From positions 186,001 through 250,000 of the forward strand of contig NZ_VRLT01000059.1 of NCBI RefSeq assembly GCF_008017835.1: a stretch of 64,000 bases of DNA, read 5' to 3'. This document shows positions 1 through 64,000 of the stretch, piece after piece. The stretch is from Mesonia sp. HuA40 (GTDB taxonomy: Bacteria > Bacteroidota > Bacteroidia > Flavobacteriales > Flavobacteriaceae). How positions within the stretch are numbered: position 1 is the stretch's first letter; each line of letters opens with the position of its first letter. The translations under genes were made by a program, and so were the position numbers. The notes beneath the pieces were generated by a model. That model searched no databases and was not told the DNA's origin. It worked only from the letters and a program-made list of their open reading frames with translations.

Positions 1-801
1 CAATTAAGTGCGATAGCTTTTACTCGCGGTCCTGGGTTAATGGGTAGTTTATTGGTGGGTACTTCTTTTGCAAAATCTTTGGCTTTGGCATTAGATATTC
101 CTCTCATTGAGGTTAACCATATGCAAGCGCACTTATTGGCTCATTTTATAGATGATGCAAGTCACCGCAAACCAAATTTTCCCTTTTTAGGAATCACTTT
201 AAGTGGAGGGCATACTCAAATTGTAAAAGTTGATGATTATTTCTCTATGGAGGTAATTGGAGAAACCTTAGATGATGCCGTTGGTGAGGCATATGATAAG
301 TGCGGTAAAATGTTTGGACTAGATTATCCTGCTGGGCCTATAGTTGATAAACTTGCTCAAAAAGGAAACCCGAAAGCTTTTGAATTTCCTGTACCTAATG
401 TAAAAGAATTAAACTTTAGCTTTAGCGGATTAAAAACTGCGGTAATGTACTTTTTAGAAAAAAAGCAAAAAGAAAATCAAGATTTTATAAAAGAAAATTT
501 GAATGATTTATGCGCTTCTTTTCAGTTTACTGTAGTTAAGATAATTCAGAAAAAACTTGAAAAAGCAGTAAAGCAAACGCAAATAAGAGAGGTAGCTATA
601 GGAGGCGGTGTCTCGGCTAACTCGGCAATTCGTACTATGCTTCAAAAACAGGAGCAAAATAAAAAGTGGATTTGCCATATACCTAAATTTGAATACACCA
701 CAGACAATGCCGCAATGATTGGCATTGTGGGTTATTATAAATTTCTAAATGGCCAATTTACCGACGTAAAAACAAGTGCTAAAGCACGTTACCACATATA
801 A
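1..801 (+). CDS. tsaD: tRNA N6-threonylcarbamoyladenosine transferase TsaD, 5' partial
   Basis: TsaD transfers the threonylcarbamoyl group from TC-AMP to A37 of ANN-decoding tRNAs, working with TsaB and TsaE in the cytoplasm. The frame is open from base 1, so the gene begins upstream; about 266 codons are visible of the roughly 340 usual for the family. The kinase-like ASKHA fold shows as FTRGPGLMGSLLVG, the metal-binding HxxxH as HMQAH near base 118, the glycine-rich LSGGHTQ, and the C-terminal GGGVSANSAIR. The ATG at base 40 is an internal methionine, not the start. rsmE follows after 1 base, so the two are probably co-transcribed. A Sua5/YrdC protein, which would make the TC-AMP substrate, is encoded at 48984-49601. 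Confidence 0.95.
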   Translation, partial: QLSAIAFTRGPGLMGSLLVGTSFAKSLALALDIPLIEVNHMQAHLLAHFIDDASHRKPNFPFLGITLSGGHTQIVKVDDYFSMEVIGETLDDAVGEAYDKCGKMFGLDYPAGPIVDKLAQKGNPKAFEFPVPNVKELNFSFSGLKTAVMYFLEKKQKENQDFIKENLNDLCASFQFTVVKIIQKKLEKAVKQTQIREVAIGGGVSANSAIRTMLQKQEQNKKWICHIPKFEYTTDNAAMIGIVGYYKFLNGQFTDVKTSAKARYHI

Positions 802-802
802 C

Positions 803-1507
803 ATGCAATTATTTTATCTAGATCATATTCAACCCCAAGACACTCATTTTTATTTTAATGAAGAAGAGCATAAGCATTTAGTACGCGTTTTACGAAAGAA
901 CCAGGGTGATCTAGTTCATGTAACCAATGGAAAAGGCTTTATGTTTAAAGCAGAATTGATTGAAATTGCCAGTAAAAAAACAAAAGCCAAAGTTTTAAGC
1001 GTAACCCAAGCACCGCCCAGAAAATACAATTTGCACCTAGCCATAGCTCCCACTAAAATGAATGACCGCATCGAGTGGTTTTTAGAAAAAGCTACCGAAA
1101 TAGGAATAGATAAAATTAGTTTTATATTATGTGAACATAGCGAGCGCAAGAAAATTAAGTTAGAACGTTACCAACGAGTTTTGGTGAGTGCGTTAAAGCA
1201 ATCTTTGCATTATAAACTCCCCGAGATAAGCGCACTTGTTCCATTTAGTAAATTCATTCAATCGGCTAAGGCCACTCATCAGTTTATAGCCCATTGTTAT
1301 GATGAAGAAAAAGCCCTGTTAAGTCAATCGGTAAAATTAGAAGAAGATTACCTGCTGCTTATAGGTCCCGAAGGTGATTTTTCAACGGCAGAAGTGCAAC
1401 AAGCCGTTAATCAAGGCTTTAAGCCTGTTAGTTTAGGAAACAGTAGGCTGCGTACCGAAACTGCGGGTGTAGTTGGCGTACACACTTTTGCGCTTTTACA
1501 CGAATAA
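803..1507 (+). CDS. rsmE: 16S rRNA (uracil-1498-N3)-methyltransferase RsmE
   Basis: RsmE methylates N3 of U1498 in 16S rRNA of the assembled 30S subunit, using SAM. The 234-residue protein starts MQLFYLDHI and has the N-terminal PUA-like region (EEHKHLVRVLRKNQGD) followed by a SPOUT trefoil-knot methyltransferase domain. The SAM-binding knot is visible as LLIGPEGDFS and LGNSRLRTETAG near the C-terminus. The ATG at 803 is chosen because the frame upstream (to 776) lies inside tsaD and adds nine residues with no family character. Second gene of the operon that starts with tsaD. Confidence 0.95.
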   Translation: MQLFYLDHIQPQDTHFYFNEEEHKHLVRVLRKNQGDLVHVTNGKGFMFKAELIEIASKKTKAKVLSVTQAPPRKYNLHLAIAPTKMNDRIEWFLEKATEIGIDKISFILCEHSERKKIKLERYQRVLVSALKQSLHYKLPEISALVPFSKFIQSAKATHQFIAHCYDEEKALLSQSVKLEEDYLLLIGPEGDFSTAEVQQAVNQGFKPVSLGNSRLRTETAGVVGVHTFALLHE

Positions 1508-1515
1508 TTAAAGTT

Positions 1516-2160
1516 ATGAGAAAATTTGTATTTCTTTGTTTAGGGTTTATATGCTGTAGCTTTACCTACGCACAGAAAGTAGCCGTTTTGGAATATAATG
1601 GTGGTGGCGACTGGTATGGTAATCCAACGGCTTTACCAAATCTAGTTCAGTTTTGCAATCAAAACATCCGAACAAAAATAGATAATGAAATTGGGCAAGT
1701 AAAACCAACAGATCCTGCTCTATTTTCCTATGCTTTTATACATATGACGGGGCACGGCAATGTTTATTTTAGTGAAAAAGGAATCGAAAATTTAAGACGT
1801 TACCTTTTAGGCGGTGGGTTTTTACATATAGATGACAATTATGGTATGTATAAATACCTGTTACCACAATTAAAACGATTATTCCCCGAAAAAGAACTAC
1901 AAGAATTACCCGCCAGTCATAAACTCTTCCAGCAACCTTTTAATTTTTCTAAAGGGCTGCCCAAAATACATGAGCATGATGGTAAACGCCCACAGGCTCT
2001 GGGTATCTTTGATCAAAACAGATTAATTTTACTATATACTTTTGAATCTGATTTAGGCGATGGTTGGGAAAGTCCTGCTGTGCACGGCGATCCAGCAGAA
2101 GTTCGTGAAAAGGCATTAAAAATGGGTGCCAATATTATACATTATGCTTTTAAAAATTAA
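1516..2160 (+). CDS. DUF4159 domain exported protein
   Basis: A 214-residue protein with an N-terminal signal peptide of about 20 residues ending FTYAQ, so it is predicted to be exported. The body fits DUF4159: it opens with a Rossmann-like strand and a Gly-rich turn (LEYNGGGDWYG), then HMTGHGNVYFS, LLGGGFLHIDDNYG and a C-terminal segment with WESPAVHGDP. Members of this family have a glutamine-amidotransferase-like fold, but no biochemical role is established that I know of. It sits 8 bases after rsmE and 2 bases before a SpoU methyltransferase, inside an operon otherwise dominated by RNA-modification enzymes. A function in RNA modification is unlikely given the signal peptide. Confidence 0.85.
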   Translation: MRKFVFLCLGFICCSFTYAQKVAVLEYNGGGDWYGNPTALPNLVQFCNQNIRTKIDNEIGQVKPTDPALFSYAFIHMTGHGNVYFSEKGIENLRRYLLGGGFLHIDDNYGMYKYLLPQLKRLFPEKELQELPASHKLFQQPFNFSKGLPKIHEHDGKRPQALGIFDQNRLILLYTFESDLGDGWESPAVHGDPAEVREKALKMGANIIHYAFKN

Positions 2161-2162
2161 TT

Positions 2163-2678
2163 ATGCCGCAGCAACTAACTCACGAGGAAACCAGTTTTGA
2201 AACCAAAAAATTTCCAATTGTTTTGGTGGCTCATCAACTCACGAGTCCGGCTAACTTAGGAAGTATTTTTAGAGCAGCCGAAGCTTTTAATATTGAGGAG
2301 ATTTTACTCTCAAAATGTGATGATTTAATGAATAGCAATCGGTTTAAACGAACCGCAAGAGCTACTCAACAACATTTAAATTATCAGGCAGTGGACTTAA
2401 ACTCCGCGCTTATTCAAAAATACCGAGACAAAGGTTTTAAGATAATAGGACTAGAAATAACTAAAGACAGTCAGTCTTTACAAAATTTTAAACTCAATTC
2501 AGGTCAAAAACTACTAATTCTTCTTGGAGCTGAGCGTTATGGTCTTGCTGAGGAGTGGATTGGGCTTTGTGATAACTGTGTGCATATTCCTATGTTTGGC
2601 TTAAACTCTAGTATGAATGTGTCACAAGCGCTGAGTATAACATTGTATGAAGTTACAAAACAAATGAATCAACTATGA
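2163..2678 (+). CDS. SpoU/TrmH family RNA 2'-O-methyltransferase
   Basis: A 171-residue SPOUT methyltransferase expected to add a 2'-O-methyl group to a tRNA or rRNA ribose using SAM. The three SpoU motifs are present: motif 1 NLGSIFRAAEAF with its Asn and Arg, motif 2 LLGAERYGL, and motif 3 GLNSSMNVSQALSI. The protein is only the catalytic domain; there is no N-terminal substrate-binding L30-like domain as in RlmB. The exact target cannot be told from sequence. The TGA stop overlaps the ATG of the next gene (ATGA), indicating translational coupling. Confidence 0.9.
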   Translation: MPQQLTHEETSFETKKFPIVLVAHQLTSPANLGSIFRAAEAFNIEEILLSKCDDLMNSNRFKRTARATQQHLNYQAVDLNSALIQKYRDKGFKIIGLEITKDSQSLQNFKLNSGQKLLILLGAERYGLAEEWIGLCDNCVHIPMFGLNSSMNVSQALSITLYEVTKQMNQL

Positions 2679-3763
2679 ATTCAAAAACAATCACTTACGG
2701 AATTTTAAGAGCTGTTGCTATTTTGGTGGGTATAATACTACTGCTTTGGTTTTTATACCAGATTCAATCGGTAATTGCTTTTATTGCCATTGCTGCCGTT
2801 ATTTCTTTAATTGGCAGACCTATGGTATTCTTGCTTACAAAGAAGCTGAAATTCCCAAACCGTTTAGCTGTTGTGTTTGTGCTCTGTGCTGTTTTATGTA
2901 TTATTATAGGTGTGGTTAGTCTTTTTATTCCTATCATAATCCAACAAAGCGAAAATATAGGTCGTATTGACTTTAATGCCTTCAAAGCAGACCTAAACGA
3001 TTTAAATCTACAAATTAAAGCCTATCTTGGAGTTAACGAAATTGATATTCTCACGGGTTTAAAACAAACCGATTTCATTAAGAATTTTGATTTTCAATTC
3101 ATTCCAAACTCCGTTAATTATATTTTTAGTGGTTTAGGTAATGGTATTATTGGCGTATTTTCTATCATTTTTATTTCCTTTTTCTTATTAAGTGATAGTA
3201 AGTTGTTATTAAACAGCATTTTGGTGTTTTCAAACAAAGGAGAAGAATCGCGGTTTAAGTTAATGTTTGAAAAAATAAAAATATTGCTCTCAAGGTATTT
3301 TATCGGTTTAACCTTACAAATCTTAGTATTGTTTATTATTTATACGGTTTTATTGGTCACTTTCGAAGTTGATAACGCCGTTGCCATTGCCTTAATTTGT
3401 GCATTCTTAAACATTGTACCCTATTTAGGCCCTATGGTAGCTGGTATTTTGATGGCACTATTTGTTATTTCGAGTAATTTAGGGGCAGATTTTTCGGCTG
3501 TAATTTTACCCAAGCTTGGTTTTGTAATGGCAGGATATGCCATTGCTCAACTTATTGACAACTTTATCAATCAGCCGCTTATATTCGGAAAAAGTGTGCG
3601 ATCACACCCCTTAGAGATTTTTCTAATTATACTTATCGCAGGATTATTATTTGGCATTTTGGGAATGGTCATTGCCATTCCCGTTTACACAGCAATTAAA
3701 GTGATAGCTAAAGAAACGCTGAGTGAATACAAGATTGTAAAAAAATTAACCAAAGACCTATAA
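2675..3763 (+). CDS. AI-2E family transporter (PerM/YdiK-type permease)
   Basis: A 362-residue polytopic inner-membrane protein of the AI-2E transporter family. Two hydrophobic helices open the protein (ILRAVAILVGIILLLWFLY and the next segment), a soluble stretch follows at about residues 95-140, and a block of helices ends with the conserved region around NIVPYLGPMVAG and LIDNFINQPLIFGKSV. The last half contains the typical HPLEIFLIILIAGLLFGILG. The natural substrate is uncertain for most members; export of small molecules and ion antiport have both been reported in the family. It overlaps its neighbours by 4 bases upstream and 1 base downstream, so it is part of the same operon. Confidence 0.9.
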   Translation: MNSKTITYGILRAVAILVGIILLLWFLYQIQSVIAFIAIAAVISLIGRPMVFLLTKKLKFPNRLAVVFVLCAVLCIIIGVVSLFIPIIIQQSENIGRIDFNAFKADLNDLNLQIKAYLGVNEIDILTGLKQTDFIKNFDFQFIPNSVNYIFSGLGNGIIGVFSIIFISFFLLSDSKLLLNSILVFSNKGEESRFKLMFEKIKILLSRYFIGLTLQILVLFIIYTVLLVTFEVDNAVAIALICAFLNIVPYLGPMVAGILMALFVISSNLGADFSAVILPKLGFVMAGYAIAQLIDNFINQPLIFGKSVRSHPLEIFLIILIAGLLFGILGMVIAIPVYTAIKVIAKETLSEYKIVKKLTKDL

Positions 3764-4950
3764 TGAATCAAGCTATTTTTGAGGAGAACATTCAACGCTT
3801 TATCAAAGAACACGAACAAGACCATTTGCCAGAGTTAATCCTTAAAGGTAGTCCTTTTAAGCAAGTAAGTATACAAGAAATAGCACAGCAAATAGCGGCA
3901 CGAAAAAAAGCAAAATTAAAATTACCTACTTGGTATGCTACCCCAGGCATATATTTTCCTCCACAATTAAATTTAGCACAAACGTCATCAGAAATTACTG
4001 CCGATTACAAGGCTCAATGCGTAAACGGGGATAGCCTAGCAGATTTGACTGGCGGATTTGGCGTCGACAGCTTTTATTTTAGCCGGTATTTTAAAAAAGT
4101 AACACATTTTGAAACGCAAGAAGAATTAGCCAAAATAGCGCAAGCCAATTTTCAGAAACTAAGTGCCCCCAATATAAGCAGCTTGACTACCGATAGTTTA
4201 GCTTATTTAGACCAAACGCAAAACACTTGGGATTGTCTGTATTTAGACCCTGCTCGCCGAGACCACGCAGGGCAAAAAGTATTTAGTCTAGCAGAGTGTA
4301 CCCCTAATATTATAGAACACCTTGATTTGTTATTTTCTAAAACCAATTGTATTCTACTCAAAACATCGCCATTGTTAGATATCAAGTTAGGCTTAAAAGA
4401 ACTAAAAGGAGTGCAACATATACACTGCGTGGCCGTAAACAATGAGCTTAAAGAATTGCTTTGGGTACTTAAAAAAGAACACATAGCAAAATCAACCTTA
4501 CCTCAAGTACATTGTGTAAATTTCTTTTCAACCCACACCGCATTTTATAAGGCCAATCTAGACGAAGAAAGCGGTAGCAAAGCAAGGCTAGGTCCCGTTT
4601 TAAAATATTTATACGAGCCAAATGTTAGTCTATTAAAAGCTGGTTTTTTTAACCACATAAGTCAAGGTTTAGAACTACAAAAGTTAGCACAACATACCCA
4701 TCTTTACACGAGTCAATCTTTAATCGATTTCCCAGGAAGAGTATTTAAAGTAATTCAACGCGAGGCTTTTAATAAAAAAGCCTTTAAAAAACTAAATATC
4801 AAAAAGGCCAATATTAGTACACGCAATTTTCCGTTAAGCGTAGCTCAAATCCGTAAAAAATTCAGTATTCAGGAAGGTGGAGAAATATACATATTTTGTA
4901 TAACCAACCATGAAAATCAAAAAGTTATATTAGTCACTCAAAAGATTTAA
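3763..4950 (+). CDS. Class I SAM-dependent methyltransferase with THUMP-like domain
   Basis: A 395-residue protein whose middle is a Rossmann-fold methyltransferase: the SAM-binding motif I is LADLTGGFGVDSFYFSRYF at about residue 90, motif II ends in an acidic residue (VTHFETQEELA), and the catalytic-loop region is LYLDPARRD. The N-terminal part (QEIAQQIAARKKAKLKLPTW) and the C-terminal region with RNFPLSVAQIRKKF match a Bacteroidota family annotated with THUMP-like and ferredoxin-like domains, which suggests an RNA substrate; this is inference from family and operon context. The start overlaps the preceding stop by one base (TAATG). It is the last gene of the six-gene operon; a repeat-rich gap follows. 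Confidence 0.82.
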   Translation: MNQAIFEENIQRFIKEHEQDHLPELILKGSPFKQVSIQEIAQQIAARKKAKLKLPTWYATPGIYFPPQLNLAQTSSEITADYKAQCVNGDSLADLTGGFGVDSFYFSRYFKKVTHFETQEELAKIAQANFQKLSAPNISSLTTDSLAYLDQTQNTWDCLYLDPARRDHAGQKVFSLAECTPNIIEHLDLLFSKTNCILLKTSPLLDIKLGLKELKGVQHIHCVAVNNELKELLWVLKKEHIAKSTLPQVHCVNFFSTHTAFYKANLDEESGSKARLGPVLKYLYEPNVSLLKAGFFNHISQGLELQKLAQHTHLYTSQSLIDFPGRVFKVIQREAFNKKAFKKLNIKKANISTRNFPLSVAQIRKKFSIQEGGEIYIFCITNHENQKVILVTQKI

Positions 4951-4961
4951 TTAAAATTATT

Positions 4962-5052
4962 TTAGGGCGTTTCCCTTCGGGTCGGGCTTTTCGTTACAAT
5001 CTTTTAGGCTAAACGCCAAAAAGTATTTTCACTGCAATCCCTAACGCGTTTT
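4962..5052. repeat. Palindromic dispersed-type element (GGGCGTTtCCC...CCCTAACGC)
   Basis: The segment opens TTAGGGCGTTTCCC, contains a tight CCC-TTC-GGG hairpin at 4973-4981, and closes GCAATCCCTAACGCG, so its outer ends can pair (TTAGGG with CCCTAA). The middle has further imperfect symmetry, CGTTACAATCTTTT against AAAAAGTATTTTCACTG. From memory, similar GGGCGTTnCCC...GGGCTTTCCGCTACAATC...CCCTAACGC sequences recur between genes in many flavobacterial genomes. Only one copy is visible here, so calling it dispersed rests on recollection. Confidence 0.55.
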
Positions 5053-5269
5053 AGTTTAATTAGCTATTACACATTTGAGTAAACGACTTGCTTCCGTAAA
5101 GAAAAATTAAATCGATCAATTGGTTATTTGATTTATATATATAATTCTATAATCTACCCTTATAAATATAGCGCCCCCCCTAACTTCTCTTATAAAAAAA
5201 CTACGATATTTTAATCATAACCAAATTTAAAAACCCATAAAGCAATATTTTGAAGGTAATTAAAGAAAT

Positions 5270-5379
5270 GGAAAAAGCTGCAGTGCTTGTCTTTACAAAC
5301 TGCTGGGTTTATGTTTACAAACTGCGGTGCTTGTCATTACAAACTGCTGGGTTTATGGTTGCAAACTGCTGGGTTTGTA
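5270..5379. repeat. Five contiguous 22-bp tandem units
   Basis: Units begin at 5270, 5292, 5314, 5336 and 5358. They share a core around CAAACTGCTGGGTTT or CAAACTGCGGTGCTTGTC, and alternate between the two versions, so a 44-bp higher-order period is also visible (GTGCTTGTC at 5283 and 5327). The units touch one another without spacers. An inverted copy of the core, CAGCAGTTT, lies at 5390-5398 and could pair with AAACTGCTG at 5363-5371. Confidence 0.8.
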
Positions 5380-5544
5380 ATCCTAAGCTCAGCAGTTTAT
5401 GCTTAACTTAAAAAATCATCTTATATTAATGAAATTTTATGTTGATATATTTTCTTGATATCTGCTTATTTAAAGTCTAATAATTCGCTATCCAAGGTAA
5501 ATTAGTTAAGTTTTAGTTGACTTATCGCATTTAAAAAATAAAAG

Positions 5545-5552
5545 TATATTTG
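5545..5552 (+). promoter_or_regulatory. Candidate -7 box TATATTTG upstream of the VOC gene
   Basis: An exact match to the Bacteroidota -7 consensus TAnnTTTG, ending 14 bases before the ATG at 5567. A TTG at 5517-5519 is 25 bases upstream, somewhat further than usual for the -33 element, so the assignment is tentative. Confidence 0.45.
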
Positions 5553-5566
5553 CTAAAAAACGAAAA

Positions 5567-6016
5567 ATGGATAAAGATATAAGCGCAAAGCCAAACGAAC
5601 TCGAACCTAAGGTAACCGGTATAGGGGGTATTTTTTTCTTCTCAGAAAACATAGAAAAAACCAAAGAATGGTATGCTCAACATTTAGGATTAAAGGTGAA
5701 CCAATGGGGTTCTAGCTTTGAGTTTAGGAATGCTAATAGGCCTGATGAAATCAATTATTTACAATGGAGTCCTTTTCAAAAAGGAAGCGAATACTTTGAG
5801 CCTTCAAAAAAAGAGTTTATGATCAATTACCGGGTTCAGAATATTGAGGCTATGGTAGACAAGCTTAAAGCTGATGGCATTCAAGTTTTAGATGAAATTG
5901 CCAGTTATGACTACGGCAAGTTTGTACATATTATGGATGCCGAAGGAAACAAAATTGAATTATGGGAGCCTGTAGATCACGTGTTTACGGCAATGGGCGG
6001 CGAGACTACAAAATAA
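5567..6016 (+). CDS. VOC (glyoxalase/bleomycin-resistance fold) family protein
   Basis: A 149-residue protein of the vicinal oxygen chelate superfamily. The paired beta-alpha-beta-beta-beta modules show as GGIFFFSENIEKTKEWYAQH with LGLKVNQWGSSFEF in the first half and YRVQNIEAMVDKLKADG with HIMDAEGNKIELWEP in the second. The ELWEP end carries the Glu that usually binds metal in the second module; the His normally found at the start of the first module is not obvious (GIGGIFFF). Members include glyoxalases, dioxygenases and antibiotic-binding proteins, and the substrate here cannot be told. It appears to be transcribed alone. Confidence 0.85.
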   Translation: MDKDISAKPNELEPKVTGIGGIFFFSENIEKTKEWYAQHLGLKVNQWGSSFEFRNANRPDEINYLQWSPFQKGSEYFEPSKKEFMINYRVQNIEAMVDKLKADGIQVLDEIASYDYGKFVHIMDAEGNKIELWEPVDHVFTAMGGETTK

Positions 6017-6140
6017 TAGATGTACAACAAGTATCTTTATCGTCATTCACAACGCTTATCTAAATTAATAGATTCATTTTACTTTAAGGTTTAAACGCTA
6101 AGGCTTAGTACAAAATGTTGGCTATTTTTATAGATCTTTG

Positions 6141-6614
6141 ATGAAAATATTTCCCGAAATCTCATGGCAATTCCGTTTAATTGACACGAAAGAGCGAAGT
6201 ATAAACCGCTTAAACCGACGCACAGAATATTCTAAGCGGTTATATTCTCAATACACCGATAAATCCTTTCGCGGTGAGGTAAATAGCACACATTTTAAGC
6301 TGATATCAGCTAGCATAGGCAGGGGCGCATTTTGTGTTTTAACAGGCAATTTAAAAGAAAAAGAAGGATCGGTGAAGGTGAAAATACATCCGTTTTTTAA
6401 ATATGCGCTTTATTAATTTTACACTTTACCAATAGTCGGATTTTTTGTAGAGCTTTTACTTGTGCCAGAAAATAACTGGCTCATATTATTTTTGGTTGCA
6501 ATAGGGCAAATTTTATTCATTTGCTATTTGTTTATAGCCTTAACCTTTAGATTATTGGCTAGAGAAAGTCTGCATCGGCTTCGGAATATTCTAGATATAG
6601 AGTTTATCGACTAA
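6141..6614 (+). pseudogene. Small membrane protein gene split by an in-frame TAA
   Basis: From the ATG at 6141 the frame reads 91 codons (MKIFPEISWQFRLIDTKERS and onward, Arg- and Lys-rich) to a TAA at 6414-6416, then stays open in the same frame to a TAA at 6612-6614. The second part encodes two adjacent hydrophobic helices (FYTLPIVGFFVELLLVPEN and WLILFLVAIGQILFICYLF) and a basic tail ending LRNILDIEFID. The two halves look like one protein of about 157 residues with a cytoplasmic N-terminus and a hairpin of two membrane segments, broken by one nonsense codon. Alternatives are a sequencing error or a genuinely short soluble product. Function unknown. TTG at 6138 is also possible as a start. 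Confidence 0.6.
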
Positions 6615-6688
6615 GACTTAAAATTTGAATAGTATTGAGTTAAATGAAAAAAATAAAGGTTCTGCCATTTGGTTAATTTTAGGTGGCT

Positions 6689-7861
6689 TTAGTCGCGTCT
6701 GTATTTTTTGGTTTGCTCAAACACATTTTCTAGTATAGCTTTATCTTCTTCGGTAAAGACAATATTACGTCTTTGCATAACAATCTCACAGACCTCAAAA
6801 GCTTTCTTGGTTTGGTAGGTAGTGGTACCTTGGTTGCCTCCCCAAGTAAAACTAGGAACAAAGTTTCTAGGAAAACCAGCACCAAAAATATTACTGCTTA
6901 CCCCAACAACCGTTCCTGTATTAAACATAGTATTTATCGCACATTTAGAATGGTCACCCATCATTAAACCGCAAAACTGCAATCCGGTTTTTGCAAAACG
7001 CTCGGTTTGATAATCCCATAGGCGCACCTCGGCATAATTGTTCTTAAGGTTAGAATTGTTGGTGTCTGCCCCCAAATTACACCATTCACCCAATACTGAG
7101 TTACCTAAAAAACCATCGTGACCTTTATTAGAGTACCCCATCATTACCGAATTGTTTACCTCCCCTCCTACTTTACAATGCGGACCGATAGTTGTGGCTC
7201 CATAAATTTTACTACCCATTTTAACAGTGGCATTGTCGCATAAAGCAAAAGGTCCCCTTATAGCAGAATTCTCCATTATTTCGGCATTCTTACCAATGTA
7301 AATAGGACCATTTTGAGTATTTAAACTAGCATTGTGCAACTGAGCTCCTTTTTCAACAAAAACCAAATCTGGATTTTCACAGTAAACACTGTGCGGTATC
7401 TTTTCTGAGGTACGGCCCTGTGTTAACAAATTAAAATCTTCGCTAATGGCTTTTGCATTCTTTTTAAATATATCCCAAGTATGTGCAATAAATAAAGGTT
7501 CTTCCTTGGCTTGCACATGCTCAAGATCTTCAAGAATAACCTCTTCATCTTCTTTGGTCCAAAAAGCGATGTATTCTTCTTCGTGAACTAAAACTTCATT
7601 TGGCTTTAATTGTTTTATTTGCTCTACTAAACTTAGCGAAGGACAAAAGGCAGCATTAATCAATATATTTTCTTCAAGCTCAACCATAGGCCATTTATCG
7701 CTTAAATATTCTTGCGTAATGGTGGTAGTTGTAGTCTGTAAATAGCGTTCCCATTTTTCGCGTATGCTTAAAATGCCTATGCGCAAATCGGCTACGGGCT
7801 TGGTAAAAGTAAAAGGCAACAATTGATCTCTAAAGGTGCCATCAAATAATATGTAGTTCAT
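6689..7861 (-). CDS. GlmU-family bifunctional sugar nucleotidyltransferase/acetyltransferase (alternative bacterial type)
   Basis: A 390-residue protein expected to make UDP-GlcNAc for peptidoglycan and outer-membrane glycolipids. The N-terminus (LFDGTFRDQLLPFTFTKPVADLR) is the divergent nucleotidyltransferase half seen in the Bacteroidota alternative GlmU family. The C-terminal half is a left-handed beta helix of hexapeptide repeats: IYIGKNAEIMENSAIRGPF, then GSKIYGATTIGPHCKVGGEV and further turns to about residue 340. It is shorter than the classical 450-residue GlmU. It is divergent from panB across a 146-base gap. Confidence 0.85.
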   Translation of the reverse strand: MNYILFDGTFRDQLLPFTFTKPVADLRIGILSIREKWERYLQTTTTTITQEYLSDKWPMVELEENILINAAFCPSLSLVEQIKQLKPNEVLVHEEEYIAFWTKEDEEVILEDLEHVQAKEEPLFIAHTWDIFKKNAKAISEDFNLLTQGRTSEKIPHSVYCENPDLVFVEKGAQLHNASLNTQNGPIYIGKNAEIMENSAIRGPFALCDNATVKMGSKIYGATTIGPHCKVGGEVNNSVMMGYSNKGHDGFLGNSVLGEWCNLGADTNNSNLKNNYAEVRLWDYQTERFAKTGLQFCGLMMGDHSKCAINTMFNTGTVVGVSSNIFGAGFPRNFVPSFTWGGNQGTTTYQTKKAFEVCEIVMQRRNIVFTEEDKAILENVFEQTKKYRRD

Positions 7862-8007
7862 AACCCAGGTGTTTAGAAAACGAAAATAAGAAAATTTGCT
7901 CTTTATTGATTTGTTCTAAGTGATAAATGCTTTATTTCTTTACGGATGCAATTATTGGTTGTGGTAAACTAATTGCTTATTTTTACACAGAATTTTAAAC
8001 CAAACTT

Positions 8008-8826
8008 ATGTCAACTGCCAAAAAACAATACAAACGAGTAACGGTAAAATCGTTGGTCGATATGAAGCAACGTAAAGAAAAAATATCGATGTTAACCGCC
8101 TACGATTATACCATGGCAAAAATAGTAGATGGTGCGGGAATAGATGTTATTTTAGTTGGCGACTCTGCTTCAAATGTTATGGCTGGGCACGAAACTACAC
8201 TTCCAATAACCCTTGATCAGATGATTTACCACGCTTCTTCTGTAATTCGCGGTATAGATAGGTCTTTGGTTGTGGTTGATCTACCCTTTGGGAGCTATCA
8301 AAGCGACCCTAAAGAAGCATTGCGATCGGCTATTCGTATTATGAAAGAAAGCGGAGGACATGCGGTAAAACTAGAAGGTGGTAAAGAGGTAAAAGATTCA
8401 ATTAAACGAATTTTAAATGCTGGTATACCTGTCATGGGACATCTAGGTCTCACGCCGCAATCTATCTATAAATTTGGTACCTACACGGTACGAGCAAAAG
8501 AAGAGGCAGAAGCAGAAAAACTAAAAAGCGATGCAAAAATGCTTGAAAAACTAGGTTGCTTTGCTGTCGTATTAGAAAAAGTACCCGCCCATTTGGCAAA
8601 AGAAGTAGCCGAAAGCATTTCAATACCCGTGATTGGTATTGGTGCTGGTGCAGGGGTTGATGGTCAAGTTTTGGTAGTTCATGACATGATTGGAATGACC
8701 CACGAGTTTAATCCTAGATTTTTAAGACGATATCTCGATTTATACTCCGAAATGACGCAGGCTTTCAAGCAGTACAATGATGATGTAAAATCTGGTGACT
8801 TTCCCAACTCAGATGAACAATATTAA
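8008..8826 (+). CDS. panB: 3-methyl-2-oxobutanoate hydroxymethyltransferase (PanB)
   Basis: PanB adds a hydroxymethyl group from 5,10-methylene-THF to alpha-ketoisovalerate, giving ketopantoate, the first committed step of pantothenate and CoA synthesis. The 272-residue protein has the family TIM-barrel motifs: the Mg-binding [18 protein letters not shown] near residue 50, [32 protein letters not shown], and the C-terminal [18 protein letters not shown]. Length is normal. It opens a plus-strand cluster with the SdpI-like and RluA-like genes, 3 bases ahead of the former; no other pantothenate gene is in the window. Confidence 0.97.
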
Positions 8827-8829
8827 AAA

Positions 8830-9180
8830 ATGAGTATATTTTTAAGTCTAGATGCGCTGCTAGGCATAATATTCTTGGTGGTTGGCTTACTGCTAAAATA
8901 CAAACCGCCTAAAAAAATAAATATGCTTTACGGCTATAGAACAAATCGATCTATGAAAAGCCAAGAAGCTTGGGATTTTGCTCAGAAAAGTGCGGCAATA
9001 CGGAGCATAGAAATAGGCTTATTTTTACTGATAATTGGAATTTTAGGGCATTTCTGGCTAAGACAACAACAGGTTTTAGCCACAGCTTTGAGCCTATTCG
9101 CGTTATTGGCAGCTATTCTTTATTTGGTTATACATGTTGAAAACGCTTTGAAAAAAAAGTTTAAAAAGCAAAAGCCATGA
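8830..9180 (+). CDS. SdpI/YhfL family small membrane protein
   Basis: A 116-residue membrane protein. A first helix (ALLGIIFLVVGLLLKY) is followed by the family signature YGYRTNRSMKSQEAWDFAQK, then two more helices (IGLFLLIIGILGHFW and ALSLFALLAAILYLVI) and a basic C-terminal tail. The signature is that of the SdpI family, named for the Bacillus immunity protein against the SdpC toxin. In Bacteroidota there is no sign of an Sdp toxin system nearby, so an immunity role should not be assumed. It overlaps the next gene by 4 bases (ATGA). Confidence 0.8.
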   Translation: MSIFLSLDALLGIIFLVVGLLLKYKPPKKINMLYGYRTNRSMKSQEAWDFAQKSAAIRSIEIGLFLLIIGILGHFWLRQQQVLATALSLFALLAAILYLVIHVENALKKKFKKQKP

Positions 9181-9878
9181 AAATTCATTCGACAATAGAT
9201 AATCTAGAGGTTATTTATGAGGACAATCACCTAATTGTGATTAATAAAAAAGCAGGCGATTTAGTACAAGGCGATAAAACCCAAGATATTCCGCTAAGCG
9301 AAATTGTAAAAGCTTACCTCAAAAAAAAATACAACAAACCCGGAAACGTTTATTTGGGTGTGGTGCATCGTTTAGATCGGCCCACTTCTGGAGTAGTACT
9401 ATTTGCCAAAACCTCCAAAGCTTTACCACGGCTTAATAAACAATTTGCCGAAAAAGAAAATAAAAAAACCTATTGGGCTATCGTAAAACCAGGCGAACTT
9501 AATACAGCAGGCAAATTGGTGCATTATATGCTTAGAAACCCTAAACAAAATAAATCTTATACGCACAAAAACGAAGTACCCAATAGCAAAAAGGCAATAT
9601 TAAGGTACCGGCTTTTACAGAAATTAGATCACTATAATTTATTGGAAATCGATTTGGAAACCGGTAGGCATCACCAAATAAGGAGCCAGCTTTCTGCTAT
9701 GGGTTGCCCGATAAAAGGAGATTTAAAATATGGCTTCAATCGAAGTAATAAAGATGCCAGTATTCATTTACACGCTAAAACGCTAAGTATTATGCACCCT
9801 GTCAAAAAAGAGAAAATTAGTTTTGACGCCCCACTACCCCAAGATCCTCTCTGGAACGCCGTTCGGCATCTAAGTTAA
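9177..9878 (+). CDS. RluA family pseudouridine synthase
   Basis: Converts uridine to pseudouridine in rRNA or tRNA. The 233-residue protein is the catalytic domain only, with no S4 domain. Motifs: EDNHLIVINKKAGDLVQGD near the N-terminus, the catalytic loop VHRLDRPTSGVVLFAKT with the nucleophilic Asp at residue 67, and LETGRHHQIRSQLSAMG with the conserved Arg, followed by DLKYG. The compact form resembles TruC/RluA-type enzymes, but the exact uridine target is not readable. Translationally coupled to the SdpI-like gene. Confidence 0.92.
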   Translation: MKIHSTIDNLEVIYEDNHLIVINKKAGDLVQGDKTQDIPLSEIVKAYLKKKYNKPGNVYLGVVHRLDRPTSGVVLFAKTSKALPRLNKQFAEKENKKTYWAIVKPGELNTAGKLVHYMLRNPKQNKSYTHKNEVPNSKKAILRYRLLQKLDHYNLLEIDLETGRHHQIRSQLSAMGCPIKGDLKYGFNRSNKDASIHLHAKTLSIMHPVKKEKISFDAPLPQDPLWNAVRHLS

Positions 9879-9942
9879 ATATCCGTAAAAAAATAGCTGC
9901 TACTTTTTAATTTGTTATTTTACAACAATTGAAATAACAATT

Positions 9943-11328
9943 ATGAATCAGCAGGAATTAAACGAGGTATTTAAAAATCAATCAGAAGCTATTGCTAGCA
10001 ACGAATCAATTTCCGTAAAGGAACGCATAAGGCTTTTAAAAAATTTAAAAAATGAGATTCAGAAAAAGGAATCAAGTATAATAGCTGCCCTTAAAGAAGA
10101 TTTTCATAAACCATACTTTGAAACTATGCTGACAGAAGTTTTAGTGGTTTATAAAGAAATAAACCTTTTTATCAAAAAACTAGAACAATGGTCAAAACCT
10201 AAGAAGGTAAAATCAAGTTGGTTGAATTTTCCATCTCGTGCTCAACTTGTTCCTAAAGCCTATGGGCAAGTATTAATTATCTCTCCTTGGAATTACCCTT
10301 TCCAATTAGCTATGAATCCGCTTATTGGAGCAATTGCTGCAGGAAACAGAGTGGTGTTAAAACCCTCTGAACATAGCGCCGCAACATCAAATATTTTAGC
10401 AACAATAATCGCAAAGGTTTTTGCGCCCTTACACGTGAAGGTGGTTATCGGCGACCAAGAGGTAGCGCAAAAACTTTTACAATTTAACTGGAATTTTATT
10501 TTTTTTACCGGTAGTACAAAAGTGGGAAGGATAATTCAACAAGCAGCTGCCAAAAATCTTACGCCCAGCGTACTAGAACTAGGCGGGAAAAACCCTTGTA
10601 TTGTAGATGAAACAGCCGATATAGACCTGAGTGCAAAACGAATCGCTTGGGGGAAATTTATTAATGCCGGGCAAACGTGTATAGCTCCCGATTATATTTT
10701 GGTACAGCAAAAAGTGAAGGGTAAACTTATTGAAGCGATTACCAAACACCTCAAGCAATTTTATCAAAATTTAAACCCGGAATCTGAGGATTATGCCCAC
10801 ATTATAAATGAAAAACATTTTAACCGACTTACAAATTATTTAGCAGACTTAAAAGTGCTTTATGGCGGACAGTACGATGAAACCTATCGTTTTATTGCGC
10901 CAACATTGGTAGACGAACCGCCAAATAATCACCCTATTTTGAATGAAGAAATCTTTGGGCCTATTCTTCCTATTTTAGGTTTTGAAGAAATAGCTTCTCT
11001 TAAAAAGGTGATTCAAAAGAATAAAAACCCTCTAGCTGGTTACATTTTTTCTCGAAACAAGGATAACATTCGGTTAATCGAAGAAAGTTTTTTATCGGGC
11101 GGATTAGTGATAAACGATGTGTTGATTCATTTTGTTAACGACCGCTTACCCTTTGGCGGAATAGCCGAAAGCGGTTTGGGGCATTACCATGGCAAAAATA
11201 GTTTTATTTGTTTTAGTCATTTACAGTCTCAGGTTATTCGCAAAAATTACTGGGATCCGCCTTTTCGCTATCCTCCTTATTTCGAAAAAGAAAAATGGCT
11301 ACAAAAAATTAAAAAGTTATTTTTTTAA
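9943..11328 (+). CDS. Aldehyde dehydrogenase family protein (ALDH3-like)
   Basis: A 461-residue NAD(P)-dependent aldehyde dehydrogenase. The cofactor site is seen as SPWNYPFQLAMNPLIGAI and LKPSEHSAATS, the glycine motif as FTGSTKVGR, the general-base Glu in VLELGGKNPC, and the nucleophilic Cys in INAGQTCIAPDY. The C-terminus has FNEEIFGPILPI-like sequence (LNEEIFGPILPILGF) and PFGGIAESGLGHYHG. The overall form, without an N-terminal extension, is that of the class 3 group such as YwdH and fatty aldehyde dehydrogenases. Substrate not determinable. It is 64 bases after rluA and followed by a long AT-rich gap. Confidence 0.92.
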   Translation: MNQQELNEVFKNQSEAIASNESISVKERIRLLKNLKNEIQKKESSIIAALKEDFHKPYFETMLTEVLVVYKEINLFIKKLEQWSKPKKVKSSWLNFPSRAQLVPKAYGQVLIISPWNYPFQLAMNPLIGAIAAGNRVVLKPSEHSAATSNILATIIAKVFAPLHVKVVIGDQEVAQKLLQFNWNFIFFTGSTKVGRIIQQAAAKNLTPSVLELGGKNPCIVDETADIDLSAKRIAWGKFINAGQTCIAPDYILVQQKVKGKLIEAITKHLKQFYQNLNPESEDYAHIINEKHFNRLTNYLADLKVLYGGQYDETYRFIAPTLVDEPPNNHPILNEEIFGPILPILGFEEIASLKKVIQKNKNPLAGYIFSRNKDNIRLIEESFLSGGLVINDVLIHFVNDRLPFGGIAESGLGHYHGKNSFICFSHLQSQVIRKNYWDPPFRYPPYFEKEKWLQKIKKLFF

Positions 11329-11952
11329 AGTTTTAAATTAAGTTTATCAGGTTAACCTGGATTTTGAATTTTTTTTAAAAGTATAAATAAAATTGTTCTC
11401 CATTTTTTACAACCTGGATAAGAACTTGACGAAAATTTGATAGCTAATAAGATATACTATTTATTAATTATCTGAACTAAATTATAATCAAAAATACCCT
11501 ATAGATAAAATCTATATACTATATCTAATATTCTATATTTGAGTGTGTTAGAAGTATCATTTAAAGTATTTATTTAAATACGGTAAAAAATTAAACTCAG
11601 AGAATAAAAAGTTCAATAAGCGCTAATTTTTTAGCAAAAATTAACGATAATAGAAAAGCTGAGGTTGTAATCCAAAATTAAAATTCTTATAATTTTCAAA
11701 TATATTTATAAAAAGTTTAAATTGAGAAGTGAAAAAATAAAAACCATTGAAGATAAATTCTATTTTAAAATATAATTTTTGGAAACCTATATAAGTATCA
11801 TTTATCTAAAAATCGTTCAACAGATTGTTTAAATAAGTGAGTTTCCTTTTAAAATCAAATAACTCAATTGTTAGTAATAATTATAAACTAAAACAAATCC
11901 ACCCTACCCTGATTATTTTTTTTAAGACCGCCATAGTAGCGATTTATACTAT
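11329..11952. other. AT-rich intergenic region between convergent genes
   Basis: This 624-base stretch lies between the 3' ends of the aldehyde dehydrogenase and the DUF2891 gene. It is visibly richer in A and T than the flanking genes and has stop codons in every frame. A 12-base perfect palindrome, CAGGTTAACCTG, is at 11348-11359. No convincing U-tract terminator, RNA gene or small ORF was found. Confidence 0.6.
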
Positions 11953-13107
11953 CTATTGCTCTCTTTGATTAATGGCGTATAAAGCAAAGGTCGCCAGCCA
12001 ATGTCCGCCCTCATAAGAGTCTCCTGCTATATTATCGAAAGAAGCAGATAAATGCCTTTCTGCAATTGGTTTTAGGTAATTAAACTCATCGTAGGCATTT
12101 GCCAATTCAAAGAGAACACTAGCCCTGCTAAAATTTAGTCCGTCTAAATGAACCAATTTTCCATCGGTTCGATCGGTTACGCTCACTGGTTCTAAACTAA
12201 ATGATTTATCTAATAACTCTGGCATAAATTCTTTCAGCCATAGCCTAAAAGTTTCCTTTTCGAGAACCTTTTGCATAAGGTTGACTTCCATTAAGCACGG
12301 AGAAAAAAAATCGTGTCCACTTGGCTCGTAGGCTAATGGACATGCATTATCATTTAAATAAAAGGCCTTAGCTTTAGTTTCAATTAATTTTTGAAGCGCT
12401 TCATCTTCCAAGCTTAGGGCATAATCATATGCCAAACTTAAACCAAAAGCCGTGTTTTGATGTTCTCCAACTCGAATGGGATAACTTAAATTGGGTAAGT
12501 AATCCTTATAATTCTGTACGATTTTTTGGGTTAATGGCTCTAAATTTTGATGTAAAACAGGAGCGATAGAATCTTCCCAAGTATATAATTCTTCGCTTAA
12601 TTTTAATAGCCAAGCCCAACCGTAGGTTCGTTCATAAGTCTTATTAATGGGTTTATTAAAATAAGCTACTTCTTCTTTTATATTTTGTTTGGTTAAATTG
12701 GTCTTTAACCAAGCTCGAGCGGTCGATGAATTTTTAATTTGTGGATATTGCTTAAGTAAACTAACCATACTCCAATGCCCGTGTACCGAGGAATGCCAAT
12801 CAAAACAACCGTAAAAACTAGGATGTAAGGCTTTTGGAGTTTTAAGATCACTTTCACTTCCTAAGGTTTGACTTAATTTATTAGGAAATTCTTGATCTAC
12901 GCATTTTAATGGCATTTTTAAAAGTTCATTAGCCTGTTTTTCATTTAAAATCACTACTTCATCAGGTAATAAATTCTCACTAATTTCATCTACCAAACTA
13001 CTGTCTTCTATCGTTTCGGCTTTAGCCTTAGAAGTAGTTAATTCAGATTCTTTTTGTTTACACCCTACAAAGCTCAGTAAACATAGAATTATTATTAAAT
13101 TTCTCAT
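11953..13107 (-). CDS. DUF2891 domain lipoprotein
   Basis: A 384-residue protein with a lipoprotein signal: hydrophobic segment followed by the lipobox LSFVGC, with Cys at residue 16. After a low-complexity acidic linker the DUF2891 domain begins around HPSFYGCFDWHSSVHGHWSM and continues with RTYGWAWLLKLSEEL, HQNTAFGLSLAYDY, EPSGHDFFSPCLMEV and DSYEGGHWLATFALYA. Conserved Trp, His and Glu in an all-helical pattern resemble glycan-active alpha/alpha-barrel proteins, but no activity is established that I know of. It is probably anchored to the periplasmic face of a membrane or on the cell surface. Confidence 0.88.
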   Translation of the reverse strand: MRNLIIILCLLSFVGCKQKESELTTSKAKAETIEDSSLVDEISENLLPDEVVILNEKQANELLKMPLKCVDQEFPNKLSQTLGSESDLKTPKALHPSFYGCFDWHSSVHGHWSMVSLLKQYPQIKNSSTARAWLKTNLTKQNIKEEVAYFNKPINKTYERTYGWAWLLKLSEELYTWEDSIAPVLHQNLEPLTQKIVQNYKDYLPNLSYPIRVGEHQNTAFGLSLAYDYALSLEDEALQKLIETKAKAFYLNDNACPLAYEPSGHDFFSPCLMEVNLMQKVLEKETFRLWLKEFMPELLDKSFSLEPVSVTDRTDGKLVHLDGLNFSRASVLFELANAYDEFNYLKPIAERHLSASFDNIAGDSYEGGHWLATFALYAINQREQ

Positions 13108-13206
13108 AGTACACGATTAAAATGGCGTCTAAATATATTAATTAAATCGCTTTTAAATAATTAAGGAGTATTCAATTTTGTTTTAAAAAATGTTAATCTT
13201 AGTCAT

Positions 13207-14745
13207 CTACCCTAACCAGCCATCACGATCGAGACTACGGTATTGTATAGCCTCGCTAATGTGATGACTTTGTATGTCTACGCTTTGCTCTAAATCGGCA
13301 ATTGTGCGTGAAACTTTTAATATGCGATCATAAGCTCTAGCGGATAAATTTAACCTTTCCATAGCGGTTTTTAGCAATTCCTTGCTATCTGGTTTTAATT
13401 TACAAAACGCTCTAATTTGCTTTACGCCCATCTGAGCATTGTAATGAATGTTGGGTATTTCTGAAAAACGTTGGGTTTGTAATTCTCGAGCATCTGTCAC
13501 CCTTTTCCTTATTGCTGTACTAGGTTCTCCTCGACGTTCATCGCTTAGCTTTTCAAACGGAACGGGCGTGACTTCAATATGAATATCTATACGGTCTAAT
13601 AAAGGACCGCTAATTTTACTCAAATACCGACTCATCTCGGCCGGTGAGGTAGCTACTGGGGCATCGGGATCATTGAAATAACCACCAGGACTCGGATTCA
13701 TACTAGCCACTAGCATAAAACTAGAAGGATAGGTTACCGTAAACCGAGCTCTTGAAATGGTAACTTCACGGTCTTCTAAAGGTTGTCTCATTACTTCAAG
13801 TACCGTGCGTTTAAATTCTGGTAATTCATCTAAAAACAATACCCCATTATGAGACAATGAAATCTCTCCAGGCTGCGGATAACTTCCGCCTCCTACAAGC
13901 GCTACATCTGAAATGGTATGATGAGGACTTCGAAAGGGGCGCTGAGCCATTAGTCCGCTACTGTTTTTGGTTTTACCCACTACCGAATGAATTTTCGTAG
14001 TTTCTAAAGCCTCATCTAGCGTCATAGGGGGCAAAATACTAGGTAAACGTTTGGCAAGCATAGTTTTTCCTGAACCTGGCGGACCAATTAAAATAATATT
14101 ATGCCCTCCAGCAGCAGCAATTTCCATACAGCGTTTAATCGATTCTTGTCCTTTAACATCGGCAAAATCAAACTCTGGATGCTCTAGACTCTCATAAAAC
14201 TGTTTTTTGGTATCAACAATAGTCCGCTCTAAAGGAATGTCTTGGTCAAAATATTCAATTACCTGCGTAATATTTTCAACGCCGTACACTTCTAAGCCGT
14301 CTACAATAGCTGCTTCAGCTGCATTTTGTTTAGGCAAAATAAAACCCTTAAAACCTTCTTCCTTTGCCTTTATAGCAATGGGTAGCGCGCCCTTAATGGG
14401 CTGTAAACTTCCGTCTAAAGAAAGTTCTCCCATAATTAAATATTTGTCAATTTCATCGGCTTTGATTTGTTCACTGGCGGCCAATATACCCAAGGCCAAA
14501 GTTAGGTCATAAGCACTACCCTCTTTTCTCAAATCGGCTGGAGCCATATTTATGGTAATTTTTTTACCAGGAAGCTTATAAGCATTGTTTTGTAAAGCGG
14601 CGGCAATTCTAAAACTGCTTTCGCGGATTGCGTTATCGGGTAAACCTACTAGGTGATAACCAATACCACTTACCACATTTACCTCTACCACCACCGTGGT
14701 GGCCTCAACGCCAAAAACAGCGCTGCCAAATACCTTAACCAACAT
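13207..14745 (-). CDS. YifB/ComM family Mg-chelatase-like AAA+ ATPase
   Basis: A 512-residue ATPase. Residues 1-170 form the Lon-protease-like N-terminal domain (VNVVSGIGYHLVGLPDNAIRE, then PADLRKEGSAYDLTLALGIL). The AAA+ core has Walker A GPPGSGKTMLAKRLP, Walker B GVLFLDELPEF and the sensor region ASMNPSPGGY; the C-terminal helical domain ends with LSARAYDRILKVSRTIADLE. In Gram-negative bacteria ComM-type proteins act as branch-migration helicases during natural transformation; whether this organism is transformable is unknown. Start ATG at 14745 gives the family N-terminus LVKVFGSAVFGVEA. Confidence 0.93.
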   Translation of the reverse strand: MLVKVFGSAVFGVEATTVVVEVNVVSGIGYHLVGLPDNAIRESSFRIAAALQNNAYKLPGKKITINMAPADLRKEGSAYDLTLALGILAASEQIKADEIDKYLIMGELSLDGSLQPIKGALPIAIKAKEEGFKGFILPKQNAAEAAIVDGLEVYGVENITQVIEYFDQDIPLERTIVDTKKQFYESLEHPEFDFADVKGQESIKRCMEIAAAGGHNIILIGPPGSGKTMLAKRLPSILPPMTLDEALETTKIHSVVGKTKNSSGLMAQRPFRSPHHTISDVALVGGGSYPQPGEISLSHNGVLFLDELPEFKRTVLEVMRQPLEDREVTISRARFTVTYPSSFMLVASMNPSPGGYFNDPDAPVATSPAEMSRYLSKISGPLLDRIDIHIEVTPVPFEKLSDERRGEPSTAIRKRVTDARELQTQRFSEIPNIHYNAQMGVKQIRAFCKLKPDSKELLKTAMERLNLSARAYDRILKVSRTIADLEQSVDIQSHHISEAIQYRSLDRDGWLG

Positions 14746-14820
14746 ATAATTTAGTTTTAGTTAGTAAAATTTACTATTGTTTGTTAATAGAAAGGTAAAA
14801 TTTAATCAATTTATTTAAAA

Positions 14821-14828
14821 CAAAGATA
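14821..14828 (-). promoter_or_regulatory. Candidate -7 box TATCTTTG upstream of the yifB-like gene
   Basis: On the minus strand this reads TATCTTTG, an exact TAnnTTTG match, which would give a 5' leader of about 70 bases. No TTG at -33 was found, so confidence is low. A small palindrome, TAGTAAA-A-TTTACTA at 14762-14776, lies between box and gene. Confidence 0.3.
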
Positions 14829-15043
14829 TAATATTAAGGTTTTGTCATTTTACTGAAGGAAATTAGTAGTAAAAAAGCAGAAATTAGGATACTAACCAAA
14901 AGTATCTACATTAAATTAATTATAGCAGCTTTAAGTTTTAGAAGGACTATTGAATTTAACTCAAAAGCTTTAAGCGGATATTTTCACCGAGACCAAGATA
15001 GGGCCTTGTAGCAATTACAGAGAATTAATAGTGAAAAAAGCAT

Positions 15044-15916
15044 TCAAAACGTACCTCTTAAACCAATTGAGCTGGGACCCATTTGCAAGCGCCACGAAAT
15101 ACGATTTCTTTTGGCTTGCTCTAATTCAGTGTCACTTTTCATTTGCTTATCCAAGTAATTGTCTACGCTATCTACAACCACAACAGTAAGAGCTACACTA
15201 AGCGCTACATCGGTAAGCCAGTGTGCGCCCGCCCAGAGTCGTGAAACGGGAGAAATCATACCAGCTGTAATGAGTCCGCCTTTAACCCAGGGATTATCAA
15301 ATTGTTTTGATAGAGAATAAAAAGTGGTAAAAGACAAAATGGTGTGTCCTGAAGGGAAAGAATGGTAGCCGCCTCCGGGCTTAAAAGGTTTAAAGGTAAA
15401 TTTTCCCCCATCTGATGGTCTTGCTCTACCTGTGACTTTTTTAGCAACCGTTTGCACCAAACCTGCGGCACTTGCCGAAGTAATCATTAATATTCCAGTT
15501 CTTCTTATTTTTTCATTTTTAGTAAATAGGCCTACTAAATATATACCTCCATTTACTCCGTAATTATTCTGTGGACTACCAAAATACCAACCAAAATCGC
15601 GAATAATAGAAGGAATATCTTTTTCTTGACGTTTAAAATACCGGCTGGCATCATCGTCTAAAATATGTAAACCTGCTGTCCCTATACCAATTGCTGCAGC
15701 AGTGGCCCAATCGTCTTGATCCCATTTAAACGGACTCGCAAAAACATTTTTGAATCCGCCCCAAGCGAGAGAAGCATCATATTTAGCTAAATCCCAAGTA
15801 GTTATTTTTACAGGTTCTTGTAAACTGTCTATGCTATTAAATGCATACTTGTTTTGAGCCAGTATAACTCCGGAAAGTAAAACAAAAACATGGGAAATAA
15901 AGTATTTTTTTTTCAT
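15044..15916 (-). CDS. PAP2 family membrane-associated phosphatase
   Basis: A 290-residue protein with a signal peptide ending near VILAQN. It carries the complete PAP2 phosphatase triad of motifs: KKVTGRARP, the FPSGHTILSF motif with Ser and His, and SRLWAGAHWLTD with the catalytic His and Asp. It is therefore probably active on a lipid phosphate such as undecaprenyl pyrophosphate or phosphatidic acid, in the periplasm or outer membrane. It begins 2 bases after tamL and is the last gene of the tamB-tamL-PAP2 operon, which ties it to envelope lipid handling. Confidence 0.88.
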   Translation of the reverse strand: MKKKYFISHVFVLLSGVILAQNKYAFNSIDSLQEPVKITTWDLAKYDASLAWGGFKNVFASPFKWDQDDWATAAAIGIGTAGLHILDDDASRYFKRQEKDIPSIIRDFGWYFGSPQNNYGVNGGIYLVGLFTKNEKIRRTGILMITSASAAGLVQTVAKKVTGRARPSDGGKFTFKPFKPGGGYHSFPSGHTILSFTTFYSLSKQFDNPWVKGGLITAGMISPVSRLWAGAHWLTDVALSVALTVVVVDSVDNYLDKQMKSDTELEQAKRNRISWRLQMGPSSIGLRGTF

Positions 15917-15918
15917 AA

Positions 15919-18201
15919 TTAAAAAGGATAACCAATAGCAAAGTTAAATACGGGTTTGGAGTAGTTAAATTTCCAGTTTTGGGCCGGTTTCTTTAAAGGC
16001 GATGCGAGATCAAATCTTAATACAAATCCTTGAATATCTACTCGCACCCCTACTCCAGAGCCTACTCCTAATTCATTTATAAAATCATTGGTAAATTTAC
16101 CTCCGGGTAATTTTTCATTTTCATTCATAAGCCAAACATTACCAGCGTCAACAAAAATAGCACCATTTACATAGTTAAACAAAGGAAATCTGAATTCTAA
16201 GTTAGCTTCTAAACGTATATCACCCGACTGATCAAAAAATCCTTCTTCATTGCTGCTTTCGTAAGTTCCAGGACCCAATGAACGAATATTAAAGGCACGT
16301 ACGCTATACGGACCTCCAGAAAAATATTGTTTTACAAAAGGTAAAGTATTTGAATTGCCATATGGAACACCCAAACCAGCAAAAACCCGCCCTATGAGAA
16401 ATTGATTTTTATTTAAATTTAGATGATAACTAACATCAATATCGGTTTTGGCATATTGTGCATAGGCTAGCCCCAAGAACTTTTTTACCTCCTCTCCTTT
16501 TTCTTGTTTACCAAATAAACCCAAACTATTACCAGCGGTATCAAAATTAAGATTAAAGTAAATGCCACTTTTTTTATTTTCGCTTAGTAATTCATTATAG
16601 GTAAAGGAATACGTTAAACCTAAGATAAACTGTTGCTCAAAACTTTCTCTTAAAAATGGATTTTCATCGAGAATGGCTTCAAATTCAGGCGTAGTTTTTC
16701 CTAATCTAACGTAATCTAAATTAAGTAAGTTCAAGCTGTGAGTTACGTATTTGTTTGCCTGCCAAAAATACCCAAATGAAGCAGAAATAGAGTTTAAACT
16801 ATAAAGTTTGCTTCTGTTTAAATAATCATAACCTACTCTTATATTGGTTTTTGGCGTGCTATATTTAAACCTATGGTTGATATCAAAAGGGAATAACAAT
16901 CGAGGAAAGCTAACTTGGCTTTCTAAGCCCAATTGTAAACTCTGTAAACCTTTTTGTCGCCCACCAAATTGTCTTTCATAAGAAAAAGTTGAACCCGTTT
17001 TTAGAACCTCTCCGCCTTTTAGCCAGTTTTTATTGATGTAATCTAAGCCTATACCCGGGCCTGCAAAAGAATTCGATTTAGTTACGGTTTGCAGGTTGGC
17101 TCGAATTGCCCTTTTCTTATATGGGGATAACCTGATTTCGGCAACCAATTCATATTGATTGTTTTCGTTTAAAACCGTGTCTTTTTCTTTATAAACAATA
17201 TTTACAAATTTATACACTCCCGTCGAAGCCAAACGTCTGCTGGTGCTTTTAGATTTATCTGGGCTATAAGTTTCTCCTGGTTTAATCTTTATAAAAGGAG
17301 CAAGACGTTTAGGTTTAAAGAAGAGAGTGTCTTGATAATAATAAATGTTATTATAAACTTCGGGCAATAGCTTCCTTTTTTCTTTTTTGATGCCTTCATT
17401 AGGAAAAACCAAAACACTATCTAAAACATAGGGGTATTTTGATCTTTTAGGTGTATTATTTTTTAAAGATAAAAACAAGTCGAACTTTTGTTTATCATAA
17501 CGATTGGTATCGGCTTCAAATATCAAAAAATCACTATTAAAATTATAATAGCCTTTTTCTTTTAAAAACTTGTCGATGCGCTCACGTTCTGCCTTGAATT
17601 GTTGCAAATTAAATCGCATTCCCTTCTTGATTAAAGAATTTTGCAAGCTACTCTTAATGTCTTTGTATAATTGCTGCGGATGTATAGAGTCTTCTTCTAC
17701 CAAATAATCTGCTATGGTATAAGGGCGTTTTGCCGCAATTTGATAATTTACCGATGTGGTTTTTGCCGTAGTATCTTGATCTACTTTAGAATTTACCGTG
17801 TAATAGTAATATCCGTGGTTTTCAAGTCTGTTTTTTATGAGTTCAACTGTTTGATTAACGTTTTCATCTTCAAAATAAACCGGTTCTTCCCCTCTTTTTT
17901 TGGCTAAAAATTTATAAATAAATCCCGGATTTTCTTTTTGTCCCTTATAATAAAAATACAGATTAGGGTAACCACCTAAAAATTTGGTGTTTGGTTCTGG
18001 ATAAAGCACAGCATTCAAGGCGTTTTTAAGATTTTTATCTTGGTTGAAAGAAGCATAGAGCGTATCATTGAGTTTAATATCTGCTCCAGTATAAAGCGTT
18101 TTGCCTTGTGGAATAAATTTCTTGACCGAACACGCCTGTAACATCAATGCTAAACACATATACCCTAAAAACGCTAAGTATGAAGAATTTCTTTTAGTCA
18201 T
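15919..18201 (-). CDS. tamL: TamL, lipoprotein form of the TamA/BamA-family outer-membrane protein
   Basis: A 760-residue Omp85-superfamily protein. The N-terminus is a lipoprotein signal with lipobox LQAC (Cys at about residue 24), which matches the Bacteroidota-specific TamL variant rather than classical TamA. POTRA-like repeats occupy about residues 30-380 (FLKEKGYYNFNSDFLIFEAD is typical), followed by a C-terminal 16-strand barrel with the lid-loop motif GGPYSVRAFNIRSLGPG (VRGF-like) and a closing aromatic strand ending FAIGYPF. Together with TamB it is thought to move phospholipid or fold proteins across the envelope. Its start overlaps the tamB stop by 8 bases. Confidence 0.9.
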   Translation of the reverse strand: MTKRNSSYLAFLGYMCLALMLQACSVKKFIPQGKTLYTGADIKLNDTLYASFNQDKNLKNALNAVLYPEPNTKFLGGYPNLYFYYKGQKENPGFIYKFLAKKRGEEPVYFEDENVNQTVELIKNRLENHGYYYYTVNSKVDQDTTAKTTSVNYQIAAKRPYTIADYLVEEDSIHPQQLYKDIKSSLQNSLIKKGMRFNLQQFKAERERIDKFLKEKGYYNFNSDFLIFEADTNRYDKQKFDLFLSLKNNTPKRSKYPYVLDSVLVFPNEGIKKEKRKLLPEVYNNIYYYQDTLFFKPKRLAPFIKIKPGETYSPDKSKSTSRRLASTGVYKFVNIVYKEKDTVLNENNQYELVAEIRLSPYKKRAIRANLQTVTKSNSFAGPGIGLDYINKNWLKGGEVLKTGSTFSYERQFGGRQKGLQSLQLGLESQVSFPRLLFPFDINHRFKYSTPKTNIRVGYDYLNRSKLYSLNSISASFGYFWQANKYVTHSLNLLNLDYVRLGKTTPEFEAILDENPFLRESFEQQFILGLTYSFTYNELLSENKKSGIYFNLNFDTAGNSLGLFGKQEKGEEVKKFLGLAYAQYAKTDIDVSYHLNLNKNQFLIGRVFAGLGVPYGNSNTLPFVKQYFSGGPYSVRAFNIRSLGPGTYESSNEEGFFDQSGDIRLEANLEFRFPLFNYVNGAIFVDAGNVWLMNENEKLPGGKFTNDFINELGVGSGVGVRVDIQGFVLRFDLASPLKKPAQNWKFNYSKPVFNFAIGYPF

Positions 18202-21200
18202 TTTGGTCTTCTTTTATTGTTTCTGTAGCCTTGAGCTTACTTGATTTTTGTTCATTTTCTTTTTTGGGTGCAGGCGTTGATGTTTTTTCTTTGTTGAGTT
18301 CTTTTTTAAATAATTCTCTAAATTGATTAAACTCTCGATTAAAAATTAAAGCAATACCACTTACAAAAACTTGACCGTCTATCACATTTTCATATTCGCT
18401 TTTTCTAAATCCGCGTAAGCGCCACCTTCCTGAAGGTGATATTAAATATTCTATACTTACATTACCAATAACAGGATTTTCTTCTCCTGGTCTAGCATCT
18501 CCTTCTACGCCAACTTGGCTACCGGCTTGTACTATTAATCGGTCATTAAAAAGCTTTTTACTTGCCGAAATATTTAGATCGGTTCGACTTTCTGAGGTCG
18601 ATCCTTGATAATCGGTATACGAGTTTAAACCGAAATCTAAATCGATTCCTGTATCGCCTACCAGCTTTTCTGAAAATACATTTAATTGGTCTGATAATGC
18701 ATCGTTAATATTATCTCTTGCCACGGTGGCTGGTCCGCCTGAACTACCATCGCTTCCAGAGCTGGGGTAAAATCTATTTAAGACCAATAAAGAAAAAATT
18801 TGTTTGTTTAGCGCGTCTTCTTGTTGATTGAGTTGGTTTATTCTTCCGTAAAGAGCTCCGCCAAATGCTCCTCTTTGGTCTTCAGGAATTCCTAATCTAA
18901 AATTAAGTTTAGGTTTGAGTAATTCTCCTTCTACATTTAAATATACTTGAAAAGGAATGCGCTGCTTAAACTGATTTTGGACTTCTAAGGAGGCATTGGA
19001 AGTTTGACTGGCCATTAGCGTTGAAGCGGATGTTTTTACCTCATAAATGGCTGTAACATCTAATTGCGCATCTGTAGGATCTCCCACCCAAGAGATACTG
19101 CTATTATCGGCTAAATCAAACCTGCGTTTTACCAGGTTATAAAGGTTCATTTCATAATGCCCGTCGCTAATATTATACCTTCCTGTTAGTGTAGTTCTAC
19201 CGTTTTTAAAAATGTTAAATAGCAGTTCACCTTGACCTACAACTTCTAAATTGTCATTAGTTCGTTCATCTAAAATGACTTTAAAAGAAGCCCCTGACTC
19301 CACAAGTAACTTACTTTTAAGTTCTAAGCCTGTGATAAGGCTGCTTTTTTCAGCTTTTGCGTTTTGGGTTAATATATTATCAGGATTTTGTTTATTTACA
19401 AAGACCACTACCCCATCTTGCGTCACACGATTGGCCGCTACATTAGGATAAATATAAGTAATGGCTGTACCTTCTTTCACATTTAAATCGGCTTGAATTT
19501 TTGGAAAATTTAAGTCTCCCTTTACCTGTGCATAAAGGTCAAAAATTGCTTTACCAAAAAATAAATCATTATCTTCTTCGTTGGCATTTAATGCTAAGAA
19601 ATCTTGTGCTTTCACACTCAAGTCGAACTCAGGATTAAATAGAGATTTTGTCAAAATTTGTCCGTTTACTACAAATTGATTTTCTCGTTCATCTTTTATT
19701 GTAAATGCATTAAAATCTATCTGTTCTTTAGTAATGCCTATTTTTTCTTTCCCAAGTTTATAAGGGGTGTTTAAAGCGCGAGGTACCACTTGAGCGTTTA
19801 GGAAATTAATGTTTCCTTTATAAGCTAGTTGGTTTTCCTCTTGGGAGAGTTTGATTTGTGCAGCAACTTCTCCCGATGCTTCCTTAATACTGCTGTTTGC
19901 AAACTTTTGCACCAGTTGAAGATCTAAACGTTCAAGATTCAAATTAAAATCATACTGCGACGTATTTTCTTTAATAGTGTAGTCTCCTTCTAGTTGCGCT
20001 TCTATGTGATCACCTTTTAATTCGGCCAGTAAATCGTAAGTTTTATAATCATTCGCTTGAGCATCGACTTTCAAATTACCTATTTCATTTTCAAGAATAT
20101 GTAAATTAGCAATCTCTAAATCGGCGGTAAGCGCATTTTCTTTTAACGGATTGATAAATTTCACTTCTCCATCAAGCAATCCGGTTGCAACCGAATTCTT
20201 TGGGTTTAAATAATGAAATAAATTCTCAATCTTAAAGCTCTTCCAATCGAGAGCTAACGCAAAATCATTTTCGATACGTTCGGTGTAAAATTTAAATACC
20301 TGCTCTTGATGCTTAAAACGCATTTGCTGCACATTAATTTCTTGGTCATTAAAAACCACCTCATTTTCTGCTGGCACCTGCCAATTCTTGCCTTCTAATT
20401 TTAAATCTTCAGGAAGAATTTTAAAATGTTTATAACCGTCTTTTTGGAAAAATACCGATTGAATGTTATAGGTTAAATTGTCTTCTTGAAATGCTTGAAA
20501 ACCAAAGTACAGCTTCTCATCTTTGTAATTACCTAAAAGCTTTGTTTTACCTATTTGAAATGGCCCTGCCTCAATGGCTCCAAACCCCAACTCTAAATCG
20601 GCTGTTTTTCCATTTCCTTCAATAACTAATTTAAAATCACTTAATTTATTATTGCTGTAATTAAGATGAGGTAAATTGATGTTACCTTTTAAGGTGTTTT
20701 TCTCTTCGTTAAAAGCAAGCGAAAAACGCAAACTATCCATTTGTTTAATACCATCAAAAATAATGTCTTTGAAAATAGGTGTGGGTTTAAATCTACCTGT
20801 TAAATTAATCTTTACGGGCGTTTCATTTTCACTAACTTGTAATGAATCTCCACGGTATTGATTAATGTGTTGGCGAAGCGCAGCATCTATAACATTAGGG
20901 TCATCGTTTGCGTCTAAATTAATTTGCAAAAAATTACTAGCAACACTCATTAACGTATTGTCTTGGTCAACGGCAAGATAAGCAGCTAAATCGTCTAAAT
21001 AATAGGGTCGGTTATCATAAACTGCTACGGTGTTATCTAAGTTTAAACCAGATTGATATTTTTGCATATTGCCTTTAAAATATCCGCTTAAATCAAATTT
21101 TGTACGTATATCACGATCGGTTAACCCAAGCGCATATAAATTGGCTCCCTCTAGATGTAAATTAAAATTCACTTGGCTTTTAACCGAATCTAAAACCATC

Positions 21201-23293
21201 TGAGTTTGGGCTTCAAAGTTCAAATTATCATCTTGAAAAACTGCAAAAATATTGCCTTTACCTTTTTTAATGTTCGCCGTTAAACTTAAAGCCGAAAAAT
21301 CATAATTAGCATAACTTAACTCAGTAAAATTGGTTTTAAGCAAGGCATCAAGGTTGTTCAATTGCTCGCCTTGCGCTTTGATTTGTGTTGTAAAACTTAA
21401 ATTACCAAAGTCTTCATTATCTAATAATTGGGCAAGTTGAATTGAGTTTGTTTTTATTTCTCCTTCAAAACCATAAACCTTATGAAGATTGAATTCTCCT
21501 TCAACTTGCACCGATCCTAAGCTCGTATCTAAAAACGCATCTAATTCTCCCGCACTTGTACTACCTTTTACAGTACTTTTAAGTTCAATTTTATCTGGTA
21601 AATTAAAACCTAAATCTTCTTGTTTTATGAATTGCTCAATCGCTGATTTTCTGGTGGTAATTTCAAAAATAGGTAAATCAAATTCTAACTGATCAATATT
21701 GTTTATATTAGAAAAAACACCTTCTAAACTGCTGTTAAACTGATCTCCCCAATACACTTTTACTTGTTCTACATTTAAAGTATTTAAATTTCCATTGGCT
21801 TTTAGTTTCGCTTGAAGCGGATTTTCACCCAATTGAGAAAAAACTTTGTTTTGTTTTAATTCTGGAGCAAAATAATAAGCTTCTACCCATTGAGTTTCTA
21901 GTTGGCTTACATTAACTCTAAAATCTGCTTGAGTATAATCGTTTATAAAATCATCTAAATTGGTATAGTCAATTTGAATATTTGCCTTTAAATTAGACGT
22001 GTTTGTTCCCAGTTTTATGTGGTTTACCTTTAATTTTTCATCAGTGATTTGGGCAACAAAAGAAGCTTCTTTTACTTTAAAACCACTAGATTCTTTAAAT
22101 GCAAGTCTTTCTAATTGCAAACCCACCGATTTGGTTCTCTTAAGGTTTAAATTTTTAGCTTTCACAAAAAGAGCTTTAAAAGTCATCGCTTGCGGATTAA
22201 ACACATTTTCTTGTCTTGGCTTACTGGCTTCGTGATAACTTATTTGATTATTTTTAAAATCAATATTTGCTAAACTCACTTCCCAGTCTGGCCATATACT
22301 TGCATCGGTAGTGTTATCAACTTCCTTTGATTCTTTCTTTGGATTATTCGGCTTATTTGAATCAATGTCTAATTTTGAGTCAACCAATCTGAGCTCGTCA
22401 ATTTGAATCTTTTGTTGATTTAGATCTAAATTTCCATTGGACAATAAAAAATTGATAAGATTCACATCCGCTTTAAGCTGATTCGGTTTATCTAAATAAT
22501 TAAACCTTACTTCTTTTAGTCGAATCTCGTTCATTTTTAAATGCGGCAAACCGCTTTGGGTAGAATCTTGAACCATAAATTGCGGCTCACTCTGCACATA
22601 ATTAATCAATGCTTTTTGAAAGTGCAATTTGTCTATAAAATAATCTTGTTTTTCAAGATCAAATTCCTGCATGGATAAATCTAAGGCATTAAATTTAACT
22701 TTTAAATCACTTCCCAAAACTGCATCTTGATAAGTAAAATTAAAATCTGAAAAATAAAAATCGCCTAAGTTAATTTTAAGTGGTTCATTTTTATTTTCTG
22801 GCTGCATATTTTTTTGGGGTTGATTTGAATCCGCGAAAGCCTCAATTAGAAACTGAAAATTAAACCCTGCCAAGGTGTCTTTTCTTTTTATATTGGCTAA
22901 GGCCCCATCCCACTCTAGAGCGTTAATGTTTAGATTATTGTTGGATAAAATAGGATACAAAGGAATATCTGCTTCTAGTTGCCGGGTGTAAAGCAATGTA
23001 TCTCCCTTCTTATCTTCTAAATAAAGTCCTTCTAGATTAATATTTCCTTGCCAAGTTATAAAGAGTTTATCAAGTTGAACAACGGTTTTTGTTTTGCCAC
23101 TCACGTAATCAACTACGCGATTAACAATAATATTTTGACCCCAAGGTGAACGTATAAATAAAAGCAAAAGCACAAATAAGATAAAAATCACCAAAAAGAA
23201 TTTGGCAATAAATCGTAGTATACGCTTATACAAAGCAGTATTTCCTTTTTTATTTAGCTTAGCTTTTTCTTTATTAGTTGTTTGTTGAGTCAA
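18194..23293 (-). CDS. tamB: TamB, AsmA-like translocation and assembly module protein
   Basis: A 1699-residue envelope protein. A basic N-terminus is followed by one inner-membrane helix at about residues 27-48 (FFLVIFILFVLLLLFIRSPW), then a very long periplasmic region of repeated beta-strand segments typical of the bridge-like AsmA/VPS13-like groove. The conserved TamB C-terminal domain covers about the last 450 residues, including KLNFRLGIPEDQ, DTGIDLDFGLNSY and RWRLRGFRKSEYE. A charged low-complexity tail follows. The start is TTG (at 23293): an in-frame TAA two codons upstream at 23297-23299 rules out a longer form, and no ATG occurs before the membrane helix. First gene of the tamB-tamL-PAP2 operon. 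Confidence 0.92.
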   Translation of the reverse strand: MTQQTTNKEKAKLNKKGNTALYKRILRFIAKFFLVIFILFVLLLLFIRSPWGQNIIVNRVVDYVSGKTKTVVQLDKLFITWQGNINLEGLYLEDKKGDTLLYTRQLEADIPLYPILSNNNLNINALEWDGALANIKRKDTLAGFNFQFLIEAFADSNQPQKNMQPENKNEPLKINLGDFYFSDFNFTYQDAVLGSDLKVKFNALDLSMQEFDLEKQDYFIDKLHFQKALINYVQSEPQFMVQDSTQSGLPHLKMNEIRLKEVRFNYLDKPNQLKADVNLINFLLSNGNLDLNQQKIQIDELRLVDSKLDIDSNKPNNPKKESKEVDNTTDASIWPDWEVSLANIDFKNNQISYHEASKPRQENVFNPQAMTFKALFVKAKNLNLKRTKSVGLQLERLAFKESSGFKVKEASFVAQITDEKLKVNHIKLGTNTSNLKANIQIDYTNLDDFINDYTQADFRVNVSQLETQWVEAYYFAPELKQNKVFSQLGENPLQAKLKANGNLNTLNVEQVKVYWGDQFNSSLEGVFSNINNIDQLEFDLPIFEITTRKSAIEQFIKQEDLGFNLPDKIELKSTVKGSTSAGELDAFLDTSLGSVQVEGEFNLHKVYGFEGEIKTNSIQLAQLLDNEDFGNLSFTTQIKAQGEQLNNLDALLKTNFTELSYANYDFSALSLTANIKKGKGNIFAVFQDDNLNFEAQTQMVLDSVKSQVNFNLHLEGANLYALGLTDRDIRTKFDLSGYFKGNMQKYQSGLNLDNTVAVYDNRPYYLDDLAAYLAVDQDNTLMSVASNFLQINLDANDDPNVIDAALRQHINQYRGDSLQVSENETPVKINLTGRFKPTPIFKDIIFDGIKQMDSLRFSLAFNEEKNTLKGNINLPHLNYSNNKLSDFKLVIEGNGKTADLELGFGAIEAGPFQIGKTKLLGNYKDEKLYFGFQAFQEDNLTYNIQSVFFQKDGYKHFKILPEDLKLEGKNWQVPAENEVVFNDQEINVQQMRFKHQEQVFKFYTERIENDFALALDWKSFKIENLFHYLNPKNSVATGLLDGEVKFINPLKENALTADLEIANLHILENEIGNLKVDAQANDYKTYDLLAELKGDHIEAQLEGDYTIKENTSQYDFNLNLERLDLQLVQKFANSSIKEASGEVAAQIKLSQEENQLAYKGNINFLNAQVVPRALNTPYKLGKEKIGITKEQIDFNAFTIKDERENQFVVNGQILTKSLFNPEFDLSVKAQDFLALNANEEDNDLFFGKAIFDLYAQVKGDLNFPKIQADLNVKEGTAITYIYPNVAANRVTQDGVVVFVNKQNPDNILTQNAKAEKSSLITGLELKSKLLVESGASFKVILDERTNDNLEVVGQGELLFNIFKNGRTTLTGRYNISDGHYEMNLYNLVKRRFDLADNSSISWVGDPTDAQLDVTAIYEVKTSASTLMASQTSNASLEVQNQFKQRIPFQVYLNVEGELLKPKLNFRLGIPEDQRGAFGGALYGRINQLNQQEDALNKQIFSLLVLNRFYPSSGSDGSSGGPATVARDNINDALSDQLNVFSEKLVGDTGIDLDFGLNSYTDYQGSTSESRTDLNISASKKLFNDRLIVQAGSQVGVEGDARPGEENPVIGNVSIEYLISPSGRWRLRGFRKSEYENVIDGQVFVSGIALIFNREFNQFRELFKKELNKEKTSTPAPKKENEQKSSKLKATETIKEDQND

Positions 23294-23310
23294 TTCTTAG
23301 AGTTTTCGCG

Positions 23311-23318
23311 CAAATTTA
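23311..23318 (-). promoter_or_regulatory. Candidate -7 box TAAATTTG upstream of tamB
   Basis: Reads TAAATTTG on the minus strand, an exact TAnnTTTG match ending 17 bases before the tamB TTG start. A clear -33 TTG was not found. If real, the leader would be about 10 bases and the box would drive the three-gene tam operon. Confidence 0.4.
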
Positions 23319-23499
23319 GTCTAGCCCCAGAATATTTGCAGAGGTCGAGTTGTTTAATTTTAGTTAAAGTTAGTAAACAAGCGCGTCAATGATAAAATCT
23401 TTTAACACTATTAACAAAAAATGTTATAAATGGTTAAATAAAATTTTTGGTTCATTAAAATTTAAGATTTTTACGAGCATACAACCAAATTAAAAATTC

Positions 23500-26400
23500 A
23501 TGAAAATACTAAATAAGCTTCATCGGGCTTCGACTATTTTTTGTTTATTACTGGCAATTCATTTCTCAAGTTTTGCTCAAGAAAATAACAAGGTTGCAAA
23601 TACCCTTTACTTTACCGCAAATACTGGAAATGTAGATCCTACTTATTCTCTGCCTGTTTTAAAAGCTATAACCCAAGACGCAAAAAACGCAATAAACCCG
23701 GTTTTTGTGGCTTTAGGAAATATTACTCGTGAAAATGGATTTTCTCCGAAAGAGAACAAACGTGAAAAAGAGAAAGACTTTTTAACGAATCATTTAATTA
23801 AACCATTAAAAAGTTTTGAAGGTAAAATAATTTATACCCCTGGTAAAAACGAATGGAACAAAGATGGGCACGAAAATATAGACGATTTAGAGTCTTTCTT
23901 GCAAGATAACAGTAAGGCCGAGTTTTGGCCAAATGATGGTTGTCCTATAGAGCGCGAAAGCTTGAGTGATCAAGTAGAATTGGTTATGGTCGACTCACAA
24001 TGGTATCTTGAAAATTGGGATGATCATATTTACATAAATAATAAATGTGAAATAAAAACGCGAGAGCAATTTTTTGCTCAGTTTAAAGATGAGCTTAAAG
24101 ATGAACAAAACAAAACTGTAATTGTAGCTATACATCACCCGGTTTTGAGCGCTCAACGCAAAGGGTTCTTAGGAAGAATGGGCGGCTTTTCTAAACAGCA
24201 TTATTATAGTAAACCAATGCAAGAATTGGTGGGACGCTTAGAAACGCTTGCTAGTCAATTTGAAGATGTAATATTTGTATCGGGTAATCATACCAATTTA
24301 CAATTTTTAAGCGATGATGGTATACCACAAGTAATTGCGGGATCGCTTAAATCTGGTAAAAAAACTAGACCCGATACTGATGATGGACATTTTGGTAGCT
24401 CAAAGCCTGGTTTTGCCAAACTAATTGCTTATGCAAATGGCGACACTAAAGTTGCAATTTATGAAATGAGAAACGGAAGTTCTCAATTGGTATTTTCTCA
24501 CCTTATTCCTAGTAAGCGCAAAACACTTAAGGAGGTAAATTACCACCCCATTTCAAAATTCGGGAAAACCTATAAAGCTTCTATTTACTCTCAAGAAGAA
24601 ATTAATAAATCTGACTTTTATGTTTGGGCTTGGGGAGAACATTACCGTTCTATTTATGGTCGAAAAATCGAAGCTCCTGTGTTAAACTTAGAAAATTTAC
24701 CTCATAATGTTCGAGCCTTAAGAGCCGGTGGTGGGAATCAATCAAGAACTTTAAGGTTAATTGATGATAATGAAAATGAGTATAACATTAGGGAACTTAG
24801 AAAAAGTGCGGTGCGCTTTATTCAGTCATCCATTCCCGATCATTATGTTAAAGATTACATGAAAAATACTATAGCAGAAGAAATTGTGCAAGACTACTAC
24901 ACTACGGCTCACCCCTATGCTCCATTTGCTGTAGGACACTTATTAGATGCAGTAGACATTTACCATGCCAATCCTAAAATAGTATATGTTCCTAAACAAA
25001 AAAGACTTGGTAGGTTTAACGCTAGCTATGGTGACAAGTTATATATGTTTGAAGAGCACGTAGGAGATGAAAATAAAGCTTTTAAAACTTTTGGTCAAGC
25101 CGATGATATTATCAGTACAAAAGATATGCTTCTCGAATTAAGAGATAATAAAAACGCAAGGATTGATGAAAACACCTATATAAGATCTCGACTTTTTGAT
25201 ATGCTGGTAGGCGACTGGGATAGGCATTCAGACCAATGGCGATGGGCGAAATTTGAGTCTAACGATAGCATTGATTTATACAAAGCTATACCTAGAGATA
25301 GAGATCAAGCTTTTCCCAAGTATGATGGACCAATCATCGCTTTATTAAAATTAGGAATACCTAATTTACGCGTTATGCAAAGCTACACACCAGAACCAAA
25401 AAATCTAAAATGGTTGAATTATGCAGGATACCATTTAGACCAAGCTTTTATAAATCGTGCAACTTGGAAAGACTGGGAAAATCAAGTAAAATATATTCAA
25501 AAAAACTTAAGTGATTCGGTAATTGATAAAGCTTTCGCGGATTTACTTCCCGATGTTCAAGATGAAAGCATTGAGCAAATAAAATCTACCTTAAAGCAAC
25601 GTCGCGATAACCTTTTAGAGATTGCAAAAAAGTATTATAACTATTTTAAAAAACACGAAGTTATTATCGCCACGCACGAAGATAATGAGGTTTTTATAAA
25701 ACGATTACCTGATGGTGCAACCCAAATTCAAATTTTAGAAGAAGGGGTAGAAATTAAAAACATTACCTACCATAAAAAGGATACTAAAGAGATTTGGCTT
25801 TATACGCTAGACGGAGATGATCGTATACACATTTCGGGGAATGGAGATAACTTGATTAAACTGAAAATTTTTGGCGGTGAAGAAAACGATACTTATGATT
25901 TTGAGAATAAAAAACGAACTAAAGTCTACGATTACAAATCTAAAGATAATACCTTTAAAAATGTTGGTGGTAAAAGACTCACCAATTCTTACGATATAAA
26001 CAACTATGATCCTAAAAAGAAAATTTACGATTCAAATGTAGTTCTACCTCGTTTAGGTTATAATAGAGATGCTGGTTTCAAAGCAGGAATATCCAATGTG
26101 TACACCCGTTATGACTTGTTACGCAACCCTTTTAGTAGTCAGCATACCTTAAGTATTGATTATTATGGCGCAACCCAGGGGCTTGAATTCAATTATGATG
26201 CCGAGTTCGCACACGTAATTTACAATTGGAATCTTGGTATAGATGCAAGAATTACTGGAAATAATTTTGCCACAAATTATTTTGGTATGGGTAATTCGAG
26301 TAATTATGACTCAGATCAAGTAACCTTAGATTACAACCGTGTTAATATGAAGCAATGGCATCTAGCACCATCCCTTATTTATACAAAAGGAAATGCACTA

Positions 26401-27078
26401 AGAGCAAGCATAAAAGCTATTCTAGAAGCTAATGAAGTTAGTTTTAACAGCAATCGATTTACCGGTGCGAACTTTAATGAGGATAACCCTATTTTTGAAA
26501 ACCAAATATATGCCGGCGGAGAGTTGGCTATTAACTACAATAATAAAGGAAGTCTTATAGGGTACCCAAGAAGAGGTATGGAACTAGGTTTGACAGCCGG
26601 TTATAAATCTTCTATAAATAAAGATTTTAACAATAAATTTGCGTATCTTAATCCCTTATTATCATTTGTTTATCCTATTCATGAAAGTGGTGCGGCAACT
26701 TTGGCCACCAAAGCCGAAGCCAATTTAATCTTAGGAGACAATTATAATTTTTATCACGCTGCTACCGTAGGCGGAGATACAAGTTTAAGAGGATTTAGAA
26801 ACCAGCGGTTTACTGGAAAAACAAGCTTTTACCAAACTACCGACTTACGAGTAGGATTAACCAAATTTAAAACCAACTTTATTCCTATACGCGTAGGCGT
26901 TTCAGCAGGCTTTGACTACGGTCGAGTATGGTTAGAAGATGATCGCTCAGATAAATGGCATACCAGCTATGGAGGCTCTATCTTTATTAACGGCTTTAAT
27001 GCCTTAACCGCGAATTTGGGTTACTATATGAGCGACGAAGATAACCGATTTTTATTTAGCCTAGGCTTTAGATTTTAA
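23500..27078 (+). CDS. Metallophosphatase-like protein with C-terminal outer-membrane barrel, metal site degenerate
   Basis: A 1192-residue exported protein with a signal peptide ending SSFAQ. Residues 35-330 follow the layout of the calcineurin-like phosphoesterase domain found in long Bacteroidota proteins, but most metal ligands are replaced: NTGN at 41-44 where GDAG is expected, LGNIT at 72-76 for LGDN, GKNEW at 115-119 for GNHDW, and GNHTN at 262-266 for GHDH; only HHP at 212-214 remains. A middle region (about 380-820) contains MLVGDWDRHSDQWRW. The C-terminus is a BamA-like barrel with VGGDTSLRGF and a terminal aromatic strand ending LGFRF. Likely surface or outer-membrane; catalysis is doubtful. 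acnA follows after 33 bases. Confidence 0.82.
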   Translation: MKILNKLHRASTIFCLLLAIHFSSFAQENNKVANTLYFTANTGNVDPTYSLPVLKAITQDAKNAINPVFVALGNITRENGFSPKENKREKEKDFLTNHLIKPLKSFEGKIIYTPGKNEWNKDGHENIDDLESFLQDNSKAEFWPNDGCPIERESLSDQVELVMVDSQWYLENWDDHIYINNKCEIKTREQFFAQFKDELKDEQNKTVIVAIHHPVLSAQRKGFLGRMGGFSKQHYYSKPMQELVGRLETLASQFEDVIFVSGNHTNLQFLSDDGIPQVIAGSLKSGKKTRPDTDDGHFGSSKPGFAKLIAYANGDTKVAIYEMRNGSSQLVFSHLIPSKRKTLKEVNYHPISKFGKTYKASIYSQEEINKSDFYVWAWGEHYRSIYGRKIEAPVLNLENLPHNVRALRAGGGNQSRTLRLIDDNENEYNIRELRKSAVRFIQSSIPDHYVKDYMKNTIAEEIVQDYYTTAHPYAPFAVGHLLDAVDIYHANPKIVYVPKQKRLGRFNASYGDKLYMFEEHVGDENKAFKTFGQADDIISTKDMLLELRDNKNARIDENTYIRSRLFDMLVGDWDRHSDQWRWAKFESNDSIDLYKAIPRDRDQAFPKYDGPIIALLKLGIPNLRVMQSYTPEPKNLKWLNYAGYHLDQAFINRATWKDWENQVKYIQKNLSDSVIDKAFADLLPDVQDESIEQIKSTLKQRRDNLLEIAKKYYNYFKKHEVIIATHEDNEVFIKRLPDGATQIQILEEGVEIKNITYHKKDTKEIWLYTLDGDDRIHISGNGDNLIKLKIFGGEENDTYDFENKKRTKVYDYKSKDNTFKNVGGKRLTNSYDINNYDPKKKIYDSNVVLPRLGYNRDAGFKAGISNVYTRYDLLRNPFSSQHTLSIDYYGATQGLEFNYDAEFAHVIYNWNLGIDARITGNNFATNYFGMGNSSNYDSDQVTLDYNRVNMKQWHLAPSLIYTKGNALRASIKAILEANEVSFNSNRFTGANFNEDNPIFENQIYAGGELAINYNNKGSLIGYPRRGMELGLTAGYKSSINKDFNNKFAYLNPLLSFVYPIHESGAATLATKAEANLILGDNYNFYHAATVGGDTSLRGFRNQRFTGKTSFYQTTDLRVGLTKFKTNFIPIRVGVSAGFDYGRVWLEDDRSDKWHTSYGGSIFINGFNALTANLGYYMSDEDNRFLFSLGFRF

Positions 27079-27111
27079 GCATTTGACATATTAACCGTTA
27101 AAACCAGAACC

Positions 27112-29886
27112 ATGAAAGAGAAAATTAGATCTATAACAAACAAGTTGAAAATCAACAGTAAAGAGCTTAATTACATCAGCTTAAAAGAACTTGAAAAAGA
27201 ATACGAGCAAATTAAAAAGCTACCCTTTTCAATTAGGATTTTATTGGAAAATGCATTGCGTAATTACGATGATTTTCTGGTGGATGAAAAGCACATACTT
27301 GATTTAATCAATTGGAATCCTTCGGGGAGTAAAAACCCTATTCCCTTTAAGCCTGCTCGAGTTCTTATGCAAGATTTCACCGGCGTACCTGCCGTAGTTG
27401 ATATTGCCGCCATACGTTCTGAGGCAATCCGTAAAGGAAAAGATGGGGCTAAAATAAATCCTAAGGTCCCTGTAGATTTAGTTATCGATCATTCTGTTCA
27501 AGTTGATTTTTTTGGAACCGACTATGCTTATAAAAAGAATGTTGCCTACGAGTATAAACGAAACAAAGAACGTTATGAGTTATTAAAATGGGCGCAAAAT
27601 GCGTTTGATAATTTTACCGTAGTACCCCCAGGAATGGGTATTTGTCATCAAGTGAATTTAGAATATTTGGCTAAAGGAATTGTTGAACGTGATGGTTGGG
27701 CATTTCCAGATACGCTAGTAGGTACAGATTCACATACACCAATGGTTAACGGAATAGGCGTTTTGGGCTGGGGTGTTGGCGGTATAGATGCCGAAGCAGC
27801 ATTACTAGGGCAACCCATTTATTTTTCGAGTCCTAAGGTTATTGGTTTAAAACTTATAGGGCAAAAACCAAAAGGAGTAACTTCTACCGATATGGTTTTA
27901 AAAATAACTGAAACTTTACGGAATTACGGGGTTGTAGGCGATTTTGTTGAAGTATTTGGTTCAGGTCTTGATCATCTTACGGTTCCAGACCGAGCAACTA
28001 TAGCCAATATGTCTCCAGAATTTGGTTGTACAGTGACCTACTTCCCTATAGATCAACGTACGCTTGAATATATGACAGCTACCAATAGAAGTAAAGAACA
28101 GATTGATTTGGTAGAAACGTATTGCAAAGAAAATGGATTTTGGAGAGAAGGATTAGAACAAAGCAACTATAGTGATGTAATTGAAGTAGATCTCTCTCAA
28201 TTAGAGCCTAGTGTTGCGGGGCCAAAATTACCTCAACAAAAAATACCCGTTAGTGAGTTAAAAAATAAATTTAGTGAGATACTGGCCGATGCCCACGGGC
28301 GCGACTACTTAGATTTAGAAAAGAGAGAAACTTGGTATGCCGAAGGCGGTTCTGGGACTCAATTCAGTAAAAAAATAAAAAAAGATCCTGCAAACCCCGA
28401 CATAAAGGTTAAAAAGGATGATAAATTACATGCGGTAAAAATCAAACAAGATTATGAACAATATACTTTAAGTGATGGATCTATTGTAATTGCGGCTATC
28501 ACATCTTGCACCAATACTTCTAACCCCTCTGTTATGCTGGGTGCAGGTTTAATGGCTAGAAAAGCCATAGAAAAAGGTATAGATGTAAAACCTTGGGTAA
28601 AAACCTCTCTAGCCCCCGGTTCAAAAGTTGTTACTAATTATTTAAAGCGAGCCGGACTTTTAGAGGATTTAGAAGCCTTGCGTTTTCATGTTGTTGGTTA
28701 TGGCTGCACTACCTGTATAGGAAACTCAGGTCCCCTACCTCCCCATATTGAAAAGGCTATAGACGAGAACGATTTATTAGTAGCTTCAGTTTTAAGTGGA
28801 AATAGGAACTTTGAAGCTAGAATACATAATAAGGTGGAAATGAATTTTTTAGCCTCACCTATGCTTGTCGTGGCTTATGCAATTGCTGGACGTGTTGATA
28901 TCAACTTATTGGAAGATGTTTTAACCCGAGATGCCAACGGAAATCCGGTTTATTTAAAGGATATATGGCCCGATGAGGAAGAAATTCAAGATGCGATTAA
29001 ATCGGCTACTACGCAAGAAGACTATAAACAAGAGTATGCTGTTATTTTTGACGGTGAAGAGCAGTGGAAACAGCTTAAAGCGCCTTCAGGTTTAAATTAT
29101 GAATGGCGAGAAGATTCTACTTATATCAAAGAGATTCCTTTCTTTAAAGATATAAGTGAAAAAGCAAAACCTTTGTCCAATATAACAAATGCTCGGGTTC
29201 TAGTTAAAGTTGGTGATTCGGTTACTACCGATCATATTTCTCCTGCCGGGCTTTTTTCTGACAGAAGTGAAGCGGGTGAATATTTGCTTAAAAAAGGAAT
29301 AGATAGAAAAATGTTTAACTCATACGGTTCTCGTAGAGGAAATCATGAAGTGATGATGCGTGGTACTTTTGCTAATGTGCGCATGAATAATGAGATTGCT
29401 CAGCGTAAAGGTGGATACACAAATTATTTTCCCGAAAACGAAGAAATGAGTATCTATAAGGCAGCTATGAAATACAAAGCCAACAAAACACCATTAATTG
29501 TGTTAGCTGGTACACAGTACGGTTCTGGCTCTTCTCGTGATTGGGCTGCTAAGGGCACCAACTTATTAGGTGTTAAGGCGGTAATAGCTAGTTCTTTTGA
29601 GAGAATACATCGTTCAAATCTAGTTGGTATGGGTGTATTACCTTTAAAATTTAAAAGTGGTGAAAATGCAAATAAATTAGGACTAAACGGAAAAGAAAAA
29701 TATACCATTACAGGTATAGAAAACGGATTAACCCCAGGAAAAATTCTGTCTGTAACTGCTACAGATGAAAAAGGCAAGAACACGCAATTTGAAGTTGAAC
29801 TTCGATTGGACTCTAAAATTGAAATTGAGTATTTAAAACACGGTGGAATTTTACAGTATGTACTGCGAGAATTTTTATCGGCCTAG
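27112..29886 (+). CDS. acnA: Aconitate hydratase
   Basis: Interconverts citrate and isocitrate in the TCA cycle using a [4Fe-4S] cluster. The 924-residue length and layout are those of the AcnA/IRP1-type enzyme. Cluster cysteines are visible in AITSCTNTSNPSVM and GYGCTTCIGNSGPLP. Other signatures are GTDSHTPMVNGIGVLGWGVG in the catalytic core and, in the swivelling C-terminal domain, DHISPAG, YGSRRGNHEVM and YGSGSSRDWAAKG. It starts 33 bases after the metallophosphatase-like gene, so read-through is possible, but the functional link is not obvious. Confidence 0.97.
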   Translation: MKEKIRSITNKLKINSKELNYISLKELEKEYEQIKKLPFSIRILLENALRNYDDFLVDEKHILDLINWNPSGSKNPIPFKPARVLMQDFTGVPAVVDIAAIRSEAIRKGKDGAKINPKVPVDLVIDHSVQVDFFGTDYAYKKNVAYEYKRNKERYELLKWAQNAFDNFTVVPPGMGICHQVNLEYLAKGIVERDGWAFPDTLVGTDSHTPMVNGIGVLGWGVGGIDAEAALLGQPIYFSSPKVIGLKLIGQKPKGVTSTDMVLKITETLRNYGVVGDFVEVFGSGLDHLTVPDRATIANMSPEFGCTVTYFPIDQRTLEYMTATNRSKEQIDLVETYCKENGFWREGLEQSNYSDVIEVDLSQLEPSVAGPKLPQQKIPVSELKNKFSEILADAHGRDYLDLEKRETWYAEGGSGTQFSKKIKKDPANPDIKVKKDDKLHAVKIKQDYEQYTLSDGSIVIAAITSCTNTSNPSVMLGAGLMARKAIEKGIDVKPWVKTSLAPGSKVVTNYLKRAGLLEDLEALRFHVVGYGCTTCIGNSGPLPPHIEKAIDENDLLVASVLSGNRNFEARIHNKVEMNFLASPMLVVAYAIAGRVDINLLEDVLTRDANGNPVYLKDIWPDEEEIQDAIKSATTQEDYKQEYAVIFDGEEQWKQLKAPSGLNYEWREDSTYIKEIPFFKDISEKAKPLSNITNARVLVKVGDSVTTDHISPAGLFSDRSEAGEYLLKKGIDRKMFNSYGSRRGNHEVMMRGTFANVRMNNEIAQRKGGYTNYFPENEEMSIYKAAMKYKANKTPLIVLAGTQYGSGSSRDWAAKGTNLLGVKAVIASSFERIHRSNLVGMGVLPLKFKSGENANKLGLNGKEKYTITGIENGLTPGKILSVTATDEKGKNTQFEVELRLDSKIEIEYLKHGGILQYVLREFLSA

Positions 29887-29895
29887 ACCTTAAAA

Positions 29896-29928
29896 AGCTC
29901 TCTAAGTTTTTTAAAATCTTAGAGAGCT
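29896..29928. terminator. Shared terminator hairpin between acnA and the ChaN-like gene
   Basis: A perfect 11-bp stem, AGCTCTCTAAG at 29896-29906 pairing with CTTAGAGAGCT at 29918-29928. Read on the minus strand the hairpin is followed by a run of T, which suits the ChaN-like gene; on the plus strand the tract after it is weak. Confidence 0.75.
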
Positions 29929-29931
29929 CAT

Positions 29932-30801
29932 TTAATAGCTTGTAGTCATATCTTCATCCACAACTATAGTATAAGAAGCTCTTTTTTGGTGTATATCTTC
30001 TAGTTTTTTTACCTCTGCTTCTGTTGTTGTACTAATAGTTTTAATTTTTAAATTCTTATTTTGCTGGATTAAGTACCAATAAATGCCATCATAAAAATCA
30101 CTATGGTAAGCCCCATTAAAGTGTATAAACAAATTAGGACGATAATATTTTTTTAAAATGAAATGTGCCATAGTAGCATCTTTAATTGCTTGTGCTTTAG
30201 GAAAATTTGGATTGCTATGACCTCGCATCATTTTCATCATTTTCTTATATCCAGGAAGTTCAGGATCATATGCAATAGGTAAAGGTGCTATAAATTGTTT
30301 TTCTTTACTTGGCAAAGAGTCTAACACCTCAAAACCCTTGCGGTATACCATCCTGGCGTAACGCCTGGGTATATTTGTTGCCACAAATGTTATTTTGTTT
30401 TCTTTGGCAAAATCAACTAGAGGTTTATAATCGGTATGATAATTATTCCACAATCGGGCGAGGCTATCTAAACCACTTTGGTCAATTTCTTGAGCTAAAT
30501 ATTGATTTAATTGAGACTGATTATCGGTTTCGAGCATTTCGGCACCTAAGGTTAAATCTCTTTTCTTATCAAGCTCTTTGATCAACTCCAATTGTATCCA
30601 ATGAGCGATAGGGTTATTGTGCAATTCCCCAAACAAAACAATCTCCTGCTTTGATAGGTCTTTTATCATCCTTTTAAAGGTTACCTTTTTGCCTTTTTCA
30701 TTATAAATTTTAAAAGCAGTTAGCTTTTGACCTTGTAAGACAAAAGTTGAAAATAAACTCAGCAATAAAAAAGAATTTTTAATTTGTTTAGATACGCCCA
30801 T
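29932..30801 (-). CDS. ChaN family haem-binding-type protein
   Basis: A ChaN/EreA-like protein of 289 residues from the ATG at 30801. That start is chosen because it places a clean signal peptide at the N-terminus (NSFLLLSLFSTFVLQGQ); a longer frame to 30852 adds a charged 17-residue extension and overlaps the divergent FMN reductase start. Family motifs are IVLFGELHNNPIAHWIQLEL, the GAEM strand and HFNGAYHSDF. ChaN proteins bind haem at a membrane surface and are often linked to iron uptake; no iron-transport genes are adjacent here. No lipobox Cys is seen, so it is probably periplasmic and soluble. Confidence 0.82.
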   Translation of the reverse strand: MGVSKQIKNSFLLLSLFSTFVLQGQKLTAFKIYNEKGKKVTFKRMIKDLSKQEIVLFGELHNNPIAHWIQLELIKELDKKRDLTLGAEMLETDNQSQLNQYLAQEIDQSGLDSLARLWNNYHTDYKPLVDFAKENKITFVATNIPRRYARMVYRKGFEVLDSLPSKEKQFIAPLPIAYDPELPGYKKMMKMMRGHSNPNFPKAQAIKDATMAHFILKKYYRPNLFIHFNGAYHSDFYDGIYWYLIQQNKNLKIKTISTTTEAEVKKLEDIHQKRASYTIVVDEDMTTSY

Positions 30802-30850
30802 AAATTTATTTTTTGCTAATTTAAGCAATTCAGAAAAAACTTTTTTGCTC

Positions 30851-31360
30851 ATGCGTATTTTAGGAATATCTGGGTCAACTCAAGAGGAAGGGACCAACCA
30901 TAAGTTATTGCGTGCTATAGGGATTGCAGTAGAAAACCCAACAACCTTCACTATTGAGAATCAAATTAATAATATTCCGCTATTTAGTTTAAAACGCCTA
31001 GAAAATCCGCAAAAGCAAATTCAACAACTAAAAGAAAATATAGACCAGGCACAGTTGGTTATCATATGTACTCCAGAATATCTTCATAATATACCTGCAG
31101 CACTCAAAAATATATTAGAATGGTGTACGGCATCGGGTGAGTTTTACCAAAAAAAAGTACTCCCCATAACTTTTACTCCAAAAGAACCACGTGGTGAGAT
31201 GGCGATGCGTTCTTTTTTGCAAAGCCTCAAAGCTTTAAAATGTAACATAAAAACCCATCTTAACCTATACCATCAAGATGTTTTATTAAATGATAAGTCT
31301 TTACAATTGAAGCCAGAAACAAAAGAAATGATTTTGGCCAGCATTGATTTATATCAGTAA
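30851..31360 (+). CDS. NAD(P)H-dependent FMN reductase family protein
   Basis: A 169-residue flavodoxin-fold reductase. The N-terminus MRILGISGSTQEEGTNHKLL carries the FMN phosphate-binding GSTxxxxxN loop, and TPEYLHNIPAALKNILEWCT is the family signature (normally TPEYNxSxPGxLKNxLDW) in the middle. The members reduce FMN or quinones and azo dyes with NAD(P)H. The ATG at 30851 is preferred to a TTG two codons earlier. The gene is divergent from the ChaN-like gene with about 49 bases between starts. Confidence 0.87.
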   Translation: MRILGISGSTQEEGTNHKLLRAIGIAVENPTTFTIENQINNIPLFSLKRLENPQKQIQQLKENIDQAQLVIICTPEYLHNIPAALKNILEWCTASGEFYQKKVLPITFTPKEPRGEMAMRSFLQSLKALKCNIKTHLNLYHQDVLLNDKSLQLKPETKEMILASIDLYQ

Positions 31361-31379
31361 AAAAGTAAACTTAAACTAT

Positions 31380-31387
31380 TAAATTTG
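31380..31387 (+). promoter_or_regulatory. Candidate -7 box TAAATTTG upstream of the P-type ATPase
   Basis: Exact TAnnTTTG match ending 21 bases before the ATG at 31409, in the gap after the FMN reductase stop. No TTG at a suitable distance upstream. Confidence 0.4.
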
Positions 31388-31408
31388 CTCTTTAATCTCA
31401 GTAAATCT

Positions 31409-34057
31409 ATGTTGTTTTATCAAGAAGAAATAAACGCTATTTTAAAAAAATTTAATGTAGATAAAAAACAAGGCTTAAGTAAAGCAGAGGTTGAATCTAG
31501 AATAAAAACTCACGGCTATAATAAATGGCGTACTCACGAATCAAAAAGTTTGTTGAGCCTTTTTCTAGCACAATTACAGGATGCATTAATATATGTGCTG
31601 TTGGTAGCCATAGCTATTACCGCATATATGGGCGAATATATTGACGCTATAATCATTTCGGGGGTTATTTTAATCAATGCAGGTTTAGGGGTTTATCAAG
31701 AGGTAAAAGCGGGGAAAGCTATACAAGCACTACAAAAATTAGCAGCTTTAAAAGCTACCGTTATACGTGAAGGCATTAGACAAATTGTAGATACGTTCAC
31801 TTTGGTACCTGGCGATATCGTGGTGCTAGAAACAGGGCAAATCATACCCGCCGATATAAGGTTAATAACTAGTGTAAATTTACAAGTTGAAGAAGCAGCC
31901 CTTACGGGGGAATCTGTTCCTGTTTATAAAGATGCTAAAACTTTACCTTCTGGTAATCACGTTGTTTTAGGTGAACAAAAAAACATGGTTTTCATGTCAA
32001 CATTAATTAACTATGGGCGTGGATTAGGTGTTGTTGTAGCTACTGGAAGAAAAACAGAAGTAGGTAAAATTGCCGAGAATATTAATACTACAGAAACAAA
32101 AACTCCTTTAGAAATTCGTTTATCTGAGTTGGGAAAAACTTTAGGTAAAATTGCCTTAGGCGTATGTTTTTTATTTTTTATAATTGGTTTTTGGCAAGGT
32201 AGACCTTTAGCAGATCTTTTTTTGACTGCGGTTTCTTTGGCTGTTGCTTCTATTCCAGAAGGTTTAGCAGCCATTGTTGCCATTGTTTTATCTATTGGAG
32301 TAACCAAAATGTCTAAAAAGAACGCCATTATAAAGCGCTTACCGGCGGTGGAGACTTTAGGCTCTGTTAATATTATTTGCAGTGATAAAACCGGTACTTT
32401 AACCATGAATCAAATGAAGGTAATGCAAGCTTACACTTTTAATTCTGGTTTTGTATCTAGGATAAATACTTCAGCAAAAGCTGATTTACTTCAGTTAAGT
32501 AAAATAATGCAATTGTGTAATGATGCAACTTTAACTAAGCATCAGCAAACCGGAGACCCCACCGAGATTGCCCTACTCGACTTTGCAGATCAATTAAACA
32601 TCAATCGTGAACAAATTAATTTAAATTACCAACGAATAGATGAATATCCATTTGATTCCGATCGCAAAATGATGTCGGTAATCGTTACCAATCATGCAAA
32701 AACCGAATTATTGGTAAAGGGAGCAATTGATCAAATATTACCATCTTGTTCGCATATACAAATTGGTACAGAAGTGAAAGAGCTCACGGAGACGAAGAAA
32801 CAAGAAATCTTAAAATCAAGCGAACAAATGTCTGCAAAAGCCTTACGTACTTTAGCAGCAGCATATAAGCCTTACCCTAAAAAAATAGAAAAAGAGAATT
32901 GGGAAAAAGAACTCATTTTTGTTGGCTTTGTGGGTATGATAGATCCACCTAGAAAAGAAGCCAAAAAAGCTATAGCAAAAGCTCATCAAGCAGGTATAGC
33001 AACCTTTATGATTACTGGAGATCACAAACAAACAGCTACTGCTATAGCAAAAGACTTGGGTATTCTTCAAACCGATGATCAAGCTATAACAGGTCACGAA
33101 TGGGATTCTTTAAGCTCAAAAGAACAGCAAGAAAAAATAAATTCTTTACGCGTGTTTGCAAGAGTTTCTCCGCAACATAAAGTTAATGTTGTTAAACGGC
33201 TTCAAGAAACAGGGCACATAGTCTCTATGACTGGAGATGGCGTAAATGATGCCCCTTCATTAAGCCACGCCAACATTGGCGTAGCCATGGGAATAACGGG
33301 AACAGATGTGGCAAAAAACGCATCGGATATTATTCTAACCGATGATAATTTTACTACTATAGTAAGTGCTGTAGAGCAGGGAAGAAATATTTACAGCAAT
33401 ATTAAAAAATCGGTTTTATTTTTACTTACGAGTAACTTAGGAGAGGTTATAGCTATGTTGGTAAGTATTGTACTAGGTATGCCTGTTCCTTTAATAGCTA
33501 CTCAATTGCTTTGGATCAATTTATTAACTGACTCACTCCCAGCTATAGCCTTAGGAATGGATCCCGATGACCCCTCGGTGATGCAACATAAACCTAGACC
33601 TCCTAAAGAAAGTTTTTTTGCGCATAAGCAAGGGCTTAGAGTATTGGCAGGTGGTTGCCTAATTGCTTTGGTTACACTTACGGCCTATACTTATGCTTAC
33701 TCGATAAAGGGCTATTCTCCTTTTGACTCGAGCGTTCCTCAAACCGTTATAGATTATGCTCGCAGTATGGCATTTATGAGTATTATAACTGCGCAGCTAT
33801 TTTATGCTTTGGCTTTTAGACATTATCAAAAGTCAATCTTCAGCCTGGGGCTCTTTTCCAACAAAATTCTTAGTGCAGCTATTGTTTTAGGAGTTGTTTT
33901 ACAATTGGTTTTACTTGAAGTTCCATTCTTACGCGAAGCTTTTAAATTGAGTTCTTTGAGTTTAAACGATTGGGGCATTGTTTTAACATTGGGACTAATT
34001 CCATTGCTTGCAAATGAAATAGTCAAAATTATTTATCGAATTAAAAAGGATAAATAG
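31409..34057 (+). CDS. Cation-transporting P-type ATPase (calcium-pump-like, P2 type)
   Basis: An 882-residue inner-membrane pump that uses ATP to move a cation, most like Ca2+ pumps. Order of domains: N-terminal cation-ATPase domain (GLSKAEVESRIKTHGYNKW), actuator domain with LTGES, membrane helix M4 with SIPEGLAAIVAI, the phosphorylation motif CSDKTGTLTMNQM, nucleotide-binding KGAIDQILPSC, the hinge MTGDGVNDAPSL, and C-terminal helices with LLWINLLTDSLPAIALGMD. PEGL in M4 and NLLTDSLPA in M6 resemble type IIA/IIB calcium ATPases, though Na+ or Mn2+ cannot be excluded. The ATG at 31409 is used; a TTG at 31385 would only add eight residues. Confidence 0.9.
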   Translation: MLFYQEEINAILKKFNVDKKQGLSKAEVESRIKTHGYNKWRTHESKSLLSLFLAQLQDALIYVLLVAIAITAYMGEYIDAIIISGVILINAGLGVYQEVKAGKAIQALQKLAALKATVIREGIRQIVDTFTLVPGDIVVLETGQIIPADIRLITSVNLQVEEAALTGESVPVYKDAKTLPSGNHVVLGEQKNMVFMSTLINYGRGLGVVVATGRKTEVGKIAENINTTETKTPLEIRLSELGKTLGKIALGVCFLFFIIGFWQGRPLADLFLTAVSLAVASIPEGLAAIVAIVLSIGVTKMSKKNAIIKRLPAVETLGSVNIICSDKTGTLTMNQMKVMQAYTFNSGFVSRINTSAKADLLQLSKIMQLCNDATLTKHQQTGDPTEIALLDFADQLNINREQINLNYQRIDEYPFDSDRKMMSVIVTNHAKTELLVKGAIDQILPSCSHIQIGTEVKELTETKKQEILKSSEQMSAKALRTLAAAYKPYPKKIEKENWEKELIFVGFVGMIDPPRKEAKKAIAKAHQAGIATFMITGDHKQTATAIAKDLGILQTDDQAITGHEWDSLSSKEQQEKINSLRVFARVSPQHKVNVVKRLQETGHIVSMTGDGVNDAPSLSHANIGVAMGITGTDVAKNASDIILTDDNFTTIVSAVEQGRNIYSNIKKSVLFLLTSNLGEVIAMLVSIVLGMPVPLIATQLLWINLLTDSLPAIALGMDPDDPSVMQHKPRPPKESFFAHKQGLRVLAGGCLIALVTLTAYTYAYSIKGYSPFDSSVPQTVIDYARSMAFMSIITAQLFYALAFRHYQKSIFSLGLFSNKILSAAIVLGVVLQLVLLEVPFLREAFKLSSLSLNDWGIVLTLGLIPLLANEIVKIIYRIKKDK

Positions 34058-34153
34058 GCGTTTGTATAATTAAAAATTCTGTAAATTTTAACACTAATTA
34101 TGCGCAAAAAATAGTTTTTTGCGTCTACAATTTTTTAGCTCTTACAGAACTTT

Positions 34154-36139
34154 ATGCATATCCCTATTTTACAAGACATTTTGATTTTACTGGGGTTTTC
34201 GGTAATTATTGTTTTTTTACTTCAACGCCTTAAAATACCTTCAATTATCGGTTTTTTGTTTACTGGTATCATAATTGGCCCCAGTGTACTCAGTCTGGTT
34301 ACTGCCGTTGAACAAATAGAAATAATTTCTGAAATTGGCGTTATTATGCTTCTTTTTGTCATTGGAATGGAGCTTTCGATAAAACAATTGGCCTCAATAA
34401 AAAAAACAGTCTTTATAGGTGGGGGGCTTCAGGTTTTACTGAGTATTCTAATTGCAGGAAGTTTTTATTATTTTTTGGGGTTTTCTTGGGAGGAATCAAT
34501 TTTTGTTGGATTTTTATTCTCGCTTTCCAGCACAGCAATTGTATTGAGCGTACTCCAAGATCGAAATGAAATAAACACCAATTACGGTAAAAACACGCTG
34601 GCTATTTTGATATTTCAGGATATCATTGTAGTACCCATGATGCTGTTTACACCTATCATTGCCGGTCAATCGGACAATGTTACCCAAAGTATATTGCTAT
34701 TGTTGCTTAAGACAGCTGTCGTGGTTATTATAACCATAATAAGCGCAAAATATGTGGTTCCCAAACTGTTATATGCCGTGGCTAAAACAAGAAGCAAAGA
34801 ACTATTTTTACTTACCACCATAACCATTTGTTTTGCAGTAGCTTTCCTTACCTCTGAGACTGGATTATCGCTAGCTTTGGGTGCTTTTCTAGCGGGACTT
34901 ATTATATCTGAATCGGAATTTAGTCACCAAGCTACCAATATTATATTACCGTTTAAAGAGCTGTTTACGAGTTTTTTCTTTATCTCAATTGGTATGCTGC
35001 TCGATATTAATTTTTTTCTTGAGAATTTCTTAATAATTATATTGGTTGTATTAGCCTTGTTGCTTATAAAATCTTCTTTAATTGCCTTGTGTATTAGGTT
35101 ATTAGGGTATCAAATGCGAACTGCTATTTTAACTGGATTTGCACTTTTTCAAGTTGGGGAATTTGCATTTATACTTTCTAAGGTGGGCATAGAAAATAAT
35201 TTACTCTCAACCACTACAAACCAGTATTTCCTAGCTATTTCAATAGTGTCTATGATGATTTCACCCTTTGTGATTCTGTATGCAAGCCGTTTTACGGATT
35301 CAGTTCTAGGCAACAAACTAGTTCGCGCTCTACAAAAAAATCCGCAACAGCATGAAGAAGAATTAGAAACTGATGATAAAGAATTAAAAAATCATTTGGT
35401 CATTATTGGCTATGGTATTAATGGTTCTAATCTAGCAAAAGCGGCTTATCAGTGTAATATTCCTTTTGTTGTAATTGAGTATAATGCCGAAACGGTAAAA
35501 AGAGAAAAAAAGAATAATATTCCTATTATTTATGGAGATGCAAGTCATTCGCATATATTAGAAAAAGTTAATGTGGTTCATGCAAGGACAGTCGTGATTG
35601 CCATCTCTGATGATAAAGCGACCAAAGCTATAATTGGCACCATACGAAGTTTATCTAAATCTGTGCATTTAATTGTAAGAACTCGATACATAAAACAGAT
35701 CAACCAATTAATTTCATTAGGGGCAGATGAAGTTATACCTGAAGAGTTTGAAACCTCTGTTGAAATTTTCTCTCGGGTAATGCATAACTTCTTGATTCCC
35801 GAAGAAGATATCCATCATTTTGTTGAATACATTCGTGCCGATAATTACGAATTATTACAAAATAAAAAAGAATTGATACGCACTTATAATCCAAAACCGA
35901 CCCATCCAGAATTTAATATAACTTGCGTGCGCGTTATTCGAGATAGTGGAAAATTAATTCAAAAACCCTTATCTCAACTAAATTTACGTGAAAACTTTGG
36001 TGTCAATATATTGGCCATCAAACGCAAGGGAATTATGATAGACAATGTTGGCCCAGAAGAGAAAATTATGCAGCACGATTTAGTCTTCATAAATGGAAAT
36101 CCTGAGAATATTGAGCGTTTTAATAAAGCATTGGTTTAG
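34154..36139 (+). CDS. CPA2 (Kef-type) monovalent cation:proton antiporter with RCK domain
   Basis: A 661-residue K+ or Na+/H+ antiporter of the CPA2 family. Residues 1-380 hold about 12 helices with family motifs (LLFVIGMELSIKQL, FSLSSTAIVLSVLQDRNE, ALGAFLAGLIISESEF, FFFISIGMLLDINFF). Residues about 410-525 are an RCK_N/TrkA-N nucleotide-binding domain (HLVIIGYGINGSNLAKAAYQ, then an acidic residue in VVIEYN), and a TrkA-C domain closes the protein (LRENFGVNILAIKRKG). Layout is that of KefB/KefC and the YbaL group. Gating by nucleotide is expected from the RCK domain. Likely role is K+ efflux and pH homeostasis. Confidence 0.92.
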   Translation: MHIPILQDILILLGFSVIIVFLLQRLKIPSIIGFLFTGIIIGPSVLSLVTAVEQIEIISEIGVIMLLFVIGMELSIKQLASIKKTVFIGGGLQVLLSILIAGSFYYFLGFSWEESIFVGFLFSLSSTAIVLSVLQDRNEINTNYGKNTLAILIFQDIIVVPMMLFTPIIAGQSDNVTQSILLLLLKTAVVVIITIISAKYVVPKLLYAVAKTRSKELFLLTTITICFAVAFLTSETGLSLALGAFLAGLIISESEFSHQATNIILPFKELFTSFFFISIGMLLDINFFLENFLIIILVVLALLLIKSSLIALCIRLLGYQMRTAILTGFALFQVGEFAFILSKVGIENNLLSTTTNQYFLAISIVSMMISPFVILYASRFTDSVLGNKLVRALQKNPQQHEEELETDDKELKNHLVIIGYGINGSNLAKAAYQCNIPFVVIEYNAETVKREKKNNIPIIYGDASHSHILEKVNVVHARTVVIAISDDKATKAIIGTIRSLSKSVHLIVRTRYIKQINQLISLGADEVIPEEFETSVEIFSRVMHNFLIPEEDIHHFVEYIRADNYELLQNKKELIRTYNPKPTHPEFNITCVRVIRDSGKLIQKPLSQLNLRENFGVNILAIKRKGIMIDNVGPEEKIMQHDLVFINGNPENIERFNKALV

Positions 36140-36213
36140 GGATGTGCGTGTGTTTATGTAATATTTAATGATAAAAAAAATATCAAATCTTATAACTTTT
36201 TAAAAATATTTTC

Positions 36214-36221
36214 TATATTTG
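36214..36221 (+). promoter_or_regulatory. Candidate -7 box TATATTTG for the asnA leader
   Basis: Exact TAnnTTTG match 41 bases before the leader-peptide ATG. Initiation a few bases after the box would put the whole leader ORF, the antiterminator and the terminator in the transcript. No good -33 TTG is seen. Confidence 0.5.
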
Positions 36222-36262
36222 ATTATTATTACAACCAACTACAACTAAAATACTACTTAAAG

Positions 36263-36313
36263 ATGTACTTTCTAAATAATAATAACAATAATAATTTAAC
36301 TGCCTCTGGGTAG
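36263..36313 (+). CDS. asnA leader peptide with seven consecutive Asn codons
   Basis: A 16-codon ORF: Met-Tyr-Phe-Leu, then seven Asn in a row (AAT AAT AAT AAC AAT AAT AAT, 36275-36295), then Leu-Thr-Ala-Ser-Gly and TAG at 36311-36313. It lies between a candidate promoter and an intrinsic terminator, 87 bases upstream of asparagine synthetase. The run of codons for the very amino acid made by the downstream enzyme is the hallmark of a ribosome-mediated attenuator leader. The proposed function, inferred from layout: ribosomes stall on the Asn codons when charged tRNA-Asn is scarce. The peptide itself probably has no function. Too short for ordinary gene finders. Confidence 0.85.
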   Translation: MYFLNNNNNNNLTASG

Positions 36314-36354
36314 CGGTATTGTGTATTATTATTTAATCATCTAGCCTGCTACTT
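36308..36354 (+). promoter_or_regulatory. Candidate antiterminator stem of the asnA attenuator
   Basis: GTAGCGG at 36310-36316 can pair with CTGCTAC at 36346-36352 (seven pairs, one G-U), extendable by two G-U pairs to 36308 and 36354. The 3' strand is the 5' arm of the terminator, so the two structures exclude each other. The 5' strand includes the leader stop codon: a ribosome finishing the leader would cover it and favour termination, while one stalled on the Asn codons would leave it free. Pairing read by eye, no energies computed. Confidence 0.65.
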
Positions 36355-36371
36355 TTAGCAGGCTTTTTTTG
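36343..36371 (+). terminator. Intrinsic terminator (attenuator) upstream of asnA
   Basis: A perfect 9-bp GC-containing stem, AGCCTGCTA at 36343-36351 and TAGCAGGCT at 36356-36364, a CTTT loop, and a run of seven T at 36364-36370. It is 30 bases ahead of the asnA ATG and has no upstream gene to end other than the 16-codon leader, since the antiporter gene stops about 200 bases earlier. Confidence 0.92.
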
Positions 36372-36400
36372 TTTATAAACTAATCTAAATCCAATAAATT

Positions 36401-37402
36401 ATGAAAACAGACATTCTAAAAACAGAAACACAATTGCATTTCTTAAAAAAAACTTTCAAGAAGCAATTGGAAAAAAAGTTAAAGCTAACGCCCGTATCGG
36501 CGCCATTGGCTGTTATTGAAAATACTGGAATAAACGATGACCTGAATGGGATTGAAAGATGTGTTCAATTTCCTATTAAAGCCCTAAACGATGAAAAGGC
36601 TGTTGTGGTAAATTCATTAGCAAAATGGAAAAGGCACAGGTTAAAAGAACTAGATTTTAAACCAAACACGGGCATAATCACAGACATGCGTGCAATACGA
36701 CCCGATGAAGATTATAGTCCAATTCACTCTATTTACGTTGATCAATGGGATTGGGAAAAAGTAATTGAAAAAGAAGACCGCAACTTAAAAACCCTCAAAA
36801 AAACCGTAAAAAAGATTTATAAAGCCCTGCTTAAAGCCGAAAAAAAAGTTGAAGATCGTTTTAAAATAAAAACTAAACTACCGCAAGAAATAACGTTTAT
36901 TCACACCGAAGACTTACTACAACGCTACCCACACCTACCAGCCAAGCAAAGAGAAGATAAAGTAGCAAAAGAATATGGTGCTGTATTTTTAATTGGTATT
37001 GGTGGTTCCTTAAGCAATGGCGAGACGCACGATGGCAGAGCGGCAGATTACGATGATTGGTCTACCCCTACTTGTGCTAAATACAATGGTTTAAACGGCG
37101 ATATTTTGGTATGGAATCCCGTATTACAACAAGCCTTTGAATTATCTTCAATGGGTATCAGGGTTGATTCAAAAACATTATTGCAGCAATTGGAAAAACG
37201 AGATCAATTATATAAGAAAGATTATTATTTTCATCAATTGTTACTCAACGATTTATTGATGCCTAGTATGGGCGGCGGTATAGGGCAGTCTCGTGTAGCC
37301 ATGTTTCTATTGAATAAAAAGCATATAGGCGAAGTTCAAAGCAGCATTTGGTCTCCTAAAGTAAGAACAGCACTGCAAGCCCAAAACATTTTTCTATTAT
37401 GA
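36401..37402 (+). CDS. asnA: Aspartate-ammonia ligase (asparagine synthetase A)
   Basis: Makes asparagine from aspartate, ammonia and ATP. The 333-residue protein matches AsnA in length and motifs: FLKKTFKKQLEKKLKLTPVSAPL at the N-terminus, the central VVVNSLAKWKRHRL with class II tRNA-synthetase-like residues, RAIRPDEDYSPIHSIYVDQW, and the C-terminal GGGIGQSRVAMFLL (motif 3 Arg). The gene is single, ending in a shared terminator before a convergent tRNA-Ser. Expression is predicted to be controlled by the Asn-codon leader and terminator just upstream; no AsnC-type regulator is adjacent. Confidence 0.97.
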   Translation: MKTDILKTETQLHFLKKTFKKQLEKKLKLTPVSAPLAVIENTGINDDLNGIERCVQFPIKALNDEKAVVVNSLAKWKRHRLKELDFKPNTGIITDMRAIRPDEDYSPIHSIYVDQWDWEKVIEKEDRNLKTLKKTVKKIYKALLKAEKKVEDRFKIKTKLPQEITFIHTEDLLQRYPHLPAKQREDKVAKEYGAVFLIGIGGSLSNGETHDGRAADYDDWSTPTCAKYNGLNGDILVWNPVLQQAFELSSMGIRVDSKTLLQQLEKRDQLYKKDYYFHQLLLNDLLMPSMGGGIGQSRVAMFLLNKKHIGEVQSSIWSPKVRTALQAQNIFLL

Positions 37403-37455
37403 CCCTAAGAATATAATGAGCAATTTTAAAATGAAATTAAAAATGCAAGAAACAA

Positions 37456-37483
37456 AAAACCCACAGTAAAAACTGTGGGTTTT
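37456..37483. terminator. Bidirectional terminator between asnA and tRNA-Ser
   Basis: An 11-bp perfect stem (AAAACCCACAG at 37456-37466, CTGTGGGTTTT at 37473-37483) with a six-base loop. A/T tracts on both sides make it usable for asnA on the plus strand and for the tRNA on the minus strand. Confidence 0.85.
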
Positions 37484-37489
37484 CTTTTG

Positions 37490-37574
37490 CGGAGAAAGAG
37501 GGATTCGAACCCCCGGAGGTGTGACCCTCGCCGGTTTTCAAGACCGGTGCATTCGACCACTCTGCCATTTCTCC
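37490..37574 (-). tRNA. tRNA-Ser (anticodon TGA)
   Basis: Read on the minus strand, GGAGAAATGGCAGAGTGG opens an 85-base tRNA with a 7-bp acceptor stem (GGAGAAA/TTTCTCC), the anticodon arm CCGGTCTTGAAAACCGG (TGA at 37538-37540 in complement), a long variable arm as expected for Ser, and the T-loop GGTTCGAATCC. The discriminator is G and CCA is not encoded (GCA follows). Confidence 0.96.
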
Positions 37575-37610
37575 TGAGCGTCTACCGAGCTTAACACCCG
37601 ATTGCGGTTG

Positions 37611-37639
37611 CAAATATAAACGCTTTTTTGGTTTCTCAA
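37611..37639 (-). promoter_or_regulatory. Promoter of tRNA-Ser
   Basis: On the minus strand, TTG at 37639-37637, an 18-base spacer and TATATTTG at 37618-37611 match the Bacteroidota TTG/TAnnTTTG promoter. The box is 36 bases upstream of the mature tRNA 5' end, leaving a short 5' leader for RNase P. Confidence 0.65.
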
Positions 37640-37715
37640 AAATATATTCAAGAAAAAAGAATTTTTTTTTAGCTCCTTTAATTGTAAATTCGTTGCTTTT
37701 AAACAATAAATCGAT

Positions 37716-38750
37716 ATGGCTCAACTCGTTAAGCAACCACTCTTACTTTTTATTTTTTTTGTTTTTTGTTTACAATCTTGTAAAATAAAAGATCATAACA
37801 CCGCAACAGAAATATCTACAGAAGAGAAGTACGCAAATACTATAGATGAAGAAAACCTTAAAAAGCATTTATATATATATGCTTCAGATAAATTCGAAGG
37901 TAGAGAAACCGGAGAACCAGGCCAAAAAAAGGCGGTTCAGTATTTAAAAAAGGTTTATCAAGAATTAAATATTCCATCAGCTTGGGGAAATGAAGAATAT
38001 TTTCAATTTATCCCTACTTCATTTTTCGACTATAAATTTAAAGATTCTGAAAATGTATTGGCATTTATCCGCGGAAGCGAAAAACCAGAGGAAGTATTAG
38101 TTATTTCGGCACATTTAGATCACGAAGGTATAGATGAAAATGGTAATGTTTTTAACGGTGCAGATGATGACGGTTCTGGTACGGTGGCCATATTAGAAAT
38201 CGCCAAAGCATTTAAATTAGCTCAAGAGCAAGGGCACGGTCCCAAACGTTCTATTTTATTTTTACATGTTACTGGAGAAGAAAAGGGATTATTAGGTTCT
38301 CGTTATTATGTTGAAAATCCTGTTTTCCCATTAAGTAATACCATTGCCAATTTAAATATTGATATGATAGGAAGAATTGACGAAGCTCATAAAAATAATC
38401 CTAATTATCTCTATTTAATTGGTAGCGATAAATTGAGTATTGACTTGCACGACATATCAGAGGAAGCCAATAAAAAATACACGCAAATAAATCTAGATTA
38501 TACTTTTAATGATGACAATGACCCCAACCGGTTTTATTACAGAAGTGATCATTATAATTTTGCTAAAAATAATATCCCTGTAATCTTTTATTTTAACGGG
38601 ACTCACGAAGATTATCATCGCATTAGCGATACGCCAGACAAAATAAATTATGAACTTCTTGCCTTACGCACAAAATTAATATTTCATACCGCGTGGTCCT
38701 TAGTCAATCGTGAGAACAGACCTAATTTGAACCAGCCAATTAATGATTAG
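37716..38750 (+). CDS. M28 family zinc peptidase, lipoprotein
   Basis: A 344-residue predicted aminopeptidase. The N-terminus is a lipoprotein signal with lipobox LQSC (Cys at about 22). Zinc ligands of the M28 fold appear in order: His in VISAHLDHEG, bridging Asp in FNGADDDGSGTV, the Glu-Glu pair in VTGEEKGLLGS, Asp in NLNIDMIGR, and His in THEDYHRISDTPDK near the end. It is expected to trim peptides on the periplasmic or outer surface. Its 3' end overlaps the convergent lipoprotein gene by 11 bases. Confidence 0.92.
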   Translation: MAQLVKQPLLLFIFFVFCLQSCKIKDHNTATEISTEEKYANTIDEENLKKHLYIYASDKFEGRETGEPGQKKAVQYLKKVYQELNIPSAWGNEEYFQFIPTSFFDYKFKDSENVLAFIRGSEKPEEVLVISAHLDHEGIDENGNVFNGADDDGSGTVAILEIAKAFKLAQEQGHGPKRSILFLHVTGEEKGLLGSRYYVENPVFPLSNTIANLNIDMIGRIDEAHKNNPNYLYLIGSDKLSIDLHDISEEANKKYTQINLDYTFNDDNDPNRFYYRSDHYNFAKNNIPVIFYFNGTHEDYHRISDTPDKINYELLALRTKLIFHTAWSLVNRENRPNLNQPIND

Positions 38751-39267
38751 AATCAAATTCAATTTGGATACTATTCAAACGAATATTGGTTTCTGGAACA
38801 TCAAAAGAAAGAATTAAATTTTTCTGATTGATTTTTAGTTCACCATTTCGTATAGCATAATAGCCAGCTTCTCCTCTACAGTAACAAGATTTGTGTAACA
38901 AAACCTTGTACTGAAGTAGCTCAATATTGATGGCCTTAATGGGATAATACTTATTAGGAAGCTCGATATATATATCCTCAAAATAATGTTGGTCTAGATG
39001 CATCTTGTCGGCATTAATTCGGCTAGTAAGTTTTATGATTTGCTTACTACTATCGGCTACAAATTGCGGATAAATTTGGTTACTTACCTCATCTTTTAAA
39101 AGAATCATTTTTTTATTACCCATTATTTCGGCTTCACAAGCACTTTCTTCCATACACCCAGATAGCCAATTAATAGACTTAATTGCACTAGGTTGTTTTG
39201 ATGATATTTGTGATGTTTTACAGCCGATGAATAAACTACTAATCAAAAATAAGTACAGTAAACGCAT
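38740..39267 (-). CDS. Hypothetical lipoprotein
   Basis: A 175-residue protein not recognised as a named family. It has a lipoprotein signal (LYLFLISSLFIGC, Cys at 16). The mature part contains a Cys pair (SGCMEESACEAE) and a later pair (HKSCYCRGEAG), so disulphides or a metal-binding site are possible, with alternating beta-strand-like segments toward the C-terminus (LKINQKNLILSFDVP). Its last 11 bases overlap the convergent M28 peptidase gene. The M28 gene and this one therefore probably share the transcription-end zone. Confidence 0.75.
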   Translation of the reverse strand: MRLLYLFLISSLFIGCKTSQISSKQPSAIKSINWLSGCMEESACEAEIMGNKKMILLKDEVSNQIYPQFVADSSKQIIKLTSRINADKMHLDQHYFEDIYIELPNKYYPIKAINIELLQYKVLLHKSCYCRGEAGYYAIRNGELKINQKNLILSFDVPETNIRLNSIQIEFDSNH

Positions 39268-39366
39268 GTTTTTTTATCAAAAATAGACAATATTTAAGAA
39301 AAACAACCGCATAATAAAATAACTTTTGTTTAACTATTTAGATATTTTATTAAACAATAAAAACTG

Positions 39367-39374
39367 TACTTTTG
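39367..39374 (+). promoter_or_regulatory. Candidate -7 box TACTTTTG for the SRPBCC-SDR-photolyase operon
   Basis: Exact TAnnTTTG match, ending only four bases before the ATG at 39379. If used, the transcript would begin at or just next to the start codon (leaderless). No TTG at -33 was found. Confidence 0.4.
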
Positions 39375-39378
39375 AGAT

Positions 39379-39840
39379 ATGAAAATTTATACTTTACAAA
39401 GTAAACAGCGTTTTCCCATTTCGGTAGAGCAAGCTTGGAATTTTTTATCAGATCCTAAAAATCTTAAAATTATCACTCCAGATTATATGGGGTTTCATAT
39501 TCAATCAGGAGCAGATCGACCGATGTATGCAGGACAAATCATTGAGTATATCGTAACGCCTATTGCTGGCATTAAAACCAAATGGGTCACAGAAATCACT
39601 CATGTTGAAAAAGGTAAATATTTTGTCGACGAACAAAGGTTTGGCCCATATTCACTATGGCATCACAAGCATTTTATAAACGAAATTCCCGGAGGTGTAG
39701 AAATGGAAGATATTGTGCATTACAAATTACCCTTAGGAATTCTTGGACAATTGGTTCATCCGATATTGGTTCAGCCAAAATTAGAAGAGATTTTTAGTTA
39801 CAGAACCCAAAAGTTGGAAAAACTATTTGGTAAATTTTAA
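39379..39840 (+). CDS. SRPBCC family ligand-binding protein
   Basis: A 153-residue protein of the START/Bet v1-like (SRPBCC) fold. It begins with the family pattern LQSKQRFPISVEQAWNFLSD, followed by PKNLKIITPDYMGF, an acidic/aromatic beta-sheet region and the C-terminal long helix (YRTQKLEKLFGKF). Members bind small hydrophobic ligands; the form with NLKIITPDYM is commonly found near photolyases and short-chain dehydrogenases in Bacteroidota, as here. First gene of a three-gene operon (5-base and 2-base gaps). Confidence 0.85.
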   Translation: MKIYTLQSKQRFPISVEQAWNFLSDPKNLKIITPDYMGFHIQSGADRPMYAGQIIEYIVTPIAGIKTKWVTEITHVEKGKYFVDEQRFGPYSLWHHKHFINEIPGGVEMEDIVHYKLPLGILGQLVHPILVQPKLEEIFSYRTQKLEKLFGKF

Positions 39841-39845
39841 TTATT

Positions 39846-40541
39846 ATGGAAAAAACAATTTTATTTATTGGAGGTAGTAAAGGTATAGGATTTGAATCTG
39901 TAAAATTGCTACACGATACGCATAATGTTCTTGTCGCCTCACGTAGCGAAGGTAAATTATCAGAAACCAAAGCAAAACATTTAGAGTTTGATGCCTTTCA
40001 GGATGACATCAACACACTTAATTTACCTGATAATCTTGACGGACTGGTTTATTGCCCAGGAACTATAAACCTAAAACCCTTTAACCGACTTAAAACCGAT
40101 GATTTCGAGGAAGATTTACAAAAGAATTTTCTTTCATTAGTAAACATTACTAAAGAACTTTTACCTAAACTAAAAAAAGGAAATCATCCTAGCATTGTAT
40201 ACTTCAGCACAGTAGCGGTACAATTGGGTATGCCATTTCATACCAGCGTAGCAGCATCAAAAGGAGCTGTTGAAGGTTTTACGCGTGCTTTGGCTGCCGA
40301 GAATGCCCCTACCCTTCGCGTCAATGCTATTGCGCCATCTTTAACCGATACAGGTCTAGCCGATAAAATGCTAAATAGCGAAAAGAAGTTAGAAAGTATG
40401 AATGAGCGACATCCTTTGAAGCGTATCGGCAAACCTGGTGATATTGCGGCAATGGTTAAATTTCTACTAGGTGAAGATAGCAGTTGGATTACTGGCCAAA
40501 TTATGAAGGTAGATGGTGGTCTGTCTTCGGTAAAACTTTAA
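39846..40541 (+). CDS. SDR family oxidoreductase lacking the catalytic Tyr
   Basis: A 231-residue short-chain dehydrogenase. The NAD(P)-binding loop is FIGGSKGIGFESV at the N-terminus, the NNAG-equivalent is VYCPGTINLKPF, the Ser of the active site is at 121 in VYFSTVAVQ, and Lys is at 139 in TSVAASKGAVEG. The Tyr expected four residues before Lys is Val135, so the classical Tyr-Lys dyad is incomplete. The C-terminal TGQIMKVDGGLS is typical. It is flanked in one operon by a SRPBCC protein and a photolyase; a role in pigment or light-response chemistry is suggested only by context. Confidence 0.87.
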   Translation: MEKTILFIGGSKGIGFESVKLLHDTHNVLVASRSEGKLSETKAKHLEFDAFQDDINTLNLPDNLDGLVYCPGTINLKPFNRLKTDDFEEDLQKNFLSLVNITKELLPKLKKGNHPSIVYFSTVAVQLGMPFHTSVAASKGAVEGFTRALAAENAPTLRVNAIAPSLTDTGLADKMLNSEKKLESMNERHPLKRIGKPGDIAAMVKFLLGEDSSWITGQIMKVDGGLSSVKL

Positions 40542-40543
40542 AT

Positions 40544-41851
40544 ATGTCAAAAGAAATAAATTTTTTTTGGTTTAGACGAGATCTAAGACTTGATGATAAC
40601 AAAGGTTTGTTAGAAGCATTAAAGTCTGATTACCCTGTATTGCCTATATTTATTTTCGATTCGCAAATTTTAAGTGACTTACCTAAACAAGACCCCAGAG
40701 TCACTTTTATTTATGAAAGGTTACAATCTATGCGGTCTGTTTTACAGGATGAATATAGTAGTTCAATTGCAATATTTTATGGAGAACCACTCACCATTTT
40801 TAAGCAAATAATAAAAGAGTATGATGTAAAGCAAGTATTTACCAATCGGGATTATGAGCCTTATGCAATTTCGCGAGATAAAAAAATAGAAGAGTTACTC
40901 CAAGTTCATAAAATAGATTTTATTACACATAAAGATCAGGTAATTTTTGAAAAGGAGGAAATTGTAAAAGACAATGGCGAACCTTATTTGGTGTACACCC
41001 CTTACATGAAAAAATGGCGCTCCGCATTTAAGAAGGAGATGGCAGAACCTTTTTATTCCAACTCATACACAGATAATTATTATAAGAACTCCCGGCTACC
41101 CAATTTAAGCCTTTCGGATATTGGCTTTGAAAAATCTTCAATATCTTTTCCTGAATATGATGTAACCCCTACTACCCTAAATGAATACCCAGAAAATAGA
41201 GATTTACCGGCAAAGAGGGCTACTTCAAACCTAAGTCCGCATTTACGCTTTGGAAGTGTCGGGTTAAGAAAAATACTAAAGAAGGCGCTGCAAGCTAAAG
41301 ATGATACCTTTCTAAAAGAATTGATATGGAGAGAGTTTTTTATGCAGATTTTGTATCATTTTCCTGAGACAGCAACCAATGCCTTTAAGAAAAAATACGA
41401 TAATATCGCTTGGCGAAATAATGAAGAAGAGTTTAAAAAATGGAAAGAGGGAAAAACCGGTTATCCAATGGTTGATGCTGGCATGCGGCAATTGAACCAA
41501 ACAGGGTTAATGCACAATAGAGTACGAATGGTGGTAGGTAGTTTTTTATGCAAACATCTGTTAATTGATTGGCGATGGGGCGAAGCATATTTTGCCGAAA
41601 AACTTCTTGACTATGAAATGTCTTCTAACGTAGGTAATTGGCAATGGGTTGCGGGTTGTGGTGTTGATGCTGCGCCTTATTTTAGAATTTTTAATCCGCA
41701 TAGCCAATTAGAAAAATTTGATAAGGATAAAAATTACATTAAAAAATGGATACCTGAACTGGAAACAGGAAACTATATTTCTCCAGTGGTAGAACATAAA
41801 GAAGCTCGTGAGAGGTGCTTAAAAGTATATAAAGCGGCTGTTAAGAATTAG
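40544..41851 (+). CDS. Deoxyribodipyrimidine photolyase / cryptochrome family
   Basis: A 435-residue flavoprotein that repairs UV-induced pyrimidine dimers with blue light. The N-terminal antenna domain starts NFFWFRRDLRLDDNKGLLEA; the C-terminal FAD domain has LRFGSVGLRKIL, ELIWREFFMQIL, GYPMVDAGMRQLNQTG, and NVGNWQWVAGCGVDAAPYF with the Trp and Asp/Asn region of class I CPD photolyases. A (6-4) or DASH activity cannot be excluded by eye. ATG at 40544 is chosen; a frame up to 40484 lies inside the preceding SDR gene. The 3' end is built into a 21-bp inverted repeat. Confidence 0.92.
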   Translation: MSKEINFFWFRRDLRLDDNKGLLEALKSDYPVLPIFIFDSQILSDLPKQDPRVTFIYERLQSMRSVLQDEYSSSIAIFYGEPLTIFKQIIKEYDVKQVFTNRDYEPYAISRDKKIEELLQVHKIDFITHKDQVIFEKEEIVKDNGEPYLVYTPYMKKWRSAFKKEMAEPFYSNSYTDNYYKNSRLPNLSLSDIGFEKSSISFPEYDVTPTTLNEYPENRDLPAKRATSNLSPHLRFGSVGLRKILKKALQAKDDTFLKELIWREFFMQILYHFPETATNAFKKKYDNIAWRNNEEEFKKWKEGKTGYPMVDAGMRQLNQTGLMHNRVRMVVGSFLCKHLLIDWRWGEAYFAEKLLDYEMSSNVGNWQWVAGCGVDAAPYFRIFNPHSQLEKFDKDKNYIKKWIPELETGNYISPVVEHKEARERCLKVYKAAVKN

Positions 41852-41870
41852 CCGCTTTATATACTTTTAA
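41819..41870. terminator. Long bidirectional terminator, 21-bp perfect inverted repeat
   Basis: The arms 41819-41839 and 41850-41870 are perfect complements (TTAAAAGTATATAAAGCGGC plus one more base), with a 10-base loop. The left arm is inside the photolyase coding sequence and the stop codon 41849-41851 is at the loop/right-arm boundary. The T-rich ends on both strands allow termination of the photolyase operon and of the convergent methyltransferase gene. Confidence 0.88.
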
Positions 41871-41876
41871 TCGTTC

Positions 41877-43037
41877 TTATTGCTTAATCTTATGCACTTT
41901 TTTTGTTCCAGAATAAATCTCATATTTCAAAAGCCTGGCTTCTAACTTTGCATTGAATAGTTTTATTTTTCGAGAAGGTCGTAGACCTACATTTTTTATC
42001 GCTTCAAAATCAGATACTATAAACCAAGCTTGAGTATCTGGATAATTTTGTTTTAAAGTATCTCCTAAGCTAGAGTAAAAGCGAGGTATATCAATCGATA
42101 ACCTTTCCCCGTAAGGGGGATTAAATACCATGTGTAAATGGCCATCTACTGGTTTTTCGCTGTTAAAAAAATCTAATTGTTCAATTTTTATAAACTCTTC
42201 TAAGTTTGCATTTTTAACGTTATCTTGTGCCTTTCGCACTGCAGAAGGGGCTTTATCGTATCCAATAATAGTATACTCAAAACCACGTATTTTATTTAAA
42301 ACCGACTCTTCTATCTTTTCAAATAAATCAACATCCCAATCTTTCCAACGTTCAAAACCGAATTCTTTTTTATTTAAGTTGGGTGGTATATTACACGCAA
42401 TCATTGCAGCTTCTATTAATAATGTACCACTACCACACATTGGGTCTAAGAAATGTGATTGACCGTCCCACCCGCTCAGTAAAAGCATACCGGCTGCCAG
42501 TACCTCATTTATTGGGGCAATATTAGTTGCCGTTTTATATCCGCGCTTGTGAAGCGATTGCCCAGAACTATCTAGTGAAACTGTACAAAGACTTTCTTCA
42601 ATATGGATGTTTATTCTTAAATCTGGATAATCTAAATCAATATTAGGTCTTTTTGAGCTCTGATCTCTAAACCGATCAACTATTGCGTCTTTAGTTTTAA
42701 GCGCTATAAATTTACTATGGGTGAATCGGCTTGAGTGCACAGTTGCGTCAACCGCCAATGTTCCATTATTATCTATAAAATTCTCCCACTTTACAGCGTA
42801 TATTTTTTTATATAAATCGTCTTCATTAAATATTTTAAACTGCTTAATGGGTTTTAAAATTTTAATTGCGGTTCTCAGGCTTAAATTTGCCTTATACATA
42901 AAACCTTTGTCTCCCTCGAACCTAACATTTCGAACACCCTTTTTAACGTTAATCGCGCCTAAGTTCTTTAACTCAGTTTCCAAAACCTCCTCTAATCCGT
43001 ATAGGGTTTTGGCCACCATTTCAAAATTATTTTGCAT
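41877..43037 (-). CDS. THUMP-domain RNA methyltransferase (RlmL N-terminal-like, m2G type)
   Basis: A 386-residue class I SAM-dependent RNA methyltransferase. The N-terminal part (VAKTLYGLEEVLETELKNLG) and the following THUMP domain to about residue 155 are typical of the YcbY/RlmL and TrmN family. The catalytic domain has motif I FLDPMCGSGTLLIEAA, and motif IV FNPPYGERL, the NPPY form used by N2-guanine methyltransferases. The likely product is m2G in 23S rRNA or tRNA. It is divergent from the small methyltransferase at 43081, sharing a palindromic promoter region. Confidence 0.92.
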   Translation of the reverse strand: MQNNFEMVAKTLYGLEEVLETELKNLGAINVKKGVRNVRFEGDKGFMYKANLSLRTAIKILKPIKQFKIFNEDDLYKKIYAVKWENFIDNNGTLAVDATVHSSRFTHSKFIALKTKDAIVDRFRDQSSKRPNIDLDYPDLRINIHIEESLCTVSLDSSGQSLHKRGYKTATNIAPINEVLAAGMLLLSGWDGQSHFLDPMCGSGTLLIEAAMIACNIPPNLNKKEFGFERWKDWDVDLFEKIEESVLNKIRGFEYTIIGYDKAPSAVRKAQDNVKNANLEEFIKIEQLDFFNSEKPVDGHLHMVFNPPYGERLSIDIPRFYSSLGDTLKQNYPDTQAWFIVSDFEAIKNVGLRPSRKIKLFNAKLEARLLKYEIYSGTKKVHKIKQ

Positions 43038-43055
43038 ATATAAATTCTCTTACGG

Positions 43056-43074
43056 CAAAAATACATTATTTTTG
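43056..43074. promoter_or_regulatory. Palindromic pair of divergent -7 boxes
   Basis: CAAAAATA at 43056-43063 reads TATTTTTG on the minus strand, and TATTTTTG at 43067-43074 reads forward; a CAT centre separates these perfect 8-bp arms. Each matches TAnnTTTG and points at one of the two divergent methyltransferase genes (starts at 43037 and 43081). It could instead be an operator for a dimeric regulator. Confidence 0.45.
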
Positions 43075-43080
43075 TGGGCT

Positions 43081-43824
43081 ATGAGAATTGACGATAAAAA
43101 ATGGTACGCACATTGGTTTGATACCCCTCATTACCATAAACTCTATAAGCATAGAGATGAAAAAGAGGCTGCTTTTTTTATGAATAATCTGGTTGAATAC
43201 CTAGGTTTAAAACGTGGTACACATATTTTAGATGTGGCTTGTGGTAGAGGAAGACACGCCAATTTTTTAAATAAAATAGGGCTTGAAGTAACGGCTATAG
43301 ACCTTTCTTACAATAATATAGCATTTGCTGAGCAATATGCCAATGAATCTTTGCATTTTAAAAGACAAGATATGCGCTTGGCGCTGCCTGCCAAGTTTGA
43401 TGCCATTTTTAATTTGTTTACGAGTTTCGGTTATTTTGAAGATGATGAAGATAATGAAATGGTTTTAAAAGCTTTTAAAGAGCAACTTAAACCAAAGGCT
43501 TGTGCCGTTATCGATTTTGTGAATAAAAATCACGTTCAAAAAAATCTGATTAAAGAAGAAACTAAACGGGTTGAAGAGATTATTTTTCATATAAAACGAA
43601 GAATAGATTCTAAATTTATATATAAAGATATCAGCTTTGAGTCTGAGGGGCAATATTTTCATTTTACTGAGCGAGTAAGAGCATTTGAGTTAGTTGATTT
43701 TAAACATTTTTTTAATAAGCTAGGGCTTAATTTAGTCAATGTTTTTGGCGATTACCAATTAAATACTTTTGACGTAACCGAATCACCAAGAATGATATTA
43801 ATTGTAAATCTCGCAGATGAGTAG
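43081..43824 (+). CDS. Class I SAM-dependent methyltransferase
   Basis: A 247-residue methyltransferase. Motif I is HILDVACGRGRHANFLNKIG at about residue 48, motif II VTAIDLSYNNIAFA ends with the SAM-binding Asp, and the region AIFNLFTSFGYFEDDEDNE follows. The pattern is that of small-molecule or protein methyltransferases of the Methyltransf_25 group; no substrate is evident. The start at 43081 gives the family N-terminus with KKWYAHWFDTPHYHKLYKHR; an in-frame extension to 42721 lies wholly inside the opposite-strand gene and is discarded. Overlaps the ZIP gene by 8 bases. Confidence 0.87.
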   Translation: MRIDDKKWYAHWFDTPHYHKLYKHRDEKEAAFFMNNLVEYLGLKRGTHILDVACGRGRHANFLNKIGLEVTAIDLSYNNIAFAEQYANESLHFKRQDMRLALPAKFDAIFNLFTSFGYFEDDEDNEMVLKAFKEQLKPKACAVIDFVNKNHVQKNLIKEETKRVEEIIFHIKRRIDSKFIYKDISFESEGQYFHFTERVRAFELVDFKHFFNKLGLNLVNVFGDYQLNTFDVTESPRMILIVNLADE

Positions 43825-44482
43825 TTTCTTACCCATTCTAGCTGTTTTAATAGGTGTATTAATAGCTAGGCTTATAAAATACAATGCCAATGCGATAAAA
43901 TTACTATTATCTTTTAGTGGTGCTTTTTTGTTGGCGATTACTGTATTTGAGTTTATACCACATGTTTACCAAGACTATAACAAATTAGTAGGTGTATGTA
44001 CAATGTTGGGTATTTTATTGCAATTGTTTTTAGAATTTTTGTCTAAGGGAGCCGAACACGGGCATATTCATATTGATAAAAGTGAAACTAACTTCCCTAT
44101 TTTGCTCTTTATTAGCTTATGTTTACATTCTTTTTTAGAAGGCTATCCTTTACACGGACATAATCACTTATTATGGGGTGTGGTAATTCATAAAATTCCA
44201 ATTGCAATAATAATTAGTTCTTTTTTACTTTACTCTTCGCTTTCTCGCATAAAAGTTTTTTTGTTCCTTTTTATATTTGCTTTAATGACACCATTAGGAA
44301 GCTTAACCCAGCAATATTTCACAGGATTTGCAAAGTTTAATATATATATTGAGGCAGTTGTTATTGGTATTTTATTGCACGTTTCTACTACTATTTTATT
44401 TGAATCATCTAAAAACCATCAATTCAATCTATCTAAGGTTTTAGCTATCTTGGTTGGGATTGTTACAGCTTATTTTTTATAA
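43817..44482 (+). CDS. ZIP family metal transporter
   Basis: A 221-residue inner-membrane protein with about seven or eight helices, expected to import Zn2+ or another divalent metal. The family sites are visible: CLHSFLEGYPLHG (the HxxxEG motif of helix IV) and WGVVIHKIPIAIIIS (the HxxP motif of helix V), and a histidine-containing loop EHGHIHIDKSE between helices III and IV. Its start overlaps the preceding methyltransferase gene by 8 bases and the DUF4268 gene follows after 3 bases, so the three form an operon. No metal-responsive operator was identified. Confidence 0.88.
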   Translation: MSSFLPILAVLIGVLIARLIKYNANAIKLLLSFSGAFLLAITVFEFIPHVYQDYNKLVGVCTMLGILLQLFLEFLSKGAEHGHIHIDKSETNFPILLFISLCLHSFLEGYPLHGHNHLLWGVVIHKIPIAIIISSFLLYSSLSRIKVFLFLFIFALMTPLGSLTQQYFTGFAKFNIYIEAVVIGILLHVSTTILFESSKNHQFNLSKVLAILVGIVTAYFL

Positions 44483-44485
44483 TCA

Positions 44486-44917
44486 ATGTTTAGCAAGTCG
44501 GAATCAAAAAAAATTAGAGAAGAATTTTGGACCCAATTTGGAAAACAAAGTCCGAAAAAATGGATATTATATGATACAAAAATTAAAGCGATTGATCTAA
44601 AGTTTAATTTTGATACAAAAGGGGCAAATCTCGGAATTAAGATAGATGCAGTTGATTCTAGCCAGCAAGAAATCTATTGGAATAAATTTATAAGTTTAAA
44701 GCAACTATTACTAGATGAGGTTAGCCCTGATTTTATTTTTGATATAAATTACGAGGTGATGCCGGGTAAATATATCGGTTATATTTATATTCCATTAGAA
44801 GAAAAAGTTAGTATTCATAACAAAAATTCTTGGGAAATTGTAATTCCTTTTTTCAATAAGAATATGTTGGCTTTAGAACATTTTTTTATTGAATACTATG
44901 ATATTATAAAGGCATAA
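44486..44917 (+). CDS. DUF4268 domain protein
   Basis: A 143-residue protein matching DUF4268 over its full length: FSKSESKKIREEFWTQFGKQ at the start, then FNFDTKGANLGIKIDAVD and the C-terminal LEHFFIEYYDIIKA. In other bacteria the domain occurs alone or at the end of restriction-related or DNA-binding proteins, but the stand-alone form in Bacteroidota has no defined role that I know of. It has no signal or membrane segment. Last gene of the methyltransferase-ZIP-DUF4268 operon, followed by a strong hairpin. Confidence 0.85.
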   Translation: MFSKSESKKIREEFWTQFGKQSPKKWILYDTKIKAIDLKFNFDTKGANLGIKIDAVDSSQQEIYWNKFISLKQLLLDEVSPDFIFDINYEVMPGKYIGYIYIPLEEKVSIHNKNSWEIVIPFFNKNMLALEHFFIEYYDIIKA

Positions 44918-44918
44918 A

Positions 44919-44948
44919 AAAATCCGTAAAGTTAATTTTACGGATTTT
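44919..44948. terminator. Bidirectional terminator between the DUF4268 gene and trxB
   Basis: A 12-bp perfect stem, AAAATCCGTAAA ending at 44930 with TTTACGGATTTT from 44937, and a six-base loop. T tracts occur on both strands, so it can end both convergent units. Confidence 0.88.
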
Positions 44949-44982
44949 CTCTAAAATTCTTTAAAATTATTCAACCCCTAAC

Positions 44983-45963
44983 CTAAGAAGCCGAAACCTC
45001 TTCTTCTAGTGTTGCAACTGTGGCCAAGTAACGCTCGGCATCTAGAGCTGCCATACAACCTGTTCCTGCTGCTGTAATGGCTTGTCTGTAGTCTTTATCT
45101 TGAACATCACCACTAGCAAAAACACCAGGTATATTGGTTCTTGTAGTTTTTCCCTTTGTGATTAAGTAACCCGAGTCATCCATCTCTAATTGATCTTTAA
45201 AAATAGCGGTATTAGGCTTATGACCAATAGCAATAAATAGACCTGTTATTTTTATTTCTTCTTTTTCTCCAGTTTGATTATTAACGATACGCAAACCTTC
45301 AACTACTTGGTCTCCTAAAACCTCATCTACTTCTGTATTATAACGCAAATCTATATTTTTTGTCGAAGTAACACGGTGTTGCATAGCTTTAGAGGCACGC
45401 ATTTCGTCTTTTCTTACCAACATGGTTACTTTATTGCATATATTTGCTAGGTAAGTAGCTTCTTCTGCTGCTGTATCACCACCACCTACAATAGCCACAT
45501 CTTGATTTTTATAAAAGAAACCATCGCAAACCGCACAAGCCGAAACACCACCTCCACGTAGACGCTGTTCACTAGGCAAACCTAAATATTTTGCCGTTGC
45601 ACCGGTAGAAATAATAATTGTTTGTGCCTCTATCCAAGTTTTGTTGTCTACACAAGCTTTGTGAACACCTCCAATTTCTTGGCTTAATTTCACTTCGGTA
45701 ATCATACCTATTCTTACTTCGGTACCAAAACGTTCTGCCTGTTGTTGCAATTGCACCATCATAGTTGGACCATCGATTCCTTCGGGATAACCAGGGAAAT
45801 TATCTACTTCTGTTGTAGTGGTTAATTGGCCTCCAGGTTCCATACCTGTGTATACCACAGGTTTCATATCTGCTCTTGCGGCATAAATCGCAGCCGTATA
45901 ACCTGCGGGTCCTGAGCCAATAATTAAGCATTTTATTCTTTCTATTTTATTTTCCTCTGCCAT
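44983..45963 (-). CDS. trxB: Thioredoxin-disulfide reductase
   Basis: Reduces thioredoxin with NADPH through FAD and a redox-active dithiol. The 326-residue protein shows the FAD-binding CLIIGSGPAGYTAAIYAARA, the GGQL/T segment EPGGQLTTTTEVDNFPGYP, the active-site CAVCDGFFY (CxxC), the NADPH-binding VAIVGGGDTAAEEATYLA, and the C-terminal VFASGDVQDKDYRQAITAAG. ATG at 45963 (MAEENKIERIKC) is chosen because the frame upstream to 45993 adds ten residues not seen in the family. Divergent from the tryptophan dioxygenase gene. Confidence 0.96.
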   Translation of the reverse strand: MAEENKIERIKCLIIGSGPAGYTAAIYAARADMKPVVYTGMEPGGQLTTTTEVDNFPGYPEGIDGPTMMVQLQQQAERFGTEVRIGMITEVKLSQEIGGVHKACVDNKTWIEAQTIIISTGATAKYLGLPSEQRLRGGGVSACAVCDGFFYKNQDVAIVGGGDTAAEEATYLANICNKVTMLVRKDEMRASKAMQHRVTSTKNIDLRYNTEVDEVLGDQVVEGLRIVNNQTGEKEEIKITGLFIAIGHKPNTAIFKDQLEMDDSGYLITKGKTTRTNIPGVFASGDVQDKDYRQAITAAGTGCMAALDAERYLATVATLEEEVSAS

Positions 45964-46097
45964 AATTTTCAAATTTCTTGGTAAAAATAACAAGAAAGCC
46001 TTACATTTCAGAATTAAATTAATGAAGAATTTTTATTGCTCGATAAGTTCTAGCAATTTAAAATTAATTTTATCTTTTAACCATTAATAAAAACCCT

Positions 46098-47018
46098 ATG
46101 AGTACCCAGGATAAAGTGATTCAGCAAATTGAAGAAAAATATAATAATTTGGGAGAAAACCCCGAGAATTATTTGAATGGATTGCTACAAGCCAAACCTA
46201 TAAATTATTGGGATTATATTCAAGTAGACACCCTTTTAACCCTACAAAAGCCAAGAACAGATTTTAAAGATGAAGAGATCTTTATCATGTATCATCAAAT
46301 TACCGAATTGGTTTTAAAACTAATGATTCATGAAATTAAGCAACTGGTTCATGGTGATTTACCCGAACAAGAAATTTTCAAAGAAAAACTAGAGCGATTA
46401 AATCGGTATACGGGAATGTTAATGACTTCTTTTGATGTAATGCGCTTTGGAATGGATTACGACGATTATAATGTTTTTAGAGCAACCTTAACACCGGCAA
46501 GTGGGTTTCAAAGTGCACAATTTAGATTATTAGAAATATATTGTACCCCCCTAATCAATCTAATAAATGCTAAGGGGCGTGAACGTTTACCTAATAATCC
46601 TACCACAAAAGATTATTTTGAACACATTTACTGGAAAGATGCCGGACACAACCGTAAAACGGGCAAAAAATCTTTAACTTTAAGACAGTTTGAGGAAAAA
46701 TATTTAGCCGATTTTATTACTTTAGCCGATAGCGTAAAAGGAAACACCTTGGCTGAACGTCTTGATAAATATGGTGTTGTACAAGATTCTTTACTCGAAG
46801 CTGTAAGAGAATTTGATAATGCCTATAATGTGCTTTGGCCTATAGTACACCTTAATACTGCTCAACATTATTTAAATAAAAAAGGTGAAGCTAAGGCTGC
46901 TACGGGAGGATCTGAATGGATGAAGTATCTTCATCCTAAATACCAGCAGCGGAAATTTTTCCCTTCTGTTTGGAAAGATCAAGAAATTTTAAATTATAAA
47001 GACTTTCCTAAATTTTAA
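46098..47018 (+). CDS. Tryptophan 2,3-dioxygenase family protein
   Basis: A haem enzyme that opens the indole ring of tryptophan to N-formylkynurenine, the first step of the kynurenine pathway. The 306-residue protein has the family residues: IMYHQITELVLKLMIHEI for the N-terminal helices, FRATLTPASGFQSAQFRLLEI for the substrate-binding SGFQS segment, and the helical C-terminus ending in the ATGGSEWMKYLHPKYQQRKF region, which holds the TGG loop. No kynurenine-pathway partner (formamidase, kynureninase) is adjacent; acetyl-CoA synthetase follows after 15 bases. Confidence 0.93.
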   Translation: MSTQDKVIQQIEEKYNNLGENPENYLNGLLQAKPINYWDYIQVDTLLTLQKPRTDFKDEEIFIMYHQITELVLKLMIHEIKQLVHGDLPEQEIFKEKLERLNRYTGMLMTSFDVMRFGMDYDDYNVFRATLTPASGFQSAQFRLLEIYCTPLINLINAKGRERLPNNPTTKDYFEHIYWKDAGHNRKTGKKSLTLRQFEEKYLADFITLADSVKGNTLAERLDKYGVVQDSLLEAVREFDNAYNVLWPIVHLNTAQHYLNKKGEAKAATGGSEWMKYLHPKYQQRKFFPSVWKDQEILNYKDFPKF

Positions 47019-47033
47019 ATATAATTCTTTGTT

Positions 47034-48935
47034 ATGAATCATCAAATAAAATCTTTCGCCGCTTATAAAAAAGCTTACAAAGCAAGTATTCAAGACCCCG
47101 AAACGTTTTGGGATGCTATTGCAAAAGACTTCATATGGAGAAAGCCCTATTCAAAAGTTTTAAAAGCAGATTTTGAAGAACCGAATATTAAATGGTTTGA
47201 AGATGGCGAACTAAATATAACCGAGAACTGTTTGGACAGATATGCTGAATCTCAACCCAATAAAAATGCAATTATCTGGGAGCCGAATGACCCTAATGAG
47301 GAATCTAGAATTATAACCTACAAACAGTTGCTAGTTAAAGTAAAGCAATTCGCTAACGTTTTAAAACGCAAAGGAATACAAAAAGGAGATCGTGTTTGCA
47401 TATATATGCCAATGATTCCTGAATTGGCTATAGCTATGCTCGCCTGTGCACGCATAGGGGCTATTCACTCTATCGTTTTTGCAGGATTTTCAAGTAAGGC
47501 TTTATCCAGCCGGATTAACGATAGCTCCTGTAAGTTATTAATTACGGCCAATGAATACTTTCGTGGCACAAAATCAATTCCGTTAAAGGAAATCTGTGAT
47601 GAGGCTTTAAAAGACACACCTAGCATTGAAAATGTAATTGTATATCGCAGAACCATCAACCCTACCCAAATGCATCCCAATCGCGATACTTTCTGGTTTG
47701 ATGAAATGCAACAAGTTGGCTTAGATTGTGAAGCCACTCCCGTTAATGCTGAAGATCCTTTATTTATTTTGTATACGTCGGGTTCAACTGGAAGACCAAA
47801 GGGAATGGTACATACAACAGCAGGTTATATGGTTGGAACCAGTTACACCTTTCAAAATGTATTTCAAACCGCTGCTGACGCGATCTATTGGTGTACCGCC
47901 GATATAGGTTGGATTACGGGACATTCTTATATTATTTATGGCCCGCTAGCGTCTGGAGCTACAAGTCTTATGTTTGAAGGAGTACCCAGTTACCCAGATT
48001 ATAATCGGTTCTGGGAAATCATAGAGAAGTTTAAAATCACCCATTTTTATACTGCGCCAACAGCAATTCGTGCACTAGCAAAACAGCCTTTGCGGCACGT
48101 TGAAGAACATAATTTAAGCTCTTTAAAAGTTTTAGGAAGTGTAGGAGAACCTATCAATGAAGAAGCTTGGCATTGGTTTAACGATAATATAGGTAAAACA
48201 AATTGCCCTATTGTTGATACTTGGTGGCAAACAGAAACAGGAAGCATTATGATAGCCCCATTGGCGGGTGTTACTGCCACAAGACCAGCCTTTGCTACTT
48301 TACCCTTACCAGGAGTTGAGCCTGCATTGATGAATGAGCAAGGAGAGGAAATCGAATTTAACGGACAAAAGGCAGAGGGTCACTTGGTCATCAAGTCGGC
48401 TTGGCCCGCAATGGCGCGTACTATTTGGAATGATCACCAAAGATTTAAAGAAACCTATTTTAGCACTTACCCTAATTATTATTTTACTGGAGACGGCGCC
48501 TATCGCGATGCGACAGGCAACTATAGAATCACAGGGCGGGTAGATGATGTGGTAATAGTTTCTGGTCACAATTTAGGTTCTGCACCCATAGAAAATGCAA
48601 TCGGAGAACACGAAGCTGTTTCTGAAAGTGCCATTGTTGGGATTCCCCACGATATTAAAGGTAACGCATTATATGCTTTTGTTATATTATACGATGGGAT
48701 AGAGAAAAGTGAAGCGCTTAAACAGGAAATTATTGATGAAATTGTAAAAAATGTTGGAGCGATAGCCAAACCTGATAAAATTCAATTTGTATCGGGGTTA
48801 CCCAAAACAAGAAGCGGAAAAATTATGCGAAGAATTTTGCGTAAAATAGCCTCTAAAGAAACAGAAAATATGGGTGATATCTCAACTTTGGTAAATCCTG
48901 AAATTGTAGATGAAATTAAAAAAGCCGCACTATAG
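47034..48935 (+). CDS. acs: Acetate-CoA ligase (acetyl-CoA synthetase)
   Basis: Activates acetate to acetyl-CoA via acetyl-AMP. The 633-residue protein starts with the ACS-type N-terminal domain (YKASIQDPETFWDAIAKDF), then the AMP-binding motifs LYTSGSTGRPKGMVHTT, DTWWQTETGSIMIAP and YFTGDGAYRDATGNYRITG, and the hinge RVDDVVIVSGHNLG. The C-terminal KTRSGKIMRRILR carries the Lys that protein acetyltransferases modify in other ACS enzymes. Propionate use is possible. It follows the tryptophan dioxygenase gene by 15 bases and ends in a clear terminator. Confidence 0.95.
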   Translation: MNHQIKSFAAYKKAYKASIQDPETFWDAIAKDFIWRKPYSKVLKADFEEPNIKWFEDGELNITENCLDRYAESQPNKNAIIWEPNDPNEESRIITYKQLLVKVKQFANVLKRKGIQKGDRVCIYMPMIPELAIAMLACARIGAIHSIVFAGFSSKALSSRINDSSCKLLITANEYFRGTKSIPLKEICDEALKDTPSIENVIVYRRTINPTQMHPNRDTFWFDEMQQVGLDCEATPVNAEDPLFILYTSGSTGRPKGMVHTTAGYMVGTSYTFQNVFQTAADAIYWCTADIGWITGHSYIIYGPLASGATSLMFEGVPSYPDYNRFWEIIEKFKITHFYTAPTAIRALAKQPLRHVEEHNLSSLKVLGSVGEPINEEAWHWFNDNIGKTNCPIVDTWWQTETGSIMIAPLAGVTATRPAFATLPLPGVEPALMNEQGEEIEFNGQKAEGHLVIKSAWPAMARTIWNDHQRFKETYFSTYPNYYFTGDGAYRDATGNYRITGRVDDVVIVSGHNLGSAPIENAIGEHEAVSESAIVGIPHDIKGNALYAFVILYDGIEKSEALKQEIIDEIVKNVGAIAKPDKIQFVSGLPKTRSGKIMRRILRKIASKETENMGDISTLVNPEIVDEIKKAAL

Positions 48936-48970
48936 AATAAAAGGCAACTCATTTTAAGTTGCCTTTTATT
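48936..48970. terminator. Terminator downstream of acs
   Basis: A 14-bp perfect stem beginning right after the acs stop codon: 48936-48949 with 48957-48970 (core AAGGCAACT/AGTTGCCTT) and a seven-base loop, followed by a T-rich tract on the plus strand. Its minus-strand reading can serve the convergent Sua5-like gene. Confidence 0.9.
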
Positions 48971-48983
48971 TTTAATTTTTTGT

Positions 48984-49601
48984 TTAAAAAATTTCTAAGC
49001 TACCTTTTCCTTCTCGAATAACTTCGGGCTGTTCGCCTGTTAAATCAATTACAGTACTCGCTTGATTATCTCCATAACCCCCATCTATCACAGCATCTAC
49101 TAATTTTTCCCATTTTTCAAATATAAGAGATGGGTCTGTAGTATACTCCAATAATTCATCTTCATCCTTTATAGAAGTAGAAACAATAGGATTACCCAAT
49201 TCATTTACAATAGCTTTAGCTATAGCGTTATTGGGCACACGAATACCAACCGTTTTTTTCTTTTTAAAAACTGCGGGTAGTTTACTAGATCCAGGCAAAA
49301 TAAAAGTATAAGGTCCTGGTAAATTTCTTTTTAAAAGTTTAAAATTTTGATTGTTTAGCGTTGCATACTCCGAAAGATTGCTTAAATCTTCAACTATAAA
49401 AGAAAAGTTCGACTTCTCTAATTTTACTCCTTTTATGCGTGCTATTTTTTCTAAAGCTGCCGTATTGGTAATATCACAACCTAGACCGTAAACGGTATCT
49501 GTGGGATAAATAATCAAACCTCCATTCCTTAAAATATCAACTGCTTGTTTAATAGCCTTAGGTGATGGATTTTCTTCGTAGATTTTTATCAATTCTGCCA
49601 T
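48984..49601 (-). CDS. Sua5/YciO/YrdC family L-threonylcarbamoyladenylate synthase
   Basis: A 205-residue protein with the YrdC fold. It opens AVDILRNGGLIIYPTDTVYG, the ATP/threonine site PTDTVYGLGCD, followed by RIKGVKLEKSNFSFIVEDL, LPGPYTFILPGS, TVGIRVPNNAIAKAIVNELG and GNPIVSTSIKDE, and ends with the acidic STVIDLTGEQPEVIREGKG motif. Length fits TsaC/YciO-type, lacking the Sua5 C-terminal domain. If it is the true TsaC it makes TC-AMP for the TsaD at the start of the window; a YciO paralogue cannot be excluded. Confidence 0.88.
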   Translation of the reverse strand: MAELIKIYEENPSPKAIKQAVDILRNGGLIIYPTDTVYGLGCDITNTAALEKIARIKGVKLEKSNFSFIVEDLSNLSEYATLNNQNFKLLKRNLPGPYTFILPGSSKLPAVFKKKKTVGIRVPNNAIAKAIVNELGNPIVSTSIKDEDELLEYTTDPSLIFEKWEKLVDAVIDGGYGDNQASTVIDLTGEQPEVIREGKGSLEIF

Positions 49602-49645
49602 AATTTTGAATTTTAAAAATTTGCTATTTTAAAGATACCTTAAAG

Positions 49646-51034
49646 CTAATCAATTTTTGGTTGTAAAAGGCTAATCAATTCCGCGTAGGCTAAATTTAAT
49701 TTATTTTTAACTTTATTTAGTTTAATTCTGTTCTCTATAAATTTATTGTCTCGGCTATTGATTAAAAATATAGAGCTTTCTCCTAGGGCAAACAAACGTT
49801 GCTCCGCTTTTACTAGTGTTTCACTACCATCTACTATTTCTTGTAGAATTTCTAGCTGTTTTATCTGTGTATTGATTAACACTCGTTGGGCCTTAATATC
49901 ATTTTCTAAACGATAAGCAAGTGCAGATTTTTCATAGCTTATTTTTTCGATCTCATATTTTGCTATGCGTACATCTGCCCGCTCTTTTCTTAAGAATAAG
50001 GGAAATTTAAAAGCTACACCAAAAGTGTAATCTTTTTCATTAAAAACAGGTTGGTCGCTCCAATGCTCGGTTAAAAAATTATATTTGATGCGTAAATCGG
50101 GTAATAAATTATTTCGTTTTAAGCGCAGGTTATAGTCTTGTGCAGTAAGGTCATTCTCTAGCAATTGAACTTGAGGATGCTGGTTTGCTTGAAAGTTATT
50201 TAAACCGATAAGATTGGGTACAAGTTGAGCCATCTTTATATTAGATTCTGGAACTAATTCTTCTGTTATGGCTAAGGGAACATTTTCTACCCATAAAAAA
50301 TTAGATATTACCAATTTAGCTTTTTGTTCTTGTAGTTTGGCTTCGTTAAAAGCCAATTCTTGATTTTTTACAAATAAATGAGTTTCAAGGGTATCTATTG
50401 TGGGGATATCTCCCGCTAAAGCCTTTTTAACCACTCCTTGATTTCTTATAATGGCATTTTCTAAAAAAGTTTTATAAACCTGTTTATTTTCATAATAAAG
50501 TATCCAATAAGAATAGGCCTTCAAGGCTTTAGTTAAAATTTCATTGGTTTTGATATCGCGCTGTATTCTTTCTGAATCTTGAAATATTTTTGCCTGTTTT
50601 AGTGCATTTCTACGGTCATCATACAACAAGTCTTTAGCTAAAGGAAGGCTAACCCCTACCGACCATAAGCCTTCTTCTGGGGTTATGTTTTGGGGATTTA
50701 CATAATAACCTTCGGCTAAATTATATTGCGATTGAAGCTCAACACCAAACCAAGTTGGTATTTTGATTTCACCTTGCCACAAATCATAATACCCTGTACC
50801 TTTAAAATCTTTTTGTTTTACCTTACCACCAAGTTTAGGATCGAACAAGCCTCTCGCCTTTAATAGTTTTTCTTCGGCTTGAGACAATTTAAGATTGGCC
50901 TGTTTTATAACTGGATGATGTTTTTTTATAAGTGCTAAATACTCGTCTATACCAAAAATTTCTTCTTGACCTGTTACCTTAATTGGCGTAAGGACAAATA
51001 GTAACATAAAACAAATAAAATTAATTGCTTTCAT
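49646..51034 (-). CDS. TolC family outer-membrane channel protein
   Basis: A 462-residue outer-membrane efflux protein. A signal peptide ending KVTGQ is followed by alternating coiled-coil and strand segments (IKQANLKLSQAEEKLLKARG, DRRNALKQAKIFQDSERIQ) and a second similar half, as in the trimeric TolC barrel-tunnel. The typical ADVRIAKYEIEKISYEKSAL helix is near residue 350. It is the last gene of the TetR-ABC-HlyD-TolC operon, adjacent without a gap to the HlyD gene, and would form the exit duct of that exporter. Confidence 0.9.
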   Translation of the reverse strand: MKAINFICFMLLFVLTPIKVTGQEEIFGIDEYLALIKKHHPVIKQANLKLSQAEEKLLKARGLFDPKLGGKVKQKDFKGTGYYDLWQGEIKIPTWFGVELQSQYNLAEGYYVNPQNITPEEGLWSVGVSLPLAKDLLYDDRRNALKQAKIFQDSERIQRDIKTNEILTKALKAYSYWILYYENKQVYKTFLENAIIRNQGVVKKALAGDIPTIDTLETHLFVKNQELAFNEAKLQEQKAKLVISNFLWVENVPLAITEELVPESNIKMAQLVPNLIGLNNFQANQHPQVQLLENDLTAQDYNLRLKRNNLLPDLRIKYNFLTEHWSDQPVFNEKDYTFGVAFKFPLFLRKERADVRIAKYEIEKISYEKSALAYRLENDIKAQRVLINTQIKQLEILQEIVDGSETLVKAEQRLFALGESSIFLINSRDNKFIENRIKLNKVKNKLNLAYAELISLLQPKID

Positions 51035-52375
51035 TTATTTCTTTACGGATTTATTATCAGAAACATAGTAATCTGGAGGAAAACCATTTAAATTTCGCCA
51101 AATTTCGTACCACACCGGCACGTTTTTTAATAAAGCAAGGGTTCGAGCTCCAGAACCTACGCGTAGCGCATCTGGCCAAGATTCATCTTCTTTTGGTGCT
51201 AATAACAAGCGGTATTTACCATTAGGACTAATGTTATTATCTATTGCGACCACCGTTGCTCCAAAAGTACCATAAGAAGCATTCGGCCATCCGCTAAAAA
51301 TAATTGTTGGCCACCCATCAAATTGTATTCTCACCTCGCTTCCTAACCTAACCAATGGTAAATCTAGAGGTTCTATATAAGTTTCTACTGCTAAATTTGG
51401 GTTATGAGGCATAATATTTACTATTTTTTCACCTGCCTTTAAAGCCTCCCCTCTACCAGTTTTTATGGTCTTATTAATAAATCCAGCTATTGGAGAAGTT
51501 ACATAATAGAGATTTTGACGCACTTGGTAATTGCTTAGGGTATTTTCTAATTTACTAACCTGTGCCTTAGCTTCAAACTGTGTGCTTGATGTGCTAGATA
51601 TATTGCTCTGCACTTTACTAATTTTATCGTCGAATTCAGCTTGAATTCTGTTGGCTTCAATCTGCGCATTTAATAATTCGTTACTATAGGTAAGTAATTT
51701 ATTTTCGAGTTCAATGACATAGGCTTGATTTTTTTGAAACTTAGAAAGCTTTTCCTCTACGTCCTGTAAAGACTTAAGTCCTTCTTTTTCGAGTTCTTCA
51801 TTTCGTTCGTATTGTTTTTTAGCAATCGCTAAATCAATTTTAGCTGCCTCTAAAGCAATACTGTCGCTTTTATACTTAAGTTGAATTTGTTTAATTTTAT
51901 TTTCGTTTTGCTCGGTCTTTAGTCTCCTTTCTTGTTGTAAAGCTCTCAATTGATTGTTTAAAGCGGTGATTTTATCTTGATACGCTATAACCGCACCAGA
52001 TTTAGCGTCAATTTGCTCACTTGTTCGCTTTAAAAGCAAGGTATCAAAATAAGCTTCTTTAATTTCGTTAATCTTTAAAATGGTGTCGCCTACCTCTACA
52101 AAATCTCCCTCTCTTACATACCATTTTTCAATACTACCCGGTATAATAGATTGTATAGTCTGCGGACGCTGATTTGGCTCTAAAGTAGTAACATAGCCGC
52201 TACCTGAAATGGTTTGTGTCCAGGGTAAAAACATAAATACAAATAGCAGTAAAAAACTAAAAAGTAAAATTTTGGTAAGGTAGCCGCTATGTTTATTTTT
52301 AAATAAGAGCTGGTAGGCACTAAAACTGGCCAATTCTTTTTTGGCATCAAAGGCATCGTCATTAAAATTACGCAT
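51035..52375 (-). CDS. HlyD family membrane fusion protein
   Basis: A 446-residue periplasmic adaptor. One membrane helix near residues 35-55 (ILLFSFLLLFVFMFLPW) is followed by GSGYVTTLEPNQRPQTIQS, the first half of the lipoyl domain, then a long coiled coil (about residues 115-285) and the second lipoyl half (YYVTSPIAGFINKTIKTGRG). A beta-barrel domain with VETYIEPLDLPLVRLGSEVR comes next. It should bridge the inner-membrane ABC component encoded just upstream with the TolC channel encoded just downstream. Confidence 0.9.
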   Translation of the reverse strand: MRNFNDDAFDAKKELASFSAYQLLFKNKHSGYLTKILLFSFLLLFVFMFLPWTQTISGSGYVTTLEPNQRPQTIQSIIPGSIEKWYVREGDFVEVGDTILKINEIKEAYFDTLLLKRTSEQIDAKSGAVIAYQDKITALNNQLRALQQERRLKTEQNENKIKQIQLKYKSDSIALEAAKIDLAIAKKQYERNEELEKEGLKSLQDVEEKLSKFQKNQAYVIELENKLLTYSNELLNAQIEANRIQAEFDDKISKVQSNISSTSSTQFEAKAQVSKLENTLSNYQVRQNLYYVTSPIAGFINKTIKTGRGEALKAGEKIVNIMPHNPNLAVETYIEPLDLPLVRLGSEVRIQFDGWPTIIFSGWPNASYGTFGATVVAIDNNISPNGKYRLLLAPKEDESWPDALRVGSGARTLALLKNVPVWYEIWRNLNGFPPDYYVSDNKSVKK

Positions 52376-52380
52376 AGCTT

Positions 52381-53982
52381 CTATTCTTTAATCTCAACAA
52401 TTTTCAATTGGCTCGAAAGTTTTTGGTTACTTGATATGACTAAAGTAATTTCATTTTCTCGAGTATAAGTAACTAATTTTTCTAAATACGAATCAGGATT
52501 TGCAAATTCGTGCTCAACAAAAAGCATCTTGGGCTTTTTAAGTAGTGCTCTTAGTAGAAAAATAAGCTGTTCCAATTTAAAGGTTATCACATCACCATTG
52601 GGTACAATATATTGCTGCAAGCCAAATGGTAAAGTCTGTATTTCATCTATTAAACTGAAATATGTAAGTATTGAAAAAACGTCTTTTTCTTTAATGCCTT
52701 TCCTATTTAAGGTTAGATTTTCCCATAAAGTACCTTCAAAAATCTGGTCATCGCGTAAAACTAAGCCAAGATAATTACGGTAATTTTTTAATGACACTGT
52801 ATAGATTTCACGTCCGTCAAAATATATTTTCCCATCTTTCGACTTTTTAACTCCGGTAAGGTAATAGAAAAGATCTCGGGTTTTTAAATCGTTCCCTACC
52901 ACATTAATTTGGTCCCCACGGTTTATGACTAAATCAGCTACGCTCAATTTACTGCTATGTAGCCTAAAAATATGTAATGGAAAAAGGCTAATCTCTGGAC
53001 TTAAAGTATCGGTGTTAAAATCTAATTTTTTTTCACCTATTTCTTCTAATTTTTCAATGGCTGTAGAAACATCATAAATTGTTTCAAGACCCAATACTAG
53101 TTTTTCGACAGAATTAATCAATAACAAAATAATGATTTCTGCTGCCACAAACTGTCCGATATTCATCTGCTGGTTAAGCACCAGTAATCCTCCTATAATT
53201 AGTAAACCAGCAGTTACCGTAACTTTAAAAACAACCATTATTTTAAATTGGCTTTTTAAAATAGAAAAATGATTTTGCCGATGCTTCAGGTATGATTCAA
53301 CTAATTGATTGTTCTTATTTAATTCTATATTATTGGAGGCAATTTTTAAACTTATGTAGTTTTTGGCTACTTGTTGAACCCAATAAGCTACTTTATACTT
53401 ACTTTTTGACTCCTGTAGACTAGAAACTAATGCTTTATCAAAGGTAAAACGTAACAAAATATAAAACAAAATGACCAATAGAAATCCAAACACAATAAAG
53501 AATGGGTGGTATAAACTTAATAGTAATAATCCTAACAATATTTGTAAAACTGCTGCAGGTACATCTAAAAGTAATTTTTGCAATCCTTTTTGTAAGTTTA
53601 TAACATCAAAAAAACGATTGGCTAATTCTGGGGGATATTTATCAATAAGTTCTCTTACCCTTATTTTAGGAATCCTGTAAATCAGGTCAAATGAGGTGCG
53701 TACAAATAGTTTTTGCTGTATATTTTCTATAATATCTAGCTGTAGTATTTGAAGACCTCCTGCAAAACCTACACCCAAAGTTACAATGATGACTAATATA
53801 ATCCAAGAACTACTAATTTGAGCACCTTGTAATAAATTGATAATAGCCTGAATACCTAGCGGTAAACTTAAACTGATAATCCCAGCGAAAATAGCATAGT
53901 ATAATATTTGAAAAATATCTTTTCTATCTAGGGCTAACAAATCAACTATTTTCTTTAAAGCTGGAATTCTATTTTTTTCCAT
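52381..53982 (-). CDS. ABC-exporter-like membrane protein with degenerate nucleotide-binding domain
   Basis: A 533-residue protein with the architecture of an ABC exporter half-transporter. Residues 25-300 contain about six helices (YYAIFAGIISLSLPLGIQAI; LQILLGLLLLSLYHPFF), and 330-533 align in order with an ABC ATPase, but every nucleotide motif is changed: GNDLKTRD at 363-370 for the Walker A, Arg410 at the Q-loop (GLVLRDDQIFEGT is otherwise conserved), ITFKL at 466-470 for LSGGQ, LFVEHE at 487-492 for Walker B, and SSNQ for the H-loop. RALLKKPK and WENLTL still mark the fold. ATP hydrolysis is therefore unlikely. It overlaps the TetR gene by 14 bases. Confidence 0.85.
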   Translation of the reverse strand: MEKNRIPALKKIVDLLALDRKDIFQILYYAIFAGIISLSLPLGIQAIINLLQGAQISSSWIILVIIVTLGVGFAGGLQILQLDIIENIQQKLFVRTSFDLIYRIPKIRVRELIDKYPPELANRFFDVINLQKGLQKLLLDVPAAVLQILLGLLLLSLYHPFFIVFGFLLVILFYILLRFTFDKALVSSLQESKSKYKVAYWVQQVAKNYISLKIASNNIELNKNNQLVESYLKHRQNHFSILKSQFKIMVVFKVTVTAGLLIIGGLLVLNQQMNIGQFVAAEIIILLLINSVEKLVLGLETIYDVSTAIEKLEEIGEKKLDFNTDTLSPEISLFPLHIFRLHSSKLSVADLVINRGDQINVVGNDLKTRDLFYYLTGVKKSKDGKIYFDGREIYTVSLKNYRNYLGLVLRDDQIFEGTLWENLTLNRKGIKEKDVFSILTYFSLIDEIQTLPFGLQQYIVPNGDVITFKLEQLIFLLRALLKKPKMLFVEHEFANPDSYLEKLVTYTRENEITLVISSNQKLSSQLKIVEIKE

Positions 53983-54655
53983 AGAGCGTTACTTTATCAT
54001 TAAATAAATCCATAAAAAAATCTTGCACCCTATTTTTGTCTTCACCTTCAATTGAATTAGGGAAATGCTTTCGCAAAAATTGTTGCTTTAGGGTACCTTG
54101 TACAAGTTGATGAGCTAAAGACTTTTTAAACGAATATTCAGGTAAAGCTGTCTGAATAATGGTGCTTATGCGTTCTACTAATTCCTTGTACACTCTAAAA
54201 TTCCCGGCTTTATTTTCTGCATCTACTTCGCGAACTTGAAATGCTTTTGCATATTCTTCTACCACTATCGCCTGTAATTTTTTGATAGAAATGGTATCAT
54301 GATGTGGTAAATCTTGGGGTGACCCAGTTATAACTTCTATTGTTTTATAAAGGACTGCGGTAGGCTCCGTTAAACTTTGGGTTTCTAAGACAAGATTGTA
54401 TTCAACCCAACGCCAATAATAAGATATTAAATATAGTAAAAGCTTGTGTTTGTTTTCAAAATAACGGTATATAGAGCTTTCATTAGATCCTATTTGATTA
54501 GCAAGTTTCTTAAATGTAAAACCGTCTAAACCTCCTTCTTGCATTAGTTCAATACTATGCTTAATGATCTTACGTCCTAGAGCAGTTTCTAACGGATTTT
54601 TAAGGTAAATAACTGGTGGTATGACAAAATGTAATTGATTAACCAGTTTTTTCAT
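53969..54655 (-). CDS. TetR/AcrR family transcriptional regulator
   Basis: A 228-residue regulator with an N-terminal helix-turn-helix of about residues 27-75 (LGRKIIKHSIELMQEGGLDG, then FKKLANQIGSNESSIYRYFE and KHKLLLYLI). The C-terminal ligand-binding half is all helical and not assigned to a subfamily. It is the first gene of the operon that encodes the ABC-HlyD-TolC exporter, so it probably represses its own operon and responds to a molecule that the exporter handles. A 22-bp palindrome 43 bases upstream of its start is the best operator candidate. Confidence 0.9.
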   Translation of the reverse strand: MKKLVNQLHFVIPPVIYLKNPLETALGRKIIKHSIELMQEGGLDGFTFKKLANQIGSNESSIYRYFENKHKLLLYLISYYWRWVEYNLVLETQSLTEPTAVLYKTIEVITGSPQDLPHHDTISIKKLQAIVVEEYAKAFQVREVDAENKAGNFRVYKELVERISTIIQTALPEYSFKKSLAHQLVQGTLKQQFLRKHFPNSIEGEDKNRVQDFFMDLFNDKVTLYGKK

Positions 54656-54672
54656 AAAGTTATCTTTACTTG

Positions 54673-54680
54673 CAAATATA
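54673..54680 (-). promoter_or_regulatory. Candidate -7 box TATATTTG for the TetR-ABC-HlyD-TolC operon
   Basis: Exact TAnnTTTG match on the minus strand, 17 bases upstream of the TetR ATG. The nearest upstream TTG (54708-54710) is 27 bases away and sits at the centre of the palindrome described next. Confidence 0.5.
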
Positions 54681-54697
54681 GTAGTAATACTATTAAA

Positions 54698-54719
54698 ATT
54701 TTCTTATCAATAAGAAAAT
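54698..54719. promoter_or_regulatory. 22-bp palindrome, likely TetR operator
   Basis: ATTTTCTTAT at 54698-54707 and ATAAGAAAAT at 54710-54719 are perfect 10-bp arms around a CA centre. Position just upstream of the -7 box, where a bound dimer would block polymerase, and the adjacent TetR gene suggest an autoregulatory operator. Confidence 0.6.
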
Positions 54720-54884
54720 CTTTAAAATTTCACATTTTCATAACACTAAATTAATTTTATAGACAAAAGACGAAAAATTATCAACTTCTAAATTTTAATC
54801 AAAATAAGATTTTTAGTCTGTTTGAAGTATTATATTTTTTTAAAATTTAAAAAACTCTATATTGTTTTAGAAAATAATTAACAC

Positions 54885-57209
54885 CTAATCTAAAACCTTA
54901 AGCTTGGCAAAGCGAAGTAATAATTTTTTGAGTCCTCCATTTTCAAAATTTATCTCTGCTTTTTTATCTTGACCACCCCCTTCTAATCCTACTACCTTGC
55001 CCCGCCCAAAACGTAAGTGTTCGACCAATGTACCTACTTCTAATTGAAGTACTTCTTTATCAATTCTTGCAGCGCTCTGGCTATTTTGAGGTCTTATTTT
55101 TCTTAATTTTCGAAGTTGCTCTTCACTAGGCTTATGAGCAGGAGGGGGAACTCCTGGAGTTGGCTTATTTTGCCTTAATTTACTTTTATCGACCTCACCG
55201 AACAAATCAGGATTTACAAATGAATTACCTCTTAGTTCATCGGGTGGCATAAGATATTCTTTATATTGCTCGTCGATTTCTTCTATAAAACGGCTAGGTT
55301 CGGCATCTATAAGTTTTCCCCACCGATAACGAGACAGCGTGTAGGTTAAATAAGCTTTTTTCTCTGCCCTAGTTAAAGCCACATAAAATAACCTTCGCTC
55401 TTCTTCAAGTTCAGATCGCGTATTCATACTCATCCCTGAAGGGAATAGATCTTCTTCTAAACCTACAATATAAACATATGGGAACTCCAAGCCCTTTGCT
55501 AAATGGATGGTCATTAGCGCTACTTTATTTTCATCGTCTGTTGCATTATCCAAGTCGGTAGCTAGGGCGACATCTTCAAGAAATTCAGAAATATTACCCG
55601 TAGCATCAGCGAGTTCTTTCTGTTCTTCGACAAAATCTTTTAACCCATTAAGCAATTCTTCAACGTTTTCAATACGCGCAACTCCCTCTGGCGTCCCGTC
55701 TTTTTTTAGTTCTTGAACCAATCCCGTTTTTTTAGCTACCATTTCGGTAAGCACAAAAGCATCAGAATTTTTTGCTGTAACCTGAAAACTCTTTATCATC
55801 GTAGCAAATTGGGTTAATTTACCTCTTGTGCGGGAGTTGATTCCGGTATTGAGTTCGTGTAAATGCTCAATGATTTGAAATATAGATTTATCATATGAGT
55901 TTGCTGCTAGAATTAAACGATCTAGAGTAGTCGCCCCAATACCCCTAGCGGGATAATTGATAATTCTTTTTAAGGCCTCTTCGTCATTCGGGTTCACTAT
56001 AACCCTTAGATAAGCCAAAACGTCTTTGATTTCTTTTCTTTGATAAAATGAAGTTCCTCCGTAAATACGGTAAGGAATATCGCGCTTTCTTAACGCATCT
56101 TCTATAGCTCTACTTTGTGCGTTGGTTCTGTAAAGTACGGCAAAGTCGCCATTACTCAGGTGGTTATTCATTCTGTTTTCAAATATAGAGCTAGCAACAA
56201 ATCGACCCTCTTCCCCATCGTTTAGAAGTCGGTTGACTTGAATTTTAGGACCATCATCATTATCAGTCCACACCACTTTTTCTAGCTTTACTTTATTTTT
56301 GTCTATTACCGAGTTGGCTGCATTGACTATATTTTTAGTAGAGCGGTAATTTTGTTCTAAGCGATAGGTTCTAACGTCTTCATAATCTTTTTGAAAATTC
56401 AAGATGTTATTGATATTAGCTCCACGAAAGGCATATATACTTTGAGCGTCATCGCCCACAACGCAAATATTTTGAAATTTATCACTCAACGCCCTAACGA
56501 TTAGATACTGCGAATGATTGGTATCTTGGTACTCATCAACTAAAATATACCTAAACCTATCTTGATATTTAGCTAAAACACGAGGAAAACGAGTTAATAA
56601 TTCATTAGTTTTGAGCAAGAGGTCGTCAAAATCCATTGCTCCGGCCTTAAAACATCTCTTTACATACTCATCATAAATTTCGCCTAGTCGTGGCCTTTTC
56701 GCCATAGCATCGGCTTCTTGCAAATCGGGATTGGCATAATATGCTTTAACAGTAATTAAACTGTTTTTAAAAGAAGAAATTCTAGAAAATACTTGCTTGT
56801 ACTTATAAATGTCTTTATCTAAGTTCTTCTCTTTAATTATAGTTCTAATTAATCTTTGGGAATCTTCGGAATCATAGATTGTAAAATTAGAAGGGTACCC
56901 CAGCTTATCGGCTTCAATACGGAGCAAACGAGCAAAGATAGAGTGAAATGTACCCATCCATAAATTTTTAGCTTCACTTGCACCTACAATTTTCGCAATT
57001 CGAGCCTTCATTTCTCTAGCTGCCTTGTTAGTAAAAGTAAGAGCAAGAATATTAAAAGGGTCTACCCCTTGTTGCATAAGGTGTGCTATTCTAAATGTAA
57101 GTACACGAGTTTTTCCAGATCCAGCACCAGCAATAACAATCATTGCTCCGTCTTTTTGTAAAACAGGAGCTCTTTGCGCTTCATTAAGTCCTTCTATAAA
57201 TTTATTCAC
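54885..57209 (-). CDS. UvrD/PcrA-type superfamily 1 DNA helicase
   Basis: A 774-residue 3'-5' DNA helicase for nucleotide-excision and mismatch repair or replication restart. Motif I is IVIAGAGSGKTRVLTFRIAH near residue 30, motif II VDEYQDTNHSQYLI, motif III VGDDAQSIYAFRGANI, motif IV QNYRSTKNIVNAAN, motif V/VI LMTIHLAKGLEFPYVYIVG and LFYVALTRAEK. A C-terminal Tudor-like region (VGTLVEHLRFGRGKVVGLEG) matches PcrA. The start codon is GTG at 57209. Divergent from the glutamate-synthase-like gene. Confidence 0.94.
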   Translation of the reverse strand: MNKFIEGLNEAQRAPVLQKDGAMIVIAGAGSGKTRVLTFRIAHLMQQGVDPFNILALTFTNKAAREMKARIAKIVGASEAKNLWMGTFHSIFARLLRIEADKLGYPSNFTIYDSEDSQRLIRTIIKEKNLDKDIYKYKQVFSRISSFKNSLITVKAYYANPDLQEADAMAKRPRLGEIYDEYVKRCFKAGAMDFDDLLLKTNELLTRFPRVLAKYQDRFRYILVDEYQDTNHSQYLIVRALSDKFQNICVVGDDAQSIYAFRGANINNILNFQKDYEDVRTYRLEQNYRSTKNIVNAANSVIDKNKVKLEKVVWTDNDDGPKIQVNRLLNDGEEGRFVASSIFENRMNNHLSNGDFAVLYRTNAQSRAIEDALRKRDIPYRIYGGTSFYQRKEIKDVLAYLRVIVNPNDEEALKRIINYPARGIGATTLDRLILAANSYDKSIFQIIEHLHELNTGINSRTRGKLTQFATMIKSFQVTAKNSDAFVLTEMVAKKTGLVQELKKDGTPEGVARIENVEELLNGLKDFVEEQKELADATGNISEFLEDVALATDLDNATDDENKVALMTIHLAKGLEFPYVYIVGLEEDLFPSGMSMNTRSELEEERRLFYVALTRAEKKAYLTYTLSRYRWGKLIDAEPSRFIEEIDEQYKEYLMPPDELRGNSFVNPDLFGEVDKSKLRQNKPTPGVPPPAHKPSEEQLRKLRKIRPQNSQSAARIDKEVLQLEVGTLVEHLRFGRGKVVGLEGGGQDKKAEINFENGGLKKLLLRFAKLKVLD

Positions 57210-57359
57210 AATGCATTTTTTTTGAGGCGTGAATTTATCAAAAAATTAAAAATTAAACTCATAAATGTTCTAGAGATATTAAAATAAAAACTTTTTAGTT
57301 TACCGAATAAATTAAATACCTTAGTCCAAAAAATAAAATTTTGCTTTAATTCAAATTTA

Positions 57360-58964
57360 ATGGATGCTATTCTAGATTTTTTAGGTAACCTTGCCTGGTG
57401 GCAATGGCTTCTTGTTGTTGTGCTTATAGTTGCGATAAGAGATTTGTTTTTTAATAAAAAGCATATTATCACACGGAATTTTCCCGTGGTCGGACACTTC
57501 AGATATATGTTAGAAAGTATTGGTCCCGAGCTTCGTCAATATATTGTAGCAAACAACCGTGAAGAATTGCCTTTTGATAGGATTCAACGCGGTTGGATTT
57601 ACGCTTCGGCGAAAAATCAGAATAATTACGAGGGTTTTGGAAGTGATCGTGACATTTACGCAACTAATTATATTTTTATCAATAATGCGATGATGCCCTA
57701 CCGATTGCCCGAGAACCATCCAAATGTAAAGGACCCTTATTTTTTACCATGTGCTAAAGTAATGGGACTTTCGAAAAATCGAAGAAGACCTTATAGGCCT
57801 GCTTCGGCAATCAATGTTTCTGCTATGAGTTTTGGAAGTTTATCGGCTAAAGCTATTGAATCTCTAAACCGAGGGGTAAAAATGGCCAATGCTTTTCACA
57901 ACACAGGGGAAGGTGGTGTATCCCCATACCATAAAAAAGGCGGCGATTTAATGCTACAGATAGGAACGGGTTATTTCGGAATTCGTGACGATGAAGGAAA
58001 TTTTAGTATGGATAAACTCGTTAAACTGTGCGAAGACAACCCTCAAATTAGGGCAATAGAAATTAAACTATCACAAGGAGCTAAACCCGGTAAAGGAGGT
58101 GTTTTACCAGCTTCTAAAATTACCAAAGAGATTTCAGAAATTAGACATGTCCCCTTAAATAAGGATGTTATCTCACCCCCATATCATTCGGCTTTCACCG
58201 ATGTTCCTTCAATGGTTGATTTCATCGAAGACATTGCAGACAAAACAGGCCTACCAGTTGGTGTAAAAGCCGCAATTGGTAAAACTAAAGGTTGGAAGCA
58301 ATTGGCTGAATTGATGAAAGAAACAGGAAAAGGACCAGATTTTATAAGTATTGATGGCGGTGAAGGAGGTACAGGTGCTGCACCTCCTAGTTTTGCCGAT
58401 CACGTTGCTGTGCCTTGGGCCTATGGATTTAAAAGTGTGTATAGAATATTTAAAGATTATGATCTCACCAAAGATATTTTCTTTATAGGTAGTGGTAAAT
58501 TAGGTTTTCCCTCCTCGGCTATTATGGCTTTTGCCATGGGAGCAGATTGTATAAACGTTGCTCGCGAAGCTATGATTAGTATAGGGTGTATACAGGCCCA
58601 ATCCTGTCATAACAACACCTGTCCTACTGGTATTGCTACACAAAACAAATGGTTGCAACGAGGTATTGATGTAAAAGACAAAGCCAAACGAAATCTTTTT
58701 TATTTTAAAAACTTTAGAAAAGAAGTTTTAGAAATTACACACGCTTGTGGATATGAGCACCCTTGTGAGTTTACTATGGATGATGTAAACATTAACCTTA
58801 GCGATCAAGATTTTACAAAGACACTAGCCGATGCTTACGAATACCATAAAACTAAGGTTGATTTTAAGGGTATGGAGGCAATTCAAAATTGCCCTTACTT
58901 AGGCGGAAATTATCAAAAAGAAAAATCTGAAGAAGACGTTAAAAAAGACACTGTACGATATTAA
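57360..58964 (+). CDS. FMN-binding glutamate-synthase family protein, membrane anchored
   Basis: A 534-residue protein resembling the FMN and Fe-S part of the large subunit of glutamate synthase. A single N-terminal membrane helix (WWQWLLVVVLIVAIRDLFF) is followed by the TIM-barrel with INVSAMSFGSLSAKAIESLN, ISIDGGEGGTGAAPPSF and FIGSGKLGFPSSA, and the cluster motif GCIQAQSCHNNTCPTGIATQ (Cys-x5-Cys-x4-Cys). It lacks the glutaminase and C-terminal beta-helix domains. Its reaction is unknown; NAD(P)H-dependent glutamate synthase activity should not be assumed. A DUF7935-like gene follows after 2 bases. Confidence 0.92.
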   Translation: MDAILDFLGNLAWWQWLLVVVLIVAIRDLFFNKKHIITRNFPVVGHFRYMLESIGPELRQYIVANNREELPFDRIQRGWIYASAKNQNNYEGFGSDRDIYATNYIFINNAMMPYRLPENHPNVKDPYFLPCAKVMGLSKNRRRPYRPASAINVSAMSFGSLSAKAIESLNRGVKMANAFHNTGEGGVSPYHKKGGDLMLQIGTGYFGIRDDEGNFSMDKLVKLCEDNPQIRAIEIKLSQGAKPGKGGVLPASKITKEISEIRHVPLNKDVISPPYHSAFTDVPSMVDFIEDIADKTGLPVGVKAAIGKTKGWKQLAELMKETGKGPDFISIDGGEGGTGAAPPSFADHVAVPWAYGFKSVYRIFKDYDLTKDIFFIGSGKLGFPSSAIMAFAMGADCINVAREAMISIGCIQAQSCHNNTCPTGIATQNKWLQRGIDVKDKAKRNLFYFKNFRKEVLEITHACGYEHPCEFTMDDVNINLSDQDFTKTLADAYEYHKTKVDFKGMEAIQNCPYLGGNYQKEKSEEDVKKDTVRY

Positions 58965-58966
58965 TT

Positions 58967-59485
58967 ATGGAAGAAAACTTAATACAATTAGCCTTTTATC
59001 TTTTACCAGCAATTTTAGTTGCCTTAATTAATTATTATTTCTTTAACAGCTATTTTAGGGCTGAAAGTAAAAAACAATTATTTGAAATACGCAAACAAAA
59101 CAGCAAACAAACCTTACCCGTAAGACTACAGGCTTTAGAGCGTTTAACACTTTTGTTAGAGCGCATAGACCCAGGAAGTTTACTCATTAGAATAAAACCA
59201 ACTAGTGAAGACAAAAATGAATATGAAAATTTACTCATACAGCACATAGAACAGGAATTTGAACACAATATCTCGCAACAGATTTATGTAAGTGAAGGTT
59301 GCTGGAATGCGATTAGAGCTACCAAAAACGCAACCATTGCCCTTATTCGAAAAACCAATATGAGCGAGAGTGTTGACTCTCCCACTAAGTTAAGAGAAAT
59401 TATTTTATCTGAAATGATGGAAAAAAGTTCACCTAGTCAAACTGGTTTGGCCTACATTAAACAAGAAGTTAAGGGGCTTTGGTAA
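58967..59485 (+). CDS. DUF7935-like membrane protein
   Basis: A 172-residue protein with one N-terminal membrane helix (LAFYLLPAILVALINYYFF) and a cytoplasmic helical body: KQNSKQTLPVRLQALERLTL, LLERIDPGSLLIRI, EQEFEHNISQQIYVSEG and the C-terminal GLAYIKQEVKGLW. I recognise it as a conserved Bacteroidota protein of the DUF7935 type with no known role. It is coupled to the FMN-binding glutamate-synthase-like gene with a 2-base gap; both have an N-terminal membrane anchor and could form a complex, which is inference. Confidence 0.78.
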   Translation: MEENLIQLAFYLLPAILVALINYYFFNSYFRAESKKQLFEIRKQNSKQTLPVRLQALERLTLLLERIDPGSLLIRIKPTSEDKNEYENLLIQHIEQEFEHNISQQIYVSEGCWNAIRATKNATIALIRKTNMSESVDSPTKLREIILSEMMEKSSPSQTGLAYIKQEVKGLW

Positions 59486-59512
59486 GCCATTAAATTTTAA
59501 AACAAAAAATTT

Positions 59513-60418
59513 TTATCGTAGCTCATTCTCATCTGAATGGGCTGCTTTTTTTTGTGCATATAAATAACCTTGCTGCCACCATTCTGACATTAGTTTTTTA
59601 TCAAAAATTAATGAGTTTTCTGTTAATTTACTAGGCGTGTAATAAAGATTTAAGGTGACATTATTATTTATGGCTGCTAACTTTCCTTCAATTATATTAC
59701 TGCGTTCGACTTGATCGAGCATAAATCCGAAAAGGTTTACCATAAGCGAGAAAGGGTTGTTCCCCAGTACTTTATTATGCTCCATATTTTCAGATTCTAG
59801 CACAATTGCATCAATTTCTGTAGCACCACGCCGTATTGCTTCACGAATAGGCACTAGTGAACCAAAACCTCCATCGGCATACTCACAACCATTTTTCTTC
59901 ACCAAACTCATAAATGGCGTGTAGTTGCAAGAAATCCAGATCCATTCGCAAAATTCATCATAGTTAAAATTTTTAATTGATTTATATTCCACCTTGTTTT
60001 TGGTAAGGTTTGAAACGGTAACTACTACATCGGTTACACTTTCTTTAATCAATCGAAATTCTTCTGGTGTGATTTTTTGACGTATGAGTTTGTGTAGATT
60101 TTTACTTTCTCCAAACGTACGTTTATTTTTTATGAACTGAATTAGCGTATTAATGAAGTTAATGCCTACATACTCTCTATTCTCTTTTTTCTTAATGGTA
60201 AAAGGATTAATACTAAAAATACTAGATTGCGTGACCTGTGTATAAGTATTGTACAGCTTATCTAGTTTACCGATAGCTAAGTGAGGAATTAATAAACTAC
60301 CCGTAGATGAACCAACAAAAATAGAATATTTCTTATTTTGTGTACGAATTAAAAATTCAGCTACACCACCTGCATAGGCGCCTTTACTACCCCCACCCGA
60401 GATAACCAATGCCTTCAT
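59513..60418 (-). CDS. Patatin-like phospholipase
   Basis: A 301-residue serine acyl-hydrolase of the patatin family. The oxyanion-hole loop is ISGGGSKGAYAGGVAEFL at the N-terminus, the nucleophile elbow is GSSTGSLLIP (GxSxG), and the catalytic Asp lies in YADGGFGSLVP (DGG). All parts of the Ser-Asp dyad are present, so it is probably active on phospholipids or other acyl esters. No signal peptide is seen. The ATG overlaps the stop of the M1 peptidase gene by one base (TAATG), so the two are co-transcribed. Confidence 0.9.
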   Translation of the reverse strand: MKALVISGGGSKGAYAGGVAEFLIRTQNKKYSIFVGSSTGSLLIPHLAIGKLDKLYNTYTQVTQSSIFSINPFTIKKKENREYVGINFINTLIQFIKNKRTFGESKNLHKLIRQKITPEEFRLIKESVTDVVVTVSNLTKNKVEYKSIKNFNYDEFCEWIWISCNYTPFMSLVKKNGCEYADGGFGSLVPIREAIRRGATEIDAIVLESENMEHNKVLGNNPFSLMVNLFGFMLDQVERSNIIEGKLAAINNNVTLNLYYTPSKLTENSLIFDKKLMSEWWQQGYLYAQKKAAHSDENELR

Positions 60419-62502
60419 TAATCTAAAATTGTTTTTAAAAATTGTTTATTTCTAAATTCTACTTGTTGGCTTAGAGCATTTATCTGTTTTTTTAACGCTC
60501 CATTTTTTGCTAATTCTTTAATCATATTACGTGCAAAGCTATAAAAACGGTAATTATAATGCTGAGTAGCTTTTATTAAATTGAGTAAGCTTTCATCTGA
60601 CCATAAATTAATTTGCCTTATTATAGAAAAGGCACTTCTTCTAATACTAATATCATAAATAGCATTGGTATACTGATTCAATTCTTGAAAAATTACCGTT
60701 TTATTTTCCGGTTTATAAGCGGGAGTTGCCAAATGCAACCCAAGCCAAAGGTGGCGTAAACTTTTATTGTAAAAACCTTGCTTATCTTTTAATAGCTCTA
60801 GGTAATTTGCTCGGTTGCTCTGAAAATTGATCCATAAATTTAAAAGAGCCGCTTCTTGTGTAGTATATGATTTCTCGTGTAATAATTGCTCATATTCTTT
60901 TTTCAAAGTGGACGGAATTTTATCAATATGCAGTGCTACACTCTGTTTTACCAGTAAAGATTCGCTTTTAAGCGCCATTTTAAGTAAAGCAACCACTACG
61001 GGTGAATGGATATTTTCTAAACTCAATTGAATTACTGCCTCTTGACCCAAATAATCGTTTACAGGAGCGCTTAATGCATCCTTTAAATCTTCAACTTTCT
61101 GCTCAAGTGGTAGTTCTCTTAATGCATTTAACGCTAAATATTTTTGCATAAATTCAATGGTGCTTAAAAGTCTCATTGCCTCATAAGAAGGAAATGTATT
61201 TGCTAATAGCCACTTTTTCTCAAACCCACTTAAATCCTTGCCTGAGATTTCTTCGGCTACTTTTATAAAATCTTCGGTTCTTACATTCTGGTAAGCATAT
61301 TTTTCTAAAAAACTTTTCACTATCTTTTTAAAAACTGACTCGCCTAATTTATTTTCTAAAAAAAATAGCGCCCACGCTCCCTTTTGGTAATAGGTGAGTG
61401 AGCTCGCTTTTGTATTTAGAAGCGCTTCTCCTCTACCCGATTCACTCGCTTCAGATAATCGTTCGGCGGTTTGGTACATAGAATAAAAGAAATAATTGTC
61501 CCCAAATATTTCTCGCTCTGCTTTCAACGCATAATAGGTAGCAAACCCCTCATGAAGCCAATGATGGGTTGAGCTGGTTTCGGTAATTAAATTGCCAAAC
61601 CATTGATGAGCCAATTCATGAGCATTTACATTGACATAATTTTGATCGATAAAACCTATTGAGTCGGTTAAAAATTGTTCTGAAAAAACGGTGGCTCCTG
61701 TATTTTCCATTCCGGCATATAAAAAGTCTTTAACAGGTACTTGTTTGTAATTTTGCCAAGGATAAGCTACCCCAATACTTGACTCTAAAAAATCGAATAT
61801 TTCTTTGGTATATCGGTATGTAGGCTCAACCAACTTATGATACCTGGGGGCAAAATACAAGTATATAGGTACACCCGATTTACTCTGAATTTTTTCAAAA
61901 TCAAATCTCCCTAAAGCAACCATTACAAGGTAACTGCTCATCGGTTTTTGCATATCATACGTCCAGCGCGACACCTTTTCAAAAACACTCTTGCTTATCA
62001 ATTTTCCGTTACTAATTAAAGTATACTCTCGAGGTGCCTCAAAACTTAGATCAAACTCTATTTTATCGTTCATGTCATCTAAACTAGGTAACCAATGAGA
62101 GGTATATTTGCCTTGTCCTTGCGAAAAAACTTGAGCTTTTTCTGGGATATCCCAGTTATTAAAATATAAAGTTTGTTGGGGTTTTGCCAGATATTTAAAT
62201 TGAATAGAATATAAACTATCTGCTTTAAAATCATTATAAAACCATATTTTTTCAGATGTAGTTTTTACTGATATTTTCGAGGTTTTCAAAACTACTTCTT
62301 CCATATTTTTAGCATCTAAAAAGATAGAATCGCATGCTTGATTTAGCATAAATTGAAGTTCTACCTCACCTACAACCTGCTTTTTAACGGGTTTAATTTT
62401 TAAAAAAGCATTTATATTTTTAATATCTAAATGCGGCTGATTTTGGGCATAAATCAATTCCGTAAAGAAAAGAGGAAGAAGCAACAAATAAATCTTTTTC
62501 AT
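60418..62502 (-). CDS. M1 family zinc metallopeptidase (aminopeptidase)
   Basis: A 694-residue exported aminopeptidase. A signal peptide ending LIYAQ is followed by the beta-sandwich N-terminal domain. The exopeptidase motif is GMENTGATVFSE (GxMEN form), and the zinc site is NAHELAHQWFGNLITE with the third ligand in HWLHEGFATYYALKAE. The C-terminal third is a helical-repeat domain. It is expected to trim peptides in the periplasm. Upstream gene of the patatin in a two-gene operon, divergent from recG. Confidence 0.93.
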   Translation of the reverse strand: MKKIYLLLLPLFFTELIYAQNQPHLDIKNINAFLKIKPVKKQVVGEVELQFMLNQACDSIFLDAKNMEEVVLKTSKISVKTTSEKIWFYNDFKADSLYSIQFKYLAKPQQTLYFNNWDIPEKAQVFSQGQGKYTSHWLPSLDDMNDKIEFDLSFEAPREYTLISNGKLISKSVFEKVSRWTYDMQKPMSSYLVMVALGRFDFEKIQSKSGVPIYLYFAPRYHKLVEPTYRYTKEIFDFLESSIGVAYPWQNYKQVPVKDFLYAGMENTGATVFSEQFLTDSIGFIDQNYVNVNAHELAHQWFGNLITETSSTHHWLHEGFATYYALKAEREIFGDNYFFYSMYQTAERLSEASESGRGEALLNTKASSLTYYQKGAWALFFLENKLGESVFKKIVKSFLEKYAYQNVRTEDFIKVAEEISGKDLSGFEKKWLLANTFPSYEAMRLLSTIEFMQKYLALNALRELPLEQKVEDLKDALSAPVNDYLGQEAVIQLSLENIHSPVVVALLKMALKSESLLVKQSVALHIDKIPSTLKKEYEQLLHEKSYTTQEAALLNLWINFQSNRANYLELLKDKQGFYNKSLRHLWLGLHLATPAYKPENKTVIFQELNQYTNAIYDISIRRSAFSIIRQINLWSDESLLNLIKATQHYNYRFYSFARNMIKELAKNGALKKQINALSQQVEFRNKQFLKTILD

Positions 62503-62527
62503 AAAAGCGTTTTGGTGTTGAAAAATA

Positions 62528-62535
62528 CAAAATTA
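62528..62535 (-). promoter_or_regulatory. Candidate -7 box TAATTTTG upstream of the M1 peptidase
   Basis: Reads TAATTTTG on the minus strand (TAnnTTTG), 25 bases upstream of the ATG at 62502. No -33 TTG was found. Confidence 0.35.
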
Positions 62536-62571
62536 ATTGGTTTAAATTAACCTATTTTAAGGGCATTGTAG

Positions 62572-62602
62572 TTGCGAAAACTTTTTACAAAAACTATCTT
62601 AG
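62572..62602 (+). promoter_or_regulatory. Candidate recG promoter
   Basis: TTG at 62572-62574, a 20-base spacer, and TATCTTAG at 62595-62602, one mismatch from TAnnTTTG. The box ends four bases before the recG ATG, so the transcript would be leaderless. Confidence 0.3.
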
Positions 62603-62606
62603 CCTT

Positions 62607-64000
62607 ATGAATTCATCTTATTTATTAACTCCAATAGATTACCTCAAAGGAATTGGTCCAAATCGGGCTAAACTATTAAAGGAAGAACTGGGTATTTATA
62701 CGTATTCAGATTTATTGAATTTCTTTCCTAACCGGTATATTGACAGAATTAAATATTACAAAATAAACGAGCTACAAAGAAATGATGCAGAAGTGCAAAT
62801 TGTAGGTAAAATAACGCATTTAAAGACTATTGACCATGGTAAAACCAAACGCTTGGTTGCTAGTTTTACAGACAATACCGGTAGCCTAGAATTGGTTTGG
62901 TTTAAGGGCATTAAATGGATAAGAGAATCGCTAAAATTAAACACAGCATATGTTATATTTGGTAAAATTAATTGGTTCAACGGGCAATTTTCTATACCCC
63001 ATCCAGACCTTAAAAGCCTTGAAGAACAGAAAAAAAGTCTAAGTGGCTTGATGCAGCCCATTTACCCTAGTACAGAAAAATTAAGTAAGCGTGGCGTGAG
63101 TAATAAGGTTATTTCTAAAGCCATAGAGAATCTAATTAAGTTATCTTACAAGCAATTTTCTGAAACTTTACCCGATTACCTTCTAAAAGAGCTAAATATG
63201 ATGCCTAAGGCAAAGGCCCTTTTATATATACACTTTCCAAAAAACGCTGAGTTATTAGCTCAAGCAAAATATAGACTAAAATTTGAAGAGTTATTTTATG
63301 TACAACTGCAACTCATACTAAAGAATAAAATAAGAAAACAAAAGATTAAAGGCTATGACTTCACAAAAGTAGGTAGCCTATTTACAGAGTTTTATGAGCA
63401 ACATTTACCCTTTACACTAACTAACGCTCAAAAACGAGTAGTAAAAGAGATTAGAAACGATATGGGCACTGGTGCTCAAATGAATAGACTTTTACAAGGT
63501 GATGTTGGTTCTGGAAAAACAATGGTAGCTTTTTTATCTTCTTTATTGGCTTTAGATAATGATTTTCAAGCTTGTATAATGGCGCCAACAGAAATTCTAG
63601 CCACTCAGCATTATCAGGGGTTACTAGAACTTTGCGCACCTATGAATATAGAAATAGAGTTGTTAACTGGATCAACTAAGAAAAAAGACCGCAAAAAAAT
63701 TCATGAAAGTCTGGAGTCTGGAGAGCTTAAAATACTTATTGGTACTCATGCACTTTTGGAGGATAAGGTGATTTTTAAAAATTTGGGCTTAGCTATTATT
63801 GATGAACAGCACCGATTTGGAGTTGCTCAACGTGCAAAATTATGGACCAAAAATCAATTACCACCTCACATTTTGGTCATGACCGCTACGCCAATACCAA
63901 GAACCCTTGCTATGAGTCTTTATGGCGATTTAGATATCTCTATAATTGATGAACTTCCACCCGGTAGAAAGCCTATCACAACAGTTCATCGTTATGATAA
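62607..64000 (+). CDS. recG: ATP-dependent DNA helicase RecG, 3' partial
   Basis: RecG remodels stalled replication forks and Holliday junctions. The frame is open from the ATG at 62607 to the window end, giving about 464 of the roughly 700 residues. The N-terminal wedge domain is present (LKGIGPNRAKLLKEELGI, FPNRYIDR), followed by helicase motif I LLQGDVGSGKTMVAF, motif Ia MAPTEILATQHY, motif II IIDEQHRFGVAQR (DEQH) and motif III MTATPIPRTLAMSLYGDLD. The rest of the C-terminal helicase domain lies beyond the window. Confidence 0.96.
   Translation, partial: MNSSYLLTPIDYLKGIGPNRAKLLKEELGIYTYSDLLNFFPNRYIDRIKYYKINELQRNDAEVQIVGKITHLKTIDHGKTKRLVASFTDNTGSLELVWFKGIKWIRESLKLNTAYVIFGKINWFNGQFSIPHPDLKSLEEQKKSLSGLMQPIYPSTEKLSKRGVSNKVISKAIENLIKLSYKQFSETLPDYLLKELNMMPKAKALLYIHFPKNAELLAQAKYRLKFEELFYVQLQLILKNKIRKQKIKGYDFTKVGSLFTEFYEQHLPFTLTNAQKRVVKEIRNDMGTGAQMNRLLQGDVGSGKTMVAFLSSLLALDNDFQACIMAPTEILATQHYQGLLELCAPMNIEIELLTGSTKKKDRKKIHESLESGELKILIGTHALLEDKVIFKNLGLAIIDEQHRFGVAQRAKLWTKNQLPPHILVMTATPIPRTLAMSLYGDLDISIIDELPPGRKPITTVHRYD

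Follow-up and report, generated by a model that had tools for sequence, protein, structure and literature searches.

Which signal governs transcription of asnA in Mesonia sp. HuA40 is the question raised by a short stretch of DNA directly upstream of this gene, where a small reading frame crowded with asparagine codons is followed by a terminator. We addressed this question in a window of 64,000 nt (contig NZ_VRLT01000059.1, positions 186,001-250,000)—the term denoting the whole stretch of DNA analyzed, with all coordinates given relative to it. The answer developed below is that leader and terminator very probably switch asnA on just when asparagine is short. We hold with high confidence, on sequence-level grounds, that the element would be a ribosome-mediated transcription attenuator sensing charged tRNA-Asn and a member of an Asn attenuation regulon of Bacteroidota. 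A preliminary description had proposed ribosome-mediated attenuation at this site—an interpretation that our analysis supports, and that was incomplete in missing the devices before asnB and gatCAB-aspS, the tandem devices before asnA and the protector helix.

Leader, terminator and predicted alternative helices upstream of asnA

The features of the element are collected in Table 1. Direct reading confirmed the 16-codon leader ORF and its seven consecutive Asn codons as initially described, and the gene just downstream does encode an asparagine synthetase, recognized as AsnA by two protein families. The frame is kept without indels in the relatives L002 and L003. Six successive AAY codons occur at a single place in the 2.64-Mb genome of the strain, namely the asnA leader (two overlapping matches); the same pattern read backwards, used as a control, gave one match. 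An RNA model built partly from the window sequence (R1) has one match in this genome. The terminator had been described as a perfect 9-bp stem with seven T; the stem holds, whereas the seven T (36364-36370) do not, since the last stem base had been counted among them. Within 701 bp around the element, two terminator-like sites were found against a mean of 0.1 in shuffled sequences, the second being located on the minus strand inside asnA.

Table 1. Features of the asnA upstream element in the window.
Feature	Position	Strand	Basis and remarks
Flavobacterial -7 promoter box match, TATATTTG	36214-36221	+	fits TAnnTTTG; predicted transcription start ~36226, upstream of leader
Leader peptide ORF, MYFLNNNNNNNLTASG followed by stop	36263-36313	+	direct reading; ATG 36263, stop TAG 36311-36313, 16 sense codons
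Predicted protector (1:2) helix	36273-36335	+	Asn run 36273-36290 with 36317-36335; minimum-energy fold
Asn control-codon run (seven), AAT AAT AAT AAC AAT AAT AAT	36275-36295	+	direct reading
Predicted antiterminator	36308-36354	+	36308-36317 (GGGTAGCGGT) with 36344-36346 and 36348-36354; -13.5 kcal/mol; contains leader stop
Intrinsic terminator	36343-36370	+	9-bp stem 36343-36351/36356-36364, 4-nt loop, -13.9 kcal/mol, then T run
asnA, aspartate-ammonia ligase, 333 aa	36401-37402	+	TIGR00669 412.6 bits (cut-off 292.8); PF03590 332.6 bits

The putative promoter box fits the flavobacterial -7 consensus, given in PMC9723704 as TAnnTTTG at -12 to -5. Matches to this motif lie within -110 to +30 of 30 of the 62 Asn leaders, where 5.2 would be expected. 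Just downstream of asnA, a convergent tRNA-Ser gene (TGA) occupies 37489-37574 on the minus strand; elsewhere in the window, a Flavo-1 RNA of unknown function (Rfam RF01705, 50.7 bits) is found at 4976-5069, likewise on the minus strand.

RNA folding predicted alternative helices that share these segments. Folding 36226-36371 to minimum energy (-32.6 kcal/mol) leaves the terminator formed, and the predicted protector helix encloses an inner hairpin—CTGCC at 36300-36304 with GGTAG at 36309-36313—that hides the antiterminator strand; the protector duplex reached a z of -3.2 (p 0.005). When the Asn run was removed, as it would be under a stalled ribosome, the fold of 36296-36356 consumed most of the 5' arm of the terminator. 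The preliminary description had singled out GTAGCGG as the partner of this arm and placed the leader stop codon within it; the motif does lie at 36310-36316 with the TAG inside, within the strand predicted to pair. Against dinucleotide shuffles of the spacer, the antiterminator duplex gave a z of -2.4 (p 0.017, 300 shuffles) or -2.1 (p 0.035, 200 shuffles), and these modest values count against the attenuator reading.

The helices computed for the window match the three states of classical attenuation, states that we infer from these predictions. While the leader is free of ribosomes, its Asn codons would pair downstream, hiding the antiterminator strand, and the terminator would form, leaving asnA off. 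Under scarcity of Asn-tRNA, a ribosome would stall on the Asn run and cover it, thereby freeing GGGTAGCGG; by capturing the terminator's 5' arm, this strand would let the polymerase proceed into asnA. When Asn-tRNA is plentiful, a ribosome reaching the stop codon would cover the antiterminator strand, and the terminator would again form.

Asn-dense leaders before asnA, asnB and gatC

To see how far the arrangement extends, we collected asnA loci from named public contigs (best 80) and from three sets of genomes—16 from the genus, 397 from the family and 395 from the class, among which asnA was found in 5, 30 and 24, respectively. The resulting 135 loci yielded 129 distinct regions with at least 150 nt upstream of the gene, leaving out two copies (L033, L118), four loci with too short a sequence (L022, L031, L042, L074) and one without an asnA match (L135). 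An Asn-rich leader with a terminator precedes asnA in 25 of these 129 regions—the recurrence in relatives that had been set beforehand as a check. Among the 30 asnA genes of the family, a leader accompanies the 10 that are 59-100% identical to the window gene; none was seen for the 20 at 55% identity or less, two of which (L022 and L031) offer too little upstream sequence for a judgment. Named hosts among the public contigs include Mesonia, Hymenobacter, Vaginella and Bacteroidales. The leader peptides diverge outside the Asn codons (MKKSINNNNNNNST, MPILNLNNNNNNYKSPPG, MIFNNNNNNFNNNLNQIRLRKAIIV, MRQFANSLNNQNRNNNLFRHGRLLV and others). Moreover, a script detected two Asn leaders, each with its own terminator, in seven asnA loci (L004, L007, L010, L011, L038, L117, L120), and reading added five more tandem cases (L005, L008, L009, L012, L062); in the window, as in the two relatives closest to it, the gene-proximal attenuator alone has been kept.

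We then scanned 299 distinct upstream regions for ORFs of 8-50 codons in which at least five of eight residues are alike and whose stop is followed by a terminator within 0-90 nt. The set comprised 129 asnA, 130 asnB and 40 gatC regions (40 of 40 found); the asnB regions were 30 loci and 100 further places taken by rank, leaving out G208 (known leader), G096 (contig edge) and the lowest-ranked rows. A dense ORF with a terminator was found in 63 regions (20 of 129 asnA, 18 of 130 asnB and 25 of 40 gatC), and the residue was Asn in all 63 and another residue in none; of the 18 asnB leaders, 10 belong to the 30 best-ranking places and 8 to the 100 added by rank. An ORF of this kind or an Asn leader with terminator was not found in 104 of 129 asnA, 112 of 130 asnB and 15 of 40 gatC regions, a point against the attenuator reading. 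With the terminator condition lifted, other residues occur as well on the forward strand (before asnA, for example, Leu 6, Ile 3 and Ser 3), and dense ORFs on the reverse strand are mostly of Leu and Ile, with one Asn case. The attenuator reading draws support from the fact that the target genes, though unrelated, all provide one and the same amino acid or the corresponding tRNA, and from the variation of the leader peptides outside the Asn codons.

Pairing statistics were obtained for 75 attenuators in 68 loci. The antiterminator beat shuffled sequences at p ≤ 0.05 in 63 of them (26 of 32 asnA, 12 of 18 asnB and 25 of 25 gatC) and was not significant in the other 12. Seven asnA terminators without an Asn leader gave p values of 0.97, 0.53, 0.28, 0.24, 0.13 and 0.63 (L016, L061, L084, L107, L114 and L130) and, against expectation, 0.023 (L095). 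The antiterminator starts 7-31 nt after the Asn cluster (medians of +14, +15.5 and +20 nt for asnA, asnB and gatC), so that the strand would be free under a ribosome stalled there. Covariation of terminator and antiterminator, the second check set beforehand, was borne out in that the own arm outpairs foreign arms (medians of -13.0 and -9.4 kcal/mol), the own arm surpassing more than 90% of the foreign ones in 31 of 75 cases; within gatC this swap test is weak (2 of 25) because the arms share a consensus. The protector helix reached p ≤ 0.05 in 33 of 75 attenuators (15 of 32 asnA, 15 of 25 gatC and 3 of 18 asnB) and is therefore not general. Members within a gene group are related, so none of these counts are independent, and some stems are misplaced in the two alignments (A1 and A2).

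Several leaders carry proline codons near their ends. The second, gene-proximal leaders of L008, L009 and L012 (one genus) and of L062 have PPPG after the Asn run, and these ORFs, which have no stop ahead of the terminator's 5' arm, reach into the terminator or past it. In addition, PP is present in 5 of the 32 scored asnA leaders, and the leader ends in Pro in 12 of 18 asnB, 1 of 32 asnA and 0 of 25 gatC cases. Polyproline and Pro-before-stop contexts slow ribosomes. It is thus conceivable that a programmed pause keeps the ribosome over the antiterminator, and in the four PPPG leaders such a pause may replace the leader stop; alternatively, the C-rich codons may be kept for a purely RNA-level reason.

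The recurrent Pro-rich or Pro-terminal ends also hint at pausing that is independent of Asn, and runs of a single codon strain one tRNA—as would suit a poly-Asn leader that itself slows or arrests ribosomes, with the switch reading the general state of translation (antibiotics, growth rate) instead of Asn-tRNA charging. We consider this highly unlikely, however: asparagine synthesis genes lie downstream in all three contexts, in which leaders dense in another residue were not found. Equally improbable, in our view, is that a riboswitch, a T-box or an RNA-binding protein uses the same terminator and that the peptide is incidental. Terminator-antiterminator switches do serve many ligands, but the position of the antiterminator is set relative to the Asn cluster, and the Rfam gathering cut-offs returned neither T-box nor riboswitch in the window, the matches being the tRNA and Flavo-1. 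Under loose cut-offs (up to E 5), the search of 36140-36420 listed no T-box; its cis-regulatory leader matches belong to the Trp, Phe and Thr leader-peptide families, whose scores of 21.2, 21.3 and 15.7 bits fall short of the gathering values of 41, 55 and 55 bits, respectively.

It is also very unlikely that the terminator merely ends the upstream antiporter gene (34154-36139) and that the Asn-rich ORF arose by chance. In favor of this reading, gene and terminator share a strand, with the terminator coming after the gene, and AAT triplets abound in the AT-rich DNA. Against it, more than 200 bp separate the antiporter stop from the terminator, which follows a promoter-like box and leaves 31 bp to asnA. 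Moreover, before asnA, asnB and gatC alike, the pair of ORF and terminator comes back with Asn and never with a different residue, and six Asn codons in a row occur nowhere else in the genome. An AAT run could be a simple repeat in AT-rich DNA and as such count against the attenuator reading, but it is interrupted by AAC, and its single occurrence in the genome together with the Asn-specific recurrence before three genes led us to reject a chance repeat.

Asparagine routes and their leaders in Flavobacteriaceae

Two RNA models, R1 and R2, were made from the leaders. R1 had matches in 74 of 299 family genomes, and its best 30 places, taken as loci, comprised 7 asnA, 3 asnB, 19 gatC operons and 1 other (L218). 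Among the 19 gatC loci, 17 were read with their leader, L199 was assigned through its downstream gene and L211 through L266 on the same contig. Matches of R1 in G014 (C23, C6) and of R2 in G000 (C11, 146285-146396) were set aside as ordinary terminators behind longer genes with no Asn leader.

The gat operon leader, exemplified by MRNNNNNNNFNNPNL, precedes gatC-gatA-[gatB::aspS]. The first gene encodes a GatC-like protein of 88 aa (TIGR00135 21.1 bits, below the cut-off of 47.1) and the second GatA (TIGR00132 438.5 bits, below the cut-off of 481.1), while the third product, of 1112 aa, matches GatB in its first part (393.3 bits, cut-off 338) and AspRS in its second (708.1 bits, cut-off 443). 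This order, with fusions of 1110-1115 aa, was found in all four loci that reach that far (L249, L250, L251 and L257); the GatB-AspRS fusion gene of L249 spans 2818-6153 and comes third in its operon, behind an Asn leader, gatC and gatA. The AsnB of L255 scored 933.3 bits (cut-off 499). The same predicted device is placed upstream of three routes—AsnA, the unrelated enzyme AsnB and gatC-gatA-[gatB::aspS].

In the genus, an Asn leader precedes asnB in 2 of the 10 loci read (L139, MLVFRLNNNNNNPFP; L142, MLTTNLNNNNQFP), and L146 gave no ORF. Four asnB loci without an Asn leader (L140, L144, L147, L148) have a hairpin of the type AAATCAACTC..GAGTTGATTT near the start, in a variant form in L148, and further GTTGATT copies near the asnB promoter, possibly reflecting other control. 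No Asn leader with a terminator was found before asnS among 16 genus loci; in L183 (G007), an Asn-dense frame (NNKNNKQNQN) with no terminator lies about 109 nt upstream of asnS. The GatB search found none in the 16 genus genomes, so the gat operon is no backup for asnA there.

The three routes rarely coincide. In the 199 family genomes common to the AsnA, AsnB and GatC searches (G000, G010 and G016-G212, a membership inferred from numbering and totals), AsnB was found in 146, GatC in 32 and AsnA in 11. AsnB and GatC occur together in none of the 199 (hypergeometric 3e-23, kinship ignored), nor do AsnA and GatC; AsnA and AsnB share four genomes (G063, G117, G140, G161), where asnA is of the low-identity kind without a leader. 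This exclusion, with its few overlaps, indicates that genomes mostly use one route, each of which can carry an Asn attenuator. Fourteen genomes have none of AsnA, AsnB (E ≤ 1e-100) and GatC, and are possibly Asn auxotrophs or hold divergent enzymes.

A wider proposal, which we see as evenly balanced between right and wrong, is that an asparagine regulon of Bacteroidota would depend wholly on poly-Asn leader translation. Each route—AsnA, AsnB, or GatCAB with a GatB-AspRS fusion making Asn on the tRNA—would have its own attenuator sensing Asn-tRNA, serial pairs would sharpen the response in some lineages, and in a few the PPPG pause would take the place of the leader stop and keep the ribosome over the antiterminator as long as Asn is ample.

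Relation to known attenuators and further leader candidates

Ribosome-mediated attenuation is textbook knowledge for Trp, His, Thr, Ilv and Phe. With the trp, his, thr, ilv and phe attenuators, the Asn leader shares a short ORF with codons for the product amino acid, a terminator before the gene, a competing antiterminator and a stop codon at the latter and, in the window, a predicted protector helix. It differs in its control codon, Asn, in its targets—asnA, asnB and gatCAB-aspS—and in that no Rfam family covers the window element at gathering score. T-boxes precede asparagine genes in many Firmicutes, where genes of the same types would thereby respond to uncharged tRNA-Asn, whereas here the translation of a leader ORF would replace direct tRNA binding. 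The tandem asnA leaders have a parallel in mgtCBR of Salmonella, where, according to PMC3641672, two leader ORFs in one 5' region are each tied to their own stem-loop switch; mgtCBR, however, senses ATP and proline, whereas both asnA leaders carry Asn runs.

For Flavobacterium psychrophilum, of the same family, 'strong clues' have been reported that leader peptides attenuate operons for amino-acid biosynthesis; the section concerned names pheA, hisG, ftsY, acsA, alaS and rimP elements, pheA and hisG among the conserved ones, and no asparagine gene, and words beginning with 'asparagin' occur nowhere in the main text (PMC9723704). The available text of PMC2965389 likewise has no asparagine case (no word beginning with 'asparagin' and one beginning with 'asn'). 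An Asn-specific ribosome-dependent attenuator was not found by our full-text literature search, which points to an Asn control circuit not described in the literature searched. The main reservation concerns Lopatovskaya et al. 2010, which reportedly surveys attenuation in amino-acid and aminoacyl-tRNA operons, lay outside that search and may have predicted some cases.

Should the proposed mechanism hold, a major phylum would have a means of reading Asn-tRNA charging directly, and non-homologous enzymes that make one product would be under a single regulatory logic. The position of an Asn leader upstream of the gat operon agrees with tRNA-dependent synthesis of Asn and would then support, on functional grounds, a role of the GatB-AspRS operon in supplying asparagine in Flavobacteriaceae. 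According to PMC4206432, AsnRS, GlnRS and GatCAB occur together without an Asn synthetase in 18 of 547 genera, Bacteroidetes included, and whether tRNA-dependent Asn synthesis takes place is left open there for many genera with AsnRS, GlnRS and GatCAB. Serial attenuators for one signal, in turn, lead to a simple prediction on the steepness of the response.

Reading 30 loci matched by R2 gave 4 asnA loci, 6 resembling Thr/Ile or Phe leaders and 20 with no evident leader, so weak matches of the RNA models are mostly due to chance. In five loci (L227, L228, L241, L245 and L247), frames with Thr and Ile codons stand before a AAGCCTTCC-type terminator and a gene starting MKxLKFGGTSVG—presumably, by this motif, an aspartokinase-homoserine dehydrogenase—and the frames look like Thr/Ile attenuators in Bacteroidota. 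Finally, L231 has a leader-like ORF, MQKQLNNYFFFFNAMR, with a AAGCCTTCC-type terminator, reminiscent of a Phe leader.
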